A model generated the notes under the pieces. The model made no database searches, was not told the origin of the DNA, and was given only the letters and a program-made list of their open reading frames with translations. A DNA stretch of 64,000 nt from IMG/VR virus record IMGVR_UViG_3300027917_000041, positions 1 to 64,000 of that record, one strand, 5' to 3'. This document shows, in pieces, positions 1 through 64,000 of the stretch (positions are counted from its first letter, which is position 1; each line of letters starts with the position of its first letter). The position numbers and the translations under genes are program-made. This DNA is from a virus.

Positions 1-18
1 AATATTGCCCTGTAAGAT

Positions 19-52
19 TAGACCTCCCTTAGTTGGGAGGTCTATTTTTTTT
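19..52 (+). terminator. Rho-independent terminator, plus strand
   Basis: An 8-bp perfect stem (21-28 with 35-42), extendable by two A-T pairs, closes a 6-nt loop and is followed by eight T residues (45-52). It would stop plus-strand transcription arriving from left of the window, opposite the minus-strand operon that ends at 166. Confidence 0.85.
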
Positions 53-165
53 GTCTATTTTCAAAGCTAAGTTTGTCAACCTAAGTTTCGCCCTGCCTTT
101 TGTGCATCGCCCTGCAAACCCTGTGGGGAAAGCTACAAAAGCTGGCGCATACTTTGTCAAAAATT

Positions 166-471
166 TTACAGATTGCCGTAAACTCTGCCGATTACGAAAT
201 CAAACTCGAACACATCAATGACCATGCTAACCATGTCCGCTGTAAGTACCTGATCTACAGCGTCCGGTTTGTAGTTCTCGTATACTTCGATTTGCCAATC
301 TGCCCTACCATTACCAGCAACCAATAATAGACCTTGTGAATATTCTTCATCTTTATTAGCTTCATCAACATATCCCTGAAACTGCATCATAGCTTCTTTG
401 ATATTGTTAGCTACAATAACTGCCTTTATCTCCTCGAACTCCTCAAACAAATAAATCTTTATAGTTTCCAT
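166..471 (-). CDS. Hypothetical protein, 101 aa
   Basis: Not recognised. A small acidic soluble protein with no signal peptide or membrane segment. Its ATG overlaps the stop of the ribonucleotide reductase (TAATG), and an AGGAGT ribosome-binding site precedes it, so it is translationally coupled and is the last gene of the minus-strand operon. The roughly 110 bases beyond its stop hold nothing clear except the opposing terminator. Confidence 0.7.
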   Translation of the reverse strand: METIKIYLFEEFEEIKAVIVANNIKEAMMQFQGYVDEANKDEEYSQGLLLVAGNGRADWQIEVYENYKPDAVDQVLTADMVSMVIDVFEFDFVIGRVYGNL

Positions 472-3080
472 TAATTTACTCCTGTATTTAAGATTTGAAA
501 TAGTTTGCTATTGGTACGATAGATTGTACCACCTTTGAGATTAGATACCCACATGGCTATTATAGCCTCATAGATATCCACTGGCGTACTTTCTTCTGGT
601 AAGTTGATAGTCTTTGAGATAGCATTATCAACCGACGATTGCCAGTTTGCTTGCATTTTTATATGCCATTCCGGATGTATCTCTTGAGAAGTCCTAAAGC
701 TGGGCTTTACCTTGTCGTAAATTTTTCCAGCACCTTCTAAAGTACCTTGTCTTTCGATACGTCTAGTTAATATCTCTATCTCGTCCTCGGAATAACCATA
801 CTCCATAAGTCTACGGAATAGTATTGGATTGACTTCTGTGACCACTTCCTTAGCTTCATTACCCACACCATCTGTAATGTTCCTCGTATAAGCTAGGGCA
901 AAGAAAGGTTCTATACTGGAATTTACACCAGCAAGTAACGAAATTGAACCTGTTGGTGCAATGCTTGTCACAGCAACATTTCGTAAACCTAAGTGCCTTA
1001 CATCAACTTCTTCGATCTGTTTCGCGGCATATTCTGGATTATTCAAGATACGCATGACAGTACGTAAATCAACCTTTTCGCTATCATACATATCAAATAC
1101 ACCACGTTCATCAGCCAATGCCATAGATTGTAGATAAGCAAAGTAGGTAATGAACCAACTCAGCCTCTTAGCCAAGTCCAAAGCTTCATCAGAATCATAT
1201 GGTATATCTAACTCAGCCAACAAGTCAGCCCACCCCATAACTCCCAAACCAATACGCCTTAGACCTTTAGACCACTCATTTATATCTTGTATTGGTGTTT
1301 CGCTAATTTCCTGTACGCTATCTAAGAACGTTACAGCATTACGTACAATAAACTCTAAAAATTCCCAATTCACATCGTTAGTAGCTGCATTGTACATCTT
1401 GTGTAAATTGATTGAACCTAAACAGCATGGCTCATATCTCAGCAAAGGTACTTCACCGCAGTTTGCCGATACAATACCAGTAAAGAAGTCTTTGGTTGAG
1501 TCGGGGTCTGCTATTACATAGGCGTGGGTTTCATCCACCACACCATTGTAAACGTCGGATTTGCCCGCTGGTTTTACAGATACTACTTTGTGGTTCTTAC
1601 TAAACCCGGCTCTGTGGCGTTCTGCATAGTGAATGCTATTATGCATCGCCGGGGTTAGGGCTTGCAAATTATCCCAATGGTTGTCATTTTCAATCATATT
1701 TAGGTGGTGGATAATATGCCCTTCCGGAATCCCACCAAAGAAATACTCATAAACCATTCTAGCTGTATACTGATGTTGTACTTTGCCCTCAGCATACCCA
1801 TGCACTCTAACGTGACCATCCTTGTGTACTTCTCCCCTATAAGCACGGATAGATTGCCCAACCTTAAGGTCTTTAGCCTCTACCTTTTTACCTCGAATGG
1901 TAAATAAATTATGGTCAGGCGTACATCTAAGTTTTAGACCACTATCAAACTCTACTTCTAAAACGTCTACATTTTCTCTGGTCTTACGAATATCGTGCAT
2001 GATTGCTACTTCTGGTAGTTTGGTTTCTTTATTCCATGTGTAAACTAGGACATCAAAACCTTCTTCTTCAAGTTCCTTGATAGGTTTAGCACCTTCTAAG
2101 ACGGTCATGATAAGTGTATCACCAGTAACGCATGGATTAGTTACTTCCAAATTACCAAGATATTTCACCATATTATCTTCATTTGCTCTATCCAAAAATA
2201 ATACACCGGGATCACCACTAGCCCAAGATTGCTCAGCTATAGAAAACAATAATTCCCTAGCGTTGACTGTTTTGGTTACGCTACCGTCTACTCTAGAAAT
2301 CAAATTCCAATCTTCATCGTTTACTACGGCGTTCATAAAATCATCCGTAAGTGCGACCGAAATGTTGAAATGAGTAAGCTGGTCATCTACCAATGTCTTT
2401 TCTAAGATGTCAAAATAAGCCTTGCCGTCTGTGGCTTTTCTAGCCCTACGTAAATGGTCTTTGTACGTGTCCAAAAGTCTAGCGTTTCTTTGATTTGGTT
2501 CTGACTTGAAATGAATAAACTTTTCAATGTCTGGATGGTCAATGTTCAATACACCCATTTGAGCACCACGCCTAGACGCTTGCTGGATTACTTCACCAGT
2601 GTTATCAAACAAACTCATAAAGCTAAGTGGGCCGCTTGCCTCTCCACCTGTAGTTTTGATACGTGCGCCTTCTTCCCTTAGATTAGAAAAGTTGTATCCC
2701 AAACCACCACCCCAAGCAAAAATCTCAGCTGCGTTACCCAAAGTTTGATATATTGATTTACGACTATCATCAATAGGTAACACAAAACAATTATTAAGAT
2801 TTTTAATATCCGTACCTGCGTTCGCTAATATCCTACCGCCGGGGATAAAAACTAACTCGTTTATCATGTTGTAAAAGGTATCGATCTTACGTTCCTCATC
2901 TTCCTGCACTTCTTTTACATTCTTACCTTTGTCTACTATATCTTTATCATGATAAGCGTAAGCAACGTTAATAGCAACCCTAAGACACGTTTGTTTCCAA
3001 GTTTCAACGTTCCCTTGCTCGTCTTTAAGGGCATACTTTCTTTCATGTATTAGTTTACCAATAGGATTTAGCTCTGCCAT
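471..3080 (-). CDS. nrdJ: Adenosylcobalamin-dependent (class II) ribonucleotide reductase with an intein
   Basis: It should reduce ribonucleotides to deoxyribonucleotides using a cobalamin-generated thiyl radical. Visible are the first redox cysteine in NNC (Cys98), a class II-like stretch around RRGAQMG and DHPDIE (residues 170-187), the active-site NPCGE split by an intein (residues 317-540), PCCLGSINL after it, and APTGSIS in the phosphate-binding region. Without the intein it is about 645 residues. The C-terminus stops at ILNTGVN and lacks the CxxC-rich redox tail usual in NrdJ; a protein encoded at 29596-29787 looks like that missing domain. No NrdB-like gene is visible, which favours class II. 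It is co-transcribed with dUTPase and other nucleotide genes. Confidence 0.93.
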   Translation of the reverse strand: MAELNPIGKLIHERKYALKDEQGNVETWKQTCLRVAINVAYAYHDKDIVDKGKNVKEVQEDEERKIDTFYNMINELVFIPGGRILANAGTDIKNLNNCFVLPIDDSRKSIYQTLGNAAEIFAWGGGLGYNFSNLREEGARIKTTGGEASGPLSFMSLFDNTGEVIQQASRRGAQMGVLNIDHPDIEKFIHFKSEPNQRNARLLDTYKDHLRRARKATDGKAYFDILEKTLVDDQLTHFNISVALTDDFMNAVVNDEDWNLISRVDGSVTKTVNARELLFSIAEQSWASGDPGVLFLDRANEDNMVKYLGNLEVTNPCVTGDTLIMTVLEGAKPIKELEEEGFDVLVYTWNKETKLPEVAIMHDIRKTRENVDVLEVEFDSGLKLRCTPDHNLFTIRGKKVEAKDLKVGQSIRAYRGEVHKDGHVRVHGYAEGKVQHQYTARMVYEYFFGGIPEGHIIHHLNMIENDNHWDNLQALTPAMHNSIHYAERHRAGFSKNHKVVSVKPAGKSDVYNGVVDETHAYVIADPDSTKDFFTGIVSANCGEVPLLRYEPCCLGSINLHKMYNAATNDVNWEFLEFIVRNAVTFLDSVQEISETPIQDINEWSKGLRRIGLGVMGWADLLAELDIPYDSDEALDLAKRLSWFITYFAYLQSMALADERGVFDMYDSEKVDLRTVMRILNNPEYAAKQIEEVDVRHLGLRNVAVTSIAPTGSISLLAGVNSSIEPFFALAYTRNITDGVGNEAKEVVTEVNPILFRRLMEYGYSEDEIEILTRRIERQGTLEGAGKIYDKVKPSFRTSQEIHPEWHIKMQANWQSSVDNAISKTINLPEESTPVDIYEAIIAMWVSNLKGGTIYRTNSKLFQILNTGVN
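1461..2132 (-). other. Intein with HNH homing endonuclease inside the RNR active site
   Basis: Residues 317-540 of the RNR ORF interrupt the active-site motif NP/CGE. The element starts with CVTGDTLI (splicing block A, Cys1) and has a block B-like CTPDHNLF with Thr and His. An HNH-type endonuclease follows (IIHHLNMIENDNHWDNLQAL, then H-SIH). Block F is at VYNGVVDETHAYVIA and the element ends in FTGIVSAN. The next residue is Cys, as required for splicing. The residue before the terminal Asn is Ala rather than the usual His, which occurs in a minority of inteins. At 224 residues it is a small intein with an HNH, not LAGLIDADG, nuclease. Confidence 0.92.
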
Positions 3081-3358
3081 TATTCTTCTACATCCTTAGC
3101 TTCACCCGCTATTACTACATCTTCTGGTTCATAAACATTAGCAATCAATGTTTCACTACCATCTTCACCTTCCTCAACAAACAGATTAACACCCTTTCCA
3201 TAAAATTGCTCAAAGTGTTCTGCTGGTAGAGTAAGATGATACTCTGTAATGCCTTGTTCAGTTACGATAGGTTCACCTACTAACAGCAAGATAGCTGCGA
3301 TAGTATATATTTGCTGTGCCTCTCTATTCGTCTGTGGATACGCTGTCAATCTCGTCAT
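3080..3358 (-). CDS. Hypothetical protein, 92 aa
   Basis: Not recognised. Acidic, soluble, with a hydrophobic patch near residues 18-29 too short to be a convincing membrane helix. It overlaps the RNR start by one base and the upstream gene by about 35 bases, as is common in this tightly packed operon. Confidence 0.65.
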   Translation of the reverse strand: MTRLTAYPQTNREAQQIYTIAAILLLVGEPIVTEQGITEYHLTLPAEHFEQFYGKGVNLFVEEGEDGSETLIANVYEPEDVVIAGEAKDVEE

Positions 3359-3662
3359 CTTCTACCTCCGATTCATCAACTTCATTCATTGTAATAATAA
3401 TAAAGTCAGGATCACTTTCTTTATCAATATTCAATCCATAAGGAAGTTCCCCATGAATTTCAAAATAGTTTTTAGGGAAACGCAATTCACCTTCATTATA
3501 GATTGTAGCAAAAGCAAATAGACTTAGCGTTTCATTCAATTTTGTAGTAACCATCTTTAGCACTTCCACCATCTGACGGAAAAACTGTGACTGATCCTGA
3601 GTTACTTGGTTTCCAAACGTTTCTAAGTACTGAATGTACTCAACTAGTTCCTTGACGTTCAT
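3324..3662 (-). CDS. Hypothetical protein, 112 aa
   Basis: Not recognised. I chose the internal ATG at 3662 (MNVKELVEY) because AGGAGG lies about 8 bases upstream. The longer reading frame has no ribosome-binding site and would overlap the methyltransferase gene further. The N-terminal half looks helical and the C-terminal 20 residues are very acidic (Glu/Asp-rich). Confidence 0.65.
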   Translation of the reverse strand: MNVKELVEYIQYLETFGNQVTQDQSQFFRQMVEVLKMVTTKLNETLSLFAFATIYNEGELRFPKNYFEIHGELPYGLNIDKESDPDFIIITMNEVDESEVEDDEIDSVSTDE

Positions 3663-4644
3663 TTTCAATCCTCCTAATTGCATCATAAAAATATTCTGAG
3701 TTAAGTTCAATACCAATCCAGTATTTTCCTTGCGCCTCAGCTTCTATAGCAGTAGTACCAGCACCCATAAATGGGTCAAGAACTACACCGCCTTCGGGAC
3801 ACATAGCGTCTATAGGGGAGCTAATCAACTCTCTAGGATATGTAGCTGCATGGCTACCTTTATATCCGTGGGTATTAATCGACCACACACTACGTTTGTT
3901 TCTGCCATTCTCTAGCTGTCGTTCTAGAGATTCGTCATCATCCCACATTCTATTAGGAGATTCCTGACTTGAAATCCTATTTTTATTATGTTTGTAGGGT
4001 GTGTTTTCTTTGTATTCATCCTTTACATTGTACTCTTTATTAGCTCTGAGTTTCCTACGGTAGAGTTCGTCCGTTCCCTCTACGAAGGGTTCAAACTGTT
4101 GTTTGAAATAATACTTTCGAGTATCAAGTACAAAATGGTATATGTACTCAAAATCCAATGTAAACTTCTTTTTATTGCTTGTGGGCATAGCGTTGGGTTT
4201 ATGCCAAATCACTGTATGCTTGAGTATCCAACCATGCTCGTCTACCATTTTGATAGCAAAGCGTTGGGGGATACCCACCAAAGCACCTTGAGGCATAACC
4301 GCAGGTAATTTCAAAGGCGTAAATCGAGAACCTTTGTTAGAATCTTGTTTCTTACTTGGGCCTCCTGTGCCTTTGCTACGGCTAAAGTAACAATCTCCTA
4401 TGTTTACCACAAGATTACTTGTCTTAGTAAAGTGCGGTTTTACCTGTTCAAAAATTTCACAGAGCTTATCTAAATAGCTATTGTAATGTGGTTCGTGTCC
4501 AAGTTGCCTATCGTTATGGTAGTCACGAACTCCCCAATATGGAGGGGAGGTTATACAAAGGTCTATTTTAGGAAGCTCTTGTTCCTGTAATATTTCCCTT
4601 GCCTCGCCTAAGTACATTGTACCAAAGATATCCTCATACTTCAT
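3640..4644 (-). CDS. DNA methyltransferase, beta-type motif order
   Basis: It probably methylates cytosine N4 or adenine N6 in DNA. Catalytic motif IV is TSPPYWG (residues 32-38) and the SAM-binding motif I is DPFMGAGTT near residue 292, so the order IV then I is that of the beta class. The TSPPY form is frequent among N4-cytosine enzymes and some N6-adenine enzymes. No cognate restriction enzyme is adjacent, so protection of phage DNA against host restriction is a likely role. It overlaps the next gene upstream by 4 bases. Confidence 0.9.
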   Translation of the reverse strand: MKYEDIFGTMYLGEAREILQEQELPKIDLCITSPPYWGVRDYHNDRQLGHEPHYNSYLDKLCEIFEQVKPHFTKTSNLVVNIGDCYFSRSKGTGGPSKKQDSNKGSRFTPLKLPAVMPQGALVGIPQRFAIKMVDEHGWILKHTVIWHKPNAMPTSNKKKFTLDFEYIYHFVLDTRKYYFKQQFEPFVEGTDELYRRKLRANKEYNVKDEYKENTPYKHNKNRISSQESPNRMWDDDESLERQLENGRNKRSVWSINTHGYKGSHAATYPRELISSPIDAMCPEGGVVLDPFMGAGTTAIEAEAQGKYWIGIELNSEYFYDAIRRIENERQGTS

Positions 4645-5066
4645 TTGTATTCAATTCCTTTCAGGAAATCAGCACAATCGGACAGAGTGTGTACAATTAC
4701 ATCAGCACATACCCTAGCCATATCAAAGTACTTTGACCGTTCATCATCCCTAGTAAAGTCCTCTGGAATAACCAGAACAATAGTCTTACCCAATGCTTTA
4801 GCGTAACCTATTTCGAGGTTCAAACCAAAACCACTAGGATTAGTCTTGTCCATATACCCTATCAAAATATCACACTGTTCGATGCTACGCAAATCCCAAA
4901 ATGTATACTGGTCGGGTTTTCTCATATTATTAGACAACGGATCAATAAAATTAAAGAATGTTTTTCCTTCTAACTTATTTGTAAGAACTCCACGCCAATT
5001 ACTGTGCATACCACCAGCTAAATAAACCCGCTTACTGACTTCAACTCCCCAAACTGTACCTGTCAT
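4641..5066 (-). CDS. Nucleoside 2-deoxyribosyltransferase-like protein
   Basis: Members of this family move 2-deoxyribose between bases or hydrolyse (deoxy)nucleoside monophosphates. Supporting motifs are VYLAGGM near residue 14 followed by a Trp-Arg pair, an aspartate-rich segment (CDILIGYMD), and NPSGFGLNLEIGYA, whose Glu sits at the position of the catalytic nucleophile. The length of 141 residues fits. The GGAGAGG site and ATG overlap the dUTPase stop (TAATG). Its place between dUTPase and a methyltransferase fits salvage or modification of phage nucleotides. Confidence 0.75.
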   Translation of the reverse strand: MTGTVWGVEVSKRVYLAGGMHSNWRGVLTNKLEGKTFFNFIDPLSNNMRKPDQYTFWDLRSIEQCDILIGYMDKTNPSGFGLNLEIGYAKALGKTIVLVIPEDFTRDDERSKYFDMARVCADVIVHTLSDCADFLKGIEYK

Positions 5067-5533
5067 TAGAATCCTCTCCTTAATGTGTTATCCAATCCAT
5101 CCCAAGATTCGTTAATACCACCAGCTGTTCCTCGTTCCGAAATCTTTTTACCTTCACGTTCCAAATGATTGTAATTTACATATTTTAGTTCTGGTATTTC
5201 AACTGGCACTACTATAAGTTGTGCAATTTCTTGTGAGTATGCAATACCTAAAGTATGTCCAGATGTATTTACAATCTTTACCTTTATTTCACCTGTATAA
5301 CCAGCGTCTACTACGCCACCGCCAATTAAATAATCACTACGACTTTTTGGCATAATCAAACCCATATAACCTTCTGGTATTAGTACGGCTACACCTGTAC
5401 GTAAAATCTTTGTTTCACCTTCATGGATTATATAATCAAAGTATGATTTTAAATCTATGCCAGCGTCCGTAGGATTATTTCGTATCGGATACTGAGCGTC
5501 CGATTCTGTCACTGCTATTAATATATCTTTCAT
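5066..5533 (-). CDS. dut: dUTP diphosphatase (trimeric dUTPase family)
   Basis: It hydrolyses dUTP to dUMP, limiting uracil incorporation and supplying a dTMP precursor. All five family motifs are recognisable in order: TDAGIDL (22-28), PKSRSD (62-67), GVVDAGYTGEIKV (73-85), the EIAQL region (102-106) and RGTAGGINESWDG (134-146). At 155 residues it has the usual length. Motif 2 has Lys-Ser-Arg-Ser instead of the commoner Arg-Ser-Gly, and motif 5 deviates slightly, so substrate preference cannot be read with certainty. Confidence 0.92.
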   Translation of the reverse strand: MKDILIAVTESDAQYPIRNNPTDAGIDLKSYFDYIIHEGETKILRTGVAVLIPEGYMGLIMPKSRSDYLIGGGVVDAGYTGEIKVKIVNTSGHTLGIAYSQEIAQLIVVPVEIPELKYVNYNHLEREGKKISERGTAGGINESWDGLDNTLRRGF

Positions 5534-6081
5534 GCTGTAACTCCTAACAACACTTCGGGTATCTCTAATATACTTTGAACTGTTGTGAATTCTGGTTGAA
5601 TAATCTCATTCCAAGGCTGTGCTTTCAAAATAACGTTTGTAACATTTCGTAATTCTAAAGCGTGCTTGGTCATATCCTCAATGAAAAACTCAATATTATG
5701 ATCTACTACGTAAGGTACTTTACTTTCTGTGGCGAAAATCAAATTATCAGTATGGGGTATACGACTACTTTCCAACCACCACTTTGTAGCAAATCTAACA
5801 TCTAATGCTCTGGATGTAATATAGAATAGCTCTTGACCACTATTAGCCAAATCCCAAAGCACATTCCTGACACTATCGGGCATTATCTTTTTTGTGTAAA
5901 AGATGGGAGTTTTCATTAGAAAACCCTGCAAAGTATCGTTTTGCTGAGGTAGCCAATTGTTCCAGAAATCAGCATAGTTTACATTCTCTACACCTTTATG
6001 GCTATCCTGCATCCATTCATAAACCACACCATGCCAATCGTAAAGTACACCATCTAGGTCAAACCCTACTTTACCATTCAT
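5530..6081 (-). CDS. HAD-superfamily 5'(3')-deoxyribonucleotidase-like protein
   Basis: Likely a phosphatase acting on deoxynucleoside monophosphates. HAD motif I is GFDLDGVLYD near the N-terminus, and motif II is probably the ITSR segment mid-protein. EDMTKHA resembles a C-terminal acidic motif. I chose the ATG at 6081 (MNGKVGFDLD) because GGAG lies about 10 bases upstream and the longer frame would overlap the upstream acidic protein extensively. It overlaps the dUTPase start by 4 bases. Confidence 0.75.
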   Translation of the reverse strand: MNGKVGFDLDGVLYDWHGVVYEWMQDSHKGVENVNYADFWNNWLPQQNDTLQGFLMKTPIFYTKKIMPDSVRNVLWDLANSGQELFYITSRALDVRFATKWWLESSRIPHTDNLIFATESKVPYVVDHNIEFFIEDMTKHALELRNVTNVILKAQPWNEIIQPEFTTVQSILEIPEVLLGVTA

Positions 6082-6316
6082 CTGTTTCAAACTCCGATCT
6101 GGCATCATCATAGCCAGCGTTATATCCATCGTCCTCGCCTTCCTCATATCCTTCATCACGACCTACTTCAAAGCCTTCATTGTAACCTTCCTCATGCCCT
6201 TGCAAATAGGCTGAATAAATAAGGTCTTTGAGAGCATCATCTATATTATCAAATTCTCGATAAAATTGTGAATTTACTAAATCTCTACCACTTTTGAAAT
6301 CTGGTACGCTTGCCAT
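6071..6316 (-). CDS. Small acidic Gly/Tyr/Glu repeat protein, 81 aa
   Basis: Not recognised. Residues about 40-72 consist of four-residue steps of the form GYxE or GxEx (for example EGYNEGFEVGRDEGYEEGED), giving a strongly acidic periodic segment. Similar Gly-rich tetrad repeats occur in helical oligomerisation segments of unrelated proteins, so no function is inferred. It overlaps both neighbours. Confidence 0.7.
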   Translation of the reverse strand: MASVPDFKSGRDLVNSQFYREFDNIDDALKDLIYSAYLQGHEEGYNEGFEVGRDEGYEEGEDDGYNAGYDDARSEFETDEW

Positions 6317-7199
6317 TTTTTAGCTCCTTATAGAAATATATTGGTTTTGCATTGTCTAATAATTCGTCAAAACCTTTCTTAGTACCTCCATCACGGAAGT
6401 AATCAACACTATCATACTTATCAGGACAATCTTCAAAAACCAAAATTCTAACCCTGTCCAGTCCAAGATTGATAGCTACCTTTTCGGCAGCTTCTAAGCC
6501 GGATTCGTCATGATCGGATACATATACAATATCCTTTTGTTTTGTGAAGTACTTATGCCAATTTTCCATCCAGCCAGCACCCGTATTGTGTGACATTGCG
6601 GGGTAGCCAACTTGACTCAATAAGATCGCATCGACTGTTCCTTCGGTTATTATCACGTAATCGGTAACGCCTAGTAAATCTGAATTAAATAAAAGCGGCC
6701 CGACTCCCCTATACCAAGGTCTAATCTTTTTAGGGTCATCCATCCGACATTGAAAGTTTCTAAACGTACCGTTGATAAAAATAGGAATTGTATACCAGCC
6801 ATCATTGAAACCTAACCTAAACCTGTCTATGGTACTATCCTTTAATAAACGGTCATACCAATAATCCCGTTCAAACTGACCTTTCTCCCAAAACACATCT
6901 ACCAATTCGGGATAAACTACAATATCCTGTTTACCCTTCTCTGTGTTTATTGTATAAACTACAGTTGTAGAATATTTGGGTTGAGACTCTAGGATATTCC
7001 TAGCTTCATTGAAGCTATATCCCTTTATCTGTGTTAGCCACGTAAGCGCATCGCCAACTATACTCTTGGAGTTCCAAAAGAATATATCCCGTTCCCTATC
7101 ATAGATAAGGGAATTGTGTTCTTCTGTACGCAGATAGCGACTTGTTTCACTACCTGTGAAAGTAAACTCCTCAGAAATAAAGTTATATAATGCGCTCAT
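6285..7199 (-). CDS. dnaG: DNA primase, DnaG-like TOPRIM type
   Basis: Expected to synthesise RNA primers at the phage fork together with the helicase at 17019-18323. The TOPRIM core is clear: VIITEGTVDAILL carries the conserved Glu, and YVSDHDESGLEAAEKVA carries the DxD-type metal site. The N-terminal 60 residues resemble the primase zinc domain in spacing (WNSKSIVGDALTWL) but lack the Cys/His ligands, so zinc binding appears lost. At 304 residues it is short and has no helicase domain. ATGA overlap with the upstream gene. Confidence 0.85.
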   Translation of the reverse strand: MSALYNFISEEFTFTGSETSRYLRTEEHNSLIYDRERDIFFWNSKSIVGDALTWLTQIKGYSFNEARNILESQPKYSTTVVYTINTEKGKQDIVVYPELVDVFWEKGQFERDYWYDRLLKDSTIDRFRLGFNDGWYTIPIFINGTFRNFQCRMDDPKKIRPWYRGVGPLLFNSDLLGVTDYVIITEGTVDAILLSQVGYPAMSHNTGAGWMENWHKYFTKQKDIVYVSDHDESGLEAAEKVAINLGLDRVRILVFEDCPDKYDSVDYFRDGGTKKGFDELLDNAKPIYFYKELKNGKRTRFQKW

Positions 7200-7399
7200 T
7201 CATCAATTCCTAAAATCCTCTCTAACCTTGCTCTAAATTTCCTATATTGTCTTTCATTTTTATTTCTCATATTTCTCAACTTATCAATATCCTCTGGACA
7301 ATCCGAAATAAGTTCCACATAAATTAGAACATACTCTAACATACCAATCATATAAGTCGCTTTCTCAAATGCCTCAAAAATTGTTTTATTGCTTGGCAT
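7196..7399 (-). CDS. Hypothetical protein, 67 aa
   Basis: Not recognised. A short, mostly helical protein with a basic C-terminal half. A near-consensus promoter lies immediately upstream (7417-7445). Its predicted start point leaves only about 11 nt of leader, and the AAGGA ribosome-binding site would straddle the transcription start. Confidence 0.65.
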   Translation of the reverse strand: MPSNKTIFEAFEKATYMIGMLEYVLIYVELISDCPEDIDKLRNMRNKNERQYRKFRARLERILGIDE

Positions 7400-7781
7400 A
7401 ATTTTCTATCCTTTCCATTATATCATAAACTGTTTCATTTGTCAAGGCTCTATATGCTGGATGAGGCATTTCTAATACAGGTATTTTTGTTTCTATTTGC
7501 CTTATTGCCTTCCTAGCATTTACACCACAAGCTAAAATTATATCAGGTTTTATTTCCTTCATACGTTTCATAACGTGGGAAACATTAGGCTTAAAATTGC
7601 TATCAGCAGTATCACCAATATTGGGACTAGCATTGATGATAGTAGTAGAAACGTTTGCAGGGATAGCGTTCTTAAGCCTTCGACCAGTATGACAATTGAT
7701 AAAACTTTCTCTTTCAAATGACGGCTCATATCCTTCCTCCACCCCATAAGCATTTTGTAATATAACCATTAGCTTTTTCAT
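7386..7781 (-). CDS. Uracil-DNA glycosylase-superfamily-like protein (tentative)
   Basis: The protein has an early Asn-Ala-Tyr-Gly segment, a central INASPNIGD stretch, ILACGVNARKAI, and a late MPHPAY motif. This layout resembles UDG-fold proteins, which carry an Ala/Gly-rich strand and a late HP motif. The usual GQDPY motif is absent, so catalytic activity is doubtful. An uncharacterised nucleotide-binding protein is the alternative. Promoter P-7417 lies inside its 3' end. Confidence 0.4.
   Translation of the reverse strand: MKKLMVILQNAYGVEEGYEPSFERESFINCHTGRRLKNAIPANVSTTIINASPNIGDTADSNFKPNVSHVMKRMKEIKPDIILACGVNARKAIRQIETKIPVLEMPHPAYRALTNETVYDIMERIENYAKQ
7417..7445 (-). promoter_or_regulatory. 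Sigma70-type promoter, minus strand
   Basis: TTGACA at 7445-7440, a 17-base spacer ending TGA, and TATAAT at 7422-7417. It drives the gene at 7399 and is internal to the preceding gene. Confidence 0.85.
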
Positions 7782-8128
7782 TGATAATTTTCCTTATAGT
7801 CCATAAGTTTCCTAGCATAGTCGGAATAAGATGTAATGTACAATCTACCATAATCCTTCAATGCTAACATTATATCCGCTACCTCTATATCTACGGGTGC
7901 TAGAAAGCGAATATCACCACTAACATATTTGGCTATTAAACCAGTTTTATTAATTATTCGACTGTTGTCTAGCTGTACCTGCTTGTCTCGTAATGCTGTA
8001 ATTCTACTAGGTCTTGTACGAATTCCGTTCCCATGAGTAAACACAATATCATTTAGCTTCAAATCAAACGGTTTCGATATGATTATCAAAGTTGTTTTGT
8101 ACTTTGACCTTGCTCTATCGTGACTCAC
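7778..8128 (-). CDS. Hypothetical protein, 116 aa
   Basis: Not recognised. A basic N-terminus is followed by a beta-rich middle (LNDIVFTHGNG, SRITALRDKQVQLDN) that could form a small barrel, and a helical C-terminus. It overlaps both neighbours by 4 bases, so it belongs to the same transcription unit as the methyltransferase at 8125. Confidence 0.65.
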   Translation of the reverse strand: MSHDRARSKYKTTLIIISKPFDLKLNDIVFTHGNGIRTRPSRITALRDKQVQLDNSRIINKTGLIAKYVSGDIRFLAPVDIEVADIMLALKDYGRLYITSYSDYARKLMDYKENYQ

Positions 8129-8820
8129 GTATTTGCAATCCTTTCCCTAGCAATTTCTAGGATTTCTGCATCATTTTCAATTCCAATGAAATTTCTATTA
8201 TTCATTACCGACCAAACTCCTGTAGTACCAGTTCCAAGAAACGGATCAAGGATAACATCATCCATATCTGTAGTCGGAGCAAGTAAGCGTTCCACAAGTC
8301 TGAGAGGTTTTTGCCATTGAATATTTTTGCCATCTTTACCTTTTACCCTTTCTTTATCCATTGTTGAAAAGTTACCCAAGTCATAGAAAACGTCACATGG
8401 GGTTTTCATGCCCGTACCTTTCTTATCGAAAGCTGTACCTGCCGTTGCTTTGGGTATTTGTATACGCTCAGGATACCATTTGTATTCATCATCCTTAGCA
8501 TAGAATAAAATATCGTCATGTTTTCGTGGAAATGCTCTCTTTGGTACTCCACCCCATTCCTGAATGTAAATCAAGTGGTTAATGAAGTTTTCTTCTCCAA
8601 AGATTTTATCGCAAAACAACTTCATGACGTATACTGAATGATAATCAGTTTGTACAAAAAATACGCCGTTGGGTTTCAGTATCTTGTATGCCGCGGCAAT
8701 CCAATTGAAGTCTAATTCCTCATAGATACAGTCAGCATAAATAGCATCAACATATACAGCGTCCATCCATAGCTTGTTCATAACTACTCTATTATCGCCT
8801 GAAAATAGCCTAACGCTCAT
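8125..8820 (-). CDS. DNA methyltransferase-like protein with altered catalytic motif
   Basis: Family features are clear: HDDILFYAK, a late DPFLGTGTT SAM-binding motif, and a following GIEND that matches the acidic motif contacting SAM. The position of motif IV, normally DPPY or SPPY, reads DCIY (residues 30-33, within VDAIYADCIYEEL). The two prolines that shape the catalytic loop are therefore missing. The enzyme may be inactive, have a different target, or have diverged in function. It is the second of three methyltransferase-type genes on this arm. Confidence 0.8.
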   Translation of the reverse strand: MSVRLFSGDNRVVMNKLWMDAVYVDAIYADCIYEELDFNWIAAAYKILKPNGVFFVQTDYHSVYVMKLFCDKIFGEENFINHLIYIQEWGGVPKRAFPRKHDDILFYAKDDEYKWYPERIQIPKATAGTAFDKKGTGMKTPCDVFYDLGNFSTMDKERVKGKDGKNIQWQKPLRLVERLLAPTTDMDDVILDPFLGTGTTGVWSVMNNRNFIGIENDAEILEIARERIANT

Positions 8821-9230
8821 TTTATTATATCCACAACCTTTACCAGTTCGTCAGCAAGCCAACGACCTTCTATCTTGTAGTAGCAACCACTCCAAAAACT
8901 AAACTTACTCTCTAAGCTCATTTGAATACCAGCGTCATGACATGCTTTTATAGAAACTAACCAAGGTACTCTAACAAGTAAAAAAGCTAATATTAAAAAC
9001 GCACCAATCATAAAAAGGGTTGGTGCTATCCACCCATGACGTTCCAAAAATGAATACTCGTCGCTATGCCAAAGTTCATTTTCTTTAGTACCTTTACCAC
9101 AGTATTTGCATTTACCAAATGTACGTACTTCAGCATGTCCGTGATATTTTTTAGCGTCCTCTACTACATACTTTTCTTGTATTACGTAATGTCCGTTCCA
9201 CCAACACTTAAACCTTATTAGCCAGTCCAT
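8817..9230 (-). CDS. Single-span membrane protein with CxxC
   Basis: Not recognised by name. A cytoplasmic-type N-terminal part carries CKYCGK, a likely metal-binding knuckle. One strong membrane helix follows at about residues 69-92, then a C-terminal domain with two cysteines. An envelope-associated early protein is plausible, but no role is assigned. ATG overlaps the stop of the small gene upstream. Confidence 0.65.
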   Translation of the reverse strand: MDWLIRFKCWWNGHYVIQEKYVVEDAKKYHGHAEVRTFGKCKYCGKGTKENELWHSDEYSFLERHGWIAPTLFMIGAFLILAFLLVRVPWLVSIKACHDAGIQMSLESKFSFWSGCYYKIEGRWLADELVKVVDIIK

Positions 9231-9385
9231 TCTTCCTCCAAATTTTCCATATGATCTATTTGCATATCACCAGCAAAACTAGCTTGACAATTATCACATG
9301 TAATTACTAATGATATCCATTCACCTGAAATATCTATATAAGCTAATTCCAAATCACCAGCTTCGCATACAGGACAGTTATTCAT
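9218..9385 (-). CDS. Small zinc-ribbon protein, 55 aa
   Basis: It starts MNNCPVCEAG and continues to a second knuckle CDNC about 27 residues later, then an acidic tail ending EEEWTG. The paired CxxC knuckles indicate a zinc ribbon. GAGGAG lies about 6 bases before the ATG at 9385, and the stop overlaps the start of the next gene. Function unknown. Confidence 0.7.
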   Translation of the reverse strand: MNNCPVCEAGDLELAYIDISGEWISLVITCDNCQASFAGDMQIDHMENLEEEWTG

Positions 9386-9609
9386 TTTAACTCCTCGAAA
9401 TCAACTGTAATGGTTGCTTTTACAACACAAGCATTTTCTGGCATATAGTCGGGATACAGTTTAGTAATAGCTATCTCTGCACTTTTTTTATCCATATAAG
9501 GTGTGCCTCTAAAACGATGAACTTCCCAATTTTTTTGACTTGAGTTGAAAAATAAAATCCAACCATTTTTTGCCCTATATCCAACATACCACTTTATTTC
9601 GGTTTCCAT
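9382..9609 (-). CDS. Hypothetical protein, 75 aa
   Basis: Not recognised. Compact alternating hydrophobic and aromatic pattern (WYVGYRAKNGWILFF) suggesting a small beta-alpha fold. It overlaps the genes on both sides by a few bases. Confidence 0.65.
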   Translation of the reverse strand: METEIKWYVGYRAKNGWILFFNSSQKNWEVHRFRGTPYMDKKSAEIAITKLYPDYMPENACVVKATITVDFEELK

Positions 9610-9878
9610 AATCTGTCCTCCAATCGTAGTACCACCTGTAGCTTATTAGGGTGTCCACTTGATTTAGCTACCCTAAAATCGTAATCAGAGAAGAATATTT
9701 CTAAATAGTCTAAAAACCATTTGAAATCTTTATTTAATGTTACTTCATTATGTATACACTCAAACTCTAGTGAGCAACTATTATCATCTTTAAGAATGAT
9801 GAAGTCTTTCCAATCTTCAAAGAAACCATCCTTAACTTTTTTATCAAACCATTCCCTAAACGTCTCCGTTTCTGGCAT
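9594..9878 (-). CDS. Hypothetical protein, 94 aa
   Basis: Not recognised. I chose the ATG at 9878 (MPETETFREWF) because an AAGGA site sits just upstream; the longer frame would start inside the basic peptide gene. Acidic and aromatic-rich. It overlaps the next gene by 16 bases. Confidence 0.65.
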   Translation of the reverse strand: MPETETFREWFDKKVKDGFFEDWKDFIILKDDNSCSLEFECIHNEVTLNKDFKWFLDYLEIFFSDYDFRVAKSSGHPNKLQVVLRLEDRLWKPK

Positions 9879-10029
9879 TTTCCTTTTCCTTTCGTTTCTT
9901 ACGTAACAGTTCATCACGGCGTTTACGCTGTATTTCCTGAATTAGAAATACGCTATCACCATCACGCCCATGCTTACGCTTATTTTTTCTTTTTCTATCT
10001 CGCCTTTCGGCTTTATATATGTTAGGCAT
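9856..10029 (-). CDS. Very basic 57-aa peptide, probable leaderless mRNA
   Basis: It starts MPNIYKAERRDRKRKNKRKH and remains rich in Lys and Arg throughout, suggesting nucleic-acid binding. There is no ribosome-binding site. Instead, a perfect promoter (10036-10064) ends six bases before the ATG, so the predicted transcription start is the A of the ATG. The frame is open for 57 codons to TAG and overlaps the next gene by 23 bases. Confidence 0.6.
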   Translation of the reverse strand: MPNIYKAERRDRKRKNKRKHGRDGDSVFLIQEIQRKRRDELLRKKRKEKENARNGDV

Positions 10030-10035
10030 GTCTGC

Positions 10036-10064
10036 ATTATACCATATTTTTAGTTATTTGTCAA
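10036..10064 (-). promoter_or_regulatory. Sigma70-type promoter giving a leaderless start
   Basis: TTGACA at 10064-10059, a 17-base spacer ending TGG, TATAAT at 10041-10036, then six bases and ATG. The +1 coincides with the start codon at 10029. Confidence 0.88.
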
Positions 10065-10309
10065 GTCTTTTTTCTAGCAGCTTTTAAATTACCTAAGCGA
10101 AATGTAGCAGAACCTAGAATTCTACTTCCGGTTACTTCAAAGTGCATAGCTGCCACATCAACCAATTCCCCTACAGTATAAATACAGTCATGAGGTAAAT
10201 CTAAGACACTAGCAATATCATTTACTGCTTGGTCATAAGTAAGTACCTCAAGACTGTCTTTATTTTCCATCCAATCCATCCTTCGTATAGGAAATTCAAT
10301 TTCTATCAT
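10061..10309 (-). CDS. Hypothetical protein, 82 aa
   Basis: Not recognised. An acidic N-terminal half precedes a short basic C-terminus (ending KAARKKT). AGGAG lies six bases before the ATG, which follows the stop of the upstream gene immediately. Confidence 0.65.
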   Translation of the reverse strand: MIEIEFPIRRMDWMENKDSLEVLTYDQAVNDIASVLDLPHDCIYTVGELVDVAAMHFEVTGSRILGSATFRLGNLKAARKKT

Positions 10310-10311
10310 TA

Positions 10312-10542
10312 TTACTCCTGCGGAAACAAATCGTTTACCGCTGTCATCACTTCGAGTAATCGTACAAAATCAGCCCAACTAAGCGTCATATCCTCAGAAC
10401 CAACCACTAGATTGAAAGTCAATTCATGGCTATACCTCTCCACCAGCCCAAACTCGTCCATGTTGTCATTTTTCTCATAGGCTAATACTCGAACATGATC
10501 CTTTTGAATTAGTAATACACCTTTATGTGTCATTTTTTCCAC
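10312..10542 (-). CDS. Hypothetical protein, 76 aa, GTG start
   Basis: Not recognised. The longest frame begins at 10614, but that ATG lies inside the -35 box of a strong promoter (10586-10614), so it cannot be used from that transcript. A GTG at 10542 with GGAG about 8 bases upstream is the better start. An internal ATG at 10533 is the alternative. Confidence 0.6.
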   Translation of the reverse strand: MEKMTHKGVLLIQKDHVRVLAYEKNDNMDEFGLVERYSHELTFNLVVGSEDMTLSWADFVRLLEVMTAVNDLFPQE

Positions 10543-10744
10543 TATCTTTACTCCTATCAATAGATTTCCAAGGTTTCTTACGTCTATTATACAGTAATTC
10601 TTGGGTATTGTCAACCAATGTTAGCTCCCCACCCGGAATTCGGACATATGTCTTTTGACATAGATCACACCAAAGAAAGGGTACTCCACCTTCGGGTTTG
10701 TAAGTCATACAACCTTTACATGTAGGACATTTTTTAGTAATCAT
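10523..10744 (-). CDS. Zinc-binding protein, 73 aa
   Basis: It starts MITKKCPTCKGC and has a second knuckle CDLC about 20 residues later, giving a CxxC-CxxC zinc ribbon, followed by a basic tail. I chose the ATG at 10744, which overlaps the 3' end of the small membrane protein gene. No obvious ribosome-binding site is seen; a strong hairpin (10758-10799) lies just upstream, so translation may depend on coupling. Confidence 0.6.
   Translation of the reverse strand: MITKKCPTCKGCMTYKPEGGVPFLWCDLCQKTYVRIPGGELTLVDNTQELLYNRRKKPWKSIDRSKDSGKNDT
10586..10614 (-). promoter_or_regulatory. Sigma70-type promoter, minus strand
   Basis: TTGACA at 10614-10609, a 17-base spacer, TATAAT at 10591-10586. It lies within the zinc-protein gene and serves the GTG-started gene at 10542. 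Confidence 0.85.
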
Positions 10745-10910
10745 GACAATCAGGATAGGTTTCATCGGGTGGAGTTTCCCCCACCCTTTGTATGAAACCA
10801 TTTCTATATAAGAAATACTCTGCAATATTTATTGAGAACCAAGTTTTGCAAATTAAAAACCCCGCAATTAAACTTGCAATCGCTAAAATAATAACTTGAG
10901 TATTATCCAT
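10734..10910 (-). CDS. Small membrane protein, 58 aa
   Basis: It starts MDNTQVIILAIASLIAGFL, an N-terminal membrane anchor, followed by a 35-residue hydrophilic tail. The ATG at 10910 lies inside the stop region of the LPXTG protein gene (AATGGATAA), with GGAG 9 bases upstream. Its position after the LPXTG protein and holin-like genes would fit an envelope or lysis accessory role, but this is inference. Confidence 0.6.
   Translation of the reverse strand: MDNTQVIILAIASLIAGFLICKTWFSINIAEYFLYRNGFIQRVGETPPDETYPDCHDY
10758..10799 (-). repeat. Strong two-part hairpin
   Basis: GGTTTCAT pairs with ATGAAACC (outer 8 bp) and GGGTGG with CCACCC (inner 6 bp). The apical loop is 8 nt and there is a small internal loop. 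It sits inside the 58-aa membrane protein gene, 14 bases before the ATG of the zinc protein. There is no T tract, so it is not a terminator. Confidence 0.7.
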
Positions 10911-11661
10911 TTAGCTTTCTCCTACCAAAGTTAGCCGCAAATGCTAGGAATGTAAGTACAATTCCCAATACAGCAAACTGCATTAGCCCAAAGCCTTCGT
11001 CAAAGAAACCAGTTTTAGGTAACTCTTGTGGAGGCGTTGGAGTTGGCTTTTTCTTCTCTGGTGGGTTTGTAGGTGTCTCCGATGGCTCATTTGTCTGTGT
11101 TGGTGTCGTAGTAGGAGAGTCTGTCGGAGCTGGTGTCTCCGTAACCTCGGGCGTGTTTGTAGGTTTAGGAGTTGGTGTCCAAGTTTCCTCGGGATTTTCA
11201 GTAGGAGTGGGTGTCTCCGATGGTTCATTTGTTGGTGTTGGTGTTGGTGGAACTGGTGTTTCTGTAGGAGTTTCCGTTGGAACTTCTGTAGGAGTTTCCG
11301 TTGGAACTTCTGTAGCTGTTGGCGTAATCGGTGTAGCTGTTGGTGTGACACCTAGTGGCTTAAACTTAGCCTCCAAATGTGAAATCTGCTGACAGGTAGG
11401 GCTAGGGTATCCAGTCAAACTTACAGACGCTTTTGTTCTAGCCCCATTAAAGTTAGCAGTGTAGCAACCATCTGTACCACTTTCAGTAAAGCCAAAACAA
11501 CCTTGTCCAGCTTTTACCCATATCTTTTGTATTGTGTAGCCATCTGGGGCTAATGCTGGATTGCCTACATGCTCACCACCGCAGTGACTAGCTTCAGCTT
11601 CACCAAATGCCACCCCAAGAAACGCTATTACTAGTAAACTTGCTATTAATAGTTTCTTCAT
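10903..11661 (-). CDS. Secreted LPXTG-type surface protein with Pro/Thr-rich stalk
   Basis: Residues 1-24 form a signal peptide (KK, hydrophobic core, then a small-residue cleavage zone). A folded domain of about 80 residues with several cysteines follows. Next is a stalk of some 110 residues made almost entirely of Pro, Thr, Glu and Ser. Then LPKTG (214-218), a membrane helix and a positive tail RRKLNG. This is the full layout of a sortase substrate anchored to a Gram-positive-type wall. Known family behaviour predicts export and covalent anchoring if the host has sortase. In a phage, altering the infected cell surface or blocking superinfection is an inference. Confidence 0.85.
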   Translation of the reverse strand: MKKLLIASLLVIAFLGVAFGEAEASHCGGEHVGNPALAPDGYTIQKIWVKAGQGCFGFTESGTDGCYTANFNGARTKASVSLTGYPSPTCQQISHLEAKFKPLGVTPTATPITPTATEVPTETPTEVPTETPTETPVPPTPTPTNEPSETPTPTENPEETWTPTPKPTNTPEVTETPAPTDSPTTTPTQTNEPSETPTNPPEKKKPTPTPPQELPKTGFFDEGFGLMQFAVLGIVLTFLAFAANFGRRKLNG

Positions 11662-11682
11662 TTTTATCCTCTTTTCTAAAGG

Positions 11683-11748
11683 GGGGAGAGAAAGCTAGTA
11701 CTCGGTTTAACGTGTTAGGCTCTCCGACTTCTATAACCGCCTCTCCCC
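11683..11748 (-). repeat. Long-range inverted repeat upstream of the LPXTG gene
   Basis: GGGGAGAG (11683-11690) can pair with CTCTCCCC (11741-11748) across the 94-base gap between the holin-like and LPXTG genes. It lacks a T run, so an attenuating or mRNA-stabilising leader hairpin is more likely than a terminator. The LPXTG gene has its own AGAGGA site downstream of it. Confidence 0.4.
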
Positions 11749-11755
11749 GTTTAAA

Positions 11756-12094
11756 TTATCCTCCAACTTCCTCGTTTTTAAGCCCTCTAGCATAATCCTT
11801 CAAAGGCTGTAGACCTGCATTATACCCAACCAATGAGATTAGGGATGCAAGAAAGACTTGGAGAATTGAACGACCCCAACCTAGCCAATCGGCAGGTAGG
11901 GCAAAACCCTCGAATCCTAGTAATGCCAATAGAGGCACTACAAGAATATTCAGTACCGGAAGTGCTACTACATAAAACTTAGCAGGGAAATCAAATTCGG
12001 GATTCTTCAAAATCCAATTACGAAGAACCCACTTAGCACCCTCCAAAAGTAAAATAGAAACACCACCAGCAGTAACTAAAGTCAAACTATCCAT
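11756..12094 (-). CDS. Holin-like multi-span membrane protein
   Basis: At 112 residues it has about three hydrophobic segments: near 5-20, a strong one at 42-62 (VVALPVLNILVVPLLALL), and one at 78-92. The C-terminus is charged. Size and topology resemble phage holins, but there is no specific motif and no adjacent endolysin on this arm, so the call is tentative. Confidence 0.5.
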   Translation of the reverse strand: MDSLTLVTAGGVSILLLEGAKWVLRNWILKNPEFDFPAKFYVVALPVLNILVVPLLALLGFEGFALPADWLGWGRSILQVFLASLISLVGYNAGLQPLKDYARGLKNEEVGG

Positions 12095-12096
12095 TA

Positions 12097-12714
12097 TTAA
12101 ACCTCCGTCTTTTCAAATACGTTGTTAACAACTAATCTAGCAGACATCTTGAGAGTTTCCAGACTACCCTCGTTGTCAATGAGTATGTCGAAATCTTCAT
12201 AATCATCTAATTCAACTTCGGATATATCCAGAGCTTCGGGTGTGCCAGCTAGAATTTCCCGGCTAGGTGCAACTATCCTTACGGTATAAATTCGCCTAGC
12301 TAGATTATTGTGTTCTTTTATAAAAGTAACTTCATTCTTAAAACGCCAATCATCGATAAAGGCATATTTTAATCTGCCCTGAAAATGATAATTAGTATCT
12401 TCAATACCCTTCCAAGCTTTAGCAATCCAAACGTCAGGATTGTATGCTCTACCTACCTGTCCCACACTTTGTAATAAACGTCTACCAGCTACGTCTTTTT
12501 GACCGTCCCAACCCATAGTTGAAGCTACGGATTTAACACCTAAAGCAATCGGCATAGTCATTATGATCATATCTGGATTATCTTCTTTTACCACTTCGCC
12601 TAGAAGCTGTGCAAACGTAGTCTTACCTACGCCAGCATGTCCAGAAATCATAACTATAGCTGGTCTTGTCTCACCCCATTCTTGTGTGAGTGTATCTAAA
12701 AACGTATTCTCCAT
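12097..12714 (-). CDS. Deoxynucleoside monophosphate kinase-like P-loop protein
   Basis: The Walker A motif is GHAGVGKTT at about residues 25-33. The layout that follows resembles phage dNMP kinases: an invariant-looking GRRLLQSVG region, a WIAKAW segment, and AFIDDWRFKNEV in place of Walker B and its loop. These enzymes phosphorylate dNMPs to dNDPs for replication. Its place among nucleotide genes supports this. Another adenylate-kinase-fold enzyme cannot be excluded. Confidence 0.72.
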   Translation of the reverse strand: MENTFLDTLTQEWGETRPAIVMISGHAGVGKTTFAQLLGEVVKEDNPDMIIMTMPIALGVKSVASTMGWDGQKDVAGRRLLQSVGQVGRAYNPDVWIAKAWKGIEDTNYHFQGRLKYAFIDDWRFKNEVTFIKEHNNLARRIYTVRIVAPSREILAGTPEALDISEVELDDYEDFDILIDNEGSLETLKMSARLVVNNVFEKTEV

Positions 12715-12728
12715 GTAATGTTCCTTTC

Positions 12729-12926
12729 CTATTCAGTGTAGTATTCTTCTAAAATACCTTTTAGTACCTCTGGACTCATATAACCTAATTTCAATAAATC
12801 CAATAGAATATTAGCCAAAGTTGGAATAGAAATAACTATTCCGGTTGTAGACGCTATAAATGTGCGTTCACCTTTATTCTTCTGGATTGAAACAGAATTT
12901 AGACCGTGTAATTTAATTATCCTCAT
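12729..12926 (-). CDS. Hypothetical protein, 65 aa
   Basis: Not recognised. I chose the ATG at 12926 (MRIIKLHGLN) because AGGAAGG precedes it; the longer frame overlaps the methyltransferase. A central hydrophobic stretch (IVISIPTLANILLDLL) may be a buried helix rather than a membrane span. Confidence 0.6.
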   Translation of the reverse strand: MRIIKLHGLNSVSIQKNKGERTFIASTTGIVISIPTLANILLDLLKLGYMSPEVLKGILEEYYTE

Positions 12927-12927
12927 T

Positions 12928-13629
12928 TTAGCCTTCCTTTTCAATACTCTTATAGTGCCATTCTGGATATTCTTCGCCAACAACCGGAAATGGAAACGCT
13001 GACGTTGCTACGGGTTTGGGTATGTTATCCCATTCCCAATGTAACCAGTCCAATTGAGGTCTACCATCAAAACCATTTTTCCAGATAAAAATACCATAAG
13101 CCGTATCATCTGTTTTTCTATCACCTGTGAAGCTAATACGTCTAGTGGACACGAATACTTTATAAATCGGTGAATGCGTCCATAAAGTCTTATAACGCTT
13201 TAAACTTTCAAGCATAGCCAAACGTAATAAGAATACTAATTGCCCATTTGGAGCTAACAATTCTAAACTTTTATCAATAAACTCGTGTGCTACTTTGTAA
13301 GGCGGATTCCCCATGATAAGATCATAGCGATTTTCGGTTTCCCATTCTAAATAATCGGCAAAATGCCATTCATTATATAGATTGTGGAACTCTGTATGAT
13401 CTACAAATTCATGTGGCGGTTGGATTTCGACACCTGTAATGTGTGCCACAGGGTTATAAATTCTAAGTGCTTTAGCCCAAATTCCAGAACCAGCACCGGG
13501 ATCGAGAGCGTACCTTACATGTCCAACATCACAAGGTATATTATACATTGTAGTAGCTGCGACTTCGAGAGGCGTTTCATAGAAATCATGTTCCCGCCTC
13601 TCTCTGCCGTTTTCTTTTATTATTGTCAT
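12928..13629 (-). CDS. DNA adenine-type methyltransferase
   Basis: SAM-binding motif I is LDPGAGSGIWAKAL near residue 42, and catalytic motif IV is NPPY near residue 108. The order I then IV and the NPPY form are typical of N6-adenine DNA methyltransferases of the gamma or alpha types. At 233 residues it has no obvious separate target recognition domain. It is the third methyltransferase of the arm and has no partner nuclease, again consistent with self-protection. Confidence 0.85.
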   Translation of the reverse strand: MTIIKENGRERREHDFYETPLEVAATTMYNIPCDVGHVRYALDPGAGSGIWAKALRIYNPVAHITGVEIQPPHEFVDHTEFHNLYNEWHFADYLEWETENRYDLIMGNPPYKVAHEFIDKSLELLAPNGQLVFLLRLAMLESLKRYKTLWTHSPIYKVFVSTRRISFTGDRKTDDTAYGIFIWKNGFDGRPQLDWLHWEWDNIPKPVATSAFPFPVVGEEYPEWHYKSIEKEG

Positions 13630-13928
13630 TAGTTTAGTAGCTCACCACCAATACCGATGATTGGTTCTTCATCCAGTTCACTGAAAAGGTCGTGATTCCG
13701 TGCTACTAAATACCCTTCCATGGATAGAAATACCTCAGCCAATGCAACATCAAGAGTCTTAGCACTAGCACTCATTGTTACTGTTTTGGATTCCCATTCA
13801 CTTTCGTTATCTACTCTACGACTCTGTACAAGATTTTGACTGACTTTCCAAAATCCAGTAGATTCTAGTTTAGCGTTTAGTTCACTGGATTGTTTCACTT
13901 CGGTGAATTCTATCTCGTCCTTTGCCAT
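13629..13928 (-). CDS. Hypothetical protein, 99 aa
   Basis: Not recognised. I chose the ATG at 13928 (MAKDEIEF), which has AGGAG about 8 bases upstream. Acidic and likely globular. It overlaps the methyltransferase start by one base. Confidence 0.6.
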   Translation of the reverse strand: MAKDEIEFTEVKQSSELNAKLESTGFWKVSQNLVQSRRVDNESEWESKTVTMSASAKTLDVALAEVFLSMEGYLVARNHDLFSELDEEPIIGIGGELLN

Positions 13929-13938
13929 TATTTTTCTC

Positions 13939-14634
13939 CTATATACTTGTTCTAATCCACTTACGGAAGGGCATAATCTTATCATGCAATGCCTCTAAGA
14001 TTTCCACATCCGCTACGTTATGGTCAATAACTTTCTTTAAAGCTTTAGTATTTCCATACTTAGCCATTCTCCAATCACGTCTTTCGATTGGTGTTTTACC
14101 GCTAATACCAAAATAGTCACAAGCATTGTCTAAGCTATTACGTGACAAGTGGAACTTATTTCGGATTGTGTAGTAAAGGTCATGGTGGTAATATGTACCA
14201 TATGCAGGAAAATCCAAACCATAGTGTACAGCCTTAGCACGAATGAATGGTAAATCAAAACCTGTACCATAATATGTAACCCAAATCTTGTGCTTACTTA
14301 GTTCTTCAATACAAGCTTCCACCAAATCCTTATCTACAGCTTCTTCCCTAAATAGTTCTTTCTTGGTAATAACCCCGTAAGTTGTTATTCCGTCTTTTGG
14401 TCTAATAGCCCAACTTAACATCGTAGCCCAATCTACTTTCAGACCATCAGCTTCAATGTCAAAATAACAAAAGTTGTGTTCTGGATATGTCCACCAAGGC
14501 GTTCTAGTGATCCGTTCCCATTCCCTATCATTCTCAAAATCGAATTTTACTTTCCCCTCAGCGAAACACTTAGGATGTTCTTCAAAAGTGTGACGGTGTA
14601 TACATCTTACGTCTTTAGTACGTTGCTTTGTCAT
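13939..14634 (-). CDS. DnaQ/RNase H-fold 3'-5' exonuclease
   Basis: It has the DEDD-type exonuclease motifs. FDIEADGL (D59, E61) is Exo I, GTGFDLPFIRAKA matches Exo II, and HNVADVEILEAL is Exo III with the His of the DEDDh/y region. The N-terminal 50 residues include cysteines and histidines (CIHRHTFEEHPKC) that could bind a metal. It resembles YprB-like predicted exonucleases. A role in proofreading or repair alongside the polymerase is likely. Confidence 0.8.
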   Translation of the reverse strand: MTKQRTKDVRCIHRHTFEEHPKCFAEGKVKFDFENDREWERITRTPWWTYPEHNFCYFDIEADGLKVDWATMLSWAIRPKDGITTYGVITKKELFREEAVDKDLVEACIEELSKHKIWVTYYGTGFDLPFIRAKAVHYGLDFPAYGTYYHHDLYYTIRNKFHLSRNSLDNACDYFGISGKTPIERRDWRMAKYGNTKALKKVIDHNVADVEILEALHDKIMPFRKWIRTSI

Positions 14635-15154
14635 TTATTAATCTCCTAATCCGAGTCCTGCGAGAATTTTGCATGTACCGTAATACCTTATTTCTTTGTT
14701 TTTCATCTAAATTGTATTTATCACTCATATACTTTAGGTATCCTGCATCGGTAAAGTGTCCTTGCAGCTCGTATGATATTTTATTACACGTAGTAGAAAA
14801 CCTTCTTATCAATAAATTTACGTCGGTCTGCTCTCTATGTGCCATTTCAACTAGGCTATCACCACTGGATAACACATTTAGTACTTCGATATCTAGTAGG
14901 TCTATTTCTTTTTGCTTATACAGTTCCTTCACAGCCTTTTCGACCATTAGAATATCATTAAACATGGGATTGTACAAATCAGTATCTATAAAAACCCTAA
15001 CATGTGCATCTAAGCCTGACATACCGCCAACTTTATTCAGTATTCGTAAAGCGTCAGGACTTTCCCCATCGTCGGACTCAATTATAAATCCGTCACTAAA
15101 CTGTTGTTTTATACGTTCTCTATCTAATACCAGTGATTCTACATACCAAGCCAT
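14615..15154 (-). CDS. Hypothetical protein with a possible helix-turn-helix
   Basis: Not recognised by name. Residues about 95-135 (LSSGDSLVEMAHREQTDVN) look like a sigma region 4 or LuxR-type helix-turn-helix, and the C-terminus is basic (RRTRIRRL). Regulation of phage transcription is possible, but the match is weak. It overlaps the exonuclease gene by 20 bases. Confidence 0.45.
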   Translation of the reverse strand: MAWYVESLVLDRERIKQQFSDGFIIESDDGESPDALRILNKVGGMSGLDAHVRVFIDTDLYNPMFNDILMVEKAVKELYKQKEIDLLDIEVLNVLSSGDSLVEMAHREQTDVNLLIRRFSTTCNKISYELQGHFTDAGYLKYMSDKYNLDEKQRNKVLRYMQNSRRTRIRRLINDKATY

Positions 15155-15162
15155 AGTGTTTC

Positions 15163-15897
15163 TTAGAACCTCACATCCTCTACTTCTTCATCTTCCTCTC
15201 TAATGAGGTCTAAACCAGTATCTTTATCACACAGATGACTAAATGAACAGTTCTTGCAAGCATTCCATGTATAAAAACCATTTCTAGGAAAGCTACCCCG
15301 TTCAATAGCTTCAAGCATATCGGGTATCACTTCGTTGTACAATGTATCCGTATAGACTTGATTAGGTTCGTAAATGCTTAGCTTGCCTGTGGGCAATGTT
15401 GCTAAGACAGCCTTCGGGTAAACTCCGTATTCCGTAAAATAGGAGTTATAATACAAAATCATCTGAGTGTCAGCGGACAGGTTTTGTGGTGTCCATTTAC
15501 CTGTTTTCCAGTCGATAATAGTATGCTCAGGGGTAATGCGGTCGTACTTCCCTGAGATATAAATACCTTTATCGTATTCAACCTTAAAGAATTTCTCCGT
15601 AATATCTTCAGCACTCGCTAGATGCTTAAAATTCTTAAAATAGCTCTGGATATCGGTAAGTACTTTGCCTTTCCATTGCTCTGTCAGCTTCCAGACTTCC
15701 GATTGGGCAATACCGTACTTAATTGCTTTATCATGGTCATTCCAGAACTTCTCTAATGCATTGTGGACTATGATACCTACCGTCATGTACACACTACTTT
15801 TAGCTTGCTTATTAAAGTTCAAGCGATAATAGTAACGCTTTCGACATGAGATAAAATCATCAATAGCCGACTTACTTAAGTAAAGTGGTCGTTTCAT
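15163..15897 (-). CDS. PD-(D/E)XK nuclease of the RecB/Cas4-like type with Fe-S cysteines
   Basis: GKYDRI (D119) and IDWKTGK (D129, K131) form the nuclease core. Cys18 together with Cys214, Cys217 and Cys223 reproduces the four-cysteine iron-sulfur layout of Cas4- and AddB-like exonucleases. At 244 residues it is a stand-alone nuclease. A role in processing DNA ends in RecA-mediated recombination is likely. There is no CRISPR array or other Cas gene nearby, so it is not read as Cas4 proper. Confidence 0.85.
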   Translation of the reverse strand: MKRPLYLSKSAIDDFISCRKRYYYRLNFNKQAKSSVYMTVGIIVHNALEKFWNDHDKAIKYGIAQSEVWKLTEQWKGKVLTDIQSYFKNFKHLASAEDITEKFFKVEYDKGIYISGKYDRITPEHTIIDWKTGKWTPQNLSADTQMILYYNSYFTEYGVYPKAVLATLPTGKLSIYEPNQVYTDTLYNEVIPDMLEAIERGSFPRNGFYTWNACKNCSFSHLCDKDTGLDLIREEDEEVEDVRF

Positions 15898-16226
15898 GAT
15901 AGCGTCAACCTTTTATTAGCCTCGACTGTACGCCAAACATCTACCATTGATTGTGAAATAGCCAGCTTTGCTTTCTCTTGGTCTAACACAGCTTCCTTCT
16001 CTGCTAGTTCTTCACGCTTAGGTAGAATTTCATCATCAAAACCAGCGTACTTATATGCGCCCTCAATCCTATTTACGGGCATTCCCTCTTCCACGCCGCG
16101 CCTTACTGCCTGTACTTCCATATGTTTGATAGTGATTTTAAGTTTTGATACCTCTACTGCTAACCCTGCAATTTTATCAACTGCGTGCATCATTTCCTCA
16201 AAATCGGGTAATGCTATGTCAGTCAT
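15894..16226 (-). CDS. Coiled-coil hypothetical protein, 110 aa
   Basis: Not recognised. I chose the ATG at 16226 (MTDIALPDF), which has GAGGAG about 10 bases upstream. It contains two long helical stretches rich in Lys, Glu and Ala that could pair as a coiled coil. It overlaps the nuclease start by 4 bases and may work with it. The promoter at 16286-16314 supplies its transcript. Confidence 0.6.
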   Translation of the reverse strand: MTDIALPDFEEMMHAVDKIAGLAVEVSKLKITIKHMEVQAVRRGVEEGMPVNRIEGAYKYAGFDDEILPKREELAEKEAVLDQEKAKLAISQSMVDVWRTVEANKRLTLS

Positions 16227-16605
16227 AGTATTCAATCTCCTCTCTAATAACCTCATATTTCTTACAAATTTTGTAAGATAGTCCTATTATATCATAATTT
16301 AGTAAGTTTGTCAAGCTCCAAATATTCATTTCGTACAATTCGTAGTTTCCCTGAGTCGTTTGATAAATACGCCACGGATTCAAATCTAAATCTATTAGCC
16401 ACCCCTTGAAACCGTAATACTTAAACAAAATATCCTCTACAGCTTCTTCACTTATATCGCTGAAATATGCTATTTTAGCGTTAGATAAACCGTGTACGCA
16501 CAGCTTTAGTACGTTAAGTACGGAAATATAGTCTATAATTATCTCCGGTATACTACTTTTTACGCTTATCCAATTTCTGATGTCTTTCCAGTGTTCGTTT
16601 TCCAT
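16219..16605 (-). CDS. Hypothetical protein, 128 aa, possible HTH
   Basis: Not recognised. Residues about 37-65 (HGLSNAKIAYFSDISEEAVE) have helix-turn-helix spacing. The rest is Tyr/Trp-rich. A perfect promoter lies within its 3' end. Confidence 0.5.
   Translation of the reverse strand: MENEHWKDIRNWISVKSSIPEIIIDYISVLNVLKLCVHGLSNAKIAYFSDISEEAVEDILFKYYGFKGWLIDLDLNPWRIYQTTQGNYELYEMNIWSLTNLLNYDIIGLSYKICKKYEVIREEIEYYD
16286..16314 (-). promoter_or_regulatory. Sigma70-type promoter, minus strand
   Basis: TTGACA at 16314-16309, a 17-base spacer ending TGA, TATAAT at 16291-16286. It drives the coiled-coil protein and the downstream nuclease. Confidence 0.85.
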
Positions 16606-17018
16606 ATCGTTTTATCTAACTCATATTTTAAATCGTCAATGCGATTCATAATTTCTGCAAATGCATCTATGTCCAACATCACGAATACTTGTGTACCGCT
16701 ACGTGAACCTGAGAATTTACAGATTAATGCTGGAATAGAGTAGGTAGCTTCTGCCTCAGTTCGTATTTTGTCAAACCAAGCCTTCTGCACAGTCATTTGT
16801 TTAGCACCACCATACCCCACTTTGGCATCTAAACGAAAACCTTTGGGAAATGCAGGAATGTTCTTACCAACAACATCACCCTGCAAAGTTGGTTCTTCAA
16901 GTATCGCACCCAAAGCTCCGCTACCTGCTACTCTTTTCCATTCACCGATAACTTTTTCGTTCAATAACTTTGCCGCGTCACGTTCCCACTGTGAACCTTT
17001 GCGTTTTGAATTTACCAT
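16566..17018 (-). CDS. Holliday junction resolvase-like or other PD-(D/E)XK endonuclease
   Basis: The N-terminus KRKGSQWERDAAKLL resembles archaeal-type Hjc and related nucleases, with Glu12 as a possible catalytic residue. GDVVGK and FRLDAKVG would supply the Asp and the DxK pair. At 150 residues it is the right size. It may resolve branched replication or recombination intermediates. A VRR-NUC or other nuclease of the same fold is the alternative. Confidence 0.6.
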   Translation of the reverse strand: MVNSKRKGSQWERDAAKLLNEKVIGEWKRVAGSGALGAILEEPTLQGDVVGKNIPAFPKGFRLDAKVGYGGAKQMTVQKAWFDKIRTEAEATYSIPALICKFSGSRSGTQVFVMLDIDAFAEIMNRIDDLKYELDKTIWKTNTGKTSEIG

Positions 17019-18323
17019 TTAGAAATCTTCTGCCATTTCTATTAGGTTGGATTCTAAGACCATTTCTAAAGGTATTAAACCCGTTGCACCATTTCTATGC
17101 TTTCTAACTAGCATTTCAAGAGCAACTCGAACATTTGGCTTTGGTTTACCTTTCTGATACATATCCGGTCTGTATAACATACCAACCAAATCAGCATCCT
17201 CCTCAATATTTCCTGATTGTCTTAGGTCTGCCAAAGTAGGACGCTTATCGTCACGCAACTCTAAGTTTCTGTTTAGCTGAGATAGTATCACGCTTTGTAT
17301 CTTCAACTTACGAGATAGTATCTTCATTTCAGCCATAACACGACCTAATTCCATTGTTTGATTTTCATTTCTTGCTACCATTAATTGCAGATAGTCTATA
17401 TAGGCTACCTTGATACCATAAATTTTATTATACTTTTTAACAGTAGACTTTACATATGTAATGTCCATTCCCGGCGTAGTGTCAATATACAAAGGTAGCT
17501 TTTCAAATTCAGCTATTGCATCCTTGTATATTCCAAATTCTTCCGGTGTTATATTACCTAATCTTAGTCTTGTAAGGTTAATACCAGTATGTGTAGCTAC
17601 CATTCTATCTAGCAAAGCTTGATTATCCATTTCCAGCTCTAGCATGATTGAAGGTATGCCGTCTAGAGCACCCCGCAAAGCGGAGTTTATCATCATTGCT
17701 GTTTTACCTACACTTGGTCTAGCTGCCCAAACCCAAATCATACCTTCTTGATAACCACCAGTTAGCAAATCCAAGCCATTGAAACCCGTTGTTGTCTCAA
17801 TATAGTTAGGATTTTCCATCCTTTGTTCCATGATCTGTAAAGCGTTGGGTGCTAGGTCTGCCATACTAGCAGTACCCTTACCACCTGTTACATCATCAAT
17901 TCTATCTAAGTCTAACTTAGCATTTAGTAGAACGTCATCGACAACCGTTGCATCTGTAAGTTGACCCGGTATTCTCGAAGCCACCGCTATCAACTCTCTT
18001 TTCTTATATGCTTTGTTTACAATATTACAGTATTCTTCCAGATTGTCCGTTACATAATTATCTTCAAGTATTGTTTGAAAGAATGAGATATCTACCTGAT
18101 TTTCTAACTTAGCACTTTCATTTATCTTGACTTCAATCAATGCTCTATCAGGTACTAGCCCATCGTTTACAAGACTCATAATAAGGTCGAATAGTCTTGT
18201 GTGGCTAATTGACGAAAACATGTACGGCTTTATGTGCTGTACTTCAAAAGCCATTTCTGGATTATTTGTGATTATGTTTAGTACTGCGTTTTCAGCCTCA
18301 TATGTTGATACATTACTTGACAT
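17019..18323 (-). CDS. dnaB: Replicative DNA helicase, DnaB-like
   Basis: It unwinds DNA at the fork. The N-terminal domain of about 140 residues is followed by a RecA-fold domain. Seen there are TGFNGLDLLTGG, Walker A ARPSVGKT, a Glu-rich LELEM strand, VAYIDYLQLM (Walker B, typical DnaB), and LSQLNR. The arginine-containing DLRQSGNIEEDADLV is also present. The length of 434 residues is normal. It sits downstream of RecA, the ssDNA-binding protein and a small gene that could be a loader. Confidence 0.95.
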   Translation of the reverse strand: MSSNVSTYEAENAVLNIITNNPEMAFEVQHIKPYMFSSISHTRLFDLIMSLVNDGLVPDRALIEVKINESAKLENQVDISFFQTILEDNYVTDNLEEYCNIVNKAYKKRELIAVASRIPGQLTDATVVDDVLLNAKLDLDRIDDVTGGKGTASMADLAPNALQIMEQRMENPNYIETTTGFNGLDLLTGGYQEGMIWVWAARPSVGKTAMMINSALRGALDGIPSIMLELEMDNQALLDRMVATHTGINLTRLRLGNITPEEFGIYKDAIAEFEKLPLYIDTTPGMDITYVKSTVKKYNKIYGIKVAYIDYLQLMVARNENQTMELGRVMAEMKILSRKLKIQSVILSQLNRNLELRDDKRPTLADLRQSGNIEEDADLVGMLYRPDMYQKGKPKPNVRVALEMLVRKHRNGATGLIPLEMVLESNLIEMAEDF

Positions 18324-18654
18324 GTGCCAACTCTCGCATAAAGTCAGATAAGTCTACCATATCCGGTTGATTTTCTGACGCTTGTTTGTGTATGTATCTA
18401 CGCTCAGAAATTTTGTAGATAATGGGTATAATGTTACGAGTTGGCGTAAAACCGTTCCAATCACATAAATCACAAATAGAATTAAATACTACTTCTGCAC
18501 CAAATTCTTTAACAACCTTATACATTCCTGTAAGGTTCGCCTTGTAAAATGGTTGACCAAACAAATCTCTATAAAAGTTATGCAGATGCTTGGCTGGATT
18601 CTTTGTACGTTGTAATCCAATCCAATAACTTTGTATAATTTGTTCCTGTGTCAC
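18313..18654 (-). CDS. Hypothetical protein, 113 aa, GTG start
   Basis: Not recognised. The longer frame starts at 18696 inside a perfect hairpin; the GTG at 18654 has a strong AAGGAGGT site 5 bases upstream and is preferred. Basic and helical. Its position between the ssDNA-binding protein and the helicase would fit a helicase loader or replication accessory, which is a guess from context only. Confidence 0.6.
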   Translation of the reverse strand: MTQEQIIQSYWIGLQRTKNPAKHLHNFYRDLFGQPFYKANLTGMYKVVKEFGAEVVFNSICDLCDWNGFTPTRNIIPIIYKISERRYIHKQASENQPDMVDLSDFMRELAHVK

Positions 18655-18674
18655 ACCTACCTCCTTACGGGAGA

Positions 18675-18694
18675 GGGGAGGCTTTCGCCTCCCC
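18675..18694 (-). repeat. Perfect intergenic hairpin with GAAA tetraloop
   Basis: An 8-bp GC-rich stem (18675-18682 with 18687-18694) closes a GAAA loop on the minus strand, between the ssDNA-binding protein stop and the GTG of the next gene. There is no T tract. It probably acts as an mRNA stability or processing element rather than a terminator. Confidence 0.65.
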
Positions 18695-18701
18695 AACTCT
18701 A

Positions 18702-19484
18702 CTAGTTAGCAAATAAATCTTCTGTAGCTTCTTCTGCTGTAGCCTCTACATCTTCACTAGCTTCGACCTTGGCGGTAGCACGCCTACCAGCAAAGATATC
18801 ACGTAAAGATACGCCGGAAACAAGCTTTTCCATTTCCTCAAAACTAACTTCTGGCAAAATTTTAGTCACATCATACAACTGTTCAGGAGGAACTTCTACC
18901 TCGTCACGACCATCACCAACGAGGGCGATTGACTGTCTTTTATTGCCTGTACCTACAACTTGGAGTGTAATATCGAAATTCTGTACGCCGATTTCGTTAC
19001 CATCCTCGTCTGTAGTTGTACGCTGTTTTTCTACAAATTGTTCAAACAGTGTTTTACCACCTTGAATAACTCGTACTTCATTAAGCGGTGCAACTTCAAC
19101 ATCTTTCAACTCACCCTTCTGACATACCGGGCAAATATTAGCGAATTCACCACCAATGGCTTTAACTTCCTTACCGCATTCAGGGCAAACCTTGACAGGT
19201 GTACGATCTAATACGTTCATAAAGTATCGTATATTCAAGCCACGGTAGCCCTTTACCTTTTTGTAGTTATCAGGATTCTCCATCCTAATACGCTTATTTT
19301 GGATAGCCTGTGGGTCATCTGCACCCAAGGCTTTGACATGTCCACTTCCAAACCAATAACATAATTGAGCTGGAACGTCCTCGTCTAAGATACGAATGGT
19401 GTGTTCTCCGGGTGTCCAAACAAAATACTTGACACGCTGAAAATCTCCACCACCAAATTCTACAACTTCTACACTAAATGGCAT
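18702..19484 (-). CDS. ssb: Single-stranded DNA-binding protein, gp32-like with zinc ribbon
   Basis: An N-terminal beta-rich domain, a central zinc knuckle pair (CPECG and CPVC, about residues 99-121) and a very acidic C-terminus ending EEATEDLFAN match the general plan of phage T4 gp32-type proteins. In these, the acidic tail recruits replication partners. Its position between RecA and the helicase supports this. I infer the family from layout; sequence identity is not obvious by eye. Confidence 0.65.
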   Translation of the reverse strand: MPFSVEVVEFGGGDFQRVKYFVWTPGEHTIRILDEDVPAQLCYWFGSGHVKALGADDPQAIQNKRIRMENPDNYKKVKGYRGLNIRYFMNVLDRTPVKVCPECGKEVKAIGGEFANICPVCQKGELKDVEVAPLNEVRVIQGGKTLFEQFVEKQRTTTDEDGNEIGVQNFDITLQVVGTGNKRQSIALVGDGRDEVEVPPEQLYDVTKILPEVSFEEMEKLVSGVSLRDIFAGRRATAKVEASEDVEATAEEATEDLFAN

Positions 19485-19490
19485 TTTATT

Positions 19491-19793
19491 TTACTCCTCT
19501 GTGCTTTGAATTTCCTCTAATCGGGATTGTATATTAGCATAAACTTGAGCTTCTTTTTCTACCAAGAGTTCGAGTCTCCCCTCGTCAGTTTCCGAACCAT
19601 TGAGAATAAGAGCTTGTACACGATACTGATAATAAGCCTTGTCCATTTCTACGAGCTGTAATTCTCTTAAGAGTTTCATAGCATCTTCGTCCAAGACAAT
19701 TTCATCAGGAACATCGTTGATAAAGCTTGTCACCCTCAGTGATTTATAGTCACCAAGGTAAAAGACTCGCTCCAAACCTAACGTTCGTTTCAT
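19491..19793 (-). CDS. Hypothetical protein, 100 aa
   Basis: Not recognised. Acidic, helical C-terminal half with coiled-coil character. AGGAGG lies 8 bases before the ATG. It is the first gene behind a strong promoter within the end of recA, so it heads the ssb-helicase transcript. Confidence 0.65.
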   Translation of the reverse strand: MKRTLGLERVFYLGDYKSLRVTSFINDVPDEIVLDEDAMKLLRELQLVEMDKAYYQYRVQALILNGSETDEGRLELLVEKEAQVYANIQSRLEEIQSTEE

Positions 19794-19796
19794 ATC

Positions 19797-20813
19797 TTAA
19801 GCCTCCTGTAATTCTTCTTCGTCTACCATCGGGGTTTCCTTCCCGATTGTACTATTATAACACAATTCTTTGATTTTGTCAAGTAATTCACGATTCTCTA
19901 ATAAAGCATTTGCGGCGTTATTAGCACCGTTTCCTAACTTTTCTCCGTCAAAACTGTACCAATTGCCTGATTTATTGATTATGCCAAGAGCAGATGCAAA
20001 ATCTAATGCATCACGTCCCTCATCAATACCCATACCAAACCGTAACGGTACAAAGCCTGTCATAAACGGTTTAGCAACCTTATTCTTTTTTATTGTAAAC
20101 TTACTTAGAATACCAGTAGTTTCACTACCTTCCGTAATTGGACTACCTTTACCCAAGAAGATAATAACCGAACATTGATGATACAAAGCATGACCACCCG
20201 GCATTGTGTAGCCACCCATGTATGAACCAATCTTATCCCTAACCTGATTTACAAATAAGAAAGCCGTTCTTGATTTCTCTAACTTATAAGCATTTCTTGG
20301 CAGGAATTTAGCCATCATCCTAGCCAATAACGCTACGTTATCATCACCTAACTTATCATCCTTCAACTTCTGTGGTGCAAGAGCACCCACGCTATCTAAG
20401 ACTATCAAACCAAAATCCGTAGATTCTAAACCAGCTTCGGCAATCTCTAAGGATTGTTCTGCTGTTTCTGGTCTGATAATCGTAAGATATTCCGGGTCAA
20501 AACCACCAACAACTGAGTTTACATAGCTATAATCCAAACCACTTTCCACATCAATGTACAATGCCCTTTCTTCAAGTTGCCGTATCATCTTAGCAATACT
20601 TAAAGAAATCGTAGTCTTACCCGAAGATTCAGCACCATAGATTGTTGTGAACTTACGTCTAGGTAAACCACCAATACCGATAGCCATGTCTAAACTTATA
20701 GAACCTGTAGGTAACGGTTCGGCTACCTCAAATCCTTCTTCCTGAGTTACAACATAACCAGCGTATTCACTTTGTATGAATTGATCAAAATCTAGTTTTT
20801 CTTTTCTTTTCAA
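19797..20813 (-). CDS. recA: RecA-like recombinase
   Basis: It forms filaments on ssDNA and promotes strand exchange. Visible are LPTGSISLD, Walker A GAESSGKTT, an ALYIDVES segment holding the catalytic Glu region, LIVLDSVGAL (Walker B), and FVNQVRDKIG preceding loop L2 (MPGGHALYH). I chose a TTG start at 20813, since GGAGAG sits 8 bases upstream and the upstream gene stops at 20815. A TTG at 20858 would add 15 residues with a poor ribosome-binding site. The 3' end contains a promoter. Confidence 0.93.
   Translation of the reverse strand: MKRKEKLDFDQFIQSEYAGYVVTQEEGFEVAEPLPTGSISLDMAIGIGGLPRRKFTTIYGAESSGKTTISLSIAKMIRQLEERALYIDVESGLDYSYVNSVVGGFDPEYLTIIRPETAEQSLEIAEAGLESTDFGLIVLDSVGALAPQKLKDDKLGDDNVALLARMMAKFLPRNAYKLEKSRTAFLFVNQVRDKIGSYMGGYTMPGGHALYHQCSVIIFLGKGSPITEGSETTGILSKFTIKKNKVAKPFMTGFVPLRFGMGIDEGRDALDFASALGIINKSGNWYSFDGEKLGNGANNAANALLENRELLDKIKELCYNSTIGKETPMVDEEELQEA
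19854..19882 (-). promoter_or_regulatory. Sigma70-type promoter, minus strand
   Basis: TTGACA at 19882-19877, a 17-base spacer ending TGT, TATAAT at 19859-19854. It lies inside the 3' end of recA and serves the gene at 19793 and the ssDNA-binding protein. Confidence 0.87.
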
Positions 20814-20814
20814 A

Positions 20815-21048
20815 TTACGCTCTCCATATATCCAACTCTTGAAATAGTCTACAACCAAAATCCTTTCTAGTTTCCAAGCCTATATCACTTAGATCATCAT
20901 GACCAGCTGTAAAAGACGTAATGTTTGCCCCTCTTACACCTGAATTTTCATGAATAGCTTTACAATATCCCCACTCTGTACTAGCATATTCCCACTTGGC
21001 ACACAGACCACAACTATCTACTTTGCGACTTCTAAGATTCGATGTCAT
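20815..21048 (-). CDS. Cysteine-containing small protein, 77 aa
   Basis: Not recognised. I chose the ATG at 21048 (MTSNLRSRK), which follows a GAGGAG site. Cysteines at CGLC, GYC and FGC suggest metal binding. It overlaps the upstream gene, and its last codons contain the ribosome-binding site of recA. Confidence 0.6.
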   Translation of the reverse strand: MTSNLRSRKVDSCGLCAKWEYASTEWGYCKAIHENSGVRGANITSFTAGHDDLSDIGLETRKDFGCRLFQELDIWRA

Positions 21049-21250
21049 ATTTTGGCAACTCCTCAATATTCTCAGGAAATCCACCATGCTCAGTCAGATA
21101 TTCATCAATATTATCATCATAATTTGACAAAGTAATTCCTAATTCTTTAGCAAAATAAATAGGGTGTAAGCTATGATCTTGCATAATTAGCTCACCATCT
21201 TTATACAAACCTTGCCATTCGTCTACAATAAACCAAGTAAATTCACTCAT
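21032..21250 (-). CDS. Hypothetical protein, 72 aa
   Basis: Not recognised. Small and strongly acidic (NYDDNIDEYLTEHG, then ENIEELPKYD), with an aromatic N-terminus (FTWFIVDEW). The acidity and size recall phage early proteins that bind host factors, but nothing specific is seen. It overlaps both neighbours. Confidence 0.6.
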   Translation of the reverse strand: MSEFTWFIVDEWQGLYKDGELIMQDHSLHPIYFAKELGITLSNYDDNIDEYLTEHGGFPENIEELPKYDIES

Positions 21251-21522
21251 GATCCAAACTCCTTAAATACTTTAATTGATATTACGGGTATATTATATTT
21301 AGAACTCATTTCATACAAATTGGTATCTACGGCAACTTCAACTTTCAAACGTTCTTTGGTCACAGCTTCTTTCACCAACTTATTTAGATGATAAGAAGTG
21401 TCCATTATTTCTCCCCAAAGCTTCGTTTGACGTTCCTTTTCATGCTCACCCATAATCCTATTTACCCGTTCCTGTACACCTTCTTCCAGTTCTTCTTCCG
21501 GATACATATTTCCTACTACCAT
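21247..21522 (-). CDS. Hypothetical protein, 91 aa
   Basis: Not recognised. I chose the ATG at 21522 (MVVGNMYPEEE), with GGAGG 5 bases upstream. Acidic N-terminus and long charged helices. It overlaps the polymerase stop by one base. Confidence 0.6.
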   Translation of the reverse strand: MVVGNMYPEEELEEGVQERVNRIMGEHEKERQTKLWGEIMDTSYHLNKLVKEAVTKERLKVEVAVDTNLYEMSSKYNIPVISIKVFKEFGS

Positions 21523-23450
21523 TAGTGCCTCCAAGTTTTAGATAACATACTATCAGCTTTCGCAGGAATATCCTTAAGAAATACCTGCTCAGCTTCCTCC
21601 ATTGTTGCAACCACGAACGCCTCAGCTTCTTCCGCTATACTTTCGTGTACTTCCCACACACCTTCATCGTGTACGGTCAGCAATAGTTTAAATAAATCTC
21701 CGAAGGGGTTTCTATGATATATGTCTACCAAGGCTATCTTTAAAATGTCGGCAGACCCACCCTGAATAATAGTATTAATTCCCCTTCGGAGTACAGATGC
21801 TTTTATTTTTGCTTTTTCATCGCCATCCTCAAAGATTTCAGGTATGTCAAAATAACGCTTTCGACCAAAAGGCGTAATAGAGTAACCAAGTTCCCAAATC
21901 TTCTCACCTGCCAACTCAATGAATTTTGCGATATAGGGATATGCGGCAAAATAAGCTTCCAAGTGTGCCTCTCCCTCGTATTGTGGTATACCAAAATTAT
22001 ACTCCAAACCATAGGCTGTAGAACCATAGACGATAGCAAAATTGATTGATTTTCCTCTACTTCTCTGTTCCTTTGTAACAATGTCATATTCAACCCCATA
22101 AATATTTGATGCTGTCAACACATGAATATCCAACTCATTGTTATAAGCGTCAATAAATGCACGTTCATTTGCAACAGCACCCAATAAACGCAATTCTGCT
22201 TGGTTAAAGTCTACGGTTAATAAAAGATGATCCTTGCTTGCCTCGAAACATTCTCTATAACGAGCCTCTGGATCATCTTCATTCTCTCCAGGTATCTGCT
22301 GTAAGTTGGGTTTTTCGCAACTCCAACGTCCGGATACTGTACCAAGTTGATTAAATTGTGCATGTAACCTACCCGTTTTTGGGTTTATTTTATCAAGAAA
22401 ATCCTCACCGTAGGAATTGATACGCTTTGAATACGGTTTGAATTCCAAATAGTCACGAATAACTTCATGATGCTTAAATCGAGCCAATTCTTTTTTATTG
22501 GCACTAGGCACATAAACTTTACTATATGTCAATATCTCTTTGAACTGTGCAGGACTGTTTAAATTCAGCCACTCACGCACAATACCTGCTACAGTTTTTC
22601 TATCGGTAATCCCTTCCATTGGATCACGATCACGCTTTAGTTTTACCTGCAACTTTAGCTTGTCAACAACTGTCAAAGCGTCAGCGTCACCAACCAATAG
22701 TTTATCCAAAGCCGGGTTAATCAAAGTATCCTTTAGCTTTTCTTCCCACACCTTTTGACGTTCAATAGCAGACGCAGTAATTTCCTTCCAAAGTTTTTGA
22801 TTTACAGATACACCTTCAAGCTCCATCCAAGCAACTTGAGGCAATAACTCCATTTCTAAATCTGCTGTTTTGGTTAGGTTCTTTTCTTCTAGTTCAACAC
22901 AAATACTTTCGTATAAGTCTACTAAGTTTAAAACGTCTTTTGCGGCATACAAGTACATTTCCTGAGTTACGATTGTAGCACCAATGAAATCTTCTCGTAC
23001 ATCCTTTTCCATTACAATATCAAGATGCTTAAATAGCAATGATTGTAATGATACAAACGGTCTACCAAGTCCGGTATTTGCCACCCCATCACCAATCATG
23101 GTATCGAAAACGTTCTCAATCCCTACACCTGTATTGGCTTTAATAACTTTTATATCAAATTTGATGTTATGTCCGACACATAGAGCGTCACTGTCTAGAA
23201 GTGCCTGTGCCACAAAAGTCATGTGGTTTTTCAGTCCTACAATATCAAAAACAAAAACAGTTTCGCCTATAGATACTTGCATAAGTAGCCATCTGTCGTT
23301 AAACGGATCAAGCCCTGACGACTCAACATCTAATCCAACAATGTCGACAAAGGGCAAGGCTTGTACAAATTCTTCTATTCCAGCTGTATCCTCAACTAAT
23401 CTTAGTTTCAATGTCCTAAAACCTCTACTATTCCTGCTCTCGGTATCCAT
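21522..23450 (-). CDS. polA: Family A DNA polymerase with 3'-5' exonuclease domain
   Basis: This is the replicative polymerase of the phage. Exonuclease motifs are LDVESSGLDP (D41, E43), VGHNIKFDIKVI and YAAKDVLNLVDLY, so proofreading looks intact. Polymerase motifs are SGRWSCEKPNLQQIP, motif A DFNQAELRLLG, the O-helix RSRGKSINFAIVYGS with Lys, Phe and Tyr in place, and motif C TVHDEG (near residue 595). There is no 5'-nuclease domain, and the 642 residues match phage PolA types. The start is uncertain: ATG 23450, or TTG 23411 overlapping the RNase H stop with GAGG upstream. Confidence 0.95.
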   Translation of the reverse strand: MDTESRNSRGFRTLKLRLVEDTAGIEEFVQALPFVDIVGLDVESSGLDPFNDRWLLMQVSIGETVFVFDIVGLKNHMTFVAQALLDSDALCVGHNIKFDIKVIKANTGVGIENVFDTMIGDGVANTGLGRPFVSLQSLLFKHLDIVMEKDVREDFIGATIVTQEMYLYAAKDVLNLVDLYESICVELEEKNLTKTADLEMELLPQVAWMELEGVSVNQKLWKEITASAIERQKVWEEKLKDTLINPALDKLLVGDADALTVVDKLKLQVKLKRDRDPMEGITDRKTVAGIVREWLNLNSPAQFKEILTYSKVYVPSANKKELARFKHHEVIRDYLEFKPYSKRINSYGEDFLDKINPKTGRLHAQFNQLGTVSGRWSCEKPNLQQIPGENEDDPEARYRECFEASKDHLLLTVDFNQAELRLLGAVANERAFIDAYNNELDIHVLTASNIYGVEYDIVTKEQRSRGKSINFAIVYGSTAYGLEYNFGIPQYEGEAHLEAYFAAYPYIAKFIELAGEKIWELGYSITPFGRKRYFDIPEIFEDGDEKAKIKASVLRRGINTIIQGGSADILKIALVDIYHRNPFGDLFKLLLTVHDEGVWEVHESIAEEAEAFVVATMEEAEQVFLKDIPAKADSMLSKTWRH

Positions 23451-23863
23451 ACGATCTCTACTTGATCTTTGAATTCACGAGACTTAACCCGGCTATACAA
23501 TTTTCTAGCTCGTTTGTTGAGCTTTTTTAGTATCGGGTTGTTAACCTTCCATCCATTTACCGTCTGTTTCACGGTTAGTTTACTATCACAGTAGATAGTC
23601 CACTTTGTATTTCTGTGGTGTTTCATGTAAAAATTGACATACTCTAGGAGTTTAATCATAGATTCATACTCTGCTTGGTTGCTAGTCTTTGAGTCTAAGT
23701 TAAAAGTTTCTGACCTAATCAATTCATCCTTTCCAAATACTGCAAAACTTCCATAAGCATCAGAGTGTGTCTTATTATTACAGCCACCATCTACGTAAGC
23801 TGTGATGTTTCTCAAATTTTCTGCCTCCTCGGACTGAGGAGCACTTCTAAAACTAATATCCAT
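23408..23863 (-). CDS. rnhA: RNase HI-like protein, probable leaderless mRNA
   Basis: It would remove RNA primers from RNA-DNA hybrids. AYVDGGCNN carries the first Asp, SNQAEYESM the Glu and IYCDSKL the second Asp. The C-terminal histidine and last Asp region appears shortened (ending WIPRAGIVEVLGH), so the fourth catalytic acid is not visible. A perfect promoter (23870-23898) ends six bases before the ATG, placing +1 on the start codon, and no ribosome-binding site exists. Confidence 0.85.
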   Translation of the reverse strand: MDISFRSAPQSEEAENLRNITAYVDGGCNNKTHSDAYGSFAVFGKDELIRSETFNLDSKTSNQAEYESMIKLLEYVNFYMKHHRNTKWTIYCDSKLTVKQTVNGWKVNNPILKKLNKRARKLYSRVKSREFKDQVEIVWIPRAGIVEVLGH

Positions 23864-23869
23864 GGCTTA

Positions 23870-23898
23870 ATTATACCATGGATTTAGTGTTTTGTCAA
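23870..23898 (-). promoter_or_regulatory. Sigma70-type promoter giving a leaderless start
   Basis: TTGACA at 23898-23893, a 17-base spacer ending TGG, TATAAT at 23875-23870, six bases, then ATG at 23863. It heads the polymerase transcript and lies between it and the tRNA array. Confidence 0.9.
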
Positions 23899-23912
23899 GT
23901 ACTAATTTTAGG

Positions 23913-23983
23913 CATACCCAGCTGGACTTGAACCAGCACCGAGGGGTTTGGAGTCCCTAATGCTACCATTACACCACGGATAT
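23913..23983 (-). tRNA. tRNA-Trp (CCA)
   Basis: Cloverleaf with anticodon loop CTCCAAA (U33, anticodon CCA), T-loop TTCAAGT and discriminator G, followed by CC-TA. The pair closing the anticodon loop is an A-C mismatch. Last tRNA of the array. Confidence 0.88.
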
Positions 23984-23990
23984 GTATAGG

Positions 23991-24062
23991 AGCGTGTGAC
24001 AGGAGTCGCACCTGCACCGTATGGTTGGAAGCCACCCATGCTACTGTTAACACCACACACGC
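23991..24062 (-). tRNA. tRNA-Gly (TCC)
   Basis: Acceptor GCGTGTG/CACACGC perfect; anticodon loop CTTCCAA. The T-loop reads TGCGACT instead of TTCGANT, and the outermost anticodon-stem pair is mismatched. Discriminator T then CC-TA. The only Gly tRNA. Confidence 0.85.
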
Positions 24063-24069
24063 ACTTAGG

Positions 24070-24157
24070 CGGAGAATACAGGGATCGAACCTGTACATCG
24101 GAGTTACCGACATCACCGTTTTCAAGACGGATAAGCACGCCAGCCTTGCGACTCTCC
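24070..24157 (-). tRNA. tRNA-Ser (TGA)
   Basis: Class II tRNA with a long variable arm; anticodon loop CTTGAAA, T-loop TTCGATC, acceptor GGAGAGT/ATTCTCC, discriminator G then CC-TA. Confidence 0.9.
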
Positions 24158-24162
24158 GTAGG

Positions 24163-24247
24163 CGGAAGGTAGAGGGATCGAACCTCTGCATCCGGTTGGA
24201 TGGTTATGGTTTAGCAAACCAGCGCATTACCACTCTGCCAACCTTCC
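24163..24247 (-). tRNA. tRNA-Ser (GCT)
   Basis: Long variable arm; anticodon loop TTGCTAA, acceptor GGAAGGT/ACCTTCC, discriminator G then CC-TA. Reads AGC and AGT. Confidence 0.9.
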
Positions 24248-24253
24248 AATAGG

Positions 24254-24337
24254 TCGCTATGGCAGGATTCGAACCTGCATGGACACATGCCCACCATGGT
24301 TTGAGCATGGCGTGTATACCAATTCCACCACACAGCG
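24254..24337 (-). tRNA. tRNA-Leu (CAA)
   Basis: Long variable arm; anticodon stem CCATG/CATGG around CTCAAAC; T-loop TTCGAAT; discriminator A then CC-TA. Reads TTG. Confidence 0.9.
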
Positions 24338-24342
24338 ATAGG

Positions 24343-24416
24343 TGCTGAACCCTAGACTCGAACTAGGAATCTTCCGCGTATCAGACGGATGCGTTAACCA
24401 GTTACGCTAGTCCAGC
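24343..24416 (-). tRNA. tRNA-Ile (GAT)
   Basis: Acceptor GCTGGAC/GTTCAGC, anticodon loop CTGATAC, T-loop TTCGAGT, discriminator A then CC-TA. Reads ATT and ATC. Confidence 0.9.
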
Positions 24417-24422
24417 ATTAGG

Positions 24423-24494
24423 TGACTCTACAGGGGATTGAACCCTGATTCTCAGCTTGAGGGGCTGATGTCCTATCCATTAGACGATAGAGCC
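24423..24494 (-). tRNA. tRNA-Glu (CTC), C33
   Basis: Anticodon stem TCAGC/GCTGA closes loop CCCTCAA: anticodon CTC, but position 33 is C instead of the near-universal T. T-loop TTCAATC; discriminator A then CC-TA. Confidence 0.82.
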
Positions 24495-24501
24495 ATATAG
24501 G

Positions 24502-24583
24502 TGCTCTAGAGAGGAGTCGAACCTCTACGCCCGAAGGCACTTGGGTTTAAGTCAAGCGTGTCTGCCAATTCCACCACAAGAGC
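24502..24583 (-). tRNA. tRNA-Leu (TAA)
   Basis: Long variable arm with a TTCG loop; anticodon loop CTTAAAC, T-loop TTCGACT, discriminator A then CC-TA. Immediately follows the RNase P RNA in the transcript. Confidence 0.9.
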
Positions 24584-24585
24584 AT

Positions 24586-24777
24586 TTTAGACCACCCGTA
24601 GGCAGGATTCTGTTCTATGCTATCATTTATCTTTGCACCAACCCGACTATTATAGCGTAGCTCACCCGCTAAGTCTGTTTGGCTTGCTACCTAGGTAGTG
24701 CAAACGGCTTATGCCTCCTACCGTGAGCTAAGTAGTCCTGACCTTCCTCTGTTTCCAGCGATAGCTCGATGGTCTTA
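24586..24777 (-). ncRNA. rnpB: RNase P RNA, compact form
   Basis: This is the catalytic RNA that removes 5' leaders from pre-tRNAs, read on the minus strand. P1 pairs 24770-24775 with 24589-24594. P2 pairs GCTATC (24765-24760) with GATAGC (24624-24619). P3 is a minimal CTG-GAAA-CAG hairpin (24758-24749). The universal core is present: GAGGAAGGTCAGGACT as conserved region I, and AGATAAATGA then ACAGAATCCTGCC as conserved region V. P4 forms from AGG-U-CAGGA (24744-24736) with TCCTG-CCT (24607-24600), leaving the hallmark single bulged U. An 8-bp P5/P7-type helix pairs 24723-24730 with 24658-24665. At about 190 nt it is half the usual bacterial length; the specificity domain and P15-P17 are much reduced. 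It fills the space between tRNA-Cys and tRNA-Leu. Confidence 0.93.
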
Positions 24778-24779
24778 GG

Positions 24780-24851
24780 AGTCCTAGGTGGGAGTCGAAC
24801 CCACTCTACAGCGTTTTGCAGACGCTTTCCTAGCCATTCGGAATCTAGGAC
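24780..24851 (-). tRNA. tRNA-Cys (GCA)
   Basis: Acceptor GTCCTAG/CTAGGAC perfect, anticodon stem AGCGT/ACGCT around CTGCAAA, T-loop TTCGACT, discriminator T (the Cys identity base), then CC-TA. Directly upstream of the RNase P RNA. Confidence 0.91.
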
Positions 24852-24858
24852 ATTTAGG

Positions 24859-24929
24859 CTGAGGGTACTGGATTTGCACCAATGATACTTGGTTCAGAGC
24901 CAAGGGGTTTACTGTTAGCCTAACCCTCA
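24859..24929 (-). tRNA. tRNA-Gln (CTG)
   Basis: Acceptor TGAGGGT/ACCCTCA, anticodon stem CTTGG/CCAAG around CTCTGAA, T-loop TGCAAAT as in many Gln tRNAs, discriminator G then CC-TA. Confidence 0.9.
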
Positions 24930-24936
24930 GTATAGG

Positions 24937-25010
24937 CGGTTACTACGAGATTCGAACTCGCATATTCTTCCTTGACAGGGAAGCCCATTAACCAATTATG
25001 GTAAGCAACC
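24937..25010 (-). tRNA. tRNA-Asp (GTC)
   Basis: Acceptor GGTTGCT/AGTAACC, anticodon stem CTTCC/GGAAG around CTGTCAA, T-loop TTCGAAT, discriminator G then CC-TA. Confidence 0.91.
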
Positions 25011-25017
25011 ATTATGG

Positions 25018-25091
25018 AGCTGAATACTGGATTCGAACCAGTACTTCTTGGTTACAAAGCAAGCGTGCTTGACCATTAACACTAATCCAGC
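25018..25091 (-). tRNA. tRNA-Thr (TGT)
   Basis: Acceptor GCTGGAT/ATTCAGC, anticodon loop TTTGTAA, T-loop TTCGAAT, discriminator T followed by CC-AT. One C-C mismatch closes the anticodon loop. Confidence 0.88.
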
Positions 25092-25098
25092 TTGTAGG

Positions 25099-25170
25099 TG
25101 ACATCTGACGGATTCGAACCGACACTTCCCTGATTGAAAGTCAGGTGTCCTTCCAGTAGACGAAGATGCC
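25099..25170 (-). tRNA. tRNA-Glu (TTC)
   Basis: Anticodon stem CCTGA/TCAGG around CTTTCAA, T-loop TTCGAAT, discriminator A then CC-TA. Reads GAA. Confidence 0.9.
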
Positions 25171-25171
25171 A

Positions 25172-25222
25172 TACCGCAGGGCTTTCGCCCTGCACCCTGC
25201 CACGAATGGTCAGGGGTGATAG
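25172..25222 (-). other. Structured tRNA spacer: two tandem hairpins
   Basis: On the minus strand, CACCCCTG can pair with CAGGGTG, followed at once by a perfect GCAGGGC-GAAA-GCCCTGC hairpin with a GNRA tetraloop. No T tract, so not a terminator. Confidence 0.5.
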
Positions 25223-25223
25223 G

Positions 25224-25297
25224 TGCAGGATACAGGACTCGAACCTGTGTTCTCTTTTTTGTAAGAAAAGCGATTTCACCAGCTAATCTAATCCTGC
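25224..25297 (-). tRNA. tRNA-Val (TAC)
   Basis: Acceptor GCAGGAT/ATCCTGC, anticodon stem CTTTT/AAAAG around CTTACAA, T-loop TTCGAGT, discriminator A then CC-TA. The only Val tRNA. Confidence 0.9.
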
Positions 25298-25302
25298 AAA
25301 TT

Positions 25303-25348
25303 GGTCTTGTTTTTGTAGCTTCTGGTACAAGACCGTAAACCTAGCTAC
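25303..25348 (-). other. Possible H-type pseudoknot in a tRNA spacer
   Basis: GGTCTTGT (25303-25310) pairs with ACAAGACC (25327-25334). GTAGCT (25315-25320), inside that loop, pairs with AGCTAC (25343-25348) outside it. Interleaved perfect pairings of 8 and 6 bp define a classical pseudoknot on either strand. Confidence 0.5.
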
Positions 25349-25354
25349 CGCAGG

Positions 25355-25427
25355 TGGACAAGACGAGATTCGAACTCGTATTACTTCTGTGCAAGAGAAG
25401 TGTGTTCCCAATTGTCACTACTCGCCC
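25355..25427 (-). tRNA. tRNA-Ala (TGC)
   Basis: Acceptor GGGCGAG/CTTGTCC with two wobbles, anticodon loop CTTGCAC, T-loop TTCGAAT, discriminator A then CC-TG. The only Ala tRNA. Confidence 0.9.
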
Positions 25428-25431
25428 AAGG

Positions 25432-25505
25432 TACTCCGTGGAGGATTTGAACCTCCATCTCGTAGGTTAAGAGCCTAGTGGGTTAGCCGTTAACCCCAAC
25501 GGAGT
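25432..25505 (-). tRNA. tRNA-Lys (CTT)
   Basis: Acceptor ACTCCGT/ACGGAGT perfect, anticodon loop CTCTTAA, T-loop TTCAAAT, discriminator A then CC-TT. Reads AAG. Confidence 0.9.
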
Positions 25506-25506
25506 A

Positions 25507-25596
25507 TGTACATCCAGTCTACGTTAATCGGAACCTCGTCCGATGCTTATATGCGTGTCCAGCGTAGACCAGTGAGAGCCGCTAAGCTCCCTATAG
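25507..25596 (-). other. Structured 90-base spacer, possible unknown small RNA
   Basis: On the minus strand, hairpin GGGAGC/GCTCTC is followed by a 7-bp helix GTCTACG/CGTAGAC. That helix encloses a 6-bp hairpin ATCGGA/TCCGAT and an unpaired purine-rich stretch. It is as long as a tRNA but has no T-loop or anticodon arm. Confidence 0.45.
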
Positions 25597-25597
25597 G

Positions 25598-25678
25598 TGC
25601 GCCCGGAGAGAGTCGAACTCCCACAGCTTATAGCGGGTGGTTTACAGCCACTTGGACTCGCCATTGTCCAGCAGACGC
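25598..25678 (-). tRNA. tRNA-Tyr (GTA)
   Basis: Long variable arm as in bacterial tRNA-Tyr; anticodon loop CTGTAAA, T-loop TTCGACT, discriminator A then CC-TA. Confidence 0.9.
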
Positions 25679-25684
25679 ATTAGG

Positions 25685-25757
25685 TAGCGGAGGACGGAGT
25701 TGAACCGACTTGGGACAGTTTATGAGACTGCCGAGTTTACCGAAACTCTACTCCGCA
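25685..25757 (-). tRNA. tRNA-Met (CAT), partly initiator-like
   Basis: Anticodon loop CTCATAA. The acceptor has a T1-T72 mismatch and the D-stem has A11-T24, both features of bacterial initiators. However, the anticodon stem (GCAGT/ACTGT) lacks the three G-C pairs. Discriminator A then CC-TA. The only CAT tRNA in the array; a lysidine-type Ile tRNA is less likely because an Ile TAT tRNA is present. Confidence 0.87.
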
Positions 25758-25764
25758 ATATAGG

Positions 25765-25840
25765 TACTGGCACTTGGATTCGAACCAAGACCTTACAGTT
25801 TAAAAGACTGATGTGCTAGACCGTTAAACACCATACCAGT
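25765..25840 (-). tRNA. tRNA-Lys (TTT)
   Basis: Acceptor ACTGGTA/TGCCAGT, anticodon loop CTTTTAA, T-loop TTCGAAT, discriminator A then CC-TA. Confidence 0.9.
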
Positions 25841-25849
25841 ATATTTAGG

Positions 25850-25920
25850 TGTAGACCCCCGGAGTCGAACCGGGCTTGTCCGGGCTTCAACCGGATGCAT
25901 AACCACTCTGCCAAGTCCAC
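25850..25920 (-). tRNA. tRNA-Phe (GAA)
   Basis: Anticodon stem TCCGG/CCGGA around TTGAAGC (G37), T-loop TTCGACT, acceptor GTGGACT/GGTCTAC, discriminator A then CC-TA. Confidence 0.9.
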
Positions 25921-25927
25921 ATTTAGG

Positions 25928-26000
25928 TACTCGCACTAGGATTCGAACCTAGACTCAACCGTATATAAGACGGACGTGTTCACCATTACACTATGCGAGT
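25928..26000 (-). tRNA. tRNA-Ile (TAT)
   Basis: Acceptor ACTCGCA/TGCGAGT, anticodon loop CTTATAT, T-loop TTCGAAT, discriminator A then CC-TA. It reads ATA directly, without needing lysidine modification of a CAT anticodon. Confidence 0.9.
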
Positions 26001-26007
26001 ATGTAGG

Positions 26008-26079
26008 CTGAGGGTGAAGGGGTCGAACCTCCATTTCAGGCTTCAAAGACCTTAGTCTTTACCATTAGACGAACCCTCA
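26008..26079 (-). tRNA. tRNA-Gln (TTG)
   Basis: Acceptor TGAGGGT/ACCCTCA identical to the other Gln tRNA, anticodon loop CTTTGAA, T-loop TTCGACC, discriminator G then CC-TA. First tRNA behind the internal promoter. Confidence 0.88.
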
Positions 26080-26087
26080 ATATTGAC

Positions 26088-26116
26088 ATTATAACACAAA
26101 AATTGATATTTGTCAA
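26088..26116 (-). promoter_or_regulatory. Internal promoter of the tRNA array
   Basis: TTGACA at 26116-26111, a 17-base spacer ending TGT, TATAAT at 26093-26088. It would transcribe tRNA-Gln (TTG) to tRNA-Trp and the RNase P RNA. Confidence 0.88.
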
Positions 26117-26131
26117 GTACCAATTTCTAGG

Positions 26132-26203
26132 AGCATCTAGCAGGGGTCGAACCTGCACTACTTGGTTCGTAGCCAAGTGGTCTATCCATTAGCCTATAGA
26201 TGC
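26132..26203 (-). tRNA. tRNA-Arg (ACG)
   Basis: Acceptor GCATCTA/TAGATGC perfect, anticodon stem ACTTGG/CCAAGT around CTACGAA, T-loop TTCGACC, discriminator T then CC-TA. Would need A-to-I editing (TadA) to read CGC and CGA. Confidence 0.9.
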
Positions 26204-26209
26204 ATTAGG

Positions 26210-26281
26210 CGCAACCAAGAGGACTCGAACCTCTTCCATGGGCTTAGAACACCCTTATGCGATCCACTACACCATGGTTGC
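26210..26281 (-). tRNA. tRNA-Arg (TCT)
   Basis: Acceptor GCAACCA/TGGTTGC perfect, anticodon loop GTTCTAA, T-loop TTCGAGT, discriminator G then CC-TA. Its 5' end overlaps the 3' end of a possible small gene. Confidence 0.88.
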
Positions 26282-26419
26282 AATTTTATGTAAGATACGC
26301 CAAAATAGGTTATCTCGTTTCCAGATAGAAGTATGATCTTCTCTAAATCCCCATAGAAAATACCAGTCTATCTTAATACCACCTTTCTTGCGTTTGCTTA
26401 CCTTACCAATTTTTGTCAT
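26267..26419 (-). CDS. Possible 50-aa basic protein inside the tRNA array
   Basis: The frame runs from ATG 26419 (MTKIGKVSKRKKGGIKIDWY) to TAG inside tRNA-Arg (TCT). The N-terminus is basic and the middle aromatic. It fills the only 140-base gap in the array without a recognised RNA. No good ribosome-binding site is visible, so coding status is uncertain. Confidence 0.35.
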   Translation of the reverse strand: MTKIGKVSKRKKGGIKIDWYFLWGFREDHTSIWKRDNLFWRILHKIATMV

Positions 26420-26422
26420 AGG

Positions 26423-26494
26423 CACTCAGGGGCGGGGTCGAACCACCGTCACCACGGTTAACAGCCGTGTGCATTACCATTATGCTACCCGAGT
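26423..26494 (-). tRNA. tRNA-Asn (GTT)
   Basis: Anticodon stem CACGG/CCGTG around CTGTTAA, T-loop TTCGACC, acceptor ACTCGGG/CCTGAGT, discriminator G then CC-TA. Confidence 0.9.
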
Positions 26495-26501
26495 GTATAG
26501 G

Positions 26502-26575
26502 GGTAATCGGTGAGTCTCGAACTCACTATAACTGTGTTCACAGCACAGCGTCGCACCAGTTTGACTTCGATCACC
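26502..26575 (-). tRNA. tRNA-His (GTG)
   Basis: Anticodon stem CTGTG/CACAG around CTGTGAA, T-loop TTCGAGA. With acceptor GTGATCG/CGATTAC the gene encodes the extra G-1 (26575) opposite C73, the bacterial His identity pair. Followed by CC. Confidence 0.9.
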
Positions 26576-26582
26576 ATATAGG

Positions 26583-26664
26583 TGCTTCTCGTGGGAGTCG
26601 AACCCACATGAGTCTCCTCACTAGTTTCTAAGACTAGAGCGTATACCAATTCCGCCAGAGAAGC
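26583..26664 (-). tRNA. tRNA-Leu (TAG)
   Basis: Long variable arm, anticodon stem CTAGT/ACTAG around CTTAGAA, T-loop TTCGACT, acceptor GCTTCTC/GAGAAGC perfect, discriminator A then CC-TA. Confidence 0.9.
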
Positions 26665-26669
26665 ATAGG

Positions 26670-26740
26670 TCAAGGTGAGAGGAATCGAACCTCTTCCGCA
26701 GAGTCCCAAACTCCGTGTGCGGCCATTACACCACACCCTG
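26670..26740 (-). tRNA. tRNA-Pro (TGG)
   Basis: Anticodon loop TTTGGGA with G37, T-loop TTCGATT, acceptor CAGGGTG/CACCTTG, discriminator A then CC-TA. First tRNA of the array in the direction of transcription. Confidence 0.9.
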
Positions 26741-26814
26741 TAGATATCCACCTTTGTCATATTTAGCAAGGCAAAAGGTTTGATGAGTGGAAAATCCTTG
26801 TTGGCTGTAAGCCT

Positions 26815-26838
26815 CTTGTATATATTTATATATACAAG
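26815..26838. repeat. Perfect 10-bp inverted repeat
   Basis: CTTGTATATA and TATATACAAG flank a TTTA centre. It lies in the predicted leader of the tRNA transcript and could be a hairpin or a protein-binding palindrome. Confidence 0.7.
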
Positions 26839-26902
26839 CTATTAATTAATTATTTAATTAACTATTTAATTAATATATTAACTCTGTAGTTAATTGCTCT
26901 TA

Positions 26903-26931
26903 ATTATACCATAAAAAGTTGCATTTGTCAA
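26903..26931 (-). promoter_or_regulatory. Main promoter of the tRNA array
   Basis: TTGACA at 26931-26926, a 17-base spacer ending TGG, TATAAT at 26908-26903, about 160 bases before tRNA-Pro. Confidence 0.88.
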
Positions 26932-26977
26932 GCTTTTTAGATTAAAGGAACATTAGAGAATTCTCATATTCAATAGC

Positions 26978-27006
26978 TTGACTTTTAGGACAATTTGTGG
27001 TATAAT
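26978..27006 (+). promoter_or_regulatory. Sigma70-type promoter of the rightward arm
   Basis: TTGACT at 26978-26983, a 17-base spacer ending TGG, TATAAT at 27001-27006. The start near 27013 would give an 80-nt leader before the first gene. Confidence 0.82.
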
Positions 27007-27054
27007 AGTATATACCAATTGTTAATGTACAAGTGCTTTTGTAAGCATAGTACA

Positions 27055-27083
27055 ATTATAACACAGAATAGGGAGTTTGTCAA
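27055..27083 (-). promoter_or_regulatory. Opposing minus-strand promoter
   Basis: TTGACA at 27083-27078, a 17-base spacer ending TGT, TATAAT at 27060-27055. It points leftward from inside the leader of the rightward transcript, toward the tRNA array. Confidence 0.82.
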
Positions 27084-27094
27084 GAGGCAATTTT

Positions 27095-27313
27095 ATGATA
27101 GAACCGGATACATGGGAATACCACTTTTACGATCATGATAAGGATGATCCTGATTGCTTTATGTGTCAAACTGGCATGGGCTATCCAATAAAGTGCGATG
27201 AATGTGGAGGTTTAATTCATAGACAGGTGGTAGGAATTGCGGCTTATGATTATCCCACAAGTTACTTTGTCATCTTTAGATGTGATTTGTGTGGAAAGGA
27301 GTGGGAAGAATGA
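27095..27313 (+). CDS. Zinc-ribbon protein, 72 aa
   Basis: Six cysteines in knuckles (CFMC, CDECG, CDLCG) indicate one or two zinc sites. I chose ATG 27095 (MIEPDTWEY) with AGAGG 7 bases upstream over an upstream TTG. First gene of the rightward early region. Function unknown. Confidence 0.65.
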   Translation: MIEPDTWEYHFYDHDKDDPDCFMCQTGMGYPIKCDECGGLIHRQVVGIAAYDYPTSYFVIFRCDLCGKEWEE

Positions 27314-27513
27314 AAGATTATCATGAATTTTCGGTAGATTTAGATGATGCTATTGGTAATGACAATTACGTTTATGGTCAGCTCGATTATCAAGATACAA
27401 AGATTATGTTCTGGATTATCAACGGATACGAGGAGGCGGCTTGTTGGTTCACCAAAGAACAGGCTGAAATGGTAATATCCGGTTTACAGGATTTGGTGAA
27501 TAGACTAAAATGA
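27310..27513 (+). CDS. Hypothetical protein, 67 aa
   Basis: Not recognised. Start ATG 27310 (MKDYHEFSVD) overlaps the preceding stop (ATGA), with GGAG upstream. Acidic, with a C-terminal helix typical of small early proteins. Confidence 0.65.
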   Translation: MKDYHEFSVDLDDAIGNDNYVYGQLDYQDTKIMFWIINGYEEAACWFTKEQAEMVISGLQDLVNRLK

Positions 27514-27530
27514 TGCGGAGACTTTAGATA

Positions 27531-27764
27531 ATGGCTATTAAGAAAGGTGATAGGTACGTTTGTTATTACTGTAACAGGCGTTATGAAACCAACAAAGAAG
27601 CTAACAAATGTACAGAATCCCATCAACTTATTTATGTGGGTTTGACGGAGGCTGATATTAGATCAATAATCAATTTTATGCATACAAAAAGGGAGGAAGT
27701 TTTGACGGAAGGTGCGGTCAAACAATTTATGAAATTCAATACCCTTAAGCAAAGGCTAAGATGA
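27531..27764 (+). CDS. Small zinc-finger protein, 77 aa
   Basis: CYYC followed by CTESH gives a compact C2-CH type zinc knuckle in the N-terminal 30 residues; the rest is helical and basic. A nucleic-acid or protein adaptor is likely, but no family is recognised. Confidence 0.6.
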   Translation: MAIKKGDRYVCYYCNRRYETNKEANKCTESHQLIYVGLTEADIRSIINFMHTKREEVLTEGAVKQFMKFNTLKQRLR

Positions 27765-28042
27765 CAGGGCTTGAACACTTTATATTTCATCAAAGTGGTT
27801 GGGCTTCACTGCTAATAGCCTTTTTTTGCATTATAGGAGTTGGTAAAGCTCTTTGGGATTTTTCAGAATCTATTTTTAATGGCGATCCATCACTTCTTAC
27901 TAGTACTACAAAGTGTCCTAGATGTGATGGTACAGGTTTTTGGTCAATTATCGATTTAGAAGCAGATTACGAAAGTGTCTGTCCACTATGTTCAGGAAAA
28001 GGATATATTTATGAACAAGAAGAAAAAGAGAAGGATAAATAA
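27761..28042 (+). CDS. Membrane-anchored DnaJ-type zinc-finger protein, 93 aa
   Basis: One membrane helix (about residues 15-32) precedes two CxxCxGxG repeats, CPRCDGTG and CPLCSGKG, the signature of the DnaJ cysteine-rich domain. There is no J domain. The tail is Glu/Lys-rich. Possibly a thiol or zinc-binding protein at the membrane. Confidence 0.65.
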   Translation: MTGLEHFIFHQSGWASLLIAFFCIIGVGKALWDFSESIFNGDPSLLTSTTKCPRCDGTGFWSIIDLEADYESVCPLCSGKGYIYEQEEKEKDK

Positions 28043-28199
28043 GCGACCGTACAGAGGAAATCGAAGTAAAAGAAAAGTAAGAGTGCCGGGATGGTCTGCT
28101 TGTAACAGAATGTATCAAAGAATAAAAGCTAAAATAACTGCTGACGAACAACTAGAGGACTGGTTGAATGGTTACACTGAGGAGAGTGATTATGAATAA
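28011..28199 (+). CDS. Basic protein, 62 aa
   Basis: Start ATG 28011 (MNKKKKRRINKR) with AAAGGA upstream. The N-terminal half is almost entirely Lys and Arg, the C-terminal half acidic. Nucleic-acid binding is plausible. It overlaps both neighbours. Confidence 0.55.
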   Translation: MNKKKKRRINKRPYRGNRSKRKVRVPGWSACNRMYQRIKAKITADEQLEDWLNGYTEESDYE

Positions 28200-28458
28200 T
28201 GCACTTTGGATGAACGAACTGGATAGGGAATTTGACAATGCCATGGAGTGTGAAAGGATTAGAAAAGAAATCTTTGAAATGTCAATAGATATTTTTGCTC
28301 ACGCTGAATTAGATTGGGAATGGGATTGTGCCAATGCTTGTGAAGCTTCTTACGTAGCTGTAGAACTTTTGAGATTGCTAGGTTTGAGCGTACAAGATAG
28401 GGATGTACAAGCACATATAGCTAAACGTGTGAGGGAACTTTTGGAGGAACTTTCGTGA
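28192..28458 (+). CDS. Hypothetical helical protein, 88 aa
   Basis: Not recognised. ATG 28192 (MNNALWMNEL) follows GGAG. Acidic, helical, with two cysteines and a leucine-rich C-terminus. Confidence 0.6.
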   Translation: MNNALWMNELDREFDNAMECERIRKEIFEMSIDIFAHAELDWEWDCANACEASYVAVELLRLLGLSVQDRDVQAHIAKRVRELLEELS

Positions 28459-28694
28459 ATGAATGGGATTATTATGAGGCAATTCAAATAGTGGATGGAC
28501 AGTTAAAGGCTGTACAATCTTTGATAGCGGTTGTTGAACAAGACCCTGTTGATGATTGGGATAGACGTTTGTTAAAGAAAGCACGCAAAGTAGAAACTCA
28601 ACTTAAAGAGGAGTTAATAAAATTAGGAGATTTAGAACATGAACAACGAGAGCGAAAACGTAGAGAATGGCGTGACCCCCTCCTACCAATTTAG
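28455..28694 (+). CDS. Hypothetical coiled-coil protein, 79 aa, GTG start
   Basis: Not recognised. GTG 28455 overlaps the preceding stop and follows GGAGGA at 7 bases. Long charged helices (about residues 38-70) suggest a coiled coil. Confidence 0.6.
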   Translation: MNEWDYYEAIQIVDGQLKAVQSLIAVVEQDPVDDWDRRLLKKARKVETQLKEELIKLGDLEHEQRERKRREWRDPLLPI

Positions 28695-28833
28695 TGTATA
28701 TCACGATATTGAAGTAGACCGGGTTTTCGTTTACAGAAATGAAGAATTAGTAGGTGAGTGCGAGGCGTATGAACTAGACGCTATTTGTGCTTATCTAGGT
28801 GTTAGGTACGAGGAAATTGAGGAGGCATTTTAA
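28639..28833 (+). CDS. Hypothetical acidic protein, 64 aa
   Basis: Not recognised. ATG 28639 with GGAG 10 bases upstream, overlapping the previous gene by 56 bases in another frame. Very acidic C-terminus. Confidence 0.55.
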   Translation: MNNESENVENGVTPSYQFSVYHDIEVDRVFVYRNEELVGECEAYELDAICAYLGVRYEEIEEAF

Positions 28834-28839
28834 TAAAGA

Positions 28840-29229
28840 ATGACAACACGAGGCGATATGATTATAAATCTTACTGATGCCCTGCAAGTAGAACGGGAGA
28901 AAAACGCCCAACTGCATAGATTGCTGAATCAGGTTATTTTGATGCTTGAGGGTGCATTGTCAGATGAACGTGAGCATGAGTTGTTGAATGAGATAAACAA
29001 AGCCCTCGCAGACAGCGGGGGGCATGGAGGAACAGCTATGACACTAGATTATCAAGAACTCACAACCTATTACATGAATAGGACAGTAGCCCTCGAAGCC
29101 CAGATCGCCCAACTACGGGCGGCGTTGGAGCGTCTTATCAACGTTCCCGCAAAAGATACCAAAGCAGTAGATGAAGCTTGGGATTTAGCAAGACAAGTCC
29201 TAGCCGATAGCAGGGGCATGGAGACATAA
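28840..29229 (+). CDS. Hypothetical coiled-coil protein, 129 aa
   Basis: Not recognised. Two heptad-rich stretches (about 12-45 and 80-105) are joined by a glycine-rich turn (SGGHGG). Base composition of the middle is richer in G and C than its neighbours, which may indicate separate acquisition. Confidence 0.6.
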   Translation: MTTRGDMIINLTDALQVEREKNAQLHRLLNQVILMLEGALSDEREHELLNEINKALADSGGHGGTAMTLDYQELTTYYMNRTVALEAQIAQLRAALERLINVPAKDTKAVDEAWDLARQVLADSRGMET

Positions 29230-29327
29230 TGCTCTGTTTCGGTTTTATACTCGGAATAATATTTATGATCGGTCTAGGAAAAGCCGTGCAATTCTATTTA
29301 TTTTTGAAAGGCACGAATAAGATTTAG
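29229..29327 (+). CDS. Tiny membrane peptide, 32 aa
   Basis: ATG 29229 overlaps the preceding stop (TAATG). Starts MLCFGFILGIIFMIGLGKAV, a single membrane span, with a short basic tail. Coupled translation supports it being real; the role is unknown. Confidence 0.5.
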   Translation: MLCFGFILGIIFMIGLGKAVQFYLFLKGTNKI

Positions 29328-29351
29328 GAGAAGAAATCCTAACTTTTCATT

Positions 29352-29558
29352 ATGACCTGTTTCAAATGTAACAAGGAAATTGAAGGTCTATTGTCATGGA
29401 TGGCACTAGACCGACCTTATGTTAATCTGCCGTTTCACCGTGAATGTTACGAAAGTCTTAATGATGAATTGGCATACGTAACAGAACACATTGACAGGAT
29501 TATGGAGTATATCGAGTATATTTATAGCTCAAAATATACCAAAAACAACAAAAAATGA
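29352..29558 (+). CDS. Small zinc-binding protein, 68 aa
   Basis: CFKC at the N-terminus and HREC about 25 residues later form a likely zinc site, followed by an acidic, Tyr-rich helical tail. Function unknown. Confidence 0.6.
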   Translation: MTCFKCNKEIEGLLSWMALDRPYVNLPFHRECYESLNDELAYVTEHIDRIMEYIEYIYSSKYTKNNKK

Positions 29559-29566
29559 CCAATTTA

Positions 29567-29575
29567 TGATATAAT
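29567..29575 (+). promoter_or_regulatory. Extended -10 promoter candidate
   Basis: TGATATAAT lies 20 bases before the zinc-ribbon gene at 29596; no good -35 box is seen at the expected distance. Confidence 0.4.
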
Positions 29576-29595
29576 TATAATAGGAGATAGTTAAA

Positions 29596-29787
29596 ATGAC
29601 AATTTATCAAGACTGTGCAATGACTTTTGAGGTCATTGAAAATAATGAAACAGCTGCTTTAAAGCAACAAGATGATGAACCCACTAAAAGTATAATGGTA
29701 TGTCCCTTGTGTGGCAATCATGCAATAGAGATTGTAAGTCGTTGTGCAACATGCAAAATCTGTGGTTGGAGTATATGTAATGCCTAA
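29596..29787 (+). CDS. Stand-alone zinc ribbon resembling the C-terminal redox domain of class II RNR
   Basis: This 63-residue protein ends with Cys36-x2-Cys39, then Cys50-x2-Cys53-x2-Cys56 and CGWSIC (56-61). The spacing and the CGWSxC ending match the C-terminal tail of many NrdJ proteins, whose terminal cysteines re-reduce the active site. The phage RNR at 471-3080 lacks such a tail. I infer that the domain has been detached and acts in trans. A generic zinc ribbon is the alternative. Confidence 0.6.
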   Translation: MTIYQDCAMTFEVIENNETAALKQQDDEPTKSIMVCPLCGNHAIEIVSRCATCKICGWSICNA

Positions 29788-30523
29788 AGAGGCTAAAAAG
29801 CCCTTAACTACAAAACAAACAAGGGTGGACTTGCCAGATACGGAAAAGTTTAGAAACCTTAAACAATATGCTGACATGTCTGATGAGGAATATGAGCAAT
29901 ATTGGGAAGGTAAGGATGGTGAGGGAAAGATTCTGCTCACTGTTAGCCTTGAGGACTTTGAGGAACGCATTAAAGGTAAGATGGATGAATATGCGGAAGA
30001 TTACGATCTTACTGATATGAAGTTCAATGACCGGGAAACGCTTAGAGCACTTTGTCAGGCACAAATCCAACTAGAAGATTTGGAACAGTTTTCATACGAA
30101 ATACGAAATTCAAATCAAGGTATAACATTAAACAATCTTACTTTGCTTGATAAGTTAGCACAGCAAATGAGCCGTACAAGGCTTGATTTATCGAAGTTAC
30201 AGGAAGATTTAAAGATATCAAGAAAGTTAAGACAAACTGATAAAAGTCTAGACGCTATATCAGAGCTTGACCGGGTAAAGGCACTTGCTAAACAGTTTTA
30301 TGAAGAAAAGATGATTTATATCTTTTGTCCCAAGTGCAATCAGTTGCTAAGTACAAACTGGATTTTATTCAGCGATGCTGATAATATTATGCGTTTGGAA
30401 TGCAAACGAGTTTTGGGAGATCGAGACGGTGAAATTTGTGGGAATGTATTTGATGTACATTTCAAAGATTTAGTACAAAAGGGAAGTAATAAGCCCGAAA
30501 TTATGCCCGAATCATTAAGGTAA
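29780..30523 (+). CDS. Hypothetical protein, 248 aa; possible small terminase
   Basis: Start ATG 29780 (MPKEAKKPL) with GGAG upstream, overlapping the preceding stop. It is largely helical, with an acidic first third, a long helical middle (about 90-165), and a C-terminal CPKC knuckle with further cysteines. It is the nearest sizeable gene upstream of the terminase/portal module apart from the glycan cluster. A small terminase role is a guess from position and helix content. Confidence 0.4.
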   Translation: MPKEAKKPLTTKQTRVDLPDTEKFRNLKQYADMSDEEYEQYWEGKDGEGKILLTVSLEDFEERIKGKMDEYAEDYDLTDMKFNDRETLRALCQAQIQLEDLEQFSYEIRNSNQGITLNNLTLLDKLAQQMSRTRLDLSKLQEDLKISRKLRQTDKSLDAISELDRVKALAKQFYEEKMIYIFCPKCNQLLSTNWILFSDADNIMRLECKRVLGDRDGEICGNVFDVHFKDLVQKGSNKPEIMPESLR

Positions 30524-30531
30524 GGAGGTAA

Positions 30532-31506
<975 letters not shown>

Positions 31507-32766
31507 ATGATCAAAACAGAAACTACATGTAGAGTCTGCGGTGGCGAACTCGTAGACCTGCTTGACTTTGGTGAAATATACCCTAGCGGTTTTGTTAAAA
31601 GTCAGGAAGGGCATACAAAAGCCCCGTTGGTATTGGTACAATGTATAAAGTGTACATTGGTACAACTTAAACATACCGTTAACTTAGATTTGATGTATCG
31701 CCAATATTGGTATTCATCTGCTTTAAATAAGTCAATGGTTAGTTCTTTAAAGAATATCGCTGACGAAACACAAAAACGGGTAGAGTTAGAAGAAGGTGAC
31801 ATTATAATCGACATTGGTTGTAACGATGGCACTTTGTTTCAGTTCTTTCCGGACGAATGTTTTAAAATAGGTTTCGATCCTGCCCTAAATTTAAAGGATC
31901 GAGCAGAGGAAAATTGTGACTTATTTATTAATGATTATTTTCGTAGCGATCTGTTGCCTCTTGGAGTGGTTCGTGGAGCGAAGGTCATCACATCAATAGC
32001 AATGTTCTATGACCTACCAAAACCAGACGCTTTCGTAAATGAAATTGAACAAGTACTTGCAGCTGACGGTATTTGGGTAGTGCAGTTTACGGATTTGCTT
32101 TCAATGTTGCAGATAAATGCATTTGATAATATCTGCCACGAACACCTTGAGTACTACAAGCTAGTAAACCTGCTACAAATATTTGATTACTATGACCTTG
32201 ATATTTTTGATTTAGAATACAACAATGTCAATGGTGGTAGTTTGCGTGTCTATGTTTGCCATAAGGGTGCTAAACCAATAAAACCAATCGTTGAAGATAT
32301 GTTCAACTACGAGAAGGCTTATTTTGAGAAATTCAAAGAGCCTTTCGGTTCTTTTGTTAGACGCATCAAGCACGCTGAGATTGCATTAAAAGATTACTTA
32401 GCCCGTTCAAAAGCAGCTGGAAAGACTACATTTGTTTTGGGTGCGAGTACAAAGGGCAACACACTATTACAGGCATGGGGCTTAACCAAAGAAGATTTGC
32501 CTTACGCTTTAGAAGTAAACGAAGATAAGTTTGGTTTGCGTACTATCGGAAGTGATATTCCTATCATTTCAGAAGAAGAAGGTTTAGCGATGCAACCTGA
32601 CCAATTACTTCTTTTGCCTTGGCACTTCATCACTGGCGTTAAAGCTAACTTACATGAGTATTTAGAAAATGGTGGTATCATAATAACGCCTCTGCCTAGC
32701 TTTACAATACACTATGAGGAGGATGGTTATTCATGGATATTAGAACAAAGAGCATCGGTTTTCTAA
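31507..32766 (+). CDS. Sugar C-methyltransferase (NovU/TylC3-like)
   Basis: The three-part layout of nucleotide-sugar C-methyltransferases is visible. An N-terminal zinc domain (CRVCGG, then CIKC) comes first. A SAM domain follows with DIGCNDGTL near residue 100. The C-terminal domain has CHEHLEYY at about 207 and VLGASTKGNT near 310. It likely methylates the keto-sugar made by the dehydratase next door. Immediately downstream of gmd without a gap. Confidence 0.88.
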   Translation: MIKTETTCRVCGGELVDLLDFGEIYPSGFVKSQEGHTKAPLVLVQCIKCTLVQLKHTVNLDLMYRQYWYSSALNKSMVSSLKNIADETQKRVELEEGDIIIDIGCNDGTLFQFFPDECFKIGFDPALNLKDRAEENCDLFINDYFRSDLLPLGVVRGAKVITSIAMFYDLPKPDAFVNEIEQVLAADGIWVVQFTDLLSMLQINAFDNICHEHLEYYKLVNLLQIFDYYDLDIFDLEYNNVNGGSLRVYVCHKGAKPIKPIVEDMFNYEKAYFEKFKEPFGSFVRRIKHAEIALKDYLARSKAAGKTTFVLGASTKGNTLLQAWGLTKEDLPYALEVNEDKFGLRTIGSDIPIISEEEGLAMQPDQLLLLPWHFITGVKANLHEYLENGGIIITPLPSFTIHYEEDGYSWILEQRASVF

Positions 32767-32999
32767 TCGACCAACTTATTACTACCAATCTTCGGTGCTG
32801 GTTTGCACAAGAAGATATTATGAATCCCAATTTATCAGAAGAAAAACGTTTAGATGCAGCTATTAGAGCACAGGCACAGAACGCTATTCGTTCGCAACTA
32901 ATAAAGGCTATTGATGGAGTGTTGGGAGAAGGTAGTATTACGATGGGTGGGGATAAGACTTACTACACCTATCACGATAAAGACAAAGGAGGAAGTTAA
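32733..32999 (+). CDS. Hypothetical small helical protein in glycan cluster, 88 aa
   Basis: Not recognised with confidence. N-terminal IGFLIDQLITTNLRCW resembles small helical proteins found beside glycosyltransferase genes in other genomes, but this is from memory only. GAGGAGG precedes the ATG at 32733; it overlaps the previous gene. Confidence 0.6.
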   Translation: MDIRTKSIGFLIDQLITTNLRCWFAQEDIMNPNLSEEKRLDAAIRAQAQNAIRSQLIKAIDGVLGEGSITMGGDKTYYTYHDKDKGGS

Positions 33000-33649
33000 T
33001 GTCATATACTTATTCAAAGTGCTTAACACTAGAAGATTTTAATACATTTTCTGAGCACCAATTAATTGAACCTTTTATGCAAAGGATACACCCGAACTAT
33101 CGGTACGAACACCCTATGCGTAAATGGGAATACGGATTAGCCCTTAAGTTATTATTGGAAATAGGGGCTGAAAAGATTTTGGATGTGGGCGGTGGCGGTT
33201 CATTACTTGCACCAGTTTTATCTCATTATGGGATTCATGTTACACAGATTGACCCCGACCCAAGTGGTGAATCTACAGTTGCAAAACAAAATGAAATTTT
33301 AGGACAGTCTAACGAATTTATTTGTCAAGACTTCCTAGAGTATAGGGGAAGAACGAAATACGACGCTGTAATTTGTATGAGCACCATTGAGCATATAAAG
33401 GATGAAGATGAAAAGACCTTTTTCCTAAAACTGCTTAAACCTGCACCTTTTCTATTTTTAAGTACTGACTACTCTCCAAAGGGAAAGCCTTTCAGTGTAG
33501 CTCATGAACGCACATATAATTCAGCAAGCTTAAAGCGTCTTGCTAAATTGGCAAAGGGTTGGAGTTTCTATGGTGGTGTGGACTACTCCTATAGACAACC
33601 ACTTGTATATGAGTATACATTTGCATCACTGGCTCTAGCTAAGAAATGA
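32999..33649 (+). CDS. Class I SAM-dependent methyltransferase
   Basis: LDVGGGGSLLAPVL is the SAM-binding loop (near residue 61), and a later CMSTIEHIKD segment carries the usual post-motif II pattern. A sugar O- or N-methyltransferase is likely from context. Overlaps neighbours by 1-4 bases. Confidence 0.82.
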   Translation: MSYTYSKCLTLEDFNTFSEHQLIEPFMQRIHPNYRYEHPMRKWEYGLALKLLLEIGAEKILDVGGGGSLLAPVLSHYGIHVTQIDPDPSGESTVAKQNEILGQSNEFICQDFLEYRGRTKYDAVICMSTIEHIKDEDEKTFFLKLLKPAPFLFLSTDYSPKGKPFSVAHERTYNSASLKRLAKLAKGWSFYGGVDYSYRQPLVYEYTFASLALAKK

Positions 33650-34293
33650 CCTATAGTATTTATGAAACACTAAGAGGGCGGTTTTTACTAACTGATGATA
33701 ATGATTTAGTATCCGATCAAATCAAAGCCGACCAATTTTGGGAGCACGAGCTACAACCTACTTTTGACTTAATTTCACAAGATATGATTGTTGTAGAAGT
33801 TGGAGCATACGTAGGGGATCATACTGTAGATTTGGCTAAACGTTGTAAGTATATTCATGCTTTTGAGGGGCATAAACCAACATATTATTTACTTGGTGCT
33901 AACTTACTTTTGCACAACTGTATGAACGTTACGACTTATAATCTATGTATTGGAAATGGTAATAAAGTCGCTGGTAGAATACCCGATCCCGGCAATATAG
34001 CAGCTTATATTTACGAGCCATCAAATGATGGTGCTATTATAGCTCACCGTTTAGATGATATTCTTGTTGGTTTAAACGGATTAGACTTTCTAAAGGTAGA
34101 TGTAGAGGGCATGGATTTAGAGGTAATGATGGGTGCTAAACAACTTATTGGGGATTTCAAACCTAGAATTGTCTATGAGTTTAGTTGGCCTCTCTCTAAG
34201 CAAAAGCACGTAGAGTACGAAGATTTTTTGAAACAGTTCGGCTATACCACTACCAAGCTGGAGGGACTTTGGAATTGGCACGCTCACATATAA
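33646..34293 (+). CDS. FkbM-family methyltransferase
   Basis: VVEVGAYVGDHTVDLA is motif I, and LDFLKVDVEGMDLEVMMGA with the following PRIVYEFS is the FkbM signature. These enzymes O-methylate sugars or other glycan parts. Coupled to the previous methyltransferase. Confidence 0.88.
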   Translation: MTYSIYETLRGRFLLTDDNDLVSDQIKADQFWEHELQPTFDLISQDMIVVEVGAYVGDHTVDLAKRCKYIHAFEGHKPTYYLLGANLLLHNCMNVTTYNLCIGNGNKVAGRIPDPGNIAAYIYEPSNDGAIIAHRLDDILVGLNGLDFLKVDVEGMDLEVMMGAKQLIGDFKPRIVYEFSWPLSKQKHVEYEDFLKQFGYTTTKLEGLWNWHAHI

Positions 34294-35009
34294 AAAGCAA
34301 TGACGTAGGCGATATTGACAACTTTGAATATGTAGTAATGGGAATGGCTAAAAGTGGAACAACATCTATCCAAGATTCTCTTAATATGTCTGGTCTACGA
34401 TGCATTAAATTTCATTCAGATTACACACTACTTAGGGTTTTTCACAACCCATCAATAAATGCGGAATGCTTAATAAAACATGCTCATAACGTATTTGTAC
34501 CCTATCGTAATCCAATAAATAGAAAAGTTAGTCAATATTATTTCTATAATAAGGCAACTGGAAAATCTGTGGCGCAACAAATAAATGAAATACGCTCTTA
34601 TTGTTTGGGCGACTATTCATTATTTAGTAAAGACACTCAAACAGAAATAGATGAAAATCAATTCTTTGCTGGCTTAAAGATTGCTACAGGCATTGATATT
34701 TTAAAGTATGGTTTTGTAAAAGAAAGGGGCTATGGTATTATATCTGAATATGATATGTCATTGGTACATTTTTCAATAGAAAATATCAATAGTTTAGGTT
34801 CATTTTTGCGTGTATACCTAACACCCAATTTTAAGGTTATGACAAGTAGGGTATCTAAGAAATTACCCGAAAGAGTACAGGTAAGGAATTCATTGAACTT
34901 TAGCGACACTGAATTGGATACTATCTTTGGTAGTGAATATTGTCGTTACTTTTATAGTGAGCAACAAATAGAGGAGTTTAAGGCATGGGAAAAAAGACTG
35001 ATGGCGTAG
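34269..35009 (+). CDS. Sulfotransferase-like protein
   Basis: KSGTTSIQDSL near residue 28 is the 5'-phosphosulfate-binding loop of PAPS-dependent sulfotransferases, and PYRNPINRKVSQYY near residue 78 matches the 3'-phosphate site (R and S). The start is uncertain (TTG at 34269 overlaps the previous gene by 25 bases). It may sulfate the glycan. Confidence 0.75.
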   Translation: MELARSHIKSNDVGDIDNFEYVVMGMAKSGTTSIQDSLNMSGLRCIKFHSDYTLLRVFHNPSINAECLIKHAHNVFVPYRNPINRKVSQYYFYNKATGKSVAQQINEIRSYCLGDYSLFSKDTQTEIDENQFFAGLKIATGIDILKYGFVKERGYGIISEYDMSLVHFSIENINSLGSFLRVYLTPNFKVMTSRVSKKLPERVQVRNSLNFSDTELDTIFGSEYCRYFYSEQQIEEFKAWEKRLMA

Positions 35010-35887
35010 AGAATGTATATTTTTACAATCACTATGGGAATGGAGATATTTTTGAATCATTAGAATTTGTAAAAGAATGGATGGAAATTTTAGGAGAACG
35101 CAATTATTTTTATGCCCACGGTAAAAATCCTAAAATTGTGCGTGAACTTTCAAATGTAACTTCTATGAATGTTACGGAAGAAATGCACGCCATGAGAGCA
35201 ATTCACTTTAATAACAACACAAGCTCCGTGTTTATTAATACATGGTTAGGTAGGGATGGACGTTACGTACTTCCCGGTATTGGTGTAGTTGTAGAGCAAC
35301 TTTGGAGGATGCACAACCACATGCTTAATAGTATTGGGTTGCGCCCTTTAATCAAACCAATTATAGAATATGTGCCTAATCTAAATTACAATTTATATCC
35401 TGATTGCGAACATGTAGATTTTTGGTTACGTTCAGAAGCTAAGCACCGTAAAATTTGGCTAATAGATAATGGAAATGTACAATCCAATCAAGCCAAAAAC
35501 TTTGATTTCAATCCAATCATCAGCAAAGTAGCTCAAGAAGTACCAAATGATTTTTTTGTTACAACTCAGCGTCATGGTATTATGAATACTAATGTTTGGG
35601 TTTTGGATGAAATTATACAAAGTAAAGATGGTTTTGATTTACCTGAACTATCTTATCTAAGTAGATTTTCTGACGGTAGTATTGGTAGAAATAGTGGGCC
35701 GCACGTTTATACTCAAGTTAGAGACAATTGGCTAAATCCTGATTTTAAGTTTCTATCTTTTACTTATCAACGACAAGCAGCTTACTTTATACTCGACCAA
35801 CCAGTACAAGCTAAAAAGTATTGGTCGCCATATCTAAACGATAAACAAATAGTAGAAAATATATTAGAATTTGTGAGGGAAGTTTAA
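34985..35887 (+). CDS. Glycosyltransferase-like protein, GT-B type
   Basis: An N-terminal NHYGNGDIFESLEFVKEW resembles the first strand and loop of heptosyl/ADP-sugar GT-B enzymes. A late SDGSIGRNSGPHVY resembles the donor-side GRxSGP motif of such families. Exact family and sugar unknown. Confidence 0.55.
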   Translation: MGKKTDGVENVYFYNHYGNGDIFESLEFVKEWMEILGERNYFYAHGKNPKIVRELSNVTSMNVTEEMHAMRAIHFNNNTSSVFINTWLGRDGRYVLPGIGVVVEQLWRMHNHMLNSIGLRPLIKPIIEYVPNLNYNLYPDCEHVDFWLRSEAKHRKIWLIDNGNVQSNQAKNFDFNPIISKVAQEVPNDFFVTTQRHGIMNTNVWVLDEIIQSKDGFDLPELSYLSRFSDGSIGRNSGPHVYTQVRDNWLNPDFKFLSFTYQRQAAYFILDQPVQAKKYWSPYLNDKQIVENILEFVREV

Positions 35888-36801
35888 TGAGTAAAACACT
35901 TATTGGCATGGTAACGTTCGGAAATGTTGATTTCAGTAAACTTACTGTAGAATCAATTAGAAAAACAACAGAGAATGATATTAGTTTTTTCGTGGTTGTG
36001 GGCAAGCCCAATGACTTTGAAACAATCGATTGGTTGAACAAAGATAATATTGCCTACACAGAACACGAAACAAATATCGGCTTTCCTGCGGGTCTAAATG
36101 ATATTTATGACTTTGCTTGGAAATCACATAATTTCGACAACTTGATTATATGTGGAAATGATATTGTAGCCTATCCCTATGCTATTGATGCGCTTATTAA
36201 TAAAGCAGATACATCCGACTGGCAATGGATTAGTTCTTCTCAATTTGATGTGCGTGCTTTGGTTGATATGTATCCACAGACTAGAGATCAATTTAGCCCC
36301 GATGCTAAACTCAGGTTTCATAAGTTTGGTGAAGTAGCTCCTTGGGAAATTCATACGGATTGGCAGAATAAAGAAGAACGACTAGAACCCAATGTTATTA
36401 AAGATGTGCATAATTTGTGTTTGTACAAACCTTCTGTAATGGAGGCTATCGGATACATTGATGTTAATTTTTATCCTGCCTATTATTCGGACAATGACTA
36501 CGCAAGACGTGGGGTTAATGCTGGATTAAAAACCTGTGCATTGGGCAATTCACAATATTTCCACTTTTGGAGTAGGACTATACACCAAGGTTCAGGGGGT
36601 TCTAACAATAGGTACTTTGATAATAACAGACGTTTTTATATCAGCAAATGGGGTGGAGATTTTGCTAAAGAAAAGTGGACAATACCGTTTAACGGTGGTA
36701 CATACCCCCTAACTAAAAATATAACGCTAGAAGGTAGTTTGAAGATCGATAGTAGAGATCAAGAGGAGGCTATTACCCGATTCTGGCGTGGAGGTAGATA
36801 A
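35887..36801 (+). CDS. Family 2 glycosyltransferase
   Basis: A GT-A fold is suggested by MVTFGN at the start, TNIGFPAGLND, and LIICGNDIVAYP with Asn-Asp in the DxD position. The C-terminal segment FYPAYYSDNDYARR resembles the acceptor-side ED motif. It transfers a sugar onto a glycan or protein. Last glycan gene before the terminase. Confidence 0.82.
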   Translation: MSKTLIGMVTFGNVDFSKLTVESIRKTTENDISFFVVVGKPNDFETIDWLNKDNIAYTEHETNIGFPAGLNDIYDFAWKSHNFDNLIICGNDIVAYPYAIDALINKADTSDWQWISSSQFDVRALVDMYPQTRDQFSPDAKLRFHKFGEVAPWEIHTDWQNKEERLEPNVIKDVHNLCLYKPSVMEAIGYIDVNFYPAYYSDNDYARRGVNAGLKTCALGNSQYFHFWSRTIHQGSGGSNNRYFDNNRRFYISKWGGDFAKEKWTIPFNGGTYPLTKNITLEGSLKIDSRDQEEAITRFWRGGR

Positions 36802-38355
36802 TTGGCATTAGTCGAAAAAGTTAATCAAGTAGATGATTTATACTTCTATGAGATTATGCGTAATCCAGTACTGTGTGGGGAATTTATTCAAAATTACGAC
36901 AAAGCTGAGTGGGAAGAATCATTTGAATTTACAATCTATCAGAAAGAAATTCTATGCGACTTCAATACGCACGTTTCAGTTTGTACAGCCCGAGCTACAG
37001 GAAAGACCGTAAGTTTTGTAAATCTATTGCTGTGGGTATTGGTATTTAATTTATTCCCCGGCGATTATATAGTTTACTCAGTACCTAACAAGGTACACCT
37101 TGAACCTGTGTTTACGGGTCTAGTGAGGATGTTACGTGGTAACACCTTCATGAAACAGTTTATAGCGTCAGCAAAGGGTATTAACCAATCTACAAATACG
37201 GTTACTTTGCTGAATGGAGCGGTACTTTTATGTCGTATCGCTGGTCAGACAGGTACAGGTGCTAACGTTATCGGTTTGCACACACCTTTTACATTAGTAG
37301 ACGAAGGCGGGTATTATCCTTGGGGTACTTGGGTAGAGCAACAACCTACCATGAACACTTTCACACCCGGTTTTAGATTGGGTGTAGCAGGAGTGCCGAC
37401 AGGCTTAAGAGAAAATAATGTTCTGTATCATGCCGATATGGAAAACTCTAACTATACAAAGCATCGTTTGTCTGCATATGACAATCCACGGTTTACACAA
37501 GAAGATGAAGATCGTGCCGTTGAGCAGTACGGCAGTAAAGAAAGCGATGACTTTATACATCTTGTTCTTGGACAACACGGAGCACCAATCTTTGCCGTGT
37601 TCGACAGACAGCTGTTTCAAATAGAGGGTTATCCAGTACACAAGCTGGTACTAGATGGTATCAAAATTCAAGGAAACTTAGCAGAATATCAGACCAAATT
37701 ATCATTTCTTCCTAATCTTGAATATAAGAATGCCAAAGTACTTGTAGGAATAGACTTGGGATATACCGATCCAACAGCTATTGTTATTCTGTATGACCGT
37801 GGAAATGGAATTTTGAAATTCCATGCTAGAATACAGCTAAACAAGGTAGCCTATCCAATTCAAGAGAAAATCATAGATTGGGTAGATACTAAATTTAATC
37901 CGTCTATAATTGGTCTTGATGTTGGTTCGTCCGGTTTAGCCGTGTCGCAAACGCTGTTGGAAGGGGATGCCTATAAACGTAAGAAGTACAAGGATAGACT
38001 TATTCCTATAAACTTCTCGTCAATGGTAGTAATCGGTGTAGACTCCGATGGAGAGGAGCTAAAGCAGAAAACAAAACCGTTCTCTGTTTCTGTATTACAA
38101 ACCTATTCTAACAATCATAGAATAGTGTATTCTTCAACTGATATGGAGTTGATTGCCGAACTTGAACGTATGACTTATACTAAAACTGTAACAGGGGATA
38201 TTGTGTACAAAACAATGACTCCGCAGGGTGGACAAAGAGGGGAAGATCACTTTACAGCAGCTATGTTATGTGCAGGAATGGCTTATTATTTAGAAAATGA
38301 AAGTTTGGTTCTCAACACCAAAACAAAGAAATTGCTGAAAGCAAGGTGGATATAA
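36802..38355 (+). CDS. terL: Terminase large subunit, TTG start
   Basis: It packages DNA into proheads. Walker A is ARATGKT (63-69) and Walker B is FTLVDEGG near residue 158. The nuclease domain has GIDLGYTDPTAIV (near 310) with its catalytic Asp, IGLDVGSSG, and late acidic GEDHFTAAML. GGAGG lies before the TTG. Length 517 is typical. Confidence 0.93.
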   Translation: MALVEKVNQVDDLYFYEIMRNPVLCGEFIQNYDKAEWEESFEFTIYQKEILCDFNTHVSVCTARATGKTVSFVNLLLWVLVFNLFPGDYIVYSVPNKVHLEPVFTGLVRMLRGNTFMKQFIASAKGINQSTNTVTLLNGAVLLCRIAGQTGTGANVIGLHTPFTLVDEGGYYPWGTWVEQQPTMNTFTPGFRLGVAGVPTGLRENNVLYHADMENSNYTKHRLSAYDNPRFTQEDEDRAVEQYGSKESDDFIHLVLGQHGAPIFAVFDRQLFQIEGYPVHKLVLDGIKIQGNLAEYQTKLSFLPNLEYKNAKVLVGIDLGYTDPTAIVILYDRGNGILKFHARIQLNKVAYPIQEKIIDWVDTKFNPSIIGLDVGSSGLAVSQTLLEGDAYKRKKYKDRLIPINFSSMVVIGVDSDGEELKQKTKPFSVSVLQTYSNNHRIVYSSTDMELIAELERMTYTKTVTGDIVYKTMTPQGGQRGEDHFTAAMLCAGMAYYLENESLVLNTKTKKLLKARWI

Positions 38356-38356
38356 T

Positions 38357-39856
38357 ATGACAGATGAAATAACAAAACAATCAAAGCTAGCCAAAGCTGC
38401 CTTCATGAACACACGAAACAACATTTCAATGCAGAATCCATGGATGGCAGACCAAGTAGATAAGCTTGAAATCGTTGATATAGAGGAGTTCAAGAAGATC
38501 GTATTTGCTTGTAGATTCTTTTATAAGCGTGATCCTATTGCGTCCACCGTTATCAACAAGATGATTGATATTGGTATTACCGATATCGATTTTGAGCGTT
38601 CTGAATTGAATAATAATGAGGAAAACCTAATTACAGGTATGCTACCTAAGCTTCTGGACTTTGCTGAGGCTATGGCAATGGAATACCTTATTTCTGGTTT
38701 GGTAATTCCAGAAGTAAAGTTCACTACTGTCAGCAAAGCAGAATTAGATGAAGCCGGGTTCAATATCAAAAAATACTCTGCCCTCACATTACCTACTTCT
38801 ATGTGGGTACGTGATCCAGCAACCCTGATTGTTAAAAGTCCGGGTCTGTCAGATAAGCAATCGTATTTTATCAAGATACCCGATAAACTGGTTGACTTCA
38901 TTACTTCAAAGGGTAGCTATGATAATTTAATGGAAGATAAGGAACTTTATCGTTATCTTTTAACAGCCTACCCGCAGTTTGTTGACGCTGTACGTAGAGG
39001 ACAGCTATTCTTCAAACTGGAAAATCCTACTGTTATTCGTCGTAAGGTAGTTAGTGACTCGCCCTATCCAATTCCATATCTGTACGCATCAATCGAGGCT
39101 ATGAAGCACAAGAGAAACATTCGTAGGATGGACTACTCGATTGCATCAAGGGTTATTTCAGCTATCCAGCTAATTAAACTTGGTAATGACGAGTATCCAC
39201 TAACAGAAGATGATGAAGAACAATTGCAGGATATCAAAGATCAAATGTATTGGCGTAACACCGGAAACATTGACGTTGAACGTATTTTCCAATTATTCTC
39301 TAACCACACCCTAGATATAACATGGGTATTTCCTGATACAGAAGCATTGTTAGATGATACTAAATATAAGGAAGTAAATCGTGATATCTTCTATGGTCTA
39401 GGTTTTCCTGCTATCTTAGCTACTGGTGAAACAGAACGTTCATCCGCATCCGATGCTGAATATGCTATGTTAAGCCCTGTGGAGACTATGGAATCCTACA
39501 GACGTAAGATTATCCAAGTTTTGAACAAGGTAGTTGCGGATACGCTAGAAAATAATGGAATGAAAGGTTCTACTACTTTGAGATTCAAGCCAATTAACCT
39601 ATCTAGCTTCCGTTACTTTGTAGACGCTATGATTAAGCTATATGAAACTGGTAACATTTCTAAGGAAACATTTGTTGAACAGTTCGGTATGAATTACCAA
39701 GATGAGTTTGAGCGTAGGGAGAGAGAAAAGGAACAATTAGACGCATCTGATCTTGAAGAATTTCCTCAGCAACCATTCACAAATCCAGCAGGACGTGATG
39801 GCGGTGGTACTGACGGAGATCAGAAAAATAGTGATTCGGACAAGGAAAGTGCATAA
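38357..39856 (+). CDS. Portal protein
   Basis: Position directly behind the large terminase, 499 residues, a helical stem region and an acidic Gly-rich C-terminus all fit a portal. ILATGETERSSASDAEYAML followed by a long helix is typical of phage portals. The 12-mer would form the DNA channel of the head. Confidence 0.85.
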   Translation: MTDEITKQSKLAKAAFMNTRNNISMQNPWMADQVDKLEIVDIEEFKKIVFACRFFYKRDPIASTVINKMIDIGITDIDFERSELNNNEENLITGMLPKLLDFAEAMAMEYLISGLVIPEVKFTTVSKAELDEAGFNIKKYSALTLPTSMWVRDPATLIVKSPGLSDKQSYFIKIPDKLVDFITSKGSYDNLMEDKELYRYLLTAYPQFVDAVRRGQLFFKLENPTVIRRKVVSDSPYPIPYLYASIEAMKHKRNIRRMDYSIASRVISAIQLIKLGNDEYPLTEDDEEQLQDIKDQMYWRNTGNIDVERIFQLFSNHTLDITWVFPDTEALLDDTKYKEVNRDIFYGLGFPAILATGETERSSASDAEYAMLSPVETMESYRRKIIQVLNKVVADTLENNGMKGSTTLRFKPINLSSFRYFVDAMIKLYETGNISKETFVEQFGMNYQDEFERREREKEQLDASDLEEFPQQPFTNPAGRDGGGTDGDQKNSDSDKESA

Positions 39857-39878
39857 TCTGTTGTTTTTTATATCAATT

Positions 39879-39909
39879 TTGACAAAATTTATCGAAAATG
39901 TGGTATAAT
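39879..39909 (+). promoter_or_regulatory. Promoter of the head/tail genes
   Basis: TTGACA at 39879-39884, a 19-base spacer ending TGG, extended -10 TATAAT at 39904-39909, in the 110-base gap between portal and protease genes. Confidence 0.7.
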
Positions 39910-39966
39910 TAATAATAGGAGATTACGTCCTTTACCGTATGTCTCTATTTTGACGTGAGGTACTTT

Positions 39967-41022
39967 ATGACAGAGACTAATATTTTTCTTATCAAGGAAG
40001 CGGGTCTAGACGAAAAGGACGCTTTTGCGTCTGTAACTCTTAACCCTACGTTACGTTGGCTAAAGTTTATCTTGACCGATGACCAGCCAAATGCTAACAA
40101 ACAAAGAATCCCCCAAGAAGAATTTGATAACCTTATTAAAAGTGGCATTAATATGCCTATCAAAATGGCAGCTGGAGACATTGCAGACGGACACGAAAAC
40201 TCCTTTCCAGTTGGTGTTATTACACACTTAAAGAAGGTTGCTAACAAGATTGAGGGATTGGCAGCTCTTTGGTCTAAGGAAAGACCAGAGGACATCGATT
40301 TAATTATAAATGAATTTGAATCTGGATCGCCTCCTCAAATTTCTTGGGAAGTTCCCTACATGGAAGAGGTACTCAGAGAAAATGGAGTAAAAGACTTAAT
40401 TGGTACAATACTCCGTGCGGCTACGTTGGTTAGACGACCTGCTTTTGAAGGGAGAACTCCCGTTATTGCGGTCGCAGCTAAAGAAGTAATCGAAGTGACC
40501 GAACCAACAGAAACAGATTCTAGTATGGAGGAAAATAATACAATGGAAGAACTTGATGTTTTGAAATCTCAGTTGCAGGAAGCCCAAGACCGTATCAAGG
40601 AGCTAGAAGGTCAGCTTCAAGAAAAGGATGAAGGTTTTGCAGCTGTTGAGGAAGAACTAACTAGCCTTCGAGAATTCAAAGCACAGATCGAAAAAGAAGA
40701 TGCAGAAGCTGAACAGTTGGCTTCGGTTCGTGCTAAGTTCGCTGAGGCTGGTATTGAAAAACCAGACGAGTATTACATCGAGAATCGTGAACGTTTCCTA
40801 AGTATGACTATGGAAGCTGTAGAATTCATGGTTCAGGAAATGACCGCATTTGCTAAGCTTGCAGAAGCTAGTTTAGAAGATGACGACTCAGAAGGTGATG
40901 GAGACGGTGGTGATAAAGAAGGTGAAGGGCTACCTGCTGTTGTAAATACAGATGATGCCTCAGACCTAGATAATCCTGCCGAAGTCGGGCGACAGCTACG
41001 ACTATTAAAAGAAAAAAAGTAA
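39967..41022 (+). CDS. Head maturation protease/scaffold candidate
   Basis: The N-terminal part (MAAGDIADGHENSFPVGVIT) looks like a phage prohead protease-type domain. A strongly helical, Glu/Gln-rich segment follows (about 195-300), as in scaffolds, then an acidic Asp/Gly tail. I chose ATG 39967 (MTETNIF) with GAGG upstream over a GTG at 39955. Position between portal and capsid supports the call; catalytic residues were not identified. Confidence 0.6.
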   Translation: MTETNIFLIKEAGLDEKDAFASVTLNPTLRWLKFILTDDQPNANKQRIPQEEFDNLIKSGINMPIKMAAGDIADGHENSFPVGVITHLKKVANKIEGLAALWSKERPEDIDLIINEFESGSPPQISWEVPYMEEVLRENGVKDLIGTILRAATLVRRPAFEGRTPVIAVAAKEVIEVTEPTETDSSMEENNTMEELDVLKSQLQEAQDRIKELEGQLQEKDEGFAAVEEELTSLREFKAQIEKEDAEAEQLASVRAKFAEAGIEKPDEYYIENRERFLSMTMEAVEFMVQEMTAFAKLAEASLEDDDSEGDGDGGDKEGEGLPAVVNTDDASDLDNPAEVGRQLRLLKEKK

Positions 41023-41041
41023 TTGGAGGATAACATAAATC

Positions 41042-41632
41042 ATGGAAATCAATAAGTATACTGATATCACTGGTGTTGTAACCTTGCAGGAAATCGTAGA
41101 GGGTCGTATGGTTCTCTTGGTTTCAAATGCTGAGGGTGGCAACTCGGTAGATTATGATTTTGGTAGTAGACTTGACCTTCCGGGTGCACGCCTTCCTCTG
41201 ACATCGGCAGAGGCTGAGAAAGCGCACTTTATCATCACATTTGCTGTTGATAATTCAAGCATTCCTATCTACAATCCTTATCCAAGCTACTCATTTGCCC
41301 TACGTAGTGGGTTCGACCAAGCCGCAAACGTTCCGTTCGATGCAGAAGTGCATTTGACTCAGCGTTCGATGGTTGAAGGACTAACAATTCCTTCCGGTGT
41401 TCCTGCTCTAGCGTTTGGGCCAGGTGTGTTCACTGTACCTAGCGGTGCATTCGTATATTCAGATAACTTGCAAGTTCCGGGTACGTGGTTGGAGGTTGCA
41501 AACCAGACTGATGACGGTGCTAATGTTGCAGGTATGTTGCAAGAAGATGCCGATGGTAGCGAAGGTAAGTTTGCTCAAGTTGAACGTTTCAGCGTTGCAG
41601 ATTGGGCGTTGACTTTCCGTATTAATTGGTAA
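41042..41632 (+). CDS. Probable capsid-associated protein, 196 aa
   Basis: Not recognised. Beta-rich, Gly/Ser/Pro-rich, without charge clusters, placed directly before the major capsid gene with its own GGAGG site. A head decoration protein or head stabiliser is likely from position. Confidence 0.5.
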   Translation: MEINKYTDITGVVTLQEIVEGRMVLLVSNAEGGNSVDYDFGSRLDLPGARLPLTSAEAEKAHFIITFAVDNSSIPIYNPYPSYSFALRSGFDQAANVPFDAEVHLTQRSMVEGLTIPSGVPALAFGPGVFTVPSGAFVYSDNLQVPGTWLEVANQTDDGANVAGMLQEDADGSEGKFAQVERFSVADWALTFRINW

Positions 41633-41657
41633 TATATAACAGGAGGAACTTAATACG

Positions 41658-42593
41658 ATGGATGAAAAGAGAATTAATGAAGCTGTAGCAGCTCTATTAA
41701 AGGATAATACGCCACAAGGTCGAGAAGCTTTAGCGGAAATGATTACTGAATTTGTTCAGCCGAATCATATCGGTGTGAACTTTATCAGTATGTTGCTAAA
41801 TACTCGTGCCTTACAGCCGGGTGATCTGCTAGTTAAAAAGATTCGTAAAGGGATCGATGTACGTACATTAGTTCCGGGTTCTATTCATCTTGCTAGTGAA
41901 ATCACTGTACAGGATCGTATCAACTACGTGTTGGACGGTGCTGACGTTAAGGTGACTTTCAACGAGTGGGAGCTAGAATCAGGGCAAATCGGTTCTGTCG
42001 AAGAAATCCGTAAGGAAATGTATGCCTACTTGTCAGATTATTATTTGAACAAGGTTTACACGCTATTAACTAGTGTGTGGACAGCGGGCAACACTCCTTC
42101 TAACTTTACTAACGTGGGTGGTTCAATCACAGCGTCAGCCCTAGAAGATGCGATTGACGAAATCAATCAAAATTCTGGTGGTGTGAAGGCTGTTGTTGGT
42201 ACTCGTGCAGCTATGACACCTATCACAAAGTTTGGTGCGTTCTGGAACGATGGTAATACTGTTGGTACAGATGCACAGTGGGCCGGTGTTAACTCACAGC
42301 TAGAAGAAATTGTTCAGCGTGGTATGCTTGGTAAGTACTACGGTGCGCCACTTATCTCACTTGAACAATCATATGACAACCCTGTTGACTATAACGAGTT
42401 GATTCTGCCTAATAACAGAATTTTGGTTATTGGTCACAACGTAGGTGAGTTTATCACTTACGGTGATGTAAAGAGAAAGCAATGGACTGACATGGAGCCA
42501 ACTCCTCCACAGTGGTTCTTGGAACTATATCAGCAGTTCGGTTTGATCATCGACCGTGCTCAGGGTATCTACGTGCTTCAAGTTACGGACTAA
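41658..42593 (+). CDS. Major capsid protein
   Basis: 311 residues. The helical N-terminus (EAVAALLKDN), QPGDLLVKKI, an E-loop-like region, and a C-terminal ITYGDVKRKQW with a beta-rich end fit an HK97-fold capsid subunit. Location after scaffold and strong GGAGG support high expression. A GC-rich hairpin follows. Confidence 0.8.
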   Translation: MDEKRINEAVAALLKDNTPQGREALAEMITEFVQPNHIGVNFISMLLNTRALQPGDLLVKKIRKGIDVRTLVPGSIHLASEITVQDRINYVLDGADVKVTFNEWELESGQIGSVEEIRKEMYAYLSDYYLNKVYTLLTSVWTAGNTPSNFTNVGGSITASALEDAIDEINQNSGGVKAVVGTRAAMTPITKFGAFWNDGNTVGTDAQWAGVNSQLEEIVQRGMLGKYYGAPLISLEQSYDNPVDYNELILPNNRILVIGHNVGEFITYGDVKRKQWTDMEPTPPQWFLELYQQFGLIIDRAQGIYVLQVTD

Positions 42594-42604
42594 CACTTAG
42601 TTAT

Positions 42605-42637
42605 GGGAGGGGGTCAGGGGAACTCATGCCCCCTCCC
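42605..42637 (+). repeat. GC-rich hairpin after the capsid gene
   Basis: Perfect 9-bp stem GGGAGGGGG/CCCCCTCCC with a 15-nt loop, not followed by T residues. It probably stabilises the capsid mRNA 3' end or partly attenuates transcription. Confidence 0.7.
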
Positions 42638-42661
42638 CAATTCTAATAGGAGAGGTATAAA

Positions 42662-43156
42662 ATGAATAAAGATTCACAGATGTATTCTGCTATGCAGAGT
42701 GACAATCCTTACGCTACATATAAGAAAGTTATCTTGGGGAAAGCTTCGGTAAAGGTTATTAACCCCTTCTCGGAGAATCCCGAGGAGATAATACTTGAAG
42801 GCAACCCCGGTAAGAATGAAGAAGGTTGCTTTATTGATGTATGGACACTAGAGCAAGATATGTTCTTCCAGCGTATAAATGAAACTCTAATTAAGCAGGG
42901 CGTAATTGTACCGTATGACCGTGTAAGCAAGCCTATTGTTAAGACGGTAAATGAGTACAATGTAAAGACCGATGAGGAACTCTATGAAATTTTGACAGCA
43001 CCTTTTTTCACGCTATCAAATGCGTTAGAAAAAATGGATTCCGAAGCCCCCGTACAGCGTTTGTTAAGTATTGCTGAGGATGAGGAAATGTCAGAAAAGA
43101 AAATCAATCATATTCGTCAAAGATTAGCGGAACTACAAGGAGTCAGCGTAGCATAA
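42662..43156 (+). CDS. Hypothetical virion-module protein, 164 aa
   Basis: Not recognised. Mixed alpha-beta protein with a helical, acidic C-terminal part. Lies between capsid and connector genes. Confidence 0.55.
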   Translation: MNKDSQMYSAMQSDNPYATYKKVILGKASVKVINPFSENPEEIILEGNPGKNEEGCFIDVWTLEQDMFFQRINETLIKQGVIVPYDRVSKPIVKTVNEYNVKTDEELYEILTAPFFTLSNALEKMDSEAPVQRLLSIAEDEEMSEKKINHIRQRLAELQGVSVA

Positions 43157-43662
43157 TGGCTATAGATACAGAGACTAACTTAGATTATCTTATTACAGAC
43201 TTAAGGTTACACTTGGGAGATACTAGTGAACCGTATCGTTATACGGATGCATGGTTACGTACTTCCTTAGTTATGTCTGTTAAAGCTCTTATGCGTTGGT
43301 GGAACTACAAGTATTTGATTGATACTGATTATAATGCTTCAAGAAACCCAAACGTAACATTTTTGTTTGCGTCACCGCCTATAATAGAGTATGGAGACGA
43401 GCATCCAATAGTTCTTATGGCTTCCATAATAATCAAAGAAGGTTCTCTGCAAGAAAGTGCTTGGTCTGCTGGCAGTTGGAGGGATGCTGAGATAGCCTAC
43501 TCTAACATAGAGGGAAACAGGGCTAGAACGCAATCGTTATTGAAAGATTGGGAAACTTTAGAAAGTATTCTAAAGCCACCGCAAAAGAGATTGGCACAAG
43601 CCAAGAAAGCCAGTACACCGGGCTACATAGACAATCAATATGAAAGAGGTTCAAAGTTGTAG
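43156..43662 (+). CDS. Head-tail connector (adaptor) candidate
   Basis: 168 residues with N-terminal helices (YLITDLRLHLGD...YTDAWLR) reminiscent of head-tail adaptor proteins of the gp6 or gp15 type, followed by a Lys/Gln-rich tail. Position after capsid supports it. Confidence 0.55.
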   Translation: MAIDTETNLDYLITDLRLHLGDTSEPYRYTDAWLRTSLVMSVKALMRWWNYKYLIDTDYNASRNPNVTFLFASPPIIEYGDEHPIVLMASIIIKEGSLQESAWSAGSWRDAEIAYSNIEGNRARTQSLLKDWETLESILKPPQKRLAQAKKASTPGYIDNQYERGSKL

Positions 43663-43680
43663 TTATAAGGAGGTCACATA

Positions 43681-44877
43681 ATGGCAAGGAAAAGCAAGAA
43701 GGTTAAAGTTTTATGGTTCGGAGACGCAGTAACACCTACAGGTTTTTCAAGAGTAAACCACTCAATTCAATCAAATTTACCAAAATATCAGTACGATCTA
43801 TACCAACTAGGTATTAACTACTACGGTGATCCACATGATTTCCCTGTAAGGATATTTCCAGCAGCTACAAAAGGGCAAATCTATGGTTTTAACCGTATTT
43901 CAGAACTAGCTAAGCACGACTTTGATATTATTTTTATCCTGAATGACTTATGGATTATTAATGAATATCTGAAAGAAATCAAGAATCACTTCAAAGGAAA
44001 GATACCAAAGATTGTTACATACATGCCGATGGATTCTACTATGCCCGATAGGTCATGGTTTGAGCACTTCGATATCGTTGATAAAGTTTGTGTATACACC
44101 CAATTTGGCTATGATACCGTAAAAGAAGTTTACCCTGAACTTGATCTAACTATAGTACCTCATGGTGTAGACAGCAGTACGTTTTATAAGTTTGATAAAC
44201 CAAAGATTGAATGTAAAATGGGTGTTTATCCTGCTGAGAAGATGTTCCTAGAAAGTTGGATTGTGCTAAACGCCAACAGAAATCAGCCTCGTAAGAGAAA
44301 TGATATAGCGTTTGAAGGGTTTGCACAGTTCGCTAAAGATAAACCAAAAAGCGTAAAATACTATCACCATGCAGGTATTGAGGACGTTGGTTGGGATATC
44401 TTAAGACTTTCTAATAAGCTGGGTAAGAAGTATGACTTCAACTTAGAAGAACGTCTTATCGTTACTAACATGAATAGAAATACTCAGTCAGTGACGGACG
44501 AGCAACTAAATACCATTTACAATGCTACAGACGTTGGAATTAACGCTAGCTTGGGTGAAGGTTGGGGATTAGTAAACATGGAGCACGCAATGACTGGTTC
44601 TGTACAGGTTGTACCTAACCATAGTGCTTGTAAAGAACTATTCAACGACGTAGGCGTTTTAATCCCAACAAGTCAAGAGTTATGTTTTGAAAAAACATTA
44701 ACATTCGGTAGGTTGGTAACTCCTGAAGCTATCGCTGAACAATTGCAATGGGTGTACGATCATCCAGAAGAAAAAGCAGAGTTAGAAGCTAAAGCTATTG
44801 AGAAGTTCACTGATAAGAAGTACTCTTGGAAATCTGTGGCGAACACATGGCATAACATTTTTAGAGAGATTTTATGA
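43681..44877 (+). CDS. Family 4-type glycosyltransferase in the head module
   Basis: A GT-B retaining glycosyltransferase. The N-terminal domain has GDAVTPTGFSRV as its first loop. The C-terminal domain has PHGVDSSTFY, LNANRNQPRKRND and the signature GINASLGEGWGLVNMEHAM with its donor-binding Glu. It is embedded between head-connector genes and preceded by GGAGG. Glycosylation of a virion protein during assembly is a plausible role. Confidence 0.9.
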   Translation: MARKSKKVKVLWFGDAVTPTGFSRVNHSIQSNLPKYQYDLYQLGINYYGDPHDFPVRIFPAATKGQIYGFNRISELAKHDFDIIFILNDLWIINEYLKEIKNHFKGKIPKIVTYMPMDSTMPDRSWFEHFDIVDKVCVYTQFGYDTVKEVYPELDLTIVPHGVDSSTFYKFDKPKIECKMGVYPAEKMFLESWIVLNANRNQPRKRNDIAFEGFAQFAKDKPKSVKYYHHAGIEDVGWDILRLSNKLGKKYDFNLEERLIVTNMNRNTQSVTDEQLNTIYNATDVGINASLGEGWGLVNMEHAMTGSVQVVPNHSACKELFNDVGVLIPTSQELCFEKTLTFGRLVTPEAIAEQLQWVYDHPEEKAELEAKAIEKFTDKKYSWKSVANTWHNIFREIL

Positions 44878-45332
44878 CTGATATAGTATGGCCGCAGGAT
44901 ACCAAAGAGACAATTGATGCAATACGTGGTGCTATAGGTAGGGACGTTGACTTTTATGTAGTAGCGTCATCTATTGCTTGCCCTACGTGCTCTCTCGATC
45001 CAATAACTAACCATGCGACAGACTCTTTCTGTCCTACATGCTCTGGTGTATATTGGATACCAGTATTCTCAGGTTATACAATCAGTGGACATGTGACTTG
45101 GGCTTCGGCAGATATTTTACAATGGCCTCCGGGGGGCTATCAGTTTGATGGGGATGTTAGAGTACAAATTGAATATACCGCTACAAATTTAGAAATAGTA
45201 GATGATGCACAAGAATCTGGTTTCGTACATGTAGACGGTAAGGTTATGGAGATCAAATCTAGAATACTTCGAGGAGTTCAAGAACTAAATCGAATACTTA
45301 TAGATATGATTGAAAGGGAGAAATCAACATGA
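44874..45332 (+). CDS. Virion-module protein with zinc knuckles, 152 aa
   Basis: Two CPTC knuckles (about residues 36-39 and 53-56) form a zinc ribbon insertion in an otherwise beta-rich protein. Likely head-closure or connector component by position; not recognised by family. Confidence 0.55.
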   Translation: MTDIVWPQDTKETIDAIRGAIGRDVDFYVVASSIACPTCSLDPITNHATDSFCPTCSGVYWIPVFSGYTISGHVTWASADILQWPPGGYQFDGDVRVQIEYTATNLEIVDDAQESGFVHVDGKVMEIKSRILRGVQELNRILIDMIEREKST

Positions 45333-45580
45333 GCAACAATGAAGAAGGAAAGTATCGGACAGAAGTTCATATGGGATTAGATTTATTCGATATTACTGAT
45401 TTCATAGAACGAAAGAACAAAAAATTTCAGGCTATACTTCTAACGGAAATTGAAGAAGTAATTCCAAAAGATTCGCCTGAATTTAAAGCAATTAGAAAAC
45501 AAGTATTAGATAGTTATAATAACTACACACGTTCAATCATGAGAGCAATCTTTGGAAGGGACGACGTAGAGAATATGTGA
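45329..45580 (+). CDS. Hypothetical virion-module protein, 83 aa
   Basis: Not recognised. Acidic, helical; overlaps the previous gene by 4 bases. Confidence 0.6.
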   Translation: MSNNEEGKYRTEVHMGLDLFDITDFIERKNKKFQAILLTEIEEVIPKDSPEFKAIRKQVLDSYNNYTRSIMRAIFGRDDVENM

Positions 45581-45586
45581 GGGTAA

Positions 45587-46612
45587 ATGGTAGATGGAAC
45601 ACTTGGGTTTACGGACATCAACATTGCTGAGACTAAACTACTTGAGGACGTGGAAAATGCTATTTCAACAGCGTCCCAACGACTACGAGAACTCTCAGAT
45701 GATCTTAACAGAATTGAAGCACAAAAAGCCGTTGAAAAAGCAGCTCATTTAGAAGCTATCAACTACATTACTGATAGGGCAGAGCTGATACTTACAAACG
45801 CTTTTATGGAAGCTATCTTTGATACTGTTGAGTATAATGATCCTTTGTTCTTAGAACCATCACAAGAAGCTATTCGTTTACATTGGCAGGAAGTTTTATC
45901 AATAATTCCAAACAGTCCCGGCAATGTAACAGTAAAAGTAGACTTTTCACCTTTAGGAGATATAGAAACCTACGCAGCTGCTGTACAAAGTACACGAGAA
46001 GTATTGGGTTTCAAAATGACAGCACGACCCGAATCACGTTCTATTTATTGGCAACGAAATATCTATAGTGTAGACAGGGAAGGTGGAAAGGTTTTCAAAG
46101 TACTAGAAGGCTATGGTAGAGGTTCAAAAACCAGAAATATAGATATTACTCATAGCTATAGAGGTAAGTGGGAAAAGACAGTAAGAACACGTATAAATCT
46201 AGTACCTGCGGGTACAGCCCCTTGGTGGTATTTGATAAATTATGGAAATAAAAACGCTTTTCAGGGATCAACAGGAGAGCCGTATCCTGAATTTTCAGGG
46301 AGGTACTTTGTAGAGAAGGTAGAAGTTCAGATAAAAGAAATTTTTGATCAAATTTATCAAGAATCTCTACAAGAATGGGAAGATTGGTACGCTGATAAGT
46401 TAGCCGACGACTACGGATTAAAGCAATTTGATGATTTTGATAATTTAGCAAGCGTATTAGAACCTGCTATTGTTGAACAAATAGAAAGAGAGGAACAGCT
46501 GAAACCTACAAATACAGCTCTAGGTACGATAGAACAAGATGGAAAAGTATATGACTTATATGTTACATCTAAAGGTAAGATTGCTAGACGTTACTCACTT
46601 TCAAAGAACTAA
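45587..46612 (+). CDS. Neck/tail-completion candidate, 341 aa
   Basis: An N-terminal coiled coil (about 15-60) precedes a beta-rich domain with APWWYLINYGNKNAF, similar in style to gp10-like tail-completion proteins. Placed directly before the tail terminator. Tentative. Confidence 0.5.
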   Translation: MVDGTLGFTDINIAETKLLEDVENAISTASQRLRELSDDLNRIEAQKAVEKAAHLEAINYITDRAELILTNAFMEAIFDTVEYNDPLFLEPSQEAIRLHWQEVLSIIPNSPGNVTVKVDFSPLGDIETYAAAVQSTREVLGFKMTARPESRSIYWQRNIYSVDREGGKVFKVLEGYGRGSKTRNIDITHSYRGKWEKTVRTRINLVPAGTAPWWYLINYGNKNAFQGSTGEPYPEFSGRYFVEKVEVQIKEIFDQIYQESLQEWEDWYADKLADDYGLKQFDDFDNLASVLEPAIVEQIEREEQLKPTNTALGTIEQDGKVYDLYVTSKGKIARRYSLSKN

Positions 46613-46621
46613 TGAGGTATC

Positions 46622-47071
46622 ATGCACATTGAACGTAAGAAAGACCTGAGTGTTTATTATTGGCTGGTAGATTTGTTTTCGGATGCATCGTACATAACAG
46701 TGAACGATGGTTATCCAGAGACAGGCTTGGTAATCCCCTCTGTGGTGGTAGACTATCAAAATATACGTCCACTACCTTATGAAATGGGGAATAAAAATCA
46801 AATGTTTCATAGACTTTGGGTATTAGATATCAATGCTAAGAATAAATCCCAACGTGATGAAATAGGCTATCGATTATTAGAAACATTACAAGATAGCATT
46901 CCCGTATATGACTACGATGAAGGTTTTCCACCTGATGTTACACCGACACAGCTAGGCAACTTGCTTCCTAGAAATATACAACTAATTCCAATAAAGGTTA
47001 TGCCTGAACTGGTAACTAAGCTTTATTACAGGGCTGTGGTAACATTCACAGCTGAGTATTCACTAATATAG
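46622..47071 (+). CDS. Tail terminator candidate
   Basis: 149 residues, alpha-beta, with an order of helices and strands as in phage tail terminators, immediately before the tail tube gene. No invariant motif to confirm. Confidence 0.6.
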   Translation: MHIERKKDLSVYYWLVDLFSDASYITVNDGYPETGLVIPSVVVDYQNIRPLPYEMGNKNQMFHRLWVLDINAKNKSQRDEIGYRLLETLQDSIPVYDYDEGFPPDVTPTQLGNLLPRNIQLIPIKVMPELVTKLYYRAVVTFTAEYSLI

Positions 47072-47084
47072 GAGGAATATATAA

Positions 47085-48266
47085 ATGGCTAAAAGATTAG
47101 CAATCGCATCTAAGGAACTACAGCTTAGAATTGTTGGGCCGTTCGACTCATTCTTTGCTTCAAGAATCCAGCGATTAAGTATGAACACCGATATTCCTAC
47201 AACACAGATCGATGAGTTAGGTAACGCTAACCATGTTGGTACAGTTACCGACATTCCAGCTATTACTTTGACTTTCTCTGCATTCGATGTAGGTATTAAT
47301 ATCTTCGCTACCCTAACAGGTAACGATCCAGATGCATATCCGGGTGCTGGTGTAGACATTGGTGATCTTGGTGAGATTGATGCTATATTTTATGTGAAGG
47401 ATGCTAACCTAGCTAATTACGCTAAGTCAGCTCACGCTAGACGTTTACAGATTCGTGACTTTACGTATAACTATTCTGTAGACGGTGAATCTACTGAGGA
47501 ATATACAGCGGTGGGTTCAGAAAAGCGTTGGTTCAAGAACCAAGTTGTTGTTGACAAATTCACTACAGGTACTACATCATTCACTCTAAGTGAGACACCT
47601 GTCACATTGCTTAACGGTAATGAACTATTGACAGTAGTCCTTGATGGTAGTTATCTAACAGAAGTTGCAGCTGGCCCGGCAACGGGTGAGTATAGCGTAT
47701 CTGGTACAACTCTAACAACTGGCGACACACGTACAGCTCAAGTAATTGCTGTATATCAAGTGGCGTTTGCTGGTGGTGAGTGGTCAGATATTAGCGACAC
47801 AGAATCAGCAGTTGCTATTCGTGGTAAAGACGTACAAGTACTTATCGGTGTAAACAGCCAAGAAAGAGTACAGTCGGTTACAATCAACGGTACACTGAAT
47901 GTTCAGCCCGTAAGGGAAATGTACAATCAGAACATTGTTGGCTACCAAAGCCAAGTACCGACAGTTGAAGGTACTGTGACAGTTTTGGATACTGATACTG
48001 ATTTGATCGACTTGCTTGTAACAGGGCAAGATGTATCTGGTCAGACAGAATTCGAGCTGGCTGGTAGCTGTGCTGTTTCTGGTCTTGCTCTTGAAATTAA
48101 GCTGTACGATCCATGCGACACTTCAACAGTACTTAAGACCGTGTACGTGCAATCAGTACGTATTGTTGGTGACTCATTCACTCACAACGTGAACGAGAAC
48201 GCCGTTCAAACATTCAACTGGCAATCAACAGACGCTAGTGTAGTAATCTACTCTGGTGCTAGATAA
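47085..48266 (+). CDS. Major tail (tube) protein
   Basis: 393 residues, beta-rich and Thr/Val/Gly-rich, with a strong GGAGG site and a terminator downstream, as expected for an abundant tube subunit. It precedes the chaperone frameshift pair and tape measure, the canonical order in siphoviruses. The length suggests an extra Ig-like domain. Confidence 0.82.
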   Translation: MAKRLAIASKELQLRIVGPFDSFFASRIQRLSMNTDIPTTQIDELGNANHVGTVTDIPAITLTFSAFDVGINIFATLTGNDPDAYPGAGVDIGDLGEIDAIFYVKDANLANYAKSAHARRLQIRDFTYNYSVDGESTEEYTAVGSEKRWFKNQVVVDKFTTGTTSFTLSETPVTLLNGNELLTVVLDGSYLTEVAAGPATGEYSVSGTTLTTGDTRTAQVIAVYQVAFAGGEWSDISDTESAVAIRGKDVQVLIGVNSQERVQSVTINGTLNVQPVREMYNQNIVGYQSQVPTVEGTVTVLDTDTDLIDLLVTGQDVSGQTEFELAGSCAVSGLALEIKLYDPCDTSTVLKTVYVQSVRIVGDSFTHNVNENAVQTFNWQSTDASVVIYSGAR

Positions 48267-48320
48267 ACCTAAAGACAACTGAATAAATAAGATCATACGG
48301 TAAAGGATTAGTTAGAATAT

Positions 48321-48369
48321 AAGGGGTCTGATAGAAAAAGCGATAGCTAATCTGTTCAGACTCCTTTTT
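48321..48369 (+). terminator. Terminator after the tail tube gene
   Basis: An 11-bp stem with one G-T pair (48321-48331 with 48356-48366), a 24-nt loop and five T residues. Probably partial, reducing expression of the tail assembly genes relative to the tube. Confidence 0.75.
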
Positions 48370-48388
48370 ACTTAAATGGAGAGGTAAA

Positions 48389-49117
48389 ATGAATGATATT
48401 GAAAAGAACGACGTAGATATTAGTAAGTTATTCCAGTGGGGTGATAGTATGGAATTACAAACCCCTAGTGGAAAGACCATCACAGTTTGGATGCGTATCA
48501 TAGGTGACTCGGAAACCAACAGGGCTAGGGTATATGCTCTAAGACAAAGTGCAGACCTACGCAAGAAGCTTAAGGATGAAAACTCTGATGAGCGTATTGC
48601 TATGATACCCGAACTGGACGAAACTGATAAAGACAAAGTTATTGAAATTCTATTGGCTTTGAACATCAAGGAACTTACAGATAGGGCATACGAGAACATG
48701 GATATTAAATATCCTAAAGAACCAGCTTCGGATGCCTCTCTAGAAGAACAAGAACAATACCAAGCTATCATAGATGGTTTTCCAAAATACGTCGAGGAAA
48801 GGACAAACGAAATCTTAGAAAAAGAGATTAATAGGGAACGCAAAAACTTAGCTGGCGTATCTATTGAAGGTCTAAAGCAAATGTATTTTGACTTGTTGCT
48901 TAGACAGCTTTGTGAAACAGAAATGTACAAATCTTTCCAAGACATGACCGTTTACTTTGCTTGCTATAAAGACCCGGATTACACAGAACGATTATTTAGC
49001 AGCTTTGACGCATTTGATAATTTACCAACGAGTGTCAAAGAAGTCCTAGCTACATTCTATGGTACTCTTACTATAGATATTGATAACTTAAAAAAATCGC
49101 CAGAAGTAATGCAATAG
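48389..49117 (+). CDS. Tail assembly chaperone (G-like)
   Basis: 242 residues, acidic and helical, between tube and tape measure genes. Near its 3' end the seven A residues at 49090-49096 form a slippery site, and the downstream frame continues into the T-like part. Known siphovirus biology predicts that this protein and its frameshifted extension load the tape measure. Confidence 0.85.
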   Translation: MNDIEKNDVDISKLFQWGDSMELQTPSGKTITVWMRIIGDSETNRARVYALRQSADLRKKLKDENSDERIAMIPELDETDKDKVIEILLALNIKELTDRAYENMDIKYPKEPASDASLEEQEQYQAIIDGFPKYVEERTNEILEKEINRERKNLAGVSIEGLKQMYFDLLLRQLCETEMYKSFQDMTVYFACYKDPDYTERLFSSFDAFDNLPTSVKEVLATFYGTLTIDIDNLKKSPEVMQ

Positions 49118-49147
49118 TAAGTTTATGGACGTTATCTAAAGCATTAC
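49090..49147 (+). promoter_or_regulatory. Programmed -1 frameshift signal
   Basis: Slippery A-AAA-AAA at 49090-49096 is in the correct phase. Nine bases later a 7-bp stem GTAATGC (49106-49112) / GCATTAC (49141-49147) begins. The zero-frame stop is at 49115. Confidence 0.85.
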
Positions 49148-49386
49148 AGATACCCCTAGATAAAAAATTGAGCGAACTTCGAGATATACCCTATACTATC
49201 TCTTTCGTCATAAAGAAACGTATACAAATAGATAATCTAAACCAACTGCCGAAGGAAAAACGTCCTCCTGAGTGGATGATATGGGATAAGCCACCGGAGC
49301 AGATCGAGGAATGGATCGATAAAGTATTTAATCGAAAGAAAGAGGAAACGGCAGAAGTAGTAATTATGGAGCATGAGATAGAATAA
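49096..49386 (+). CDS. T-like extension of the chaperone, made by -1 frameshift
   Basis: After the slip the frame stays open for about 96 codons, from IARSNAI to MEHEIE, giving a G-T fusion of about 332 residues. The part has no ATG or ribosome-binding site of its own; the first possible start is a TTG at 49168. Its stop overlaps the tape measure ATG. Confidence 0.82.
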   Translation: MARSNAIVSLWTLSKALQIPLDKKLSELRDIPYTISFVIKKRIQIDNLNQLPKEKRPPEWMIWDKPPEQIEEWIDKVFNRKKEETAEVVIMEHEIE

Positions 49387-52300
49387 TGCCACAGAATCTA
49401 AGTTACATAGAGCGAGAGTTAGCTAATCTAAGCAGACAAGCTAAGGACGCTACTACCCAAATGAACCTTTTGGAGAAAGCGTTAGCAAATGTCATTAGAA
49501 CTAGCACTAAGGGTGGTGGTGTAGCTTCACCTGTAAGCGTAGAGCGTGTAACACAGCAAACGCTTTCTTCTGGTTTAAGTCCTGCGGGTGCACCTGTAGG
49601 TAATAGGGCTATTGTTGGTAGTGAAGTAACGCCTAAAGTTGAGGGTATTCTAAGAGAGTACGGAAGGCTAGAGGCTGAGGTAGCATTACTACAGAAACAA
49701 ACAACACAGTTAAATGCGGCTAGTGCTCGTCTAGCTCAAGCTCAAGAAGAGGCTTCTGGTATTCTATTCAGCGAACAGCAGATAAATGCTAGGAAGGTGG
49801 CAGCTGCCGAAAGGCAAGCAGCTGCTGAACAAACTCTAGAAAGTCAACTAAATAAGCTACGTATAGAATCAGAAGATCAGTTACGTGCTTGGCAAGAAGA
49901 TACACAAGCTACTAAAGACCTATCCAGAAAGAAGAAAGAAGCTGTTACTAAGTTAGGAGAAATGAGCCGCACTATAGATGCGGAAGGCTTTGCACGCCCC
50001 GGAGGTAAAACCGCTGGTGGTGGAGGAGCAGAGCAAGCAGCTCCTAGATATACACAAGCCGACTTAGATAAAATATTCTCTAGACAGGCTGTAACAAACA
50101 TCGGGCAAACAGCTGGACAGTATCAGTTTAGTCCAGAAAATATTAAGCGAATCACAGAATACGCAAACTCATATAAGCAACTTCAATACGAAGCTCAAGG
50201 TGCTAACGGGGTTATGCGTAAATTGGTTTTAACTGTAGACCAAGCTGGAAACGTATTTACAAGTACACAGAAACAGTTCCGTACATTCTTTAGTGCTATT
50301 CGCCGTAATGTTGGTGAAATGATTAAGTGGTCAACTGCGACACTTTTGGTATGGGGTTCTATCCGTAAATTGGGTGAACTACTACAAATAGCAATCGACA
50401 ACGAATCTAAGTTAGCAAGTATCGCGGTTATCCTAGGCGAAGAACACACAAATCTAACACAGGTATTCAATGCAGCTGCGGACGCGGCATCTGCTACAGG
50501 TGAAAGTATTGATGGTGTTCTTGATGGTTATGTACAGGCGTATCGTGCTACTGGTAACATCACTAATGAGACAGAAAGAGCAGCTCAAGCACAAGCATTA
50601 TTAACAGACGCACTTACATTGTCTAAGCTATCTAGCTTATCAACAGCACAAGCTATGGATACTTTGACAGGTGCTTTAAGACAGGCAGGTTTAGGCTTTG
50701 ATGAAGGCTATGTACTACTAGATAAGTGGGTTGCCGTATCTAGACAAGCTAATGTAGGTATTGAAACATTAGCCGAATCCTTTGCGATTACGGCTACTTC
50801 TGCGTCTAACGCTGGCTTAGAATGGGATGAACTAAATGGTATAATAGCCACCCTAGCTGAGTCTACAACGTTATCAGCTACCGAATCTGGTAACGCTATC
50901 CGTGCTTTTATATCTGGTTTCACTACAGATACAGCCGTAAAAGAACTAACAAAGTTTGGTATTGCTGTAACTGATAAAACAGGAGAAACTAGAGGTTTCC
51001 TTGACGTAATGAAGGAAATTTCAGCATTGTTTGAGCAGGGGATTATTACGGAATCTGAATTGAATAAAATCTCAAGGGCTATTGGTGGTGGTGCTCGTCG
51101 TGAGGCGCAGGTTGCCACAACAATCAAGAACTTGGGCAGAGCACAGGAAGTAGCTGCAATATCAGCTCAGGCGAATGGAGACGCACAAAGAGCTTTGGCT
51201 ATCCAATTGGATACAGTACAGACAGCACTAACTAAGCTAAATAACTCCTTCCAAAAGTTAGCCCGTACAATGGGTGCTGAGGGTGGTGTACTTGAAGCTG
51301 CTGGTACTGTGCTTGACATATTCACAAAGATGGTAGATGCAACGTCAACACTTGTAAAGAACTTGGGAGACATTACACCAATTCTTGCAGGTATGGCTTT
51401 AGTATTTGCAGCTACATCTAAGGAAACAAGAGGACTATTTGCTACAAACCTAATTGGTGGTATTGGACAAACTATCAACAGATTTACAGGACGTGGTGAT
51501 ATATCCTTAGAAGATCAAAGACTTCTAGCAGCTTCACAAGGTTTGACAGCTGCACCCGGAGCACAGGTTGGTTTAGGTACAAGAGTATCTAATAGGCTAC
51601 TTGGGCCGGGTTACGGTAGAAATGCTGGTTCATTAGCTGGACAAGCATTGGCTGGTGGTTTTACTCTATATTCAGCAGGTAGAGATATTCAGCAAGGTAA
51701 CGTAGAAGGGGCAGCTGGTTCAGTGGTTGGTGGTATCATTGGTGGTTTACTAACAGGTGGTTCACCTGTAGGTATTGTAATTGGTACAGCAGCTGGTGAA
51801 GCTTTTGCTAACGCCACATTCGGATATAAAGCAGAGTTCACTAGATTCTTCCAAGATATCTTTGACGAAGGTGGTAAAGACATCATAGACCCTGAAAAGA
51901 CAGGGGCAGACCTATCAGCAGCTACCGAAGAAGTATTCAAGCAGTACGGTGGTGGAAGCACAGCTATTGGTAAGTTCTTCGCTAACTTAGGTGCTGGTGT
52001 ACTAAATCTAGGTTACGGTGCTGGACAGGCTCTAGGTACACTACCTGCTACTGCACCTAACGCTAGAATTACAGCAGAGACATTAGCCCTATCTGGACGT
52101 GGGGCATTTGGTGATATCAGTGCCGCGGCTGGAAGTGTGTACGAACTACAAATAGCCCAACAAGCTCTACGAGGACAGACAGCCGGGGAAGTAAAGCCCG
52201 GAGCTTTCAAGTTCGCTGTAACAGATGAACAGGAACAGTTACTAAAAGAATATAGAGACTTCCTAACAGACTTAGAACTAACACAGGCTGAGATATTCCG

Positions 52301-53918
52301 TGCGGGTGCTATTGCTGGCGAGATTTCAGATAAGGACTTGAGAGACGCTTTAGATAAGATTCCTAACCTACAATCTATTCTAACTAAGTACTTTGTAACC
52401 TTTGGTGAAGAATTAATCAATGCATCTGACGAAGTAACAGGTGTGACAGACGCTTTTGAGTACATGACTAACATCATCGTTAATGGTTCTACAGAACAGA
52501 TACAGTACTTGAATGCCACAGCACAAGAGATTGCAGGTATTAGAAACGCTATAGAAGCTGCTGATGCAGCTGGTACAGACCAAGTTATCTTAGGTTTTGA
52601 TGACCCAAGTACTACAGATGTAGATGAAAGAAGAATAGTATCTAGAGCAGTGGCTATGCAGGAAGCTGCCGAAATTGCTCAAGGTGCTGTTACATCCCTA
52701 CTTACACAAACTAGAGAACTAAACCAAGCACGTATTGATATTCCGGGTATCGTAAATCTTGATGTAAATGAAGAAGATTTTGACGTTATTCTACAATATG
52801 CTGAGTCTATCCAAGATAGATTTTGGGAAGGGTTCTGGTCAGAGGGTATTCTAACTGACTTTACAGAAGCAGACTTAGAAGATACACTAGCACCGTTCAT
52901 GCTAAAGGCTGGTCAAGATGGTGGTATGAAGTACGTAGAAGGCTTCAACCAAGCACTAATTCAGCAAGCAGCTAGTGAACTTATAGAACAAGGTATAATC
53001 GAAGAAAACAAACCTGCTGATAGAAGGGGATTGCAATCATTTGATATCCCATCAAGTCAACTACCTTCGGTTATGGCACGTTATCAACAGTTGGTAAATA
53101 TCACTGGTCAGGCTGGTTACTCACCTGATGAGGAAACTTTCGCAGCTCTGTTTACTGATTACATTGCTATGCCTATCACAGCAGACCTAACTTTGTTGAA
53201 CATCGCTATGCAGGAATTGATTGATGTAAATAAGAAAGAACTTGATGGTATCTATAACCTACCCACAGACGCTAGTTTCTACGTACCATTTACAGGCTAT
53301 AGAGAGGGCTTTGTAAATCAAGGTGGAGGCGGTGGAGCAGGATTATTAGAAGGATTGGGTGCTGGTAACTTCCCTCTATCCGAAGCCGAAATAGAAGCTA
53401 GAAAAGAGAAATTCTTAGCAGAATATCCAAGATACGAATTACCTGAGCAACTTGGGCCTCCTGTACCAGAAGGATTCTTTGGTAAACCATTAGGGCCTCC
53501 TACACCTGCAACATCTAAATATGACTATCCATCTGAGGGTGAAAGATTTAGAGGTCTAACACCCGAAATGTATGGTTATGAAGCTCCAGATACTCCTTTG
53601 ATTTCGCCTCCTATTTGGCTAAAAAACCTATTTGAACAAGGCCGCGATGCAATTGGAGCAATCGAACCACCTGTACTTCCGGGGGCTGATGCAGCTGGTC
53701 AAATTATTACTGACCTAGGTAACTTACTAAAGTCTCTATTTGGTTTAGAAGGTGAGGATTCTACAATTACTACAAAACTACAAATTGAAAGCACTACAAA
53801 TACTATCGTTCAACTTGATGGACAAGTTATAGCCAATGCTATTAAGCCTTACCTATTGAATGATGAAGTACGATACGAAGGTACAGCGGGCAGTGCTGTA
53901 AAGAGATTCGTAATCTAG
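49386..53918 (+). CDS. Tape measure protein
   Basis: 1510 residues. An N-terminal coiled coil precedes the conserved tape measure region (about 330-640: ADAASATGESIDGVLDGYV, LSTAQAMDTLTGALRQAG, LAESTTLSATESGNAIRAFI). Hydrophobic segments follow (near 670 and 750-810), then a long variable C-terminus. It sets tail length; at about 0.15 nm per residue a tail over 200 nm would be expected. The ATG overlaps the preceding stop. Confidence 0.95.
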   Translation: MPQNLSYIERELANLSRQAKDATTQMNLLEKALANVIRTSTKGGGVASPVSVERVTQQTLSSGLSPAGAPVGNRAIVGSEVTPKVEGILREYGRLEAEVALLQKQTTQLNAASARLAQAQEEASGILFSEQQINARKVAAAERQAAAEQTLESQLNKLRIESEDQLRAWQEDTQATKDLSRKKKEAVTKLGEMSRTIDAEGFARPGGKTAGGGGAEQAAPRYTQADLDKIFSRQAVTNIGQTAGQYQFSPENIKRITEYANSYKQLQYEAQGANGVMRKLVLTVDQAGNVFTSTQKQFRTFFSAIRRNVGEMIKWSTATLLVWGSIRKLGELLQIAIDNESKLASIAVILGEEHTNLTQVFNAAADAASATGESIDGVLDGYVQAYRATGNITNETERAAQAQALLTDALTLSKLSSLSTAQAMDTLTGALRQAGLGFDEGYVLLDKWVAVSRQANVGIETLAESFAITATSASNAGLEWDELNGIIATLAESTTLSATESGNAIRAFISGFTTDTAVKELTKFGIAVTDKTGETRGFLDVMKEISALFEQGIITESELNKISRAIGGGARREAQVATTIKNLGRAQEVAAISAQANGDAQRALAIQLDTVQTALTKLNNSFQKLARTMGAEGGVLEAAGTVLDIFTKMVDATSTLVKNLGDITPILAGMALVFAATSKETRGLFATNLIGGIGQTINRFTGRGDISLEDQRLLAASQGLTAAPGAQVGLGTRVSNRLLGPGYGRNAGSLAGQALAGGFTLYSAGRDIQQGNVEGAAGSVVGGIIGGLLTGGSPVGIVIGTAAGEAFANATFGYKAEFTRFFQDIFDEGGKDIIDPEKTGADLSAATEEVFKQYGGGSTAIGKFFANLGAGVLNLGYGAGQALGTLPATAPNARITAETLALSGRGAFGDISAAAGSVYELQIAQQALRGQTAGEVKPGAFKFAVTDEQEQLLKEYRDFLTDLELTQAEIFRAGAIAGEISDKDLRDALDKIPNLQSILTKYFVTFGEELINASDEVTGVTDAFEYMTNIIVNGSTEQIQYLNATAQEIAGIRNAIEAADAAGTDQVILGFDDPSTTDVDERRIVSRAVAMQEAAEIAQGAVTSLLTQTRELNQARIDIPGIVNLDVNEEDFDVILQYAESIQDRFWEGFWSEGILTDFTEADLEDTLAPFMLKAGQDGGMKYVEGFNQALIQQAASELIEQGIIEENKPADRRGLQSFDIPSSQLPSVMARYQQLVNITGQAGYSPDEETFAALFTDYIAMPITADLTLLNIAMQELIDVNKKELDGIYNLPTDASFYVPFTGYREGFVNQGGGGGAGLLEGLGAGNFPLSEAEIEARKEKFLAEYPRYELPEQLGPPVPEGFFGKPLGPPTPATSKYDYPSEGERFRGLTPEMYGYEAPDTPLISPPIWLKNLFEQGRDAIGAIEPPVLPGADAAGQIITDLGNLLKSLFGLEGEDSTITTKLQIESTTNTIVQLDGQVIANAIKPYLLNDEVRYEGTAGSAVKRFVI

Positions 53919-53930
53919 GAGAGATAACAA

Positions 53931-54296
53931 ATGCCTGATTGGAGCTACGCTGGATATAGAATATTCGTTCAGGAATATCAATCTGGACACAAGCAGATTC
54001 TTCCTCGTCTAAACCCTATAGGTGGTGGTACTGTAATTCAACAGTTTGGTTATGATGAGCGTATTTTGAAGATAAACGCCTACGTAGTAGGTTTTTCAGA
54101 TATGACACAAATACGTTTATTGACAACTTCCGGAATATCTTTTGATTTAGCTACTCCGATGGAAGGCACTTATGCTTATTATTGTAATGATGTACAAGAT
54201 AAGTTAGTGAATTCTATATGCCAAACTCTTAGACCTGATTTACCAGAAGATTCACCTGTATATCAAGTAGACTTGGAGCTTTATTACGATGGCTGA
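53931..54296 (+). CDS. Distal tail-type protein candidate, 121 aa
   Basis: Small beta-rich protein directly after the tape measure, overlapping the next hub gene. Position fits a distal tail or baseplate wedge component; not recognised by motif. Confidence 0.5.
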   Translation: MPDWSYAGYRIFVQEYQSGHKQILPRLNPIGGGTVIQQFGYDERILKINAYVVGFSDMTQIRLLTTSGISFDLATPMEGTYAYYCNDVQDKLVNSICQTLRPDLPEDSPVYQVDLELYYDG

Positions 54297-55305
54297 TATT
54301 CTTTATGCTAGTATTCCCGGCTTTACACAAATAGAATCTGTTAATGTTGCTACTCAGCATCAACAGTCTGTATCTACGGCTACTATTAAATGCTTGGGTA
54401 CTACTAAAGATGTTGGCGATCAAGTAAATATTGACTTAGGTTATACAACAAACCACGGTCATGTTTTTAAAGGCTATGTAAAACAAATTGAACAAGTTTC
54501 ACCGAACGCAGAATATCAAGTTACTTGTCACGATGTTATGTCAAGAGCTATAGATTATTTCTTTGTTCCTGATAATCCAGATGCACCTTTTAGGCGTGCC
54601 AACATTTCAGCGGAGGATTTGATAGAAGATGTTCTTAGAGAAGCCGGACTTACAAGTTTTGATTTTGATTCTACTTCTTTTACATTCGCTGTTACTGCCG
54701 GAGTCTATGCCGAAGTTAAACTTATCTCAGCTTATGACTACGCAAACGGTGTTAGTGATCTTATCGCTTGGCATATGTGGGCTGATCCTGCTACTGGCAC
54801 TATCAAGCTAAAGAATAGAAAACCCTATTGGATGGCCGCAGGTAGCCCCGAAGCTTCACAACCGGGATATACAGCGGATACAGCATTGAAAACACTTGCA
54901 GATGGTATTGGCGGTACAATCATCAATGCTCGTTATTATGAACATGAAAGAGACTTAAGAAACAGAGTAGTAGTACACGGTGCTCCGGGTACAAGTGCTA
55001 CAGCCACAGCATCAAGCCCTTACTTACCAGCTGGTTACTATAAGTCAGCTGCGCTGTACTGGCCCATTTTAGATAGTCAGTCAATGGCAGATAAAGCAGC
55101 TTCGTACAACCTAAGTTTGCTAAACAGACTTTCTATAGGCTTAGAACTAACCGTAGTTGGAGATCACGAACTACTAGCACATGAAGCGGTACACGCTACA
55201 GTAGACAGTATTTCAGTAGATGATGACTTTTATATTTATTATGCAGAGCACAACTGGTCTGCCAAAGGATACACAACAACATTAGATTTACGAGCTAAGG
55301 AATAG
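54289..55305 (+). CDS. Tail hub-like protein, 338 aa
   Basis: Layout resembles gpD/gp44-like hub proteins: an N-terminal barrel (VNVATQHQQSVSTATIK, VFKGYVKQIEQ), a middle LIAWHMWADPATG segment and a C-terminal barrel (NLSLLNRLSIGLELTV). It would form part of the tail tip around the tape measure end. Confidence 0.65.
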   Translation: MADILYASIPGFTQIESVNVATQHQQSVSTATIKCLGTTKDVGDQVNIDLGYTTNHGHVFKGYVKQIEQVSPNAEYQVTCHDVMSRAIDYFFVPDNPDAPFRRANISAEDLIEDVLREAGLTSFDFDSTSFTFAVTAGVYAEVKLISAYDYANGVSDLIAWHMWADPATGTIKLKNRKPYWMAAGSPEASQPGYTADTALKTLADGIGGTIINARYYEHERDLRNRVVVHGAPGTSATATASSPYLPAGYYKSAALYWPILDSQSMADKAASYNLSLLNRLSIGLELTVVGDHELLAHEAVHATVDSISVDDDFYIYYAEHNWSAKGYTTTLDLRAKE

Positions 55306-55307
55306 GA

Positions 55308-58300
55308 ATGGCACAACAGACAATTAATGTTCAGATAAAACACGGTAGTAACGACATTACAAATACCGTAATATCTTACAACAGACAGGGTAGCATTTGT
55401 ACCGGAGTTACACAGCTTACCCTAACTTTGGATACACCACATGCACCTTCAATTAATGTTTGGGATGTTATCAAGCTGTACGAAGAAGGTGTACAGCATG
55501 GTAAGTTTAGAGCGTTGGATATTAGTCGTAATGAACGTGGTGAAACGATAGTAGAATGTCAAGATGAAAGTGTAAGATTGACAGATTACTTTATTACAGA
55601 ATCCTACTATATTGATTATCCATCATATACTAAGACTTGGATTGATAAGTTTTGTGCTGAGGCAGGAGTAACCGTATCGTATACAGCTGCCGGGAGTGGC
55701 GTACTTGTTAGTGAAAACACAAGTATAGGTGTGGCATCTGCCTATGATGTGATAATGCAGATGTGTCAATACACAGGTTGGTACTTTTATTTCGATAATG
55801 ATGGTACTATGATCATAGGTGATTTGGACAAAAACTATGGGAGTACAGATTTAAGTGTCAACGAAAGCAAAATATTACAATTCGACCAATACATCGATGA
55901 TAGCTTTTTACGTAATGAGGCTCATGTTTGGGGTAATGCTCAAAAAGATCAAAGTTGGGTGCTTGCAAAAGCACATGTAACTACACCTTGGGATAGAGGC
56001 CCAAAGGATCGTAGACCAATCTTATACGCTAATAGTAATATACATTCAATTTCAGCAGCTTACAGTATAGCCTATAAAATGTTAGACGAGTTTGCTCATT
56101 TGAAAAATGAGAAAGTAGTCAAGCTCGCGGGAGGTTATGATGTCGAGTTAGGTGATTTAGTACACGTAAGTTGTCGTCAATGGACTGGAAAAGGACTAGT
56201 AACAAGTATTCAGTCTGAGGCTAGTAATAAGGGTTACATAACTACACTTTCAATAGATGAACGCTGTCCTAGACTACTTGGTTACTTTGGATTTAGTGAT
56301 TGGGTTTACACAGGACATGATACCAATGGTGTATGGCGTAAGGAAATTTTAGGAAGTACTTGGGAAGATTTTTCAACGGGGTTAGAAGATTTACACGTAA
56401 CAGACCTAATTATTAAGAGTAACATGTTTGCTTGTGTAGCTGGTGGAGAAATGTACTGGCAAACAGGTACTACAGCATCATGGAATAAATACACACCGGA
56501 AGGTTTTGTAGATGCAGAAGGTTACTCATATCCACCAGAATCATTTGAATGTGTAGCTGTAGATATTGATACTTACACAAATCATATATACGCAATATAT
56601 AAGTTTACACAAGCTGTTGAGGACTTTGCAGGGGTGCAACGCACATTCGTAGAACAGGTTGCTTGGGGTACACGTATAGCTTACACAGAAGTACATTTTG
56701 TATATGATGGTACAGCCTACCAAGACATTGAAGCTGTAGACATAATGCACTATGACTCAGGTGAAGTACTACCAACAGCAATAGCTCCATCGTTGTATGC
56801 CCTACTAAACAATCCAGAAGCATTATTTGGTACACGTAAAACCAATTGGAATATAGTACCAGACGCTAATAGTTTTGTATTTGGGCCTCTTGCTAATGAT
56901 GAATTAGATGGTGGTACGTTTGACTATATAAGTAACAACTTTGGTTCTCATGTGCTTTGGGATAATAACTTAGGTATTTCAGTAAACAAGTACAATCAAT
57001 TTTGCCTATTCAACTACAAAGAATACCCACCGGGAGACGCTTTAGCAAGACTATCCTACTCTGGAAATGGATGGGTACTGGAAACGCTGGCTTTACCCGG
57101 CTTAAATAACTACTGGCCCACAGGAACAGAACGTCTAGCAGCTAGATACATGTATTGGGATGGTGATCCTGATCCAGACGCTAGTGAATTCAAATTAATG
57201 GATGCCGCCTATACAGATGGTACTTTGAAAGTAGCGGTAGTAAATCAAGCTACAATTGGTGGACTTTGCGATTATAAAACACCGTATTTAGAATACTATA
57301 ACTACATTAGTACAGAACATGTAACAGCGTCAGGTGTACAAGTAGTGGATGGTACTGCAACTTCTACAGGCGATATTGTATTTCTAAAAGACCAAGACGA
57401 TCCGGTAGATAATGGTGCTTACTACTGTAGTGATATTGCAGTTTGGTCTAGAGTACCTGATTGGATACCGGGTTCAGGTTTGATTGTACAAGCTAAGTAC
57501 GGTAGTGAAAACTATCACCGTTGTTGGCAGTTGCGTTTCTACAAGCCAGAAGATTTAGAGCTTGAAGTAACAGATTTGAATTTTCAAGAAGTTCTGGATG
57601 TCAGAGAAACATCTTCTGATATGGTGTTTGACCTAAACTTAGCTAATGGGAACGATTCACAAGGTATTTGTGTAACTAAAGTACATGAACCTGTATTCTA
57701 TCATGATAGAATGTTTTGGGTAATGAGATTACATACTTCTGACGACGCTTGTCCTTTTGGACAGTGTGGTTATGGTAATTTAGATTATTACCTAGCTACT
57801 TGTATTGCGGGAGAAATAGGTAAAGGTAATGGGTCTGTAGATGTTAAGTTTCTATATAGAGATACTTATCAAAACAACGCAGCTTCATTGCGTAAAATGA
57901 TACAAGAACTTGAACCAGTCGCTTGCGGACAGGGTGTAGCATTTATTAGTATAAAAGTAGACGCTGAAACAAATAATCCGCTAACTCGTTGGTATTTGGC
58001 TAAAACTGTAATTGATAGTGAGGGAGAGTTTACTTATTCAGAAGCTGACGCTATGATTGTAGCACCATATCCAGACTGTCAAGGAGCAGAATCTACATTA
58101 TCACAAGTACGTAGAATAAAGGATGATATTGCTTGGACAGGGTATGATATTAAGGGTGAAATGATTAACCCTTACTTTAGAGCTACAATTAGAAGTAGAA
58201 GTAACTATTATAATCCTAATTGTTTACATTGTGGAAAGTGGGGTTCACACTACACAGAAACAGCAGTTGTATTAAGAGGTTCCATCTTCCAAGACTGGAT

Positions 58301-59396
58301 GGAACAAGATGAAACTATAGGAGGGGAAGTGTGGACAGGGCTAACAGAGGTACAGTGTAGACCCGGTATACCATCATCTGTTTGTTGTACTACAACAGCG
58401 GAACAAGGTACGTTGGACATGACTGGCGACTTAGTGTATGGTACTTCTGGAAATAACAGCAATATTATTCCACTATCGAGTCGTTGGTATCCTATTTATG
58501 TATATTTAGGCTTATTTGTAAAAAGTTCAATAGACGATTCTGTAATTCATCAATTAGACACACCAAGCAATAATAGACAGGTTTGTAGGCAGACTGACGA
58601 TTTTGATGGTGGTATTTACATAATACGTGGTAATAACATGTATAAAGAAATACCGGGCTTAGGCGTAGTTTCTATATCTTCTGGTGATCCAGTATACCCA
58701 TTGGCTTATGGTTTCCAACTATTTTATCATGGTTGTGCTATGGGTACTATGAGTAACCTAAACGGGCAGACTAGAATAGAAGTACTGGATAAGAATTATA
58801 TACTTCCGGGCTTAGAACTATGTTACTTATGGGAAGATGAACGTGATGAGTTCGATGATGTAACAGGACAATATACAATTAGGGATATGGATTTCTTTGG
58901 TTTCAATACCGAGGATTCAAAACCTGAACCTGCTATTTCATGGACATTTCCACCAATGTTAGCAACCTATGAGTTTGGCGGGATAACTTACTCTGGTATA
59001 TGGCCCGAAAATATGAAAGTGCATCGTAGTATAGCAGAGTTTAAAGGTATTCCCGTATCTGGTATGTTTAATGATGGTAGAGTATTGAATTATGCTGGTA
59101 CTACTCCAAGTGGTGTAACTTTTGATTATGATACTATGGCTTTGATGGCTACTCGTACACCAGACTTAGTAATGATGCCTACAACAACCGTAAGTGGTCT
59201 AAGTCACTTTACTTCATTATCAGGTATCAACTTCTCTCTAGAAACTTCAAATTGGGGAAGTAACCCTTATATGTTTGCAGGGCTAACACAGACTGTTCAA
59301 TTTTGGCAGAAAGATGCTGGATTAGATGAGTTCGAGCAGTACCCCGGACATCCCGGTTCAGACATCCTAGTAATCAGATTAGATGATAGGGTATAA
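55308..59396 (+). CDS. Large tail-tip/hub and receptor-binding candidate, 1362 aa
   Basis: The first 340 residues repeat the hub layout of the previous gene (STDLSVNESKILQFDQYIDD; LKNEKVVKLAGGYDVELGD). About 1000 residues of beta-rich sequence with many aromatic residues and several Cys pairs follow (for example CPFGQCG, CLHCG). It looks like a hub with a large host-recognition region. No enzymatic motif was recognised. Confidence 0.65.
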   Translation: MAQQTINVQIKHGSNDITNTVISYNRQGSICTGVTQLTLTLDTPHAPSINVWDVIKLYEEGVQHGKFRALDISRNERGETIVECQDESVRLTDYFITESYYIDYPSYTKTWIDKFCAEAGVTVSYTAAGSGVLVSENTSIGVASAYDVIMQMCQYTGWYFYFDNDGTMIIGDLDKNYGSTDLSVNESKILQFDQYIDDSFLRNEAHVWGNAQKDQSWVLAKAHVTTPWDRGPKDRRPILYANSNIHSISAAYSIAYKMLDEFAHLKNEKVVKLAGGYDVELGDLVHVSCRQWTGKGLVTSIQSEASNKGYITTLSIDERCPRLLGYFGFSDWVYTGHDTNGVWRKEILGSTWEDFSTGLEDLHVTDLIIKSNMFACVAGGEMYWQTGTTASWNKYTPEGFVDAEGYSYPPESFECVAVDIDTYTNHIYAIYKFTQAVEDFAGVQRTFVEQVAWGTRIAYTEVHFVYDGTAYQDIEAVDIMHYDSGEVLPTAIAPSLYALLNNPEALFGTRKTNWNIVPDANSFVFGPLANDELDGGTFDYISNNFGSHVLWDNNLGISVNKYNQFCLFNYKEYPPGDALARLSYSGNGWVLETLALPGLNNYWPTGTERLAARYMYWDGDPDPDASEFKLMDAAYTDGTLKVAVVNQATIGGLCDYKTPYLEYYNYISTEHVTASGVQVVDGTATSTGDIVFLKDQDDPVDNGAYYCSDIAVWSRVPDWIPGSGLIVQAKYGSENYHRCWQLRFYKPEDLELEVTDLNFQEVLDVRETSSDMVFDLNLANGNDSQGICVTKVHEPVFYHDRMFWVMRLHTSDDACPFGQCGYGNLDYYLATCIAGEIGKGNGSVDVKFLYRDTYQNNAASLRKMIQELEPVACGQGVAFISIKVDAETNNPLTRWYLAKTVIDSEGEFTYSEADAMIVAPYPDCQGAESTLSQVRRIKDDIAWTGYDIKGEMINPYFRATIRSRSNYYNPNCLHCGKWGSHYTETAVVLRGSIFQDWMEQDETIGGEVWTGLTEVQCRPGIPSSVCCTTTAEQGTLDMTGDLVYGTSGNNSNIIPLSSRWYPIYVYLGLFVKSSIDDSVIHQLDTPSNNRQVCRQTDDFDGGIYIIRGNNMYKEIPGLGVVSISSGDPVYPLAYGFQLFYHGCAMGTMSNLNGQTRIEVLDKNYILPGLELCYLWEDERDEFDDVTGQYTIRDMDFFGFNTEDSKPEPAISWTFPPMLATYEFGGITYSGIWPENMKVHRSIAEFKGIPVSGMFNDGRVLNYAGTTPSGVTFDYDTMALMATRTPDLVMMPTTTVSGLSHFTSLSGINFSLETSNWGSNPYMFAGLTQTVQFWQKDAGLDEFEQYPGHPGSDILVIRLDDRV

Positions 59397-59401
59397 AACA
59401 T

Positions 59402-60676
59402 ATGCAGTATGAAATCAACTCGTTCAATTATTTTGATACGTTAGTACGCTTTTTAAGAGCGCAACCTATCAACTTGGCTGGTATAGCTGCTCCTAGCGGT
59501 GGTCAAGGTGGCGGTTCTGGTTATATTGGATATCTACCACAAACTAGAGTAGCCTACGACGAAACAGAGGCGGCTACCTTAGATACAGCAGTAAGTGGTA
59601 GTCTATTAGATAACCTAAATCACATTCGTTATACTATTACTACACTTTCAGGTATCGCAGCTGGTGGTGTTATCATTGAAGAAGATGGTGTAGTTGTTGC
59701 TAGTGGTGTAACTGTAATAGACTTTATCAACGATTTTGAAGTAGTAGCTGCAACTCCTACTTCCGTAACAGTGGCACAGGTAGCAGCTTCCGGTGTAGTA
59801 GCTCTATCAGGTGTACACAATGAGGACTTATCATCACAGATCGATGGTGCTACACAGCACTTTGATCTAAATAATGTATTCCATCCCGGCTATCTACGAG
59901 TATATTACAATGGTCTAAGACAAGACGGCAACTTTACAGCAGACGGTGATTTTGGTGGTTTTACTCTAGACTTTACACCAGAAACAGGGGATGCCCTAGT
60001 AGTAGACTATGACGTAGCTACGTCTGGTGGTAGTGGTACTTACGGACACACTCACTCACAGTATGTAACACTGTCTTTCTTAGAGTCCAATTATTATACG
60101 GACGATGATGTAAATGATATTCTAGATAATAAAGCAGATAGTGTACACTCCCACGTAGAAGCAGAAATAACTGACTTGGAACACAATGCTACTGCCCTTC
60201 AAGGTGTGCCTGTATCTGGTATTATCCCTGCCGATGAATCTGTATTACAATATGACGCTGATACCTTAGTATGGTCGCCTACTTCGTTGTCGGGTGTGCT
60301 AGCAAGAACAATACACCAGCAAACAATCTTCTCTATTGAAGGTACTAATATGGCAGCTGCCGACCAAGGTGTGAAGCCTCTAAGAATGTACGTACATGAT
60401 GTAGGCTTTGATTGCCAATTAGAAGAAGTCTTTTGTGCGGTTAATACAGCCCCCGGTGCAGCTGATTTGCATATTGATATACTAAAAAATGGTTCAACTA
60501 TATTCAATGCACCGGAATATCTAACATTACCAGTAGGTAGTGGTTATGCAGCTAGAGGCGATTTTAATGATGCTCAACTAGCAAAGGATGATTATTTACA
60601 ATTCGAGTTAGTACAAGGTGATAGTACAGCGTCGGATTTGACAGTACACGTAAGATTCAAGTGGGAGGCTACATAA
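59402..60676 (+). CDS. Tail fibre protein, 424 aa
   Basis: An SGGQGGGSGYIGYLPQ start is followed by repeated SGV-containing beta segments, then YGHTHSQYV and VHSHVEAEI, His-x-His motifs common in metal-binding fibre coiled coils. C-terminal globular domain. Likely trimeric fibre. Confidence 0.75.
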   Translation: MQYEINSFNYFDTLVRFLRAQPINLAGIAAPSGGQGGGSGYIGYLPQTRVAYDETEAATLDTAVSGSLLDNLNHIRYTITTLSGIAAGGVIIEEDGVVVASGVTVIDFINDFEVVAATPTSVTVAQVAASGVVALSGVHNEDLSSQIDGATQHFDLNNVFHPGYLRVYYNGLRQDGNFTADGDFGGFTLDFTPETGDALVVDYDVATSGGSGTYGHTHSQYVTLSFLESNYYTDDDVNDILDNKADSVHSHVEAEITDLEHNATALQGVPVSGIIPADESVLQYDADTLVWSPTSLSGVLARTIHQQTIFSIEGTNMAAADQGVKPLRMYVHDVGFDCQLEEVFCAVNTAPGAADLHIDILKNGSTIFNAPEYLTLPVGSGYAARGDFNDAQLAKDDYLQFELVQGDSTASDLTVHVRFKWEAT

Positions 60677-61674
60677 TGGCTTGTTTATTATTAGAGAGTT
60701 TTGATACCTATGCAACGGGTAATTATACTGGAAAGTGGCAATCAATGGCTGGTACTATCGGAGCTTATGGTAGAGAAGGTACTAATGGTTTGACACATAC
60801 TACAGAATCATTTATACAAAAAACCATTAGCAATAAACAAACGCTTATTGTTGGTATTGCTATTAAATTAGATACTACTAAGGATTGGAACTTGCTTGAA
60901 TTTAGGGACGGCACTACAGTACAACTAGGCTTGTACACAGACGCATCTAACCAGATTATAATCAAAAGAGGTACTACAACATTAGAAAATACTAGCTATG
61001 CTATTCCTACAAATACTTGGATATATCTAGAATTCAAAGGCACAATTGATAACAGTGCAGGTTCTTATGAACTTAGAATTAATGGTGTTACAGAAGCTAG
61101 CGACTCGGGTATAGATACACAACAAACAGGTAATGCCTATGCTACATCAGTAGTATTTAGATTTAGTGGTATTGGTGCATCTAACCACTACCTTGATGAT
61201 ATCTATATCTTTGATGATGAAGGTTCTTTCTGCAATAACTTTGTAGGCGATGTTTACGTAGAGGCTATATTTCCAAATGCTGATGGGTATACAAATACTT
61301 GGGTAGCTTTTCCGGGCAGTGGTGATAACTATGAAGAAGTAGATGAAACCGATCCAGACAGTGATACAACATTCGTAGCTACATCCGGTGTAGGTTTTAT
61401 AGACAGCTATGCATTTAGTAACTTAGTAAGTACTAGTGGTAGTATTTATACAGTACAAGTAAATCTATGGGCTAGAAAAGATGATGCTGGAAGTAGAACA
61501 TTAAACGCCATAACACGTCCTACTACAGTGACTTATTCTGGTGCTGAACCGATAAGCTTAGGTAATACTTATCAATACAGCTTACATCACTTTGACTATA
61601 ATCCAGAAACAGCAGGTAACTGGACAATAGCACAGATCAATGCAGCTGAATTTGGTATAAAGGAAGAAGCATAA
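60676..61674 (+). CDS. LamG/concanavalin-like virion protein, 332 aa
   Basis: ATG 60676 (MACLLLESFD) with GGGAGG upstream. The first 190 residues have the LamG jelly-roll layout (SFDTYATGNYTGKW ... YLDDIYIFDD). A beta-rich C-terminal domain follows. Probably binds host glycans as a fibre accessory. Confidence 0.75.
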   Translation: MACLLLESFDTYATGNYTGKWQSMAGTIGAYGREGTNGLTHTTESFIQKTISNKQTLIVGIAIKLDTTKDWNLLEFRDGTTVQLGLYTDASNQIIIKRGTTTLENTSYAIPTNTWIYLEFKGTIDNSAGSYELRINGVTEASDSGIDTQQTGNAYATSVVFRFSGIGASNHYLDDIYIFDDEGSFCNNFVGDVYVEAIFPNADGYTNTWVAFPGSGDNYEEVDETDPDSDTTFVATSGVGFIDSYAFSNLVSTSGSIYTVQVNLWARKDDAGSRTLNAITRPTTVTYSGAEPISLGNTYQYSLHHFDYNPETAGNWTIAQINAAEFGIKEEA

Positions 61675-61675
61675 A

Positions 61676-61891
61676 ATGACTAACATTAGGGTATCACAAG
61701 AAGCTCTTGAATACTTAATAAGTAGAAACCCTAACCTTAGAGCATCGCAGGTATCTATTGAGGCTTTGTTAGGATTACTTAATAACTCTAATCTTAGAGT
61801 TTCACAGGCTAGCTTAGAAGTGCTAATATCTGCTGTAGCTCCAACACCATCAGCAGGTAGAGTACTTGGGCCTCCTGTGCAAATGATATAA
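61676..61891 (+). CDS. Small triple-repeat protein, 71 aa
   Basis: Three 19-residue repeats start IRVSQEALEYL, LRASQVSIEAL and LRVSQASLEVL. Similar RVSQ repeats occur in phage structural proteins, where they are of unknown role. Directly after the LamG protein. Confidence 0.7.
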   Translation: MTNIRVSQEALEYLISRNPNLRASQVSIEALLGLLNNSNLRVSQASLEVLISAVAPTPSAGRVLGPPVQMI

Positions 61892-61901
61892 GGAGGAAAA
61901 C

Positions 61902-62261
61902 ATGCTTATTTCAGGAGGAGATAATATATTTCCATATGCACAGGTTTTTGTTGTACTAGTCGTACTAACAAATATCTATTTATTGTGGAAATACAGAAAT
62001 GAAATTAAAGGTTACAGACAGGCATTAACAACACCGTTATATCACTGGTTATTCCACGTATTGCTATTCTATTTGGTTACAACACCCGTACGTTTTTATA
62101 CACACCCAAATTTGTTAGCAGATGACTTATTGACGTATTGGAGCTTAATAGTTAGATTACATGGTCAAATAGCATTAATAGCTACATTCTTAGGAATGGC
62201 TAGTAGGGAGGGTCTTACATGGAAGAACTTTTTACCCAAAGTCCTACGCTGGCGTTCATAG
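61902..62261 (+). CDS. Three-span membrane protein, holin candidate
   Basis: 119 residues with membrane helices near 13-30, 48-65 and 84-100 and a basic C-terminus. Its place after fibre genes and before an anchored coiled-coil protein fits a holin. Strong GGAGG. Tentative. Confidence 0.55.
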   Translation: MLISGGDNIFPYAQVFVVLVVLTNIYLLWKYRNEIKGYRQALTTPLYHWLFHVLLFYLVTTPVRFYTHPNLLADDLLTYWSLIVRLHGQIALIATFLGMASREGLTWKNFLPKVLRWRS

Positions 62262-62602
62262 GGGCTGTAGTTATAGCCTTGTTAGGTGCGATACCGGGTA
62301 TTTATGCTATCTGGAATCAGCGTAATAAAACACAAGCAGAAGTAGTAAGAACTGACGCAGAAGCGGCCGAAATAATAGGGCGTGCCTATAAGCAGCTACA
62401 AGATAGCTACTTAGAAATGATAGAGGCAATACAAAGCGACTTCAAAGAATGTGCTGGCAAAATAGATAAACTTACAACTGAGATCGCAGCTTTGAAAGCA
62501 GAAAATGAAAAATTGATTTTAGAAAATGTAGCTTTGTGCGAGGAAATGAAAAAGCTAGAAATTAGAATTAACGAACTTACTCAACAGCTAATGGAGGAGT
62601 AG
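62219..62602 (+). CDS. Membrane-anchored coiled-coil protein, 127 aa
   Basis: N-terminal membrane helix (LAFIGAVVIALLGAIPGIY) and then about 90 residues of heptad-rich coiled coil. The layout is like inner-membrane spanins or other lysis accessories. Overlaps the putative holin by 43 bases. Confidence 0.6.
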   Translation: MEELFTQSPTLAFIGAVVIALLGAIPGIYAIWNQRNKTQAEVVRTDAEAAEIIGRAYKQLQDSYLEMIEAIQSDFKECAGKIDKLTTEIAALKAENEKLILENVALCEEMKKLEIRINELTQQLMEE

Positions 62603-62603
62603 A

Positions 62604-62786
62604 ATGCCTTACGGAGTCGATAAGAAACAAGGAGGGGATAATCCCTCAAATACAAGGTTTATGGAACGTTGCGTATCCCGCATAAAGGGAAAGAATAGCA
62701 AAACCGGACAACCCTATACCAAAGGCGAGAAGATAGCTATTTGTAAAAAAGCCTTGGAACTAAGACGTAAATCAAAGAAGAGGTAA
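62604..62786 (+). CDS. Small basic protein, 60 aa
   Basis: Not recognised. Two cysteines, KKR-rich C-terminus (LRRKSKKR). The start is two bases after the previous stop. Similar small basic proteins near fibre genes are common in phages; function unknown. Confidence 0.6.
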   Translation: MPYGVDKKQGGDNPSNTRFMERCVSRIKGKNSKTGQPYTKGEKIAICKKALELRRKSKKR

Positions 62787-62789
62787 TAA

Positions 62790-64000
62790 ATGGCAAGTAG
62801 AAAAATCTATTTAGCTAGAAATGTAGAAGATGTAGATGTATCTGGTGGCATTAATGATGGCGAGGTACTAGTTTGGGATTCAGGAGCAGGAGACTGGATA
62901 CCGTCAACCGTTAGTGGTGCTAGCGGAGCTTCTACATTTTTGGACTTAACAGACACACCTTCAGACTATGCAACTTATAGTGGTTATTTCGTTAGAGTAA
63001 ACGATACAGAGGATGCTCTTATATTCGACACGGTTTCAGCAGAAGCTAATATAGCAATCCAACAAGACGATGTTGAGGTTGTTGCTACAGTCACAGCTTT
63101 AAACTTTGAAGGGCGAGATATAGTAGACGTAGCTGATGAGGGCGGTGGAAAAGCCACAGTTACAATTTCTGGTGGTGCTACTATACTAAATGAATTAGAT
63201 GATGTTACTATACAAACTCTGGCAGCTAATCAACTACTATATTACAATACGGTCAGTGGTTGGATAAATGATCTAGTTCCAATTAGTTATTTAGACGATG
63301 TTACAATTACAGACCCACAAGATCATCAATTTCTAATGTACGATAGTGCTACAGGACAGTGGATTAATGAAGCTGTTTTAGGTGCAGATAATCTATTCCT
63401 TCATGAAGAAGCGTCCACAGTAGTAGGTGGGTATGAACAATTATTAACTACCCCATCTGATGATGCAGAAAATGTAGAGCAAATAATAATAACATCTGCT
63501 TCTGGTATACATTTAATAGATTCTTTTGTAACAGAAGATACAATAGGTAGAACTATTCTACAAGGTGGTGCTTGGCATACTGTTATGTTTGCTAAAGTAG
63601 ATAGTGCCTCTGGTTCTACTTCTAATTTGGTAATTCGTGGATATCTAAGAACTGATGGGGGCGTAGAAACACTTCTAGGTGAACTTACAACTGATGCATT
63701 GACAACTTCCATAGAAGAATACGAAAATGACTTTGTACTGTCTGATATTATATGTAATGCTGATGACCGTATAGTAATTAAAGTATACGGACAAACTACT
63801 TCTGTACCAGCTAGAACTATTAGCTTTTACTATGAAGGTAATGAGCATTACTCACATGTACATACACCACTTTCGTTTGGTACAACGCAATCATTAGCTT
63901 TGGACGACTTGACAGACGTTAATGCACCAAGCCCGAATGATGGAGATGCTCTAACTTGGGATGATGATACGAGTAAGTGGATACCAGTAGCTGTTAGTGG
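62790..64000 (+). CDS. Tail fibre protein, cut by window edge
   Basis: Open from ATG 62790 (MASRKIYLARN) for 403 codons to the end without a stop. Repeated LDDV/LDDLTDV segments followed by a W-IP or W-NE turn (DGDALTWDDDTSKWIP) are typical fibre repeats. N-terminal part probably attaches to the tail. Confidence 0.85.
   Translation, partial: MASRKIYLARNVEDVDVSGGINDGEVLVWDSGAGDWIPSTVSGASGASTFLDLTDTPSDYATYSGYFVRVNDTEDALIFDTVSAEANIAIQQDDVEVVATVTALNFEGRDIVDVADEGGGKATVTISGGATILNELDDVTIQTLAANQLLYYNTVSGWINDLVPISYLDDVTITDPQDHQFLMYDSATGQWINEAVLGADNLFLHEEASTVVGGYEQLLTTPSDDAENVEQIIITSASGIHLIDSFVTEDTIGRTILQGGAWHTVMFAKVDSASGSTSNLVIRGYLRTDGGVETLLGELTTDALTTSIEEYENDFVLSDIICNADDRIVIKVYGQTTSVPARTISFYYEGNEHYSHVHTPLSFGTTQSLALDDLTDVNAPSPNDGDALTWDDDTSKWIPVAVS

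Follow-up and report, generated by a model that had tools for sequence, protein, structure and literature searches.

RNase P RNA is among the few ribozymes that nearly all cells keep, and viruses had been assumed to depend on the RNase P RNA of their host. The bacterial protein subunit, RnpA, binds the catalytic domain of the RNA. Among archaea, the type T RNAs of Pyrobaculum and relatives possess P6 but no P18, and their specificity domain is degenerate (PMC5839562). The catalytic domain of the E. coli RNA cleaves on its own, about 120-fold slower with the C5 protein than the full RNA (18 vs 2161, Table 1), is helped by a P6-mimic and can dispense with P18 when C5 is absent (PMC5839562). CPR bacteria harbor diverged RNase P RNAs that score under the Rfam cut-offs and in which several helices, P18 and sometimes P12 are missing (PMC8172020). 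T4 tRNA precursors display spacers under five nucleotides and UAA instead of CCA (PMC11143913). The main text of the huge-phage paper PMC7162821 reports tRNAs and tmRNAs, with no mention of RNase P. No report of a phage RNase P RNA was found in the literature searched, which comprised open-access main texts.

The window analyzed here (64,000 nucleotides, positions 1 to 64,000 of the IMG/VR virus record IMGVR_UViG_3300027917_000041) harbored such an RNA on the minus strand. The Rfam model of bacterial class A RNase P RNA (RF00010) matched positions 24583-24777 (minus) over model positions 1-367, with 61.5 bits and an E-value of 4.1e-17. RF00010 was the best match for this RNA within its Rfam clan and had no other match in the whole 72,450-base record. 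The score lies below the gathering cut-off (100 bits), so the RNA would escape routine annotation. A covariance model built from 12 other phage RNAs, with the window RNA excluded, found it at 24597-24749 (158.8 bits, E-value 5.5e-31) as the single match in the 64 kb window, which rules out an artefact. Single-sequence minimum free energy folding was moderately better than shuffles (z -1.88), a method blind to pseudoknots and uninformative here because the RNA contains two of them. The gene (24584..24777, minus), placed by RF00010 and the held-out phage model, combines a type A catalytic domain with a one-hairpin specificity domain; its 194 nt fill the whole gap between tRNA-Cys and tRNA-Leu, as delimited by ARAGORN, with no spare bases. 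An earlier note, made from the letters alone, had proposed that the phage encodes an RNase P RNA of about 190 nt within a tRNA array. The Rfam search that it put forward as a check gave the significant, full-length match described above (E-value 4.1e-17), and the held-out model and the ARAGORN flanks bear the proposal out as well. The RNA is almost certainly an RNase P RNA catalytic domain under selection.

The type A catalytic domain is complete: P1-P5, the P6 pseudoknot, P15-P17, CR-I, CR-IV, CR-V and the CCA-binding GGU are present, all on the minus strand. P1, P2, the P3 hairpin with its GAAA loop, CR-I, CR-V and P4 with its bulged U were all as the earlier note had described them. The 5' strand of P1, AGACCAUC (24768..24775), pairs with GGUGGUCU (24589..24596), and P3 is a minimal hairpin, CUG-GAAA-CAG (24749..24758); both were assigned by eye and from the RF00010 alignment, and both lie outside the covariation test. 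P2 (GCUAUC, 24760..24765, with GAUAGC, 24619..24624) covaries in alignment A2, where helices 1-2 were 77-92% paired. CR-I (24736..24749) includes the 5' strand of P4, AGG-U-CAGGA (24736-24744, bulged U at 24741), whose partner is UCCUGCCU (UCCUG-CCU, 24600..24607); 8 of 8 pairs are formed in the window, and both strands are backed by covariation. CR-V, placed by the RF00010 and A-series alignments, spans 24608..24632 and comprises AGAUAAAUG (24624-24632) and ACAGAA (24608-24613). P5 joins CUAC (24732..24735) to GUAG (24687..24690), with 84 of 84 cells paired across 21 RNAs; its 3' strand, also placed by the RF00010 alignment, continues into GCAA of CR-IV.

P6 is a covarying pseudoknot between UAGCUCA (24724..24730) and UGAGCUA (24658..24664) in the P17 loop, with 99.1% of cells paired (helix 5). 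It counts 7 bp, against the 4 bp of E. coli (82-85 with 276-279; PMC5839562). P15 (GCC/GGU), P16 (GACU/AGUC) and P17 (UAGCG/CGCUA) occupy 24637..24683, and in an alignment of 16 RNAs 95.8%, 94.7% and 84.8% of their cells, respectively, were paired, with changes on both sides. The P6 pseudoknot thus occurs together with P16/P17, a set that marks type A and is absent in type B. The L15 GGU (24641..24643), the motif that binds the tRNA 3'-RCC(A), was present in 21 of 21 RNAs.

Relative to full-length type A, the losses are P18 and the specificity domain, the latter down to one small hairpin. Some relatives, such as locus L044, have extra sequence at the place of P18. The P7-P14 specificity domain with CR-II and CR-III, which bind the T-loop, was not found; the 19 nt between the P7 strands (24699-24717) leave no room for CR-II/CR-III. 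The remnant (24694..24722) consists of P7 (GGUAG/CUACC, 105 of 105 cells paired) closing a GGC-AUAA-GCC hairpin, and includes a conserved GA / GNUUGCA internal loop (alignments A1-A3; window 24699-24717) that is perhaps a substitute contact to tRNA. The earlier view that the specificity domain and P15-P17 are both cut down therefore stands for the specificity domain only: P15, P16, P17 and a lengthened P6 are present and covary.

The carrier is a phage genome. The record encodes a terminase, a portal, a tape measure, tail proteins and an endolysin, along with a DnaB helicase, a family A DNA polymerase, a RecA-like recombinase and a ribonucleotide reductase, the large subunit of which (471-3080, minus) contains an intein carrying an HNH endonuclease. 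Compared with 50,697 phage records, the terminase had a single, distant match at 25% identity, and a search for related isolated phages with a named host matched uncultured records alone. RnpA (PF00825) was detected neither in this record nor in 44 other carrier or candidate records (45 searched; controls detected). The host protein is thus probably borrowed.

ARAGORN placed the RNA in an array of 28 tRNA genes for all 20 amino acids (23911..26740, minus), between tRNA-Cys(GCA) directly 5' (24778..24851, minus) and tRNA-Leu(TAA) directly 3' (24500..24583, minus). The tRNA 3' ends read N-CC followed by U in 27 of 28 genes (26 with UA or UG-type trailers, mostly UA), tRNA-Thr (25015-25091) being the sole one to encode CCA; RCC is therefore available for binding by the L15 GGU. 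Spacers are mostly 2-7 nt. In its N-CC-U ends and short spacers the array is similar to T4 precursors, whose maturation requires trimming and CCA repair, and it is of the same character as those treated in PMC11143913. Two perfect TG-extended matches to the TTGACA-17-TATAAT promoter consensus stand ahead of the array (27055-27083 and 26903-26931, minus), and a further consensus match lies inside it (26088-26116, minus). An RNase H gene (23408-23863, minus) follows directly after the array with its own perfect TTGACA-17-TATAAT in front. A gap of 139 nt in the array (26282-26420) contained neither a tRNA call nor an Rfam match.

We scanned 2.9 million viral contigs with sequence patterns and scored the matches with Rfam and our own covariance model, which gave 58 distinct members of one architecture, nearly all viral, from dozens of other phages. 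The mini RNase P RNA is thus a member of a widespread family and not a peculiarity of one phage. The first viral scan also picked up several loci that fitted the pattern by chance, lacking CR-I or an RF00010 match. In the first set of 21 RNAs, cells were paired at 167 of 168 in P4, 84 of 84 in P5 and 105 of 105 in P7; a pattern without the P4 filter returned the same 21 RNAs with none dropped, which rules out the filter as the cause of the covariation. A sequence-only alignment of 16 RNAs, window included, was paired in 94.9% of 663 cells, compared with 74.2% when shuffled and 28-47% with partners slid, and 30 of the 42 pairs displayed changes on both sides.

The covariation of P4 relative to E. 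coli, proposed in the earlier note, extends to the whole family: over 58 distinct cores, 462 of 464 cells were paired (shuffled mean 340, maximum 363) in 40 different duplexes, and the bulged U was kept in 57 of 58 RNAs, a set not wholly free of selection for P4 since our model contains the P4 pairs. One scan, which supplied part of the 58, used no part of CR-I, P4 or CR-V; all eight P4 pairs were formed in the 37 of its RNAs with both ends locatable. The pairing and the U bulge kept across 58 RNAs indicate strong selection for a working catalytic core. One terminase profile matched 19 of 45 carrier or candidate records, a floor, because that profile missed the terminase of the window itself. 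tmRNA genes adjoin the RNase P RNA in four carriers (L133, 1020-1389; L130, 1926-2242; L123, 10573-10892; L124, 2675-2992), those of L123 and L124 bearing an asterisk in ARAGORN.

A smaller class of about 160 nt, comprising four distinct RNAs (L016, L034, L047, L079) and their near relatives (L088, L123, L124), has no specificity domain at all; here the P6 strand serves as the loop of a P5 hairpin. Rfam extents were 158 nt for L034 (8982-9139) and 161 nt for L047 (7648-7808, minus), and both RNAs end at the first base or two of the downstream tRNA. Two carriers of this class measure 243 and 328 kb and encode a terminase. A TTGACA-17-TATAAT-like sequence lies just upstream of P1 in L079, with a close variant in L088. 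Its members may be the smallest bacterial-type RNase P RNAs.

Five of the eight published huge-phage records tested, all five between 484 and 735 kb, harbored the mini RNA: LR756501 (735 kb), LR756502 (642 kb), LR745206 (635 kb), LR756511 (595 kb) and LR756508 (484 kb). We take these LR-series records to be those of Al-Shayeb et al. 2020. Rfam at E 0.01 detected nothing in four of the five; the fifth copy (L174) displayed a weak match to the archaeal model RF00373, alone in the family.

Among 84,980 species genomes, an exact mini-domain pattern gave two true matches; because this pattern recovers just some of the known members, cells may hold further, rarer copies. Both matches, from an Acidimicrobiia bin (L149/L162, that is G059 C14) and an Armatimonadetes bin (L145), have near-identical mini RNAs and tRNA arrays. 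The Acidimicrobiia bin also encodes an ordinary full-length rnpB (300.8 bits), which our model scored at 22.3 bits against 109.1 bits for the mini form. The contig with the mini form carries helicases and a methyltransferase, and none of its proteins that were tested was clearly a phage structural one, so the family may occupy other mobile elements too; this contig may be a plasmid or another mobile element. A blastn search for plasmid copies with the window and L149 RNAs returned none.

The reading that best fits these observations, to which we assign a probability of about 0.78, is that of a functional trans-acting phage RNase P ribozyme working with host RnpA on phage tRNAs. The window RNA itself is presumably catalytic. 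The RNA would be transcribed together with the tRNA array, its 5' end freed through 3' maturation of tRNA-Cys, while RNase P cleavage at the 5' end of tRNA-Leu would also free its 3' end. It would then bind the RnpA protein of the host and cut the 5' leaders of pre-tRNAs. With the T-loop site lost along with the specificity domain, the RNA would recognize its substrates by the acceptor stem, by N-1 and, through the L15 GGU, by the N-CC at the tRNA 3' end. Maturation of the phage arrays could in this way be sustained while host transcription is off or host RNase P is limiting. By analogy, the engineered E. coli catalytic domain counts against a functional ribozyme, as it is a weak enzyme.

The RNA could instead be an enzyme mainly for non-tRNA substrates, such as host transcripts or phage mRNAs, the relaxed specificity left by the missing T-loop site being its very purpose. 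In several carriers, some large among them, no tRNA lies within 2 kb of the RNA gene, as this reading would predict. However, wherever tRNAs occur within 2 kb they lie on the same strand, and at least three of them adjoin the gene in half of the carriers (26 of 52); array adjacency is not universal, as the other half have fewer than three. The GGU for the tRNA 3' end, invariant in the 21 RNAs of the first set, also speaks for tRNA substrates, and we consider this alternative unlikely.

Slightly less probable still is that the phage RNA acts as a decoy that binds RnpA to lower or redirect host RNase P but has no enzymatic activity of its own. The catalytic domain that binds RnpA is indeed kept, and the 45 records searched are devoid of an RnpA of their own. 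Yet P4 with its bulged U, CR-I, CR-V and the substrate-binding GGU, all kept by selection, would be unneeded in a decoy, and siting within tRNA arrays favors use on tRNAs.

A purely cis-acting element, which would cut its own polycistronic transcript and be inert afterwards, is very improbable: the zero-base spacing to flanking tRNAs in the window, L034 and L047 speaks for it, but in many relatives the gene is remote from any tRNA, and in one small-class group a promoter-like sequence of its own stands just upstream. Host contamination, or a decayed rnpB captured from a host, which the sub-cut-off RF00010 score and the full-length rnpB matches above 200 bits in some IMG/VR contigs might have suggested, is refuted by compensatory changes throughout the RNA and its presence in five published huge-phage genomes, and conflicts also with the phage structural genes on the same record and with the bacterial bin that holds both full-length rnpB and the mini form.

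Beyond the trans-acting ribozyme of the window, a broader proposal appears reasonably probable: a separate phage lineage of RNase P RNA, mostly in huge phages, would have shed its specificity domain stepwise down to c. 160 nt, forming with host RnpA a hybrid virus-host RNase P adapted to tight tRNA arrays. If true, this would be the smallest bacterial-type RNase P RNA and the first viral one. Since the family is large and natural, and keeps the catalytic domain while dropping the specificity domain, it offers dozens of natural answers on the minimal needs of the ribozyme, to which the 40 different P4 duplexes add. The finding also adds one more component to the translation-support apparatus that phages bring, and bears on the processing of phage tRNA arrays with very short spacers; binding and processing of multimeric pre-tRNAs are called an open question in PMC11143913 (section 11).

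The known systems closest to the phage RNA include bacterial type A (RF00010; E. coli M1 RNA), with which it shares P1-P5, the P6 pseudoknot, P15-P17, CR-I, CR-IV, CR-V, the bulged U of P4 and the L15 GGU. It differs in its length of about 190 nt against 367 model positions, its one-hairpin specificity domain without CR-II/CR-III, the absence of P18, a longer P6, a P4 sequence that drifts freely with pairing kept, and its encoding by phages. It resembles CPR RNase P RNAs in its sub-cut-off Rfam score and missing helices, P18 included, but those are a cell's own RNA, while the scan for the mini form gave two true matches in the 84,980 species genomes, one of them in a bin with a full-length rnpB. 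With archaeal type T, as described in PMC5839562, it shares the degenerate specificity domain, P6 and the lack of P18; its match to the bacterial class A model, its L15 GGU and its place in phages would set it apart. Huge phages that encode translation genes (Al-Shayeb et al. 2020, PMC7162821) are a further system to compare, the mini RNA being carried by five of the eight LR-series records tested. The engineered E. coli catalytic-domain RNA (Eco CP RPR, PMC5839562) is likewise a catalytic domain without specificity domain, with P6 pairing and no need of P18, and the phage form matches that combination, with P6 lengthened to 7-8 bp and P18 lost. The phage RNA, by contrast, occurs in nature, and a conserved small hairpin caps its P5/P7; in the smaller class it is the P6 strand that closes P5.
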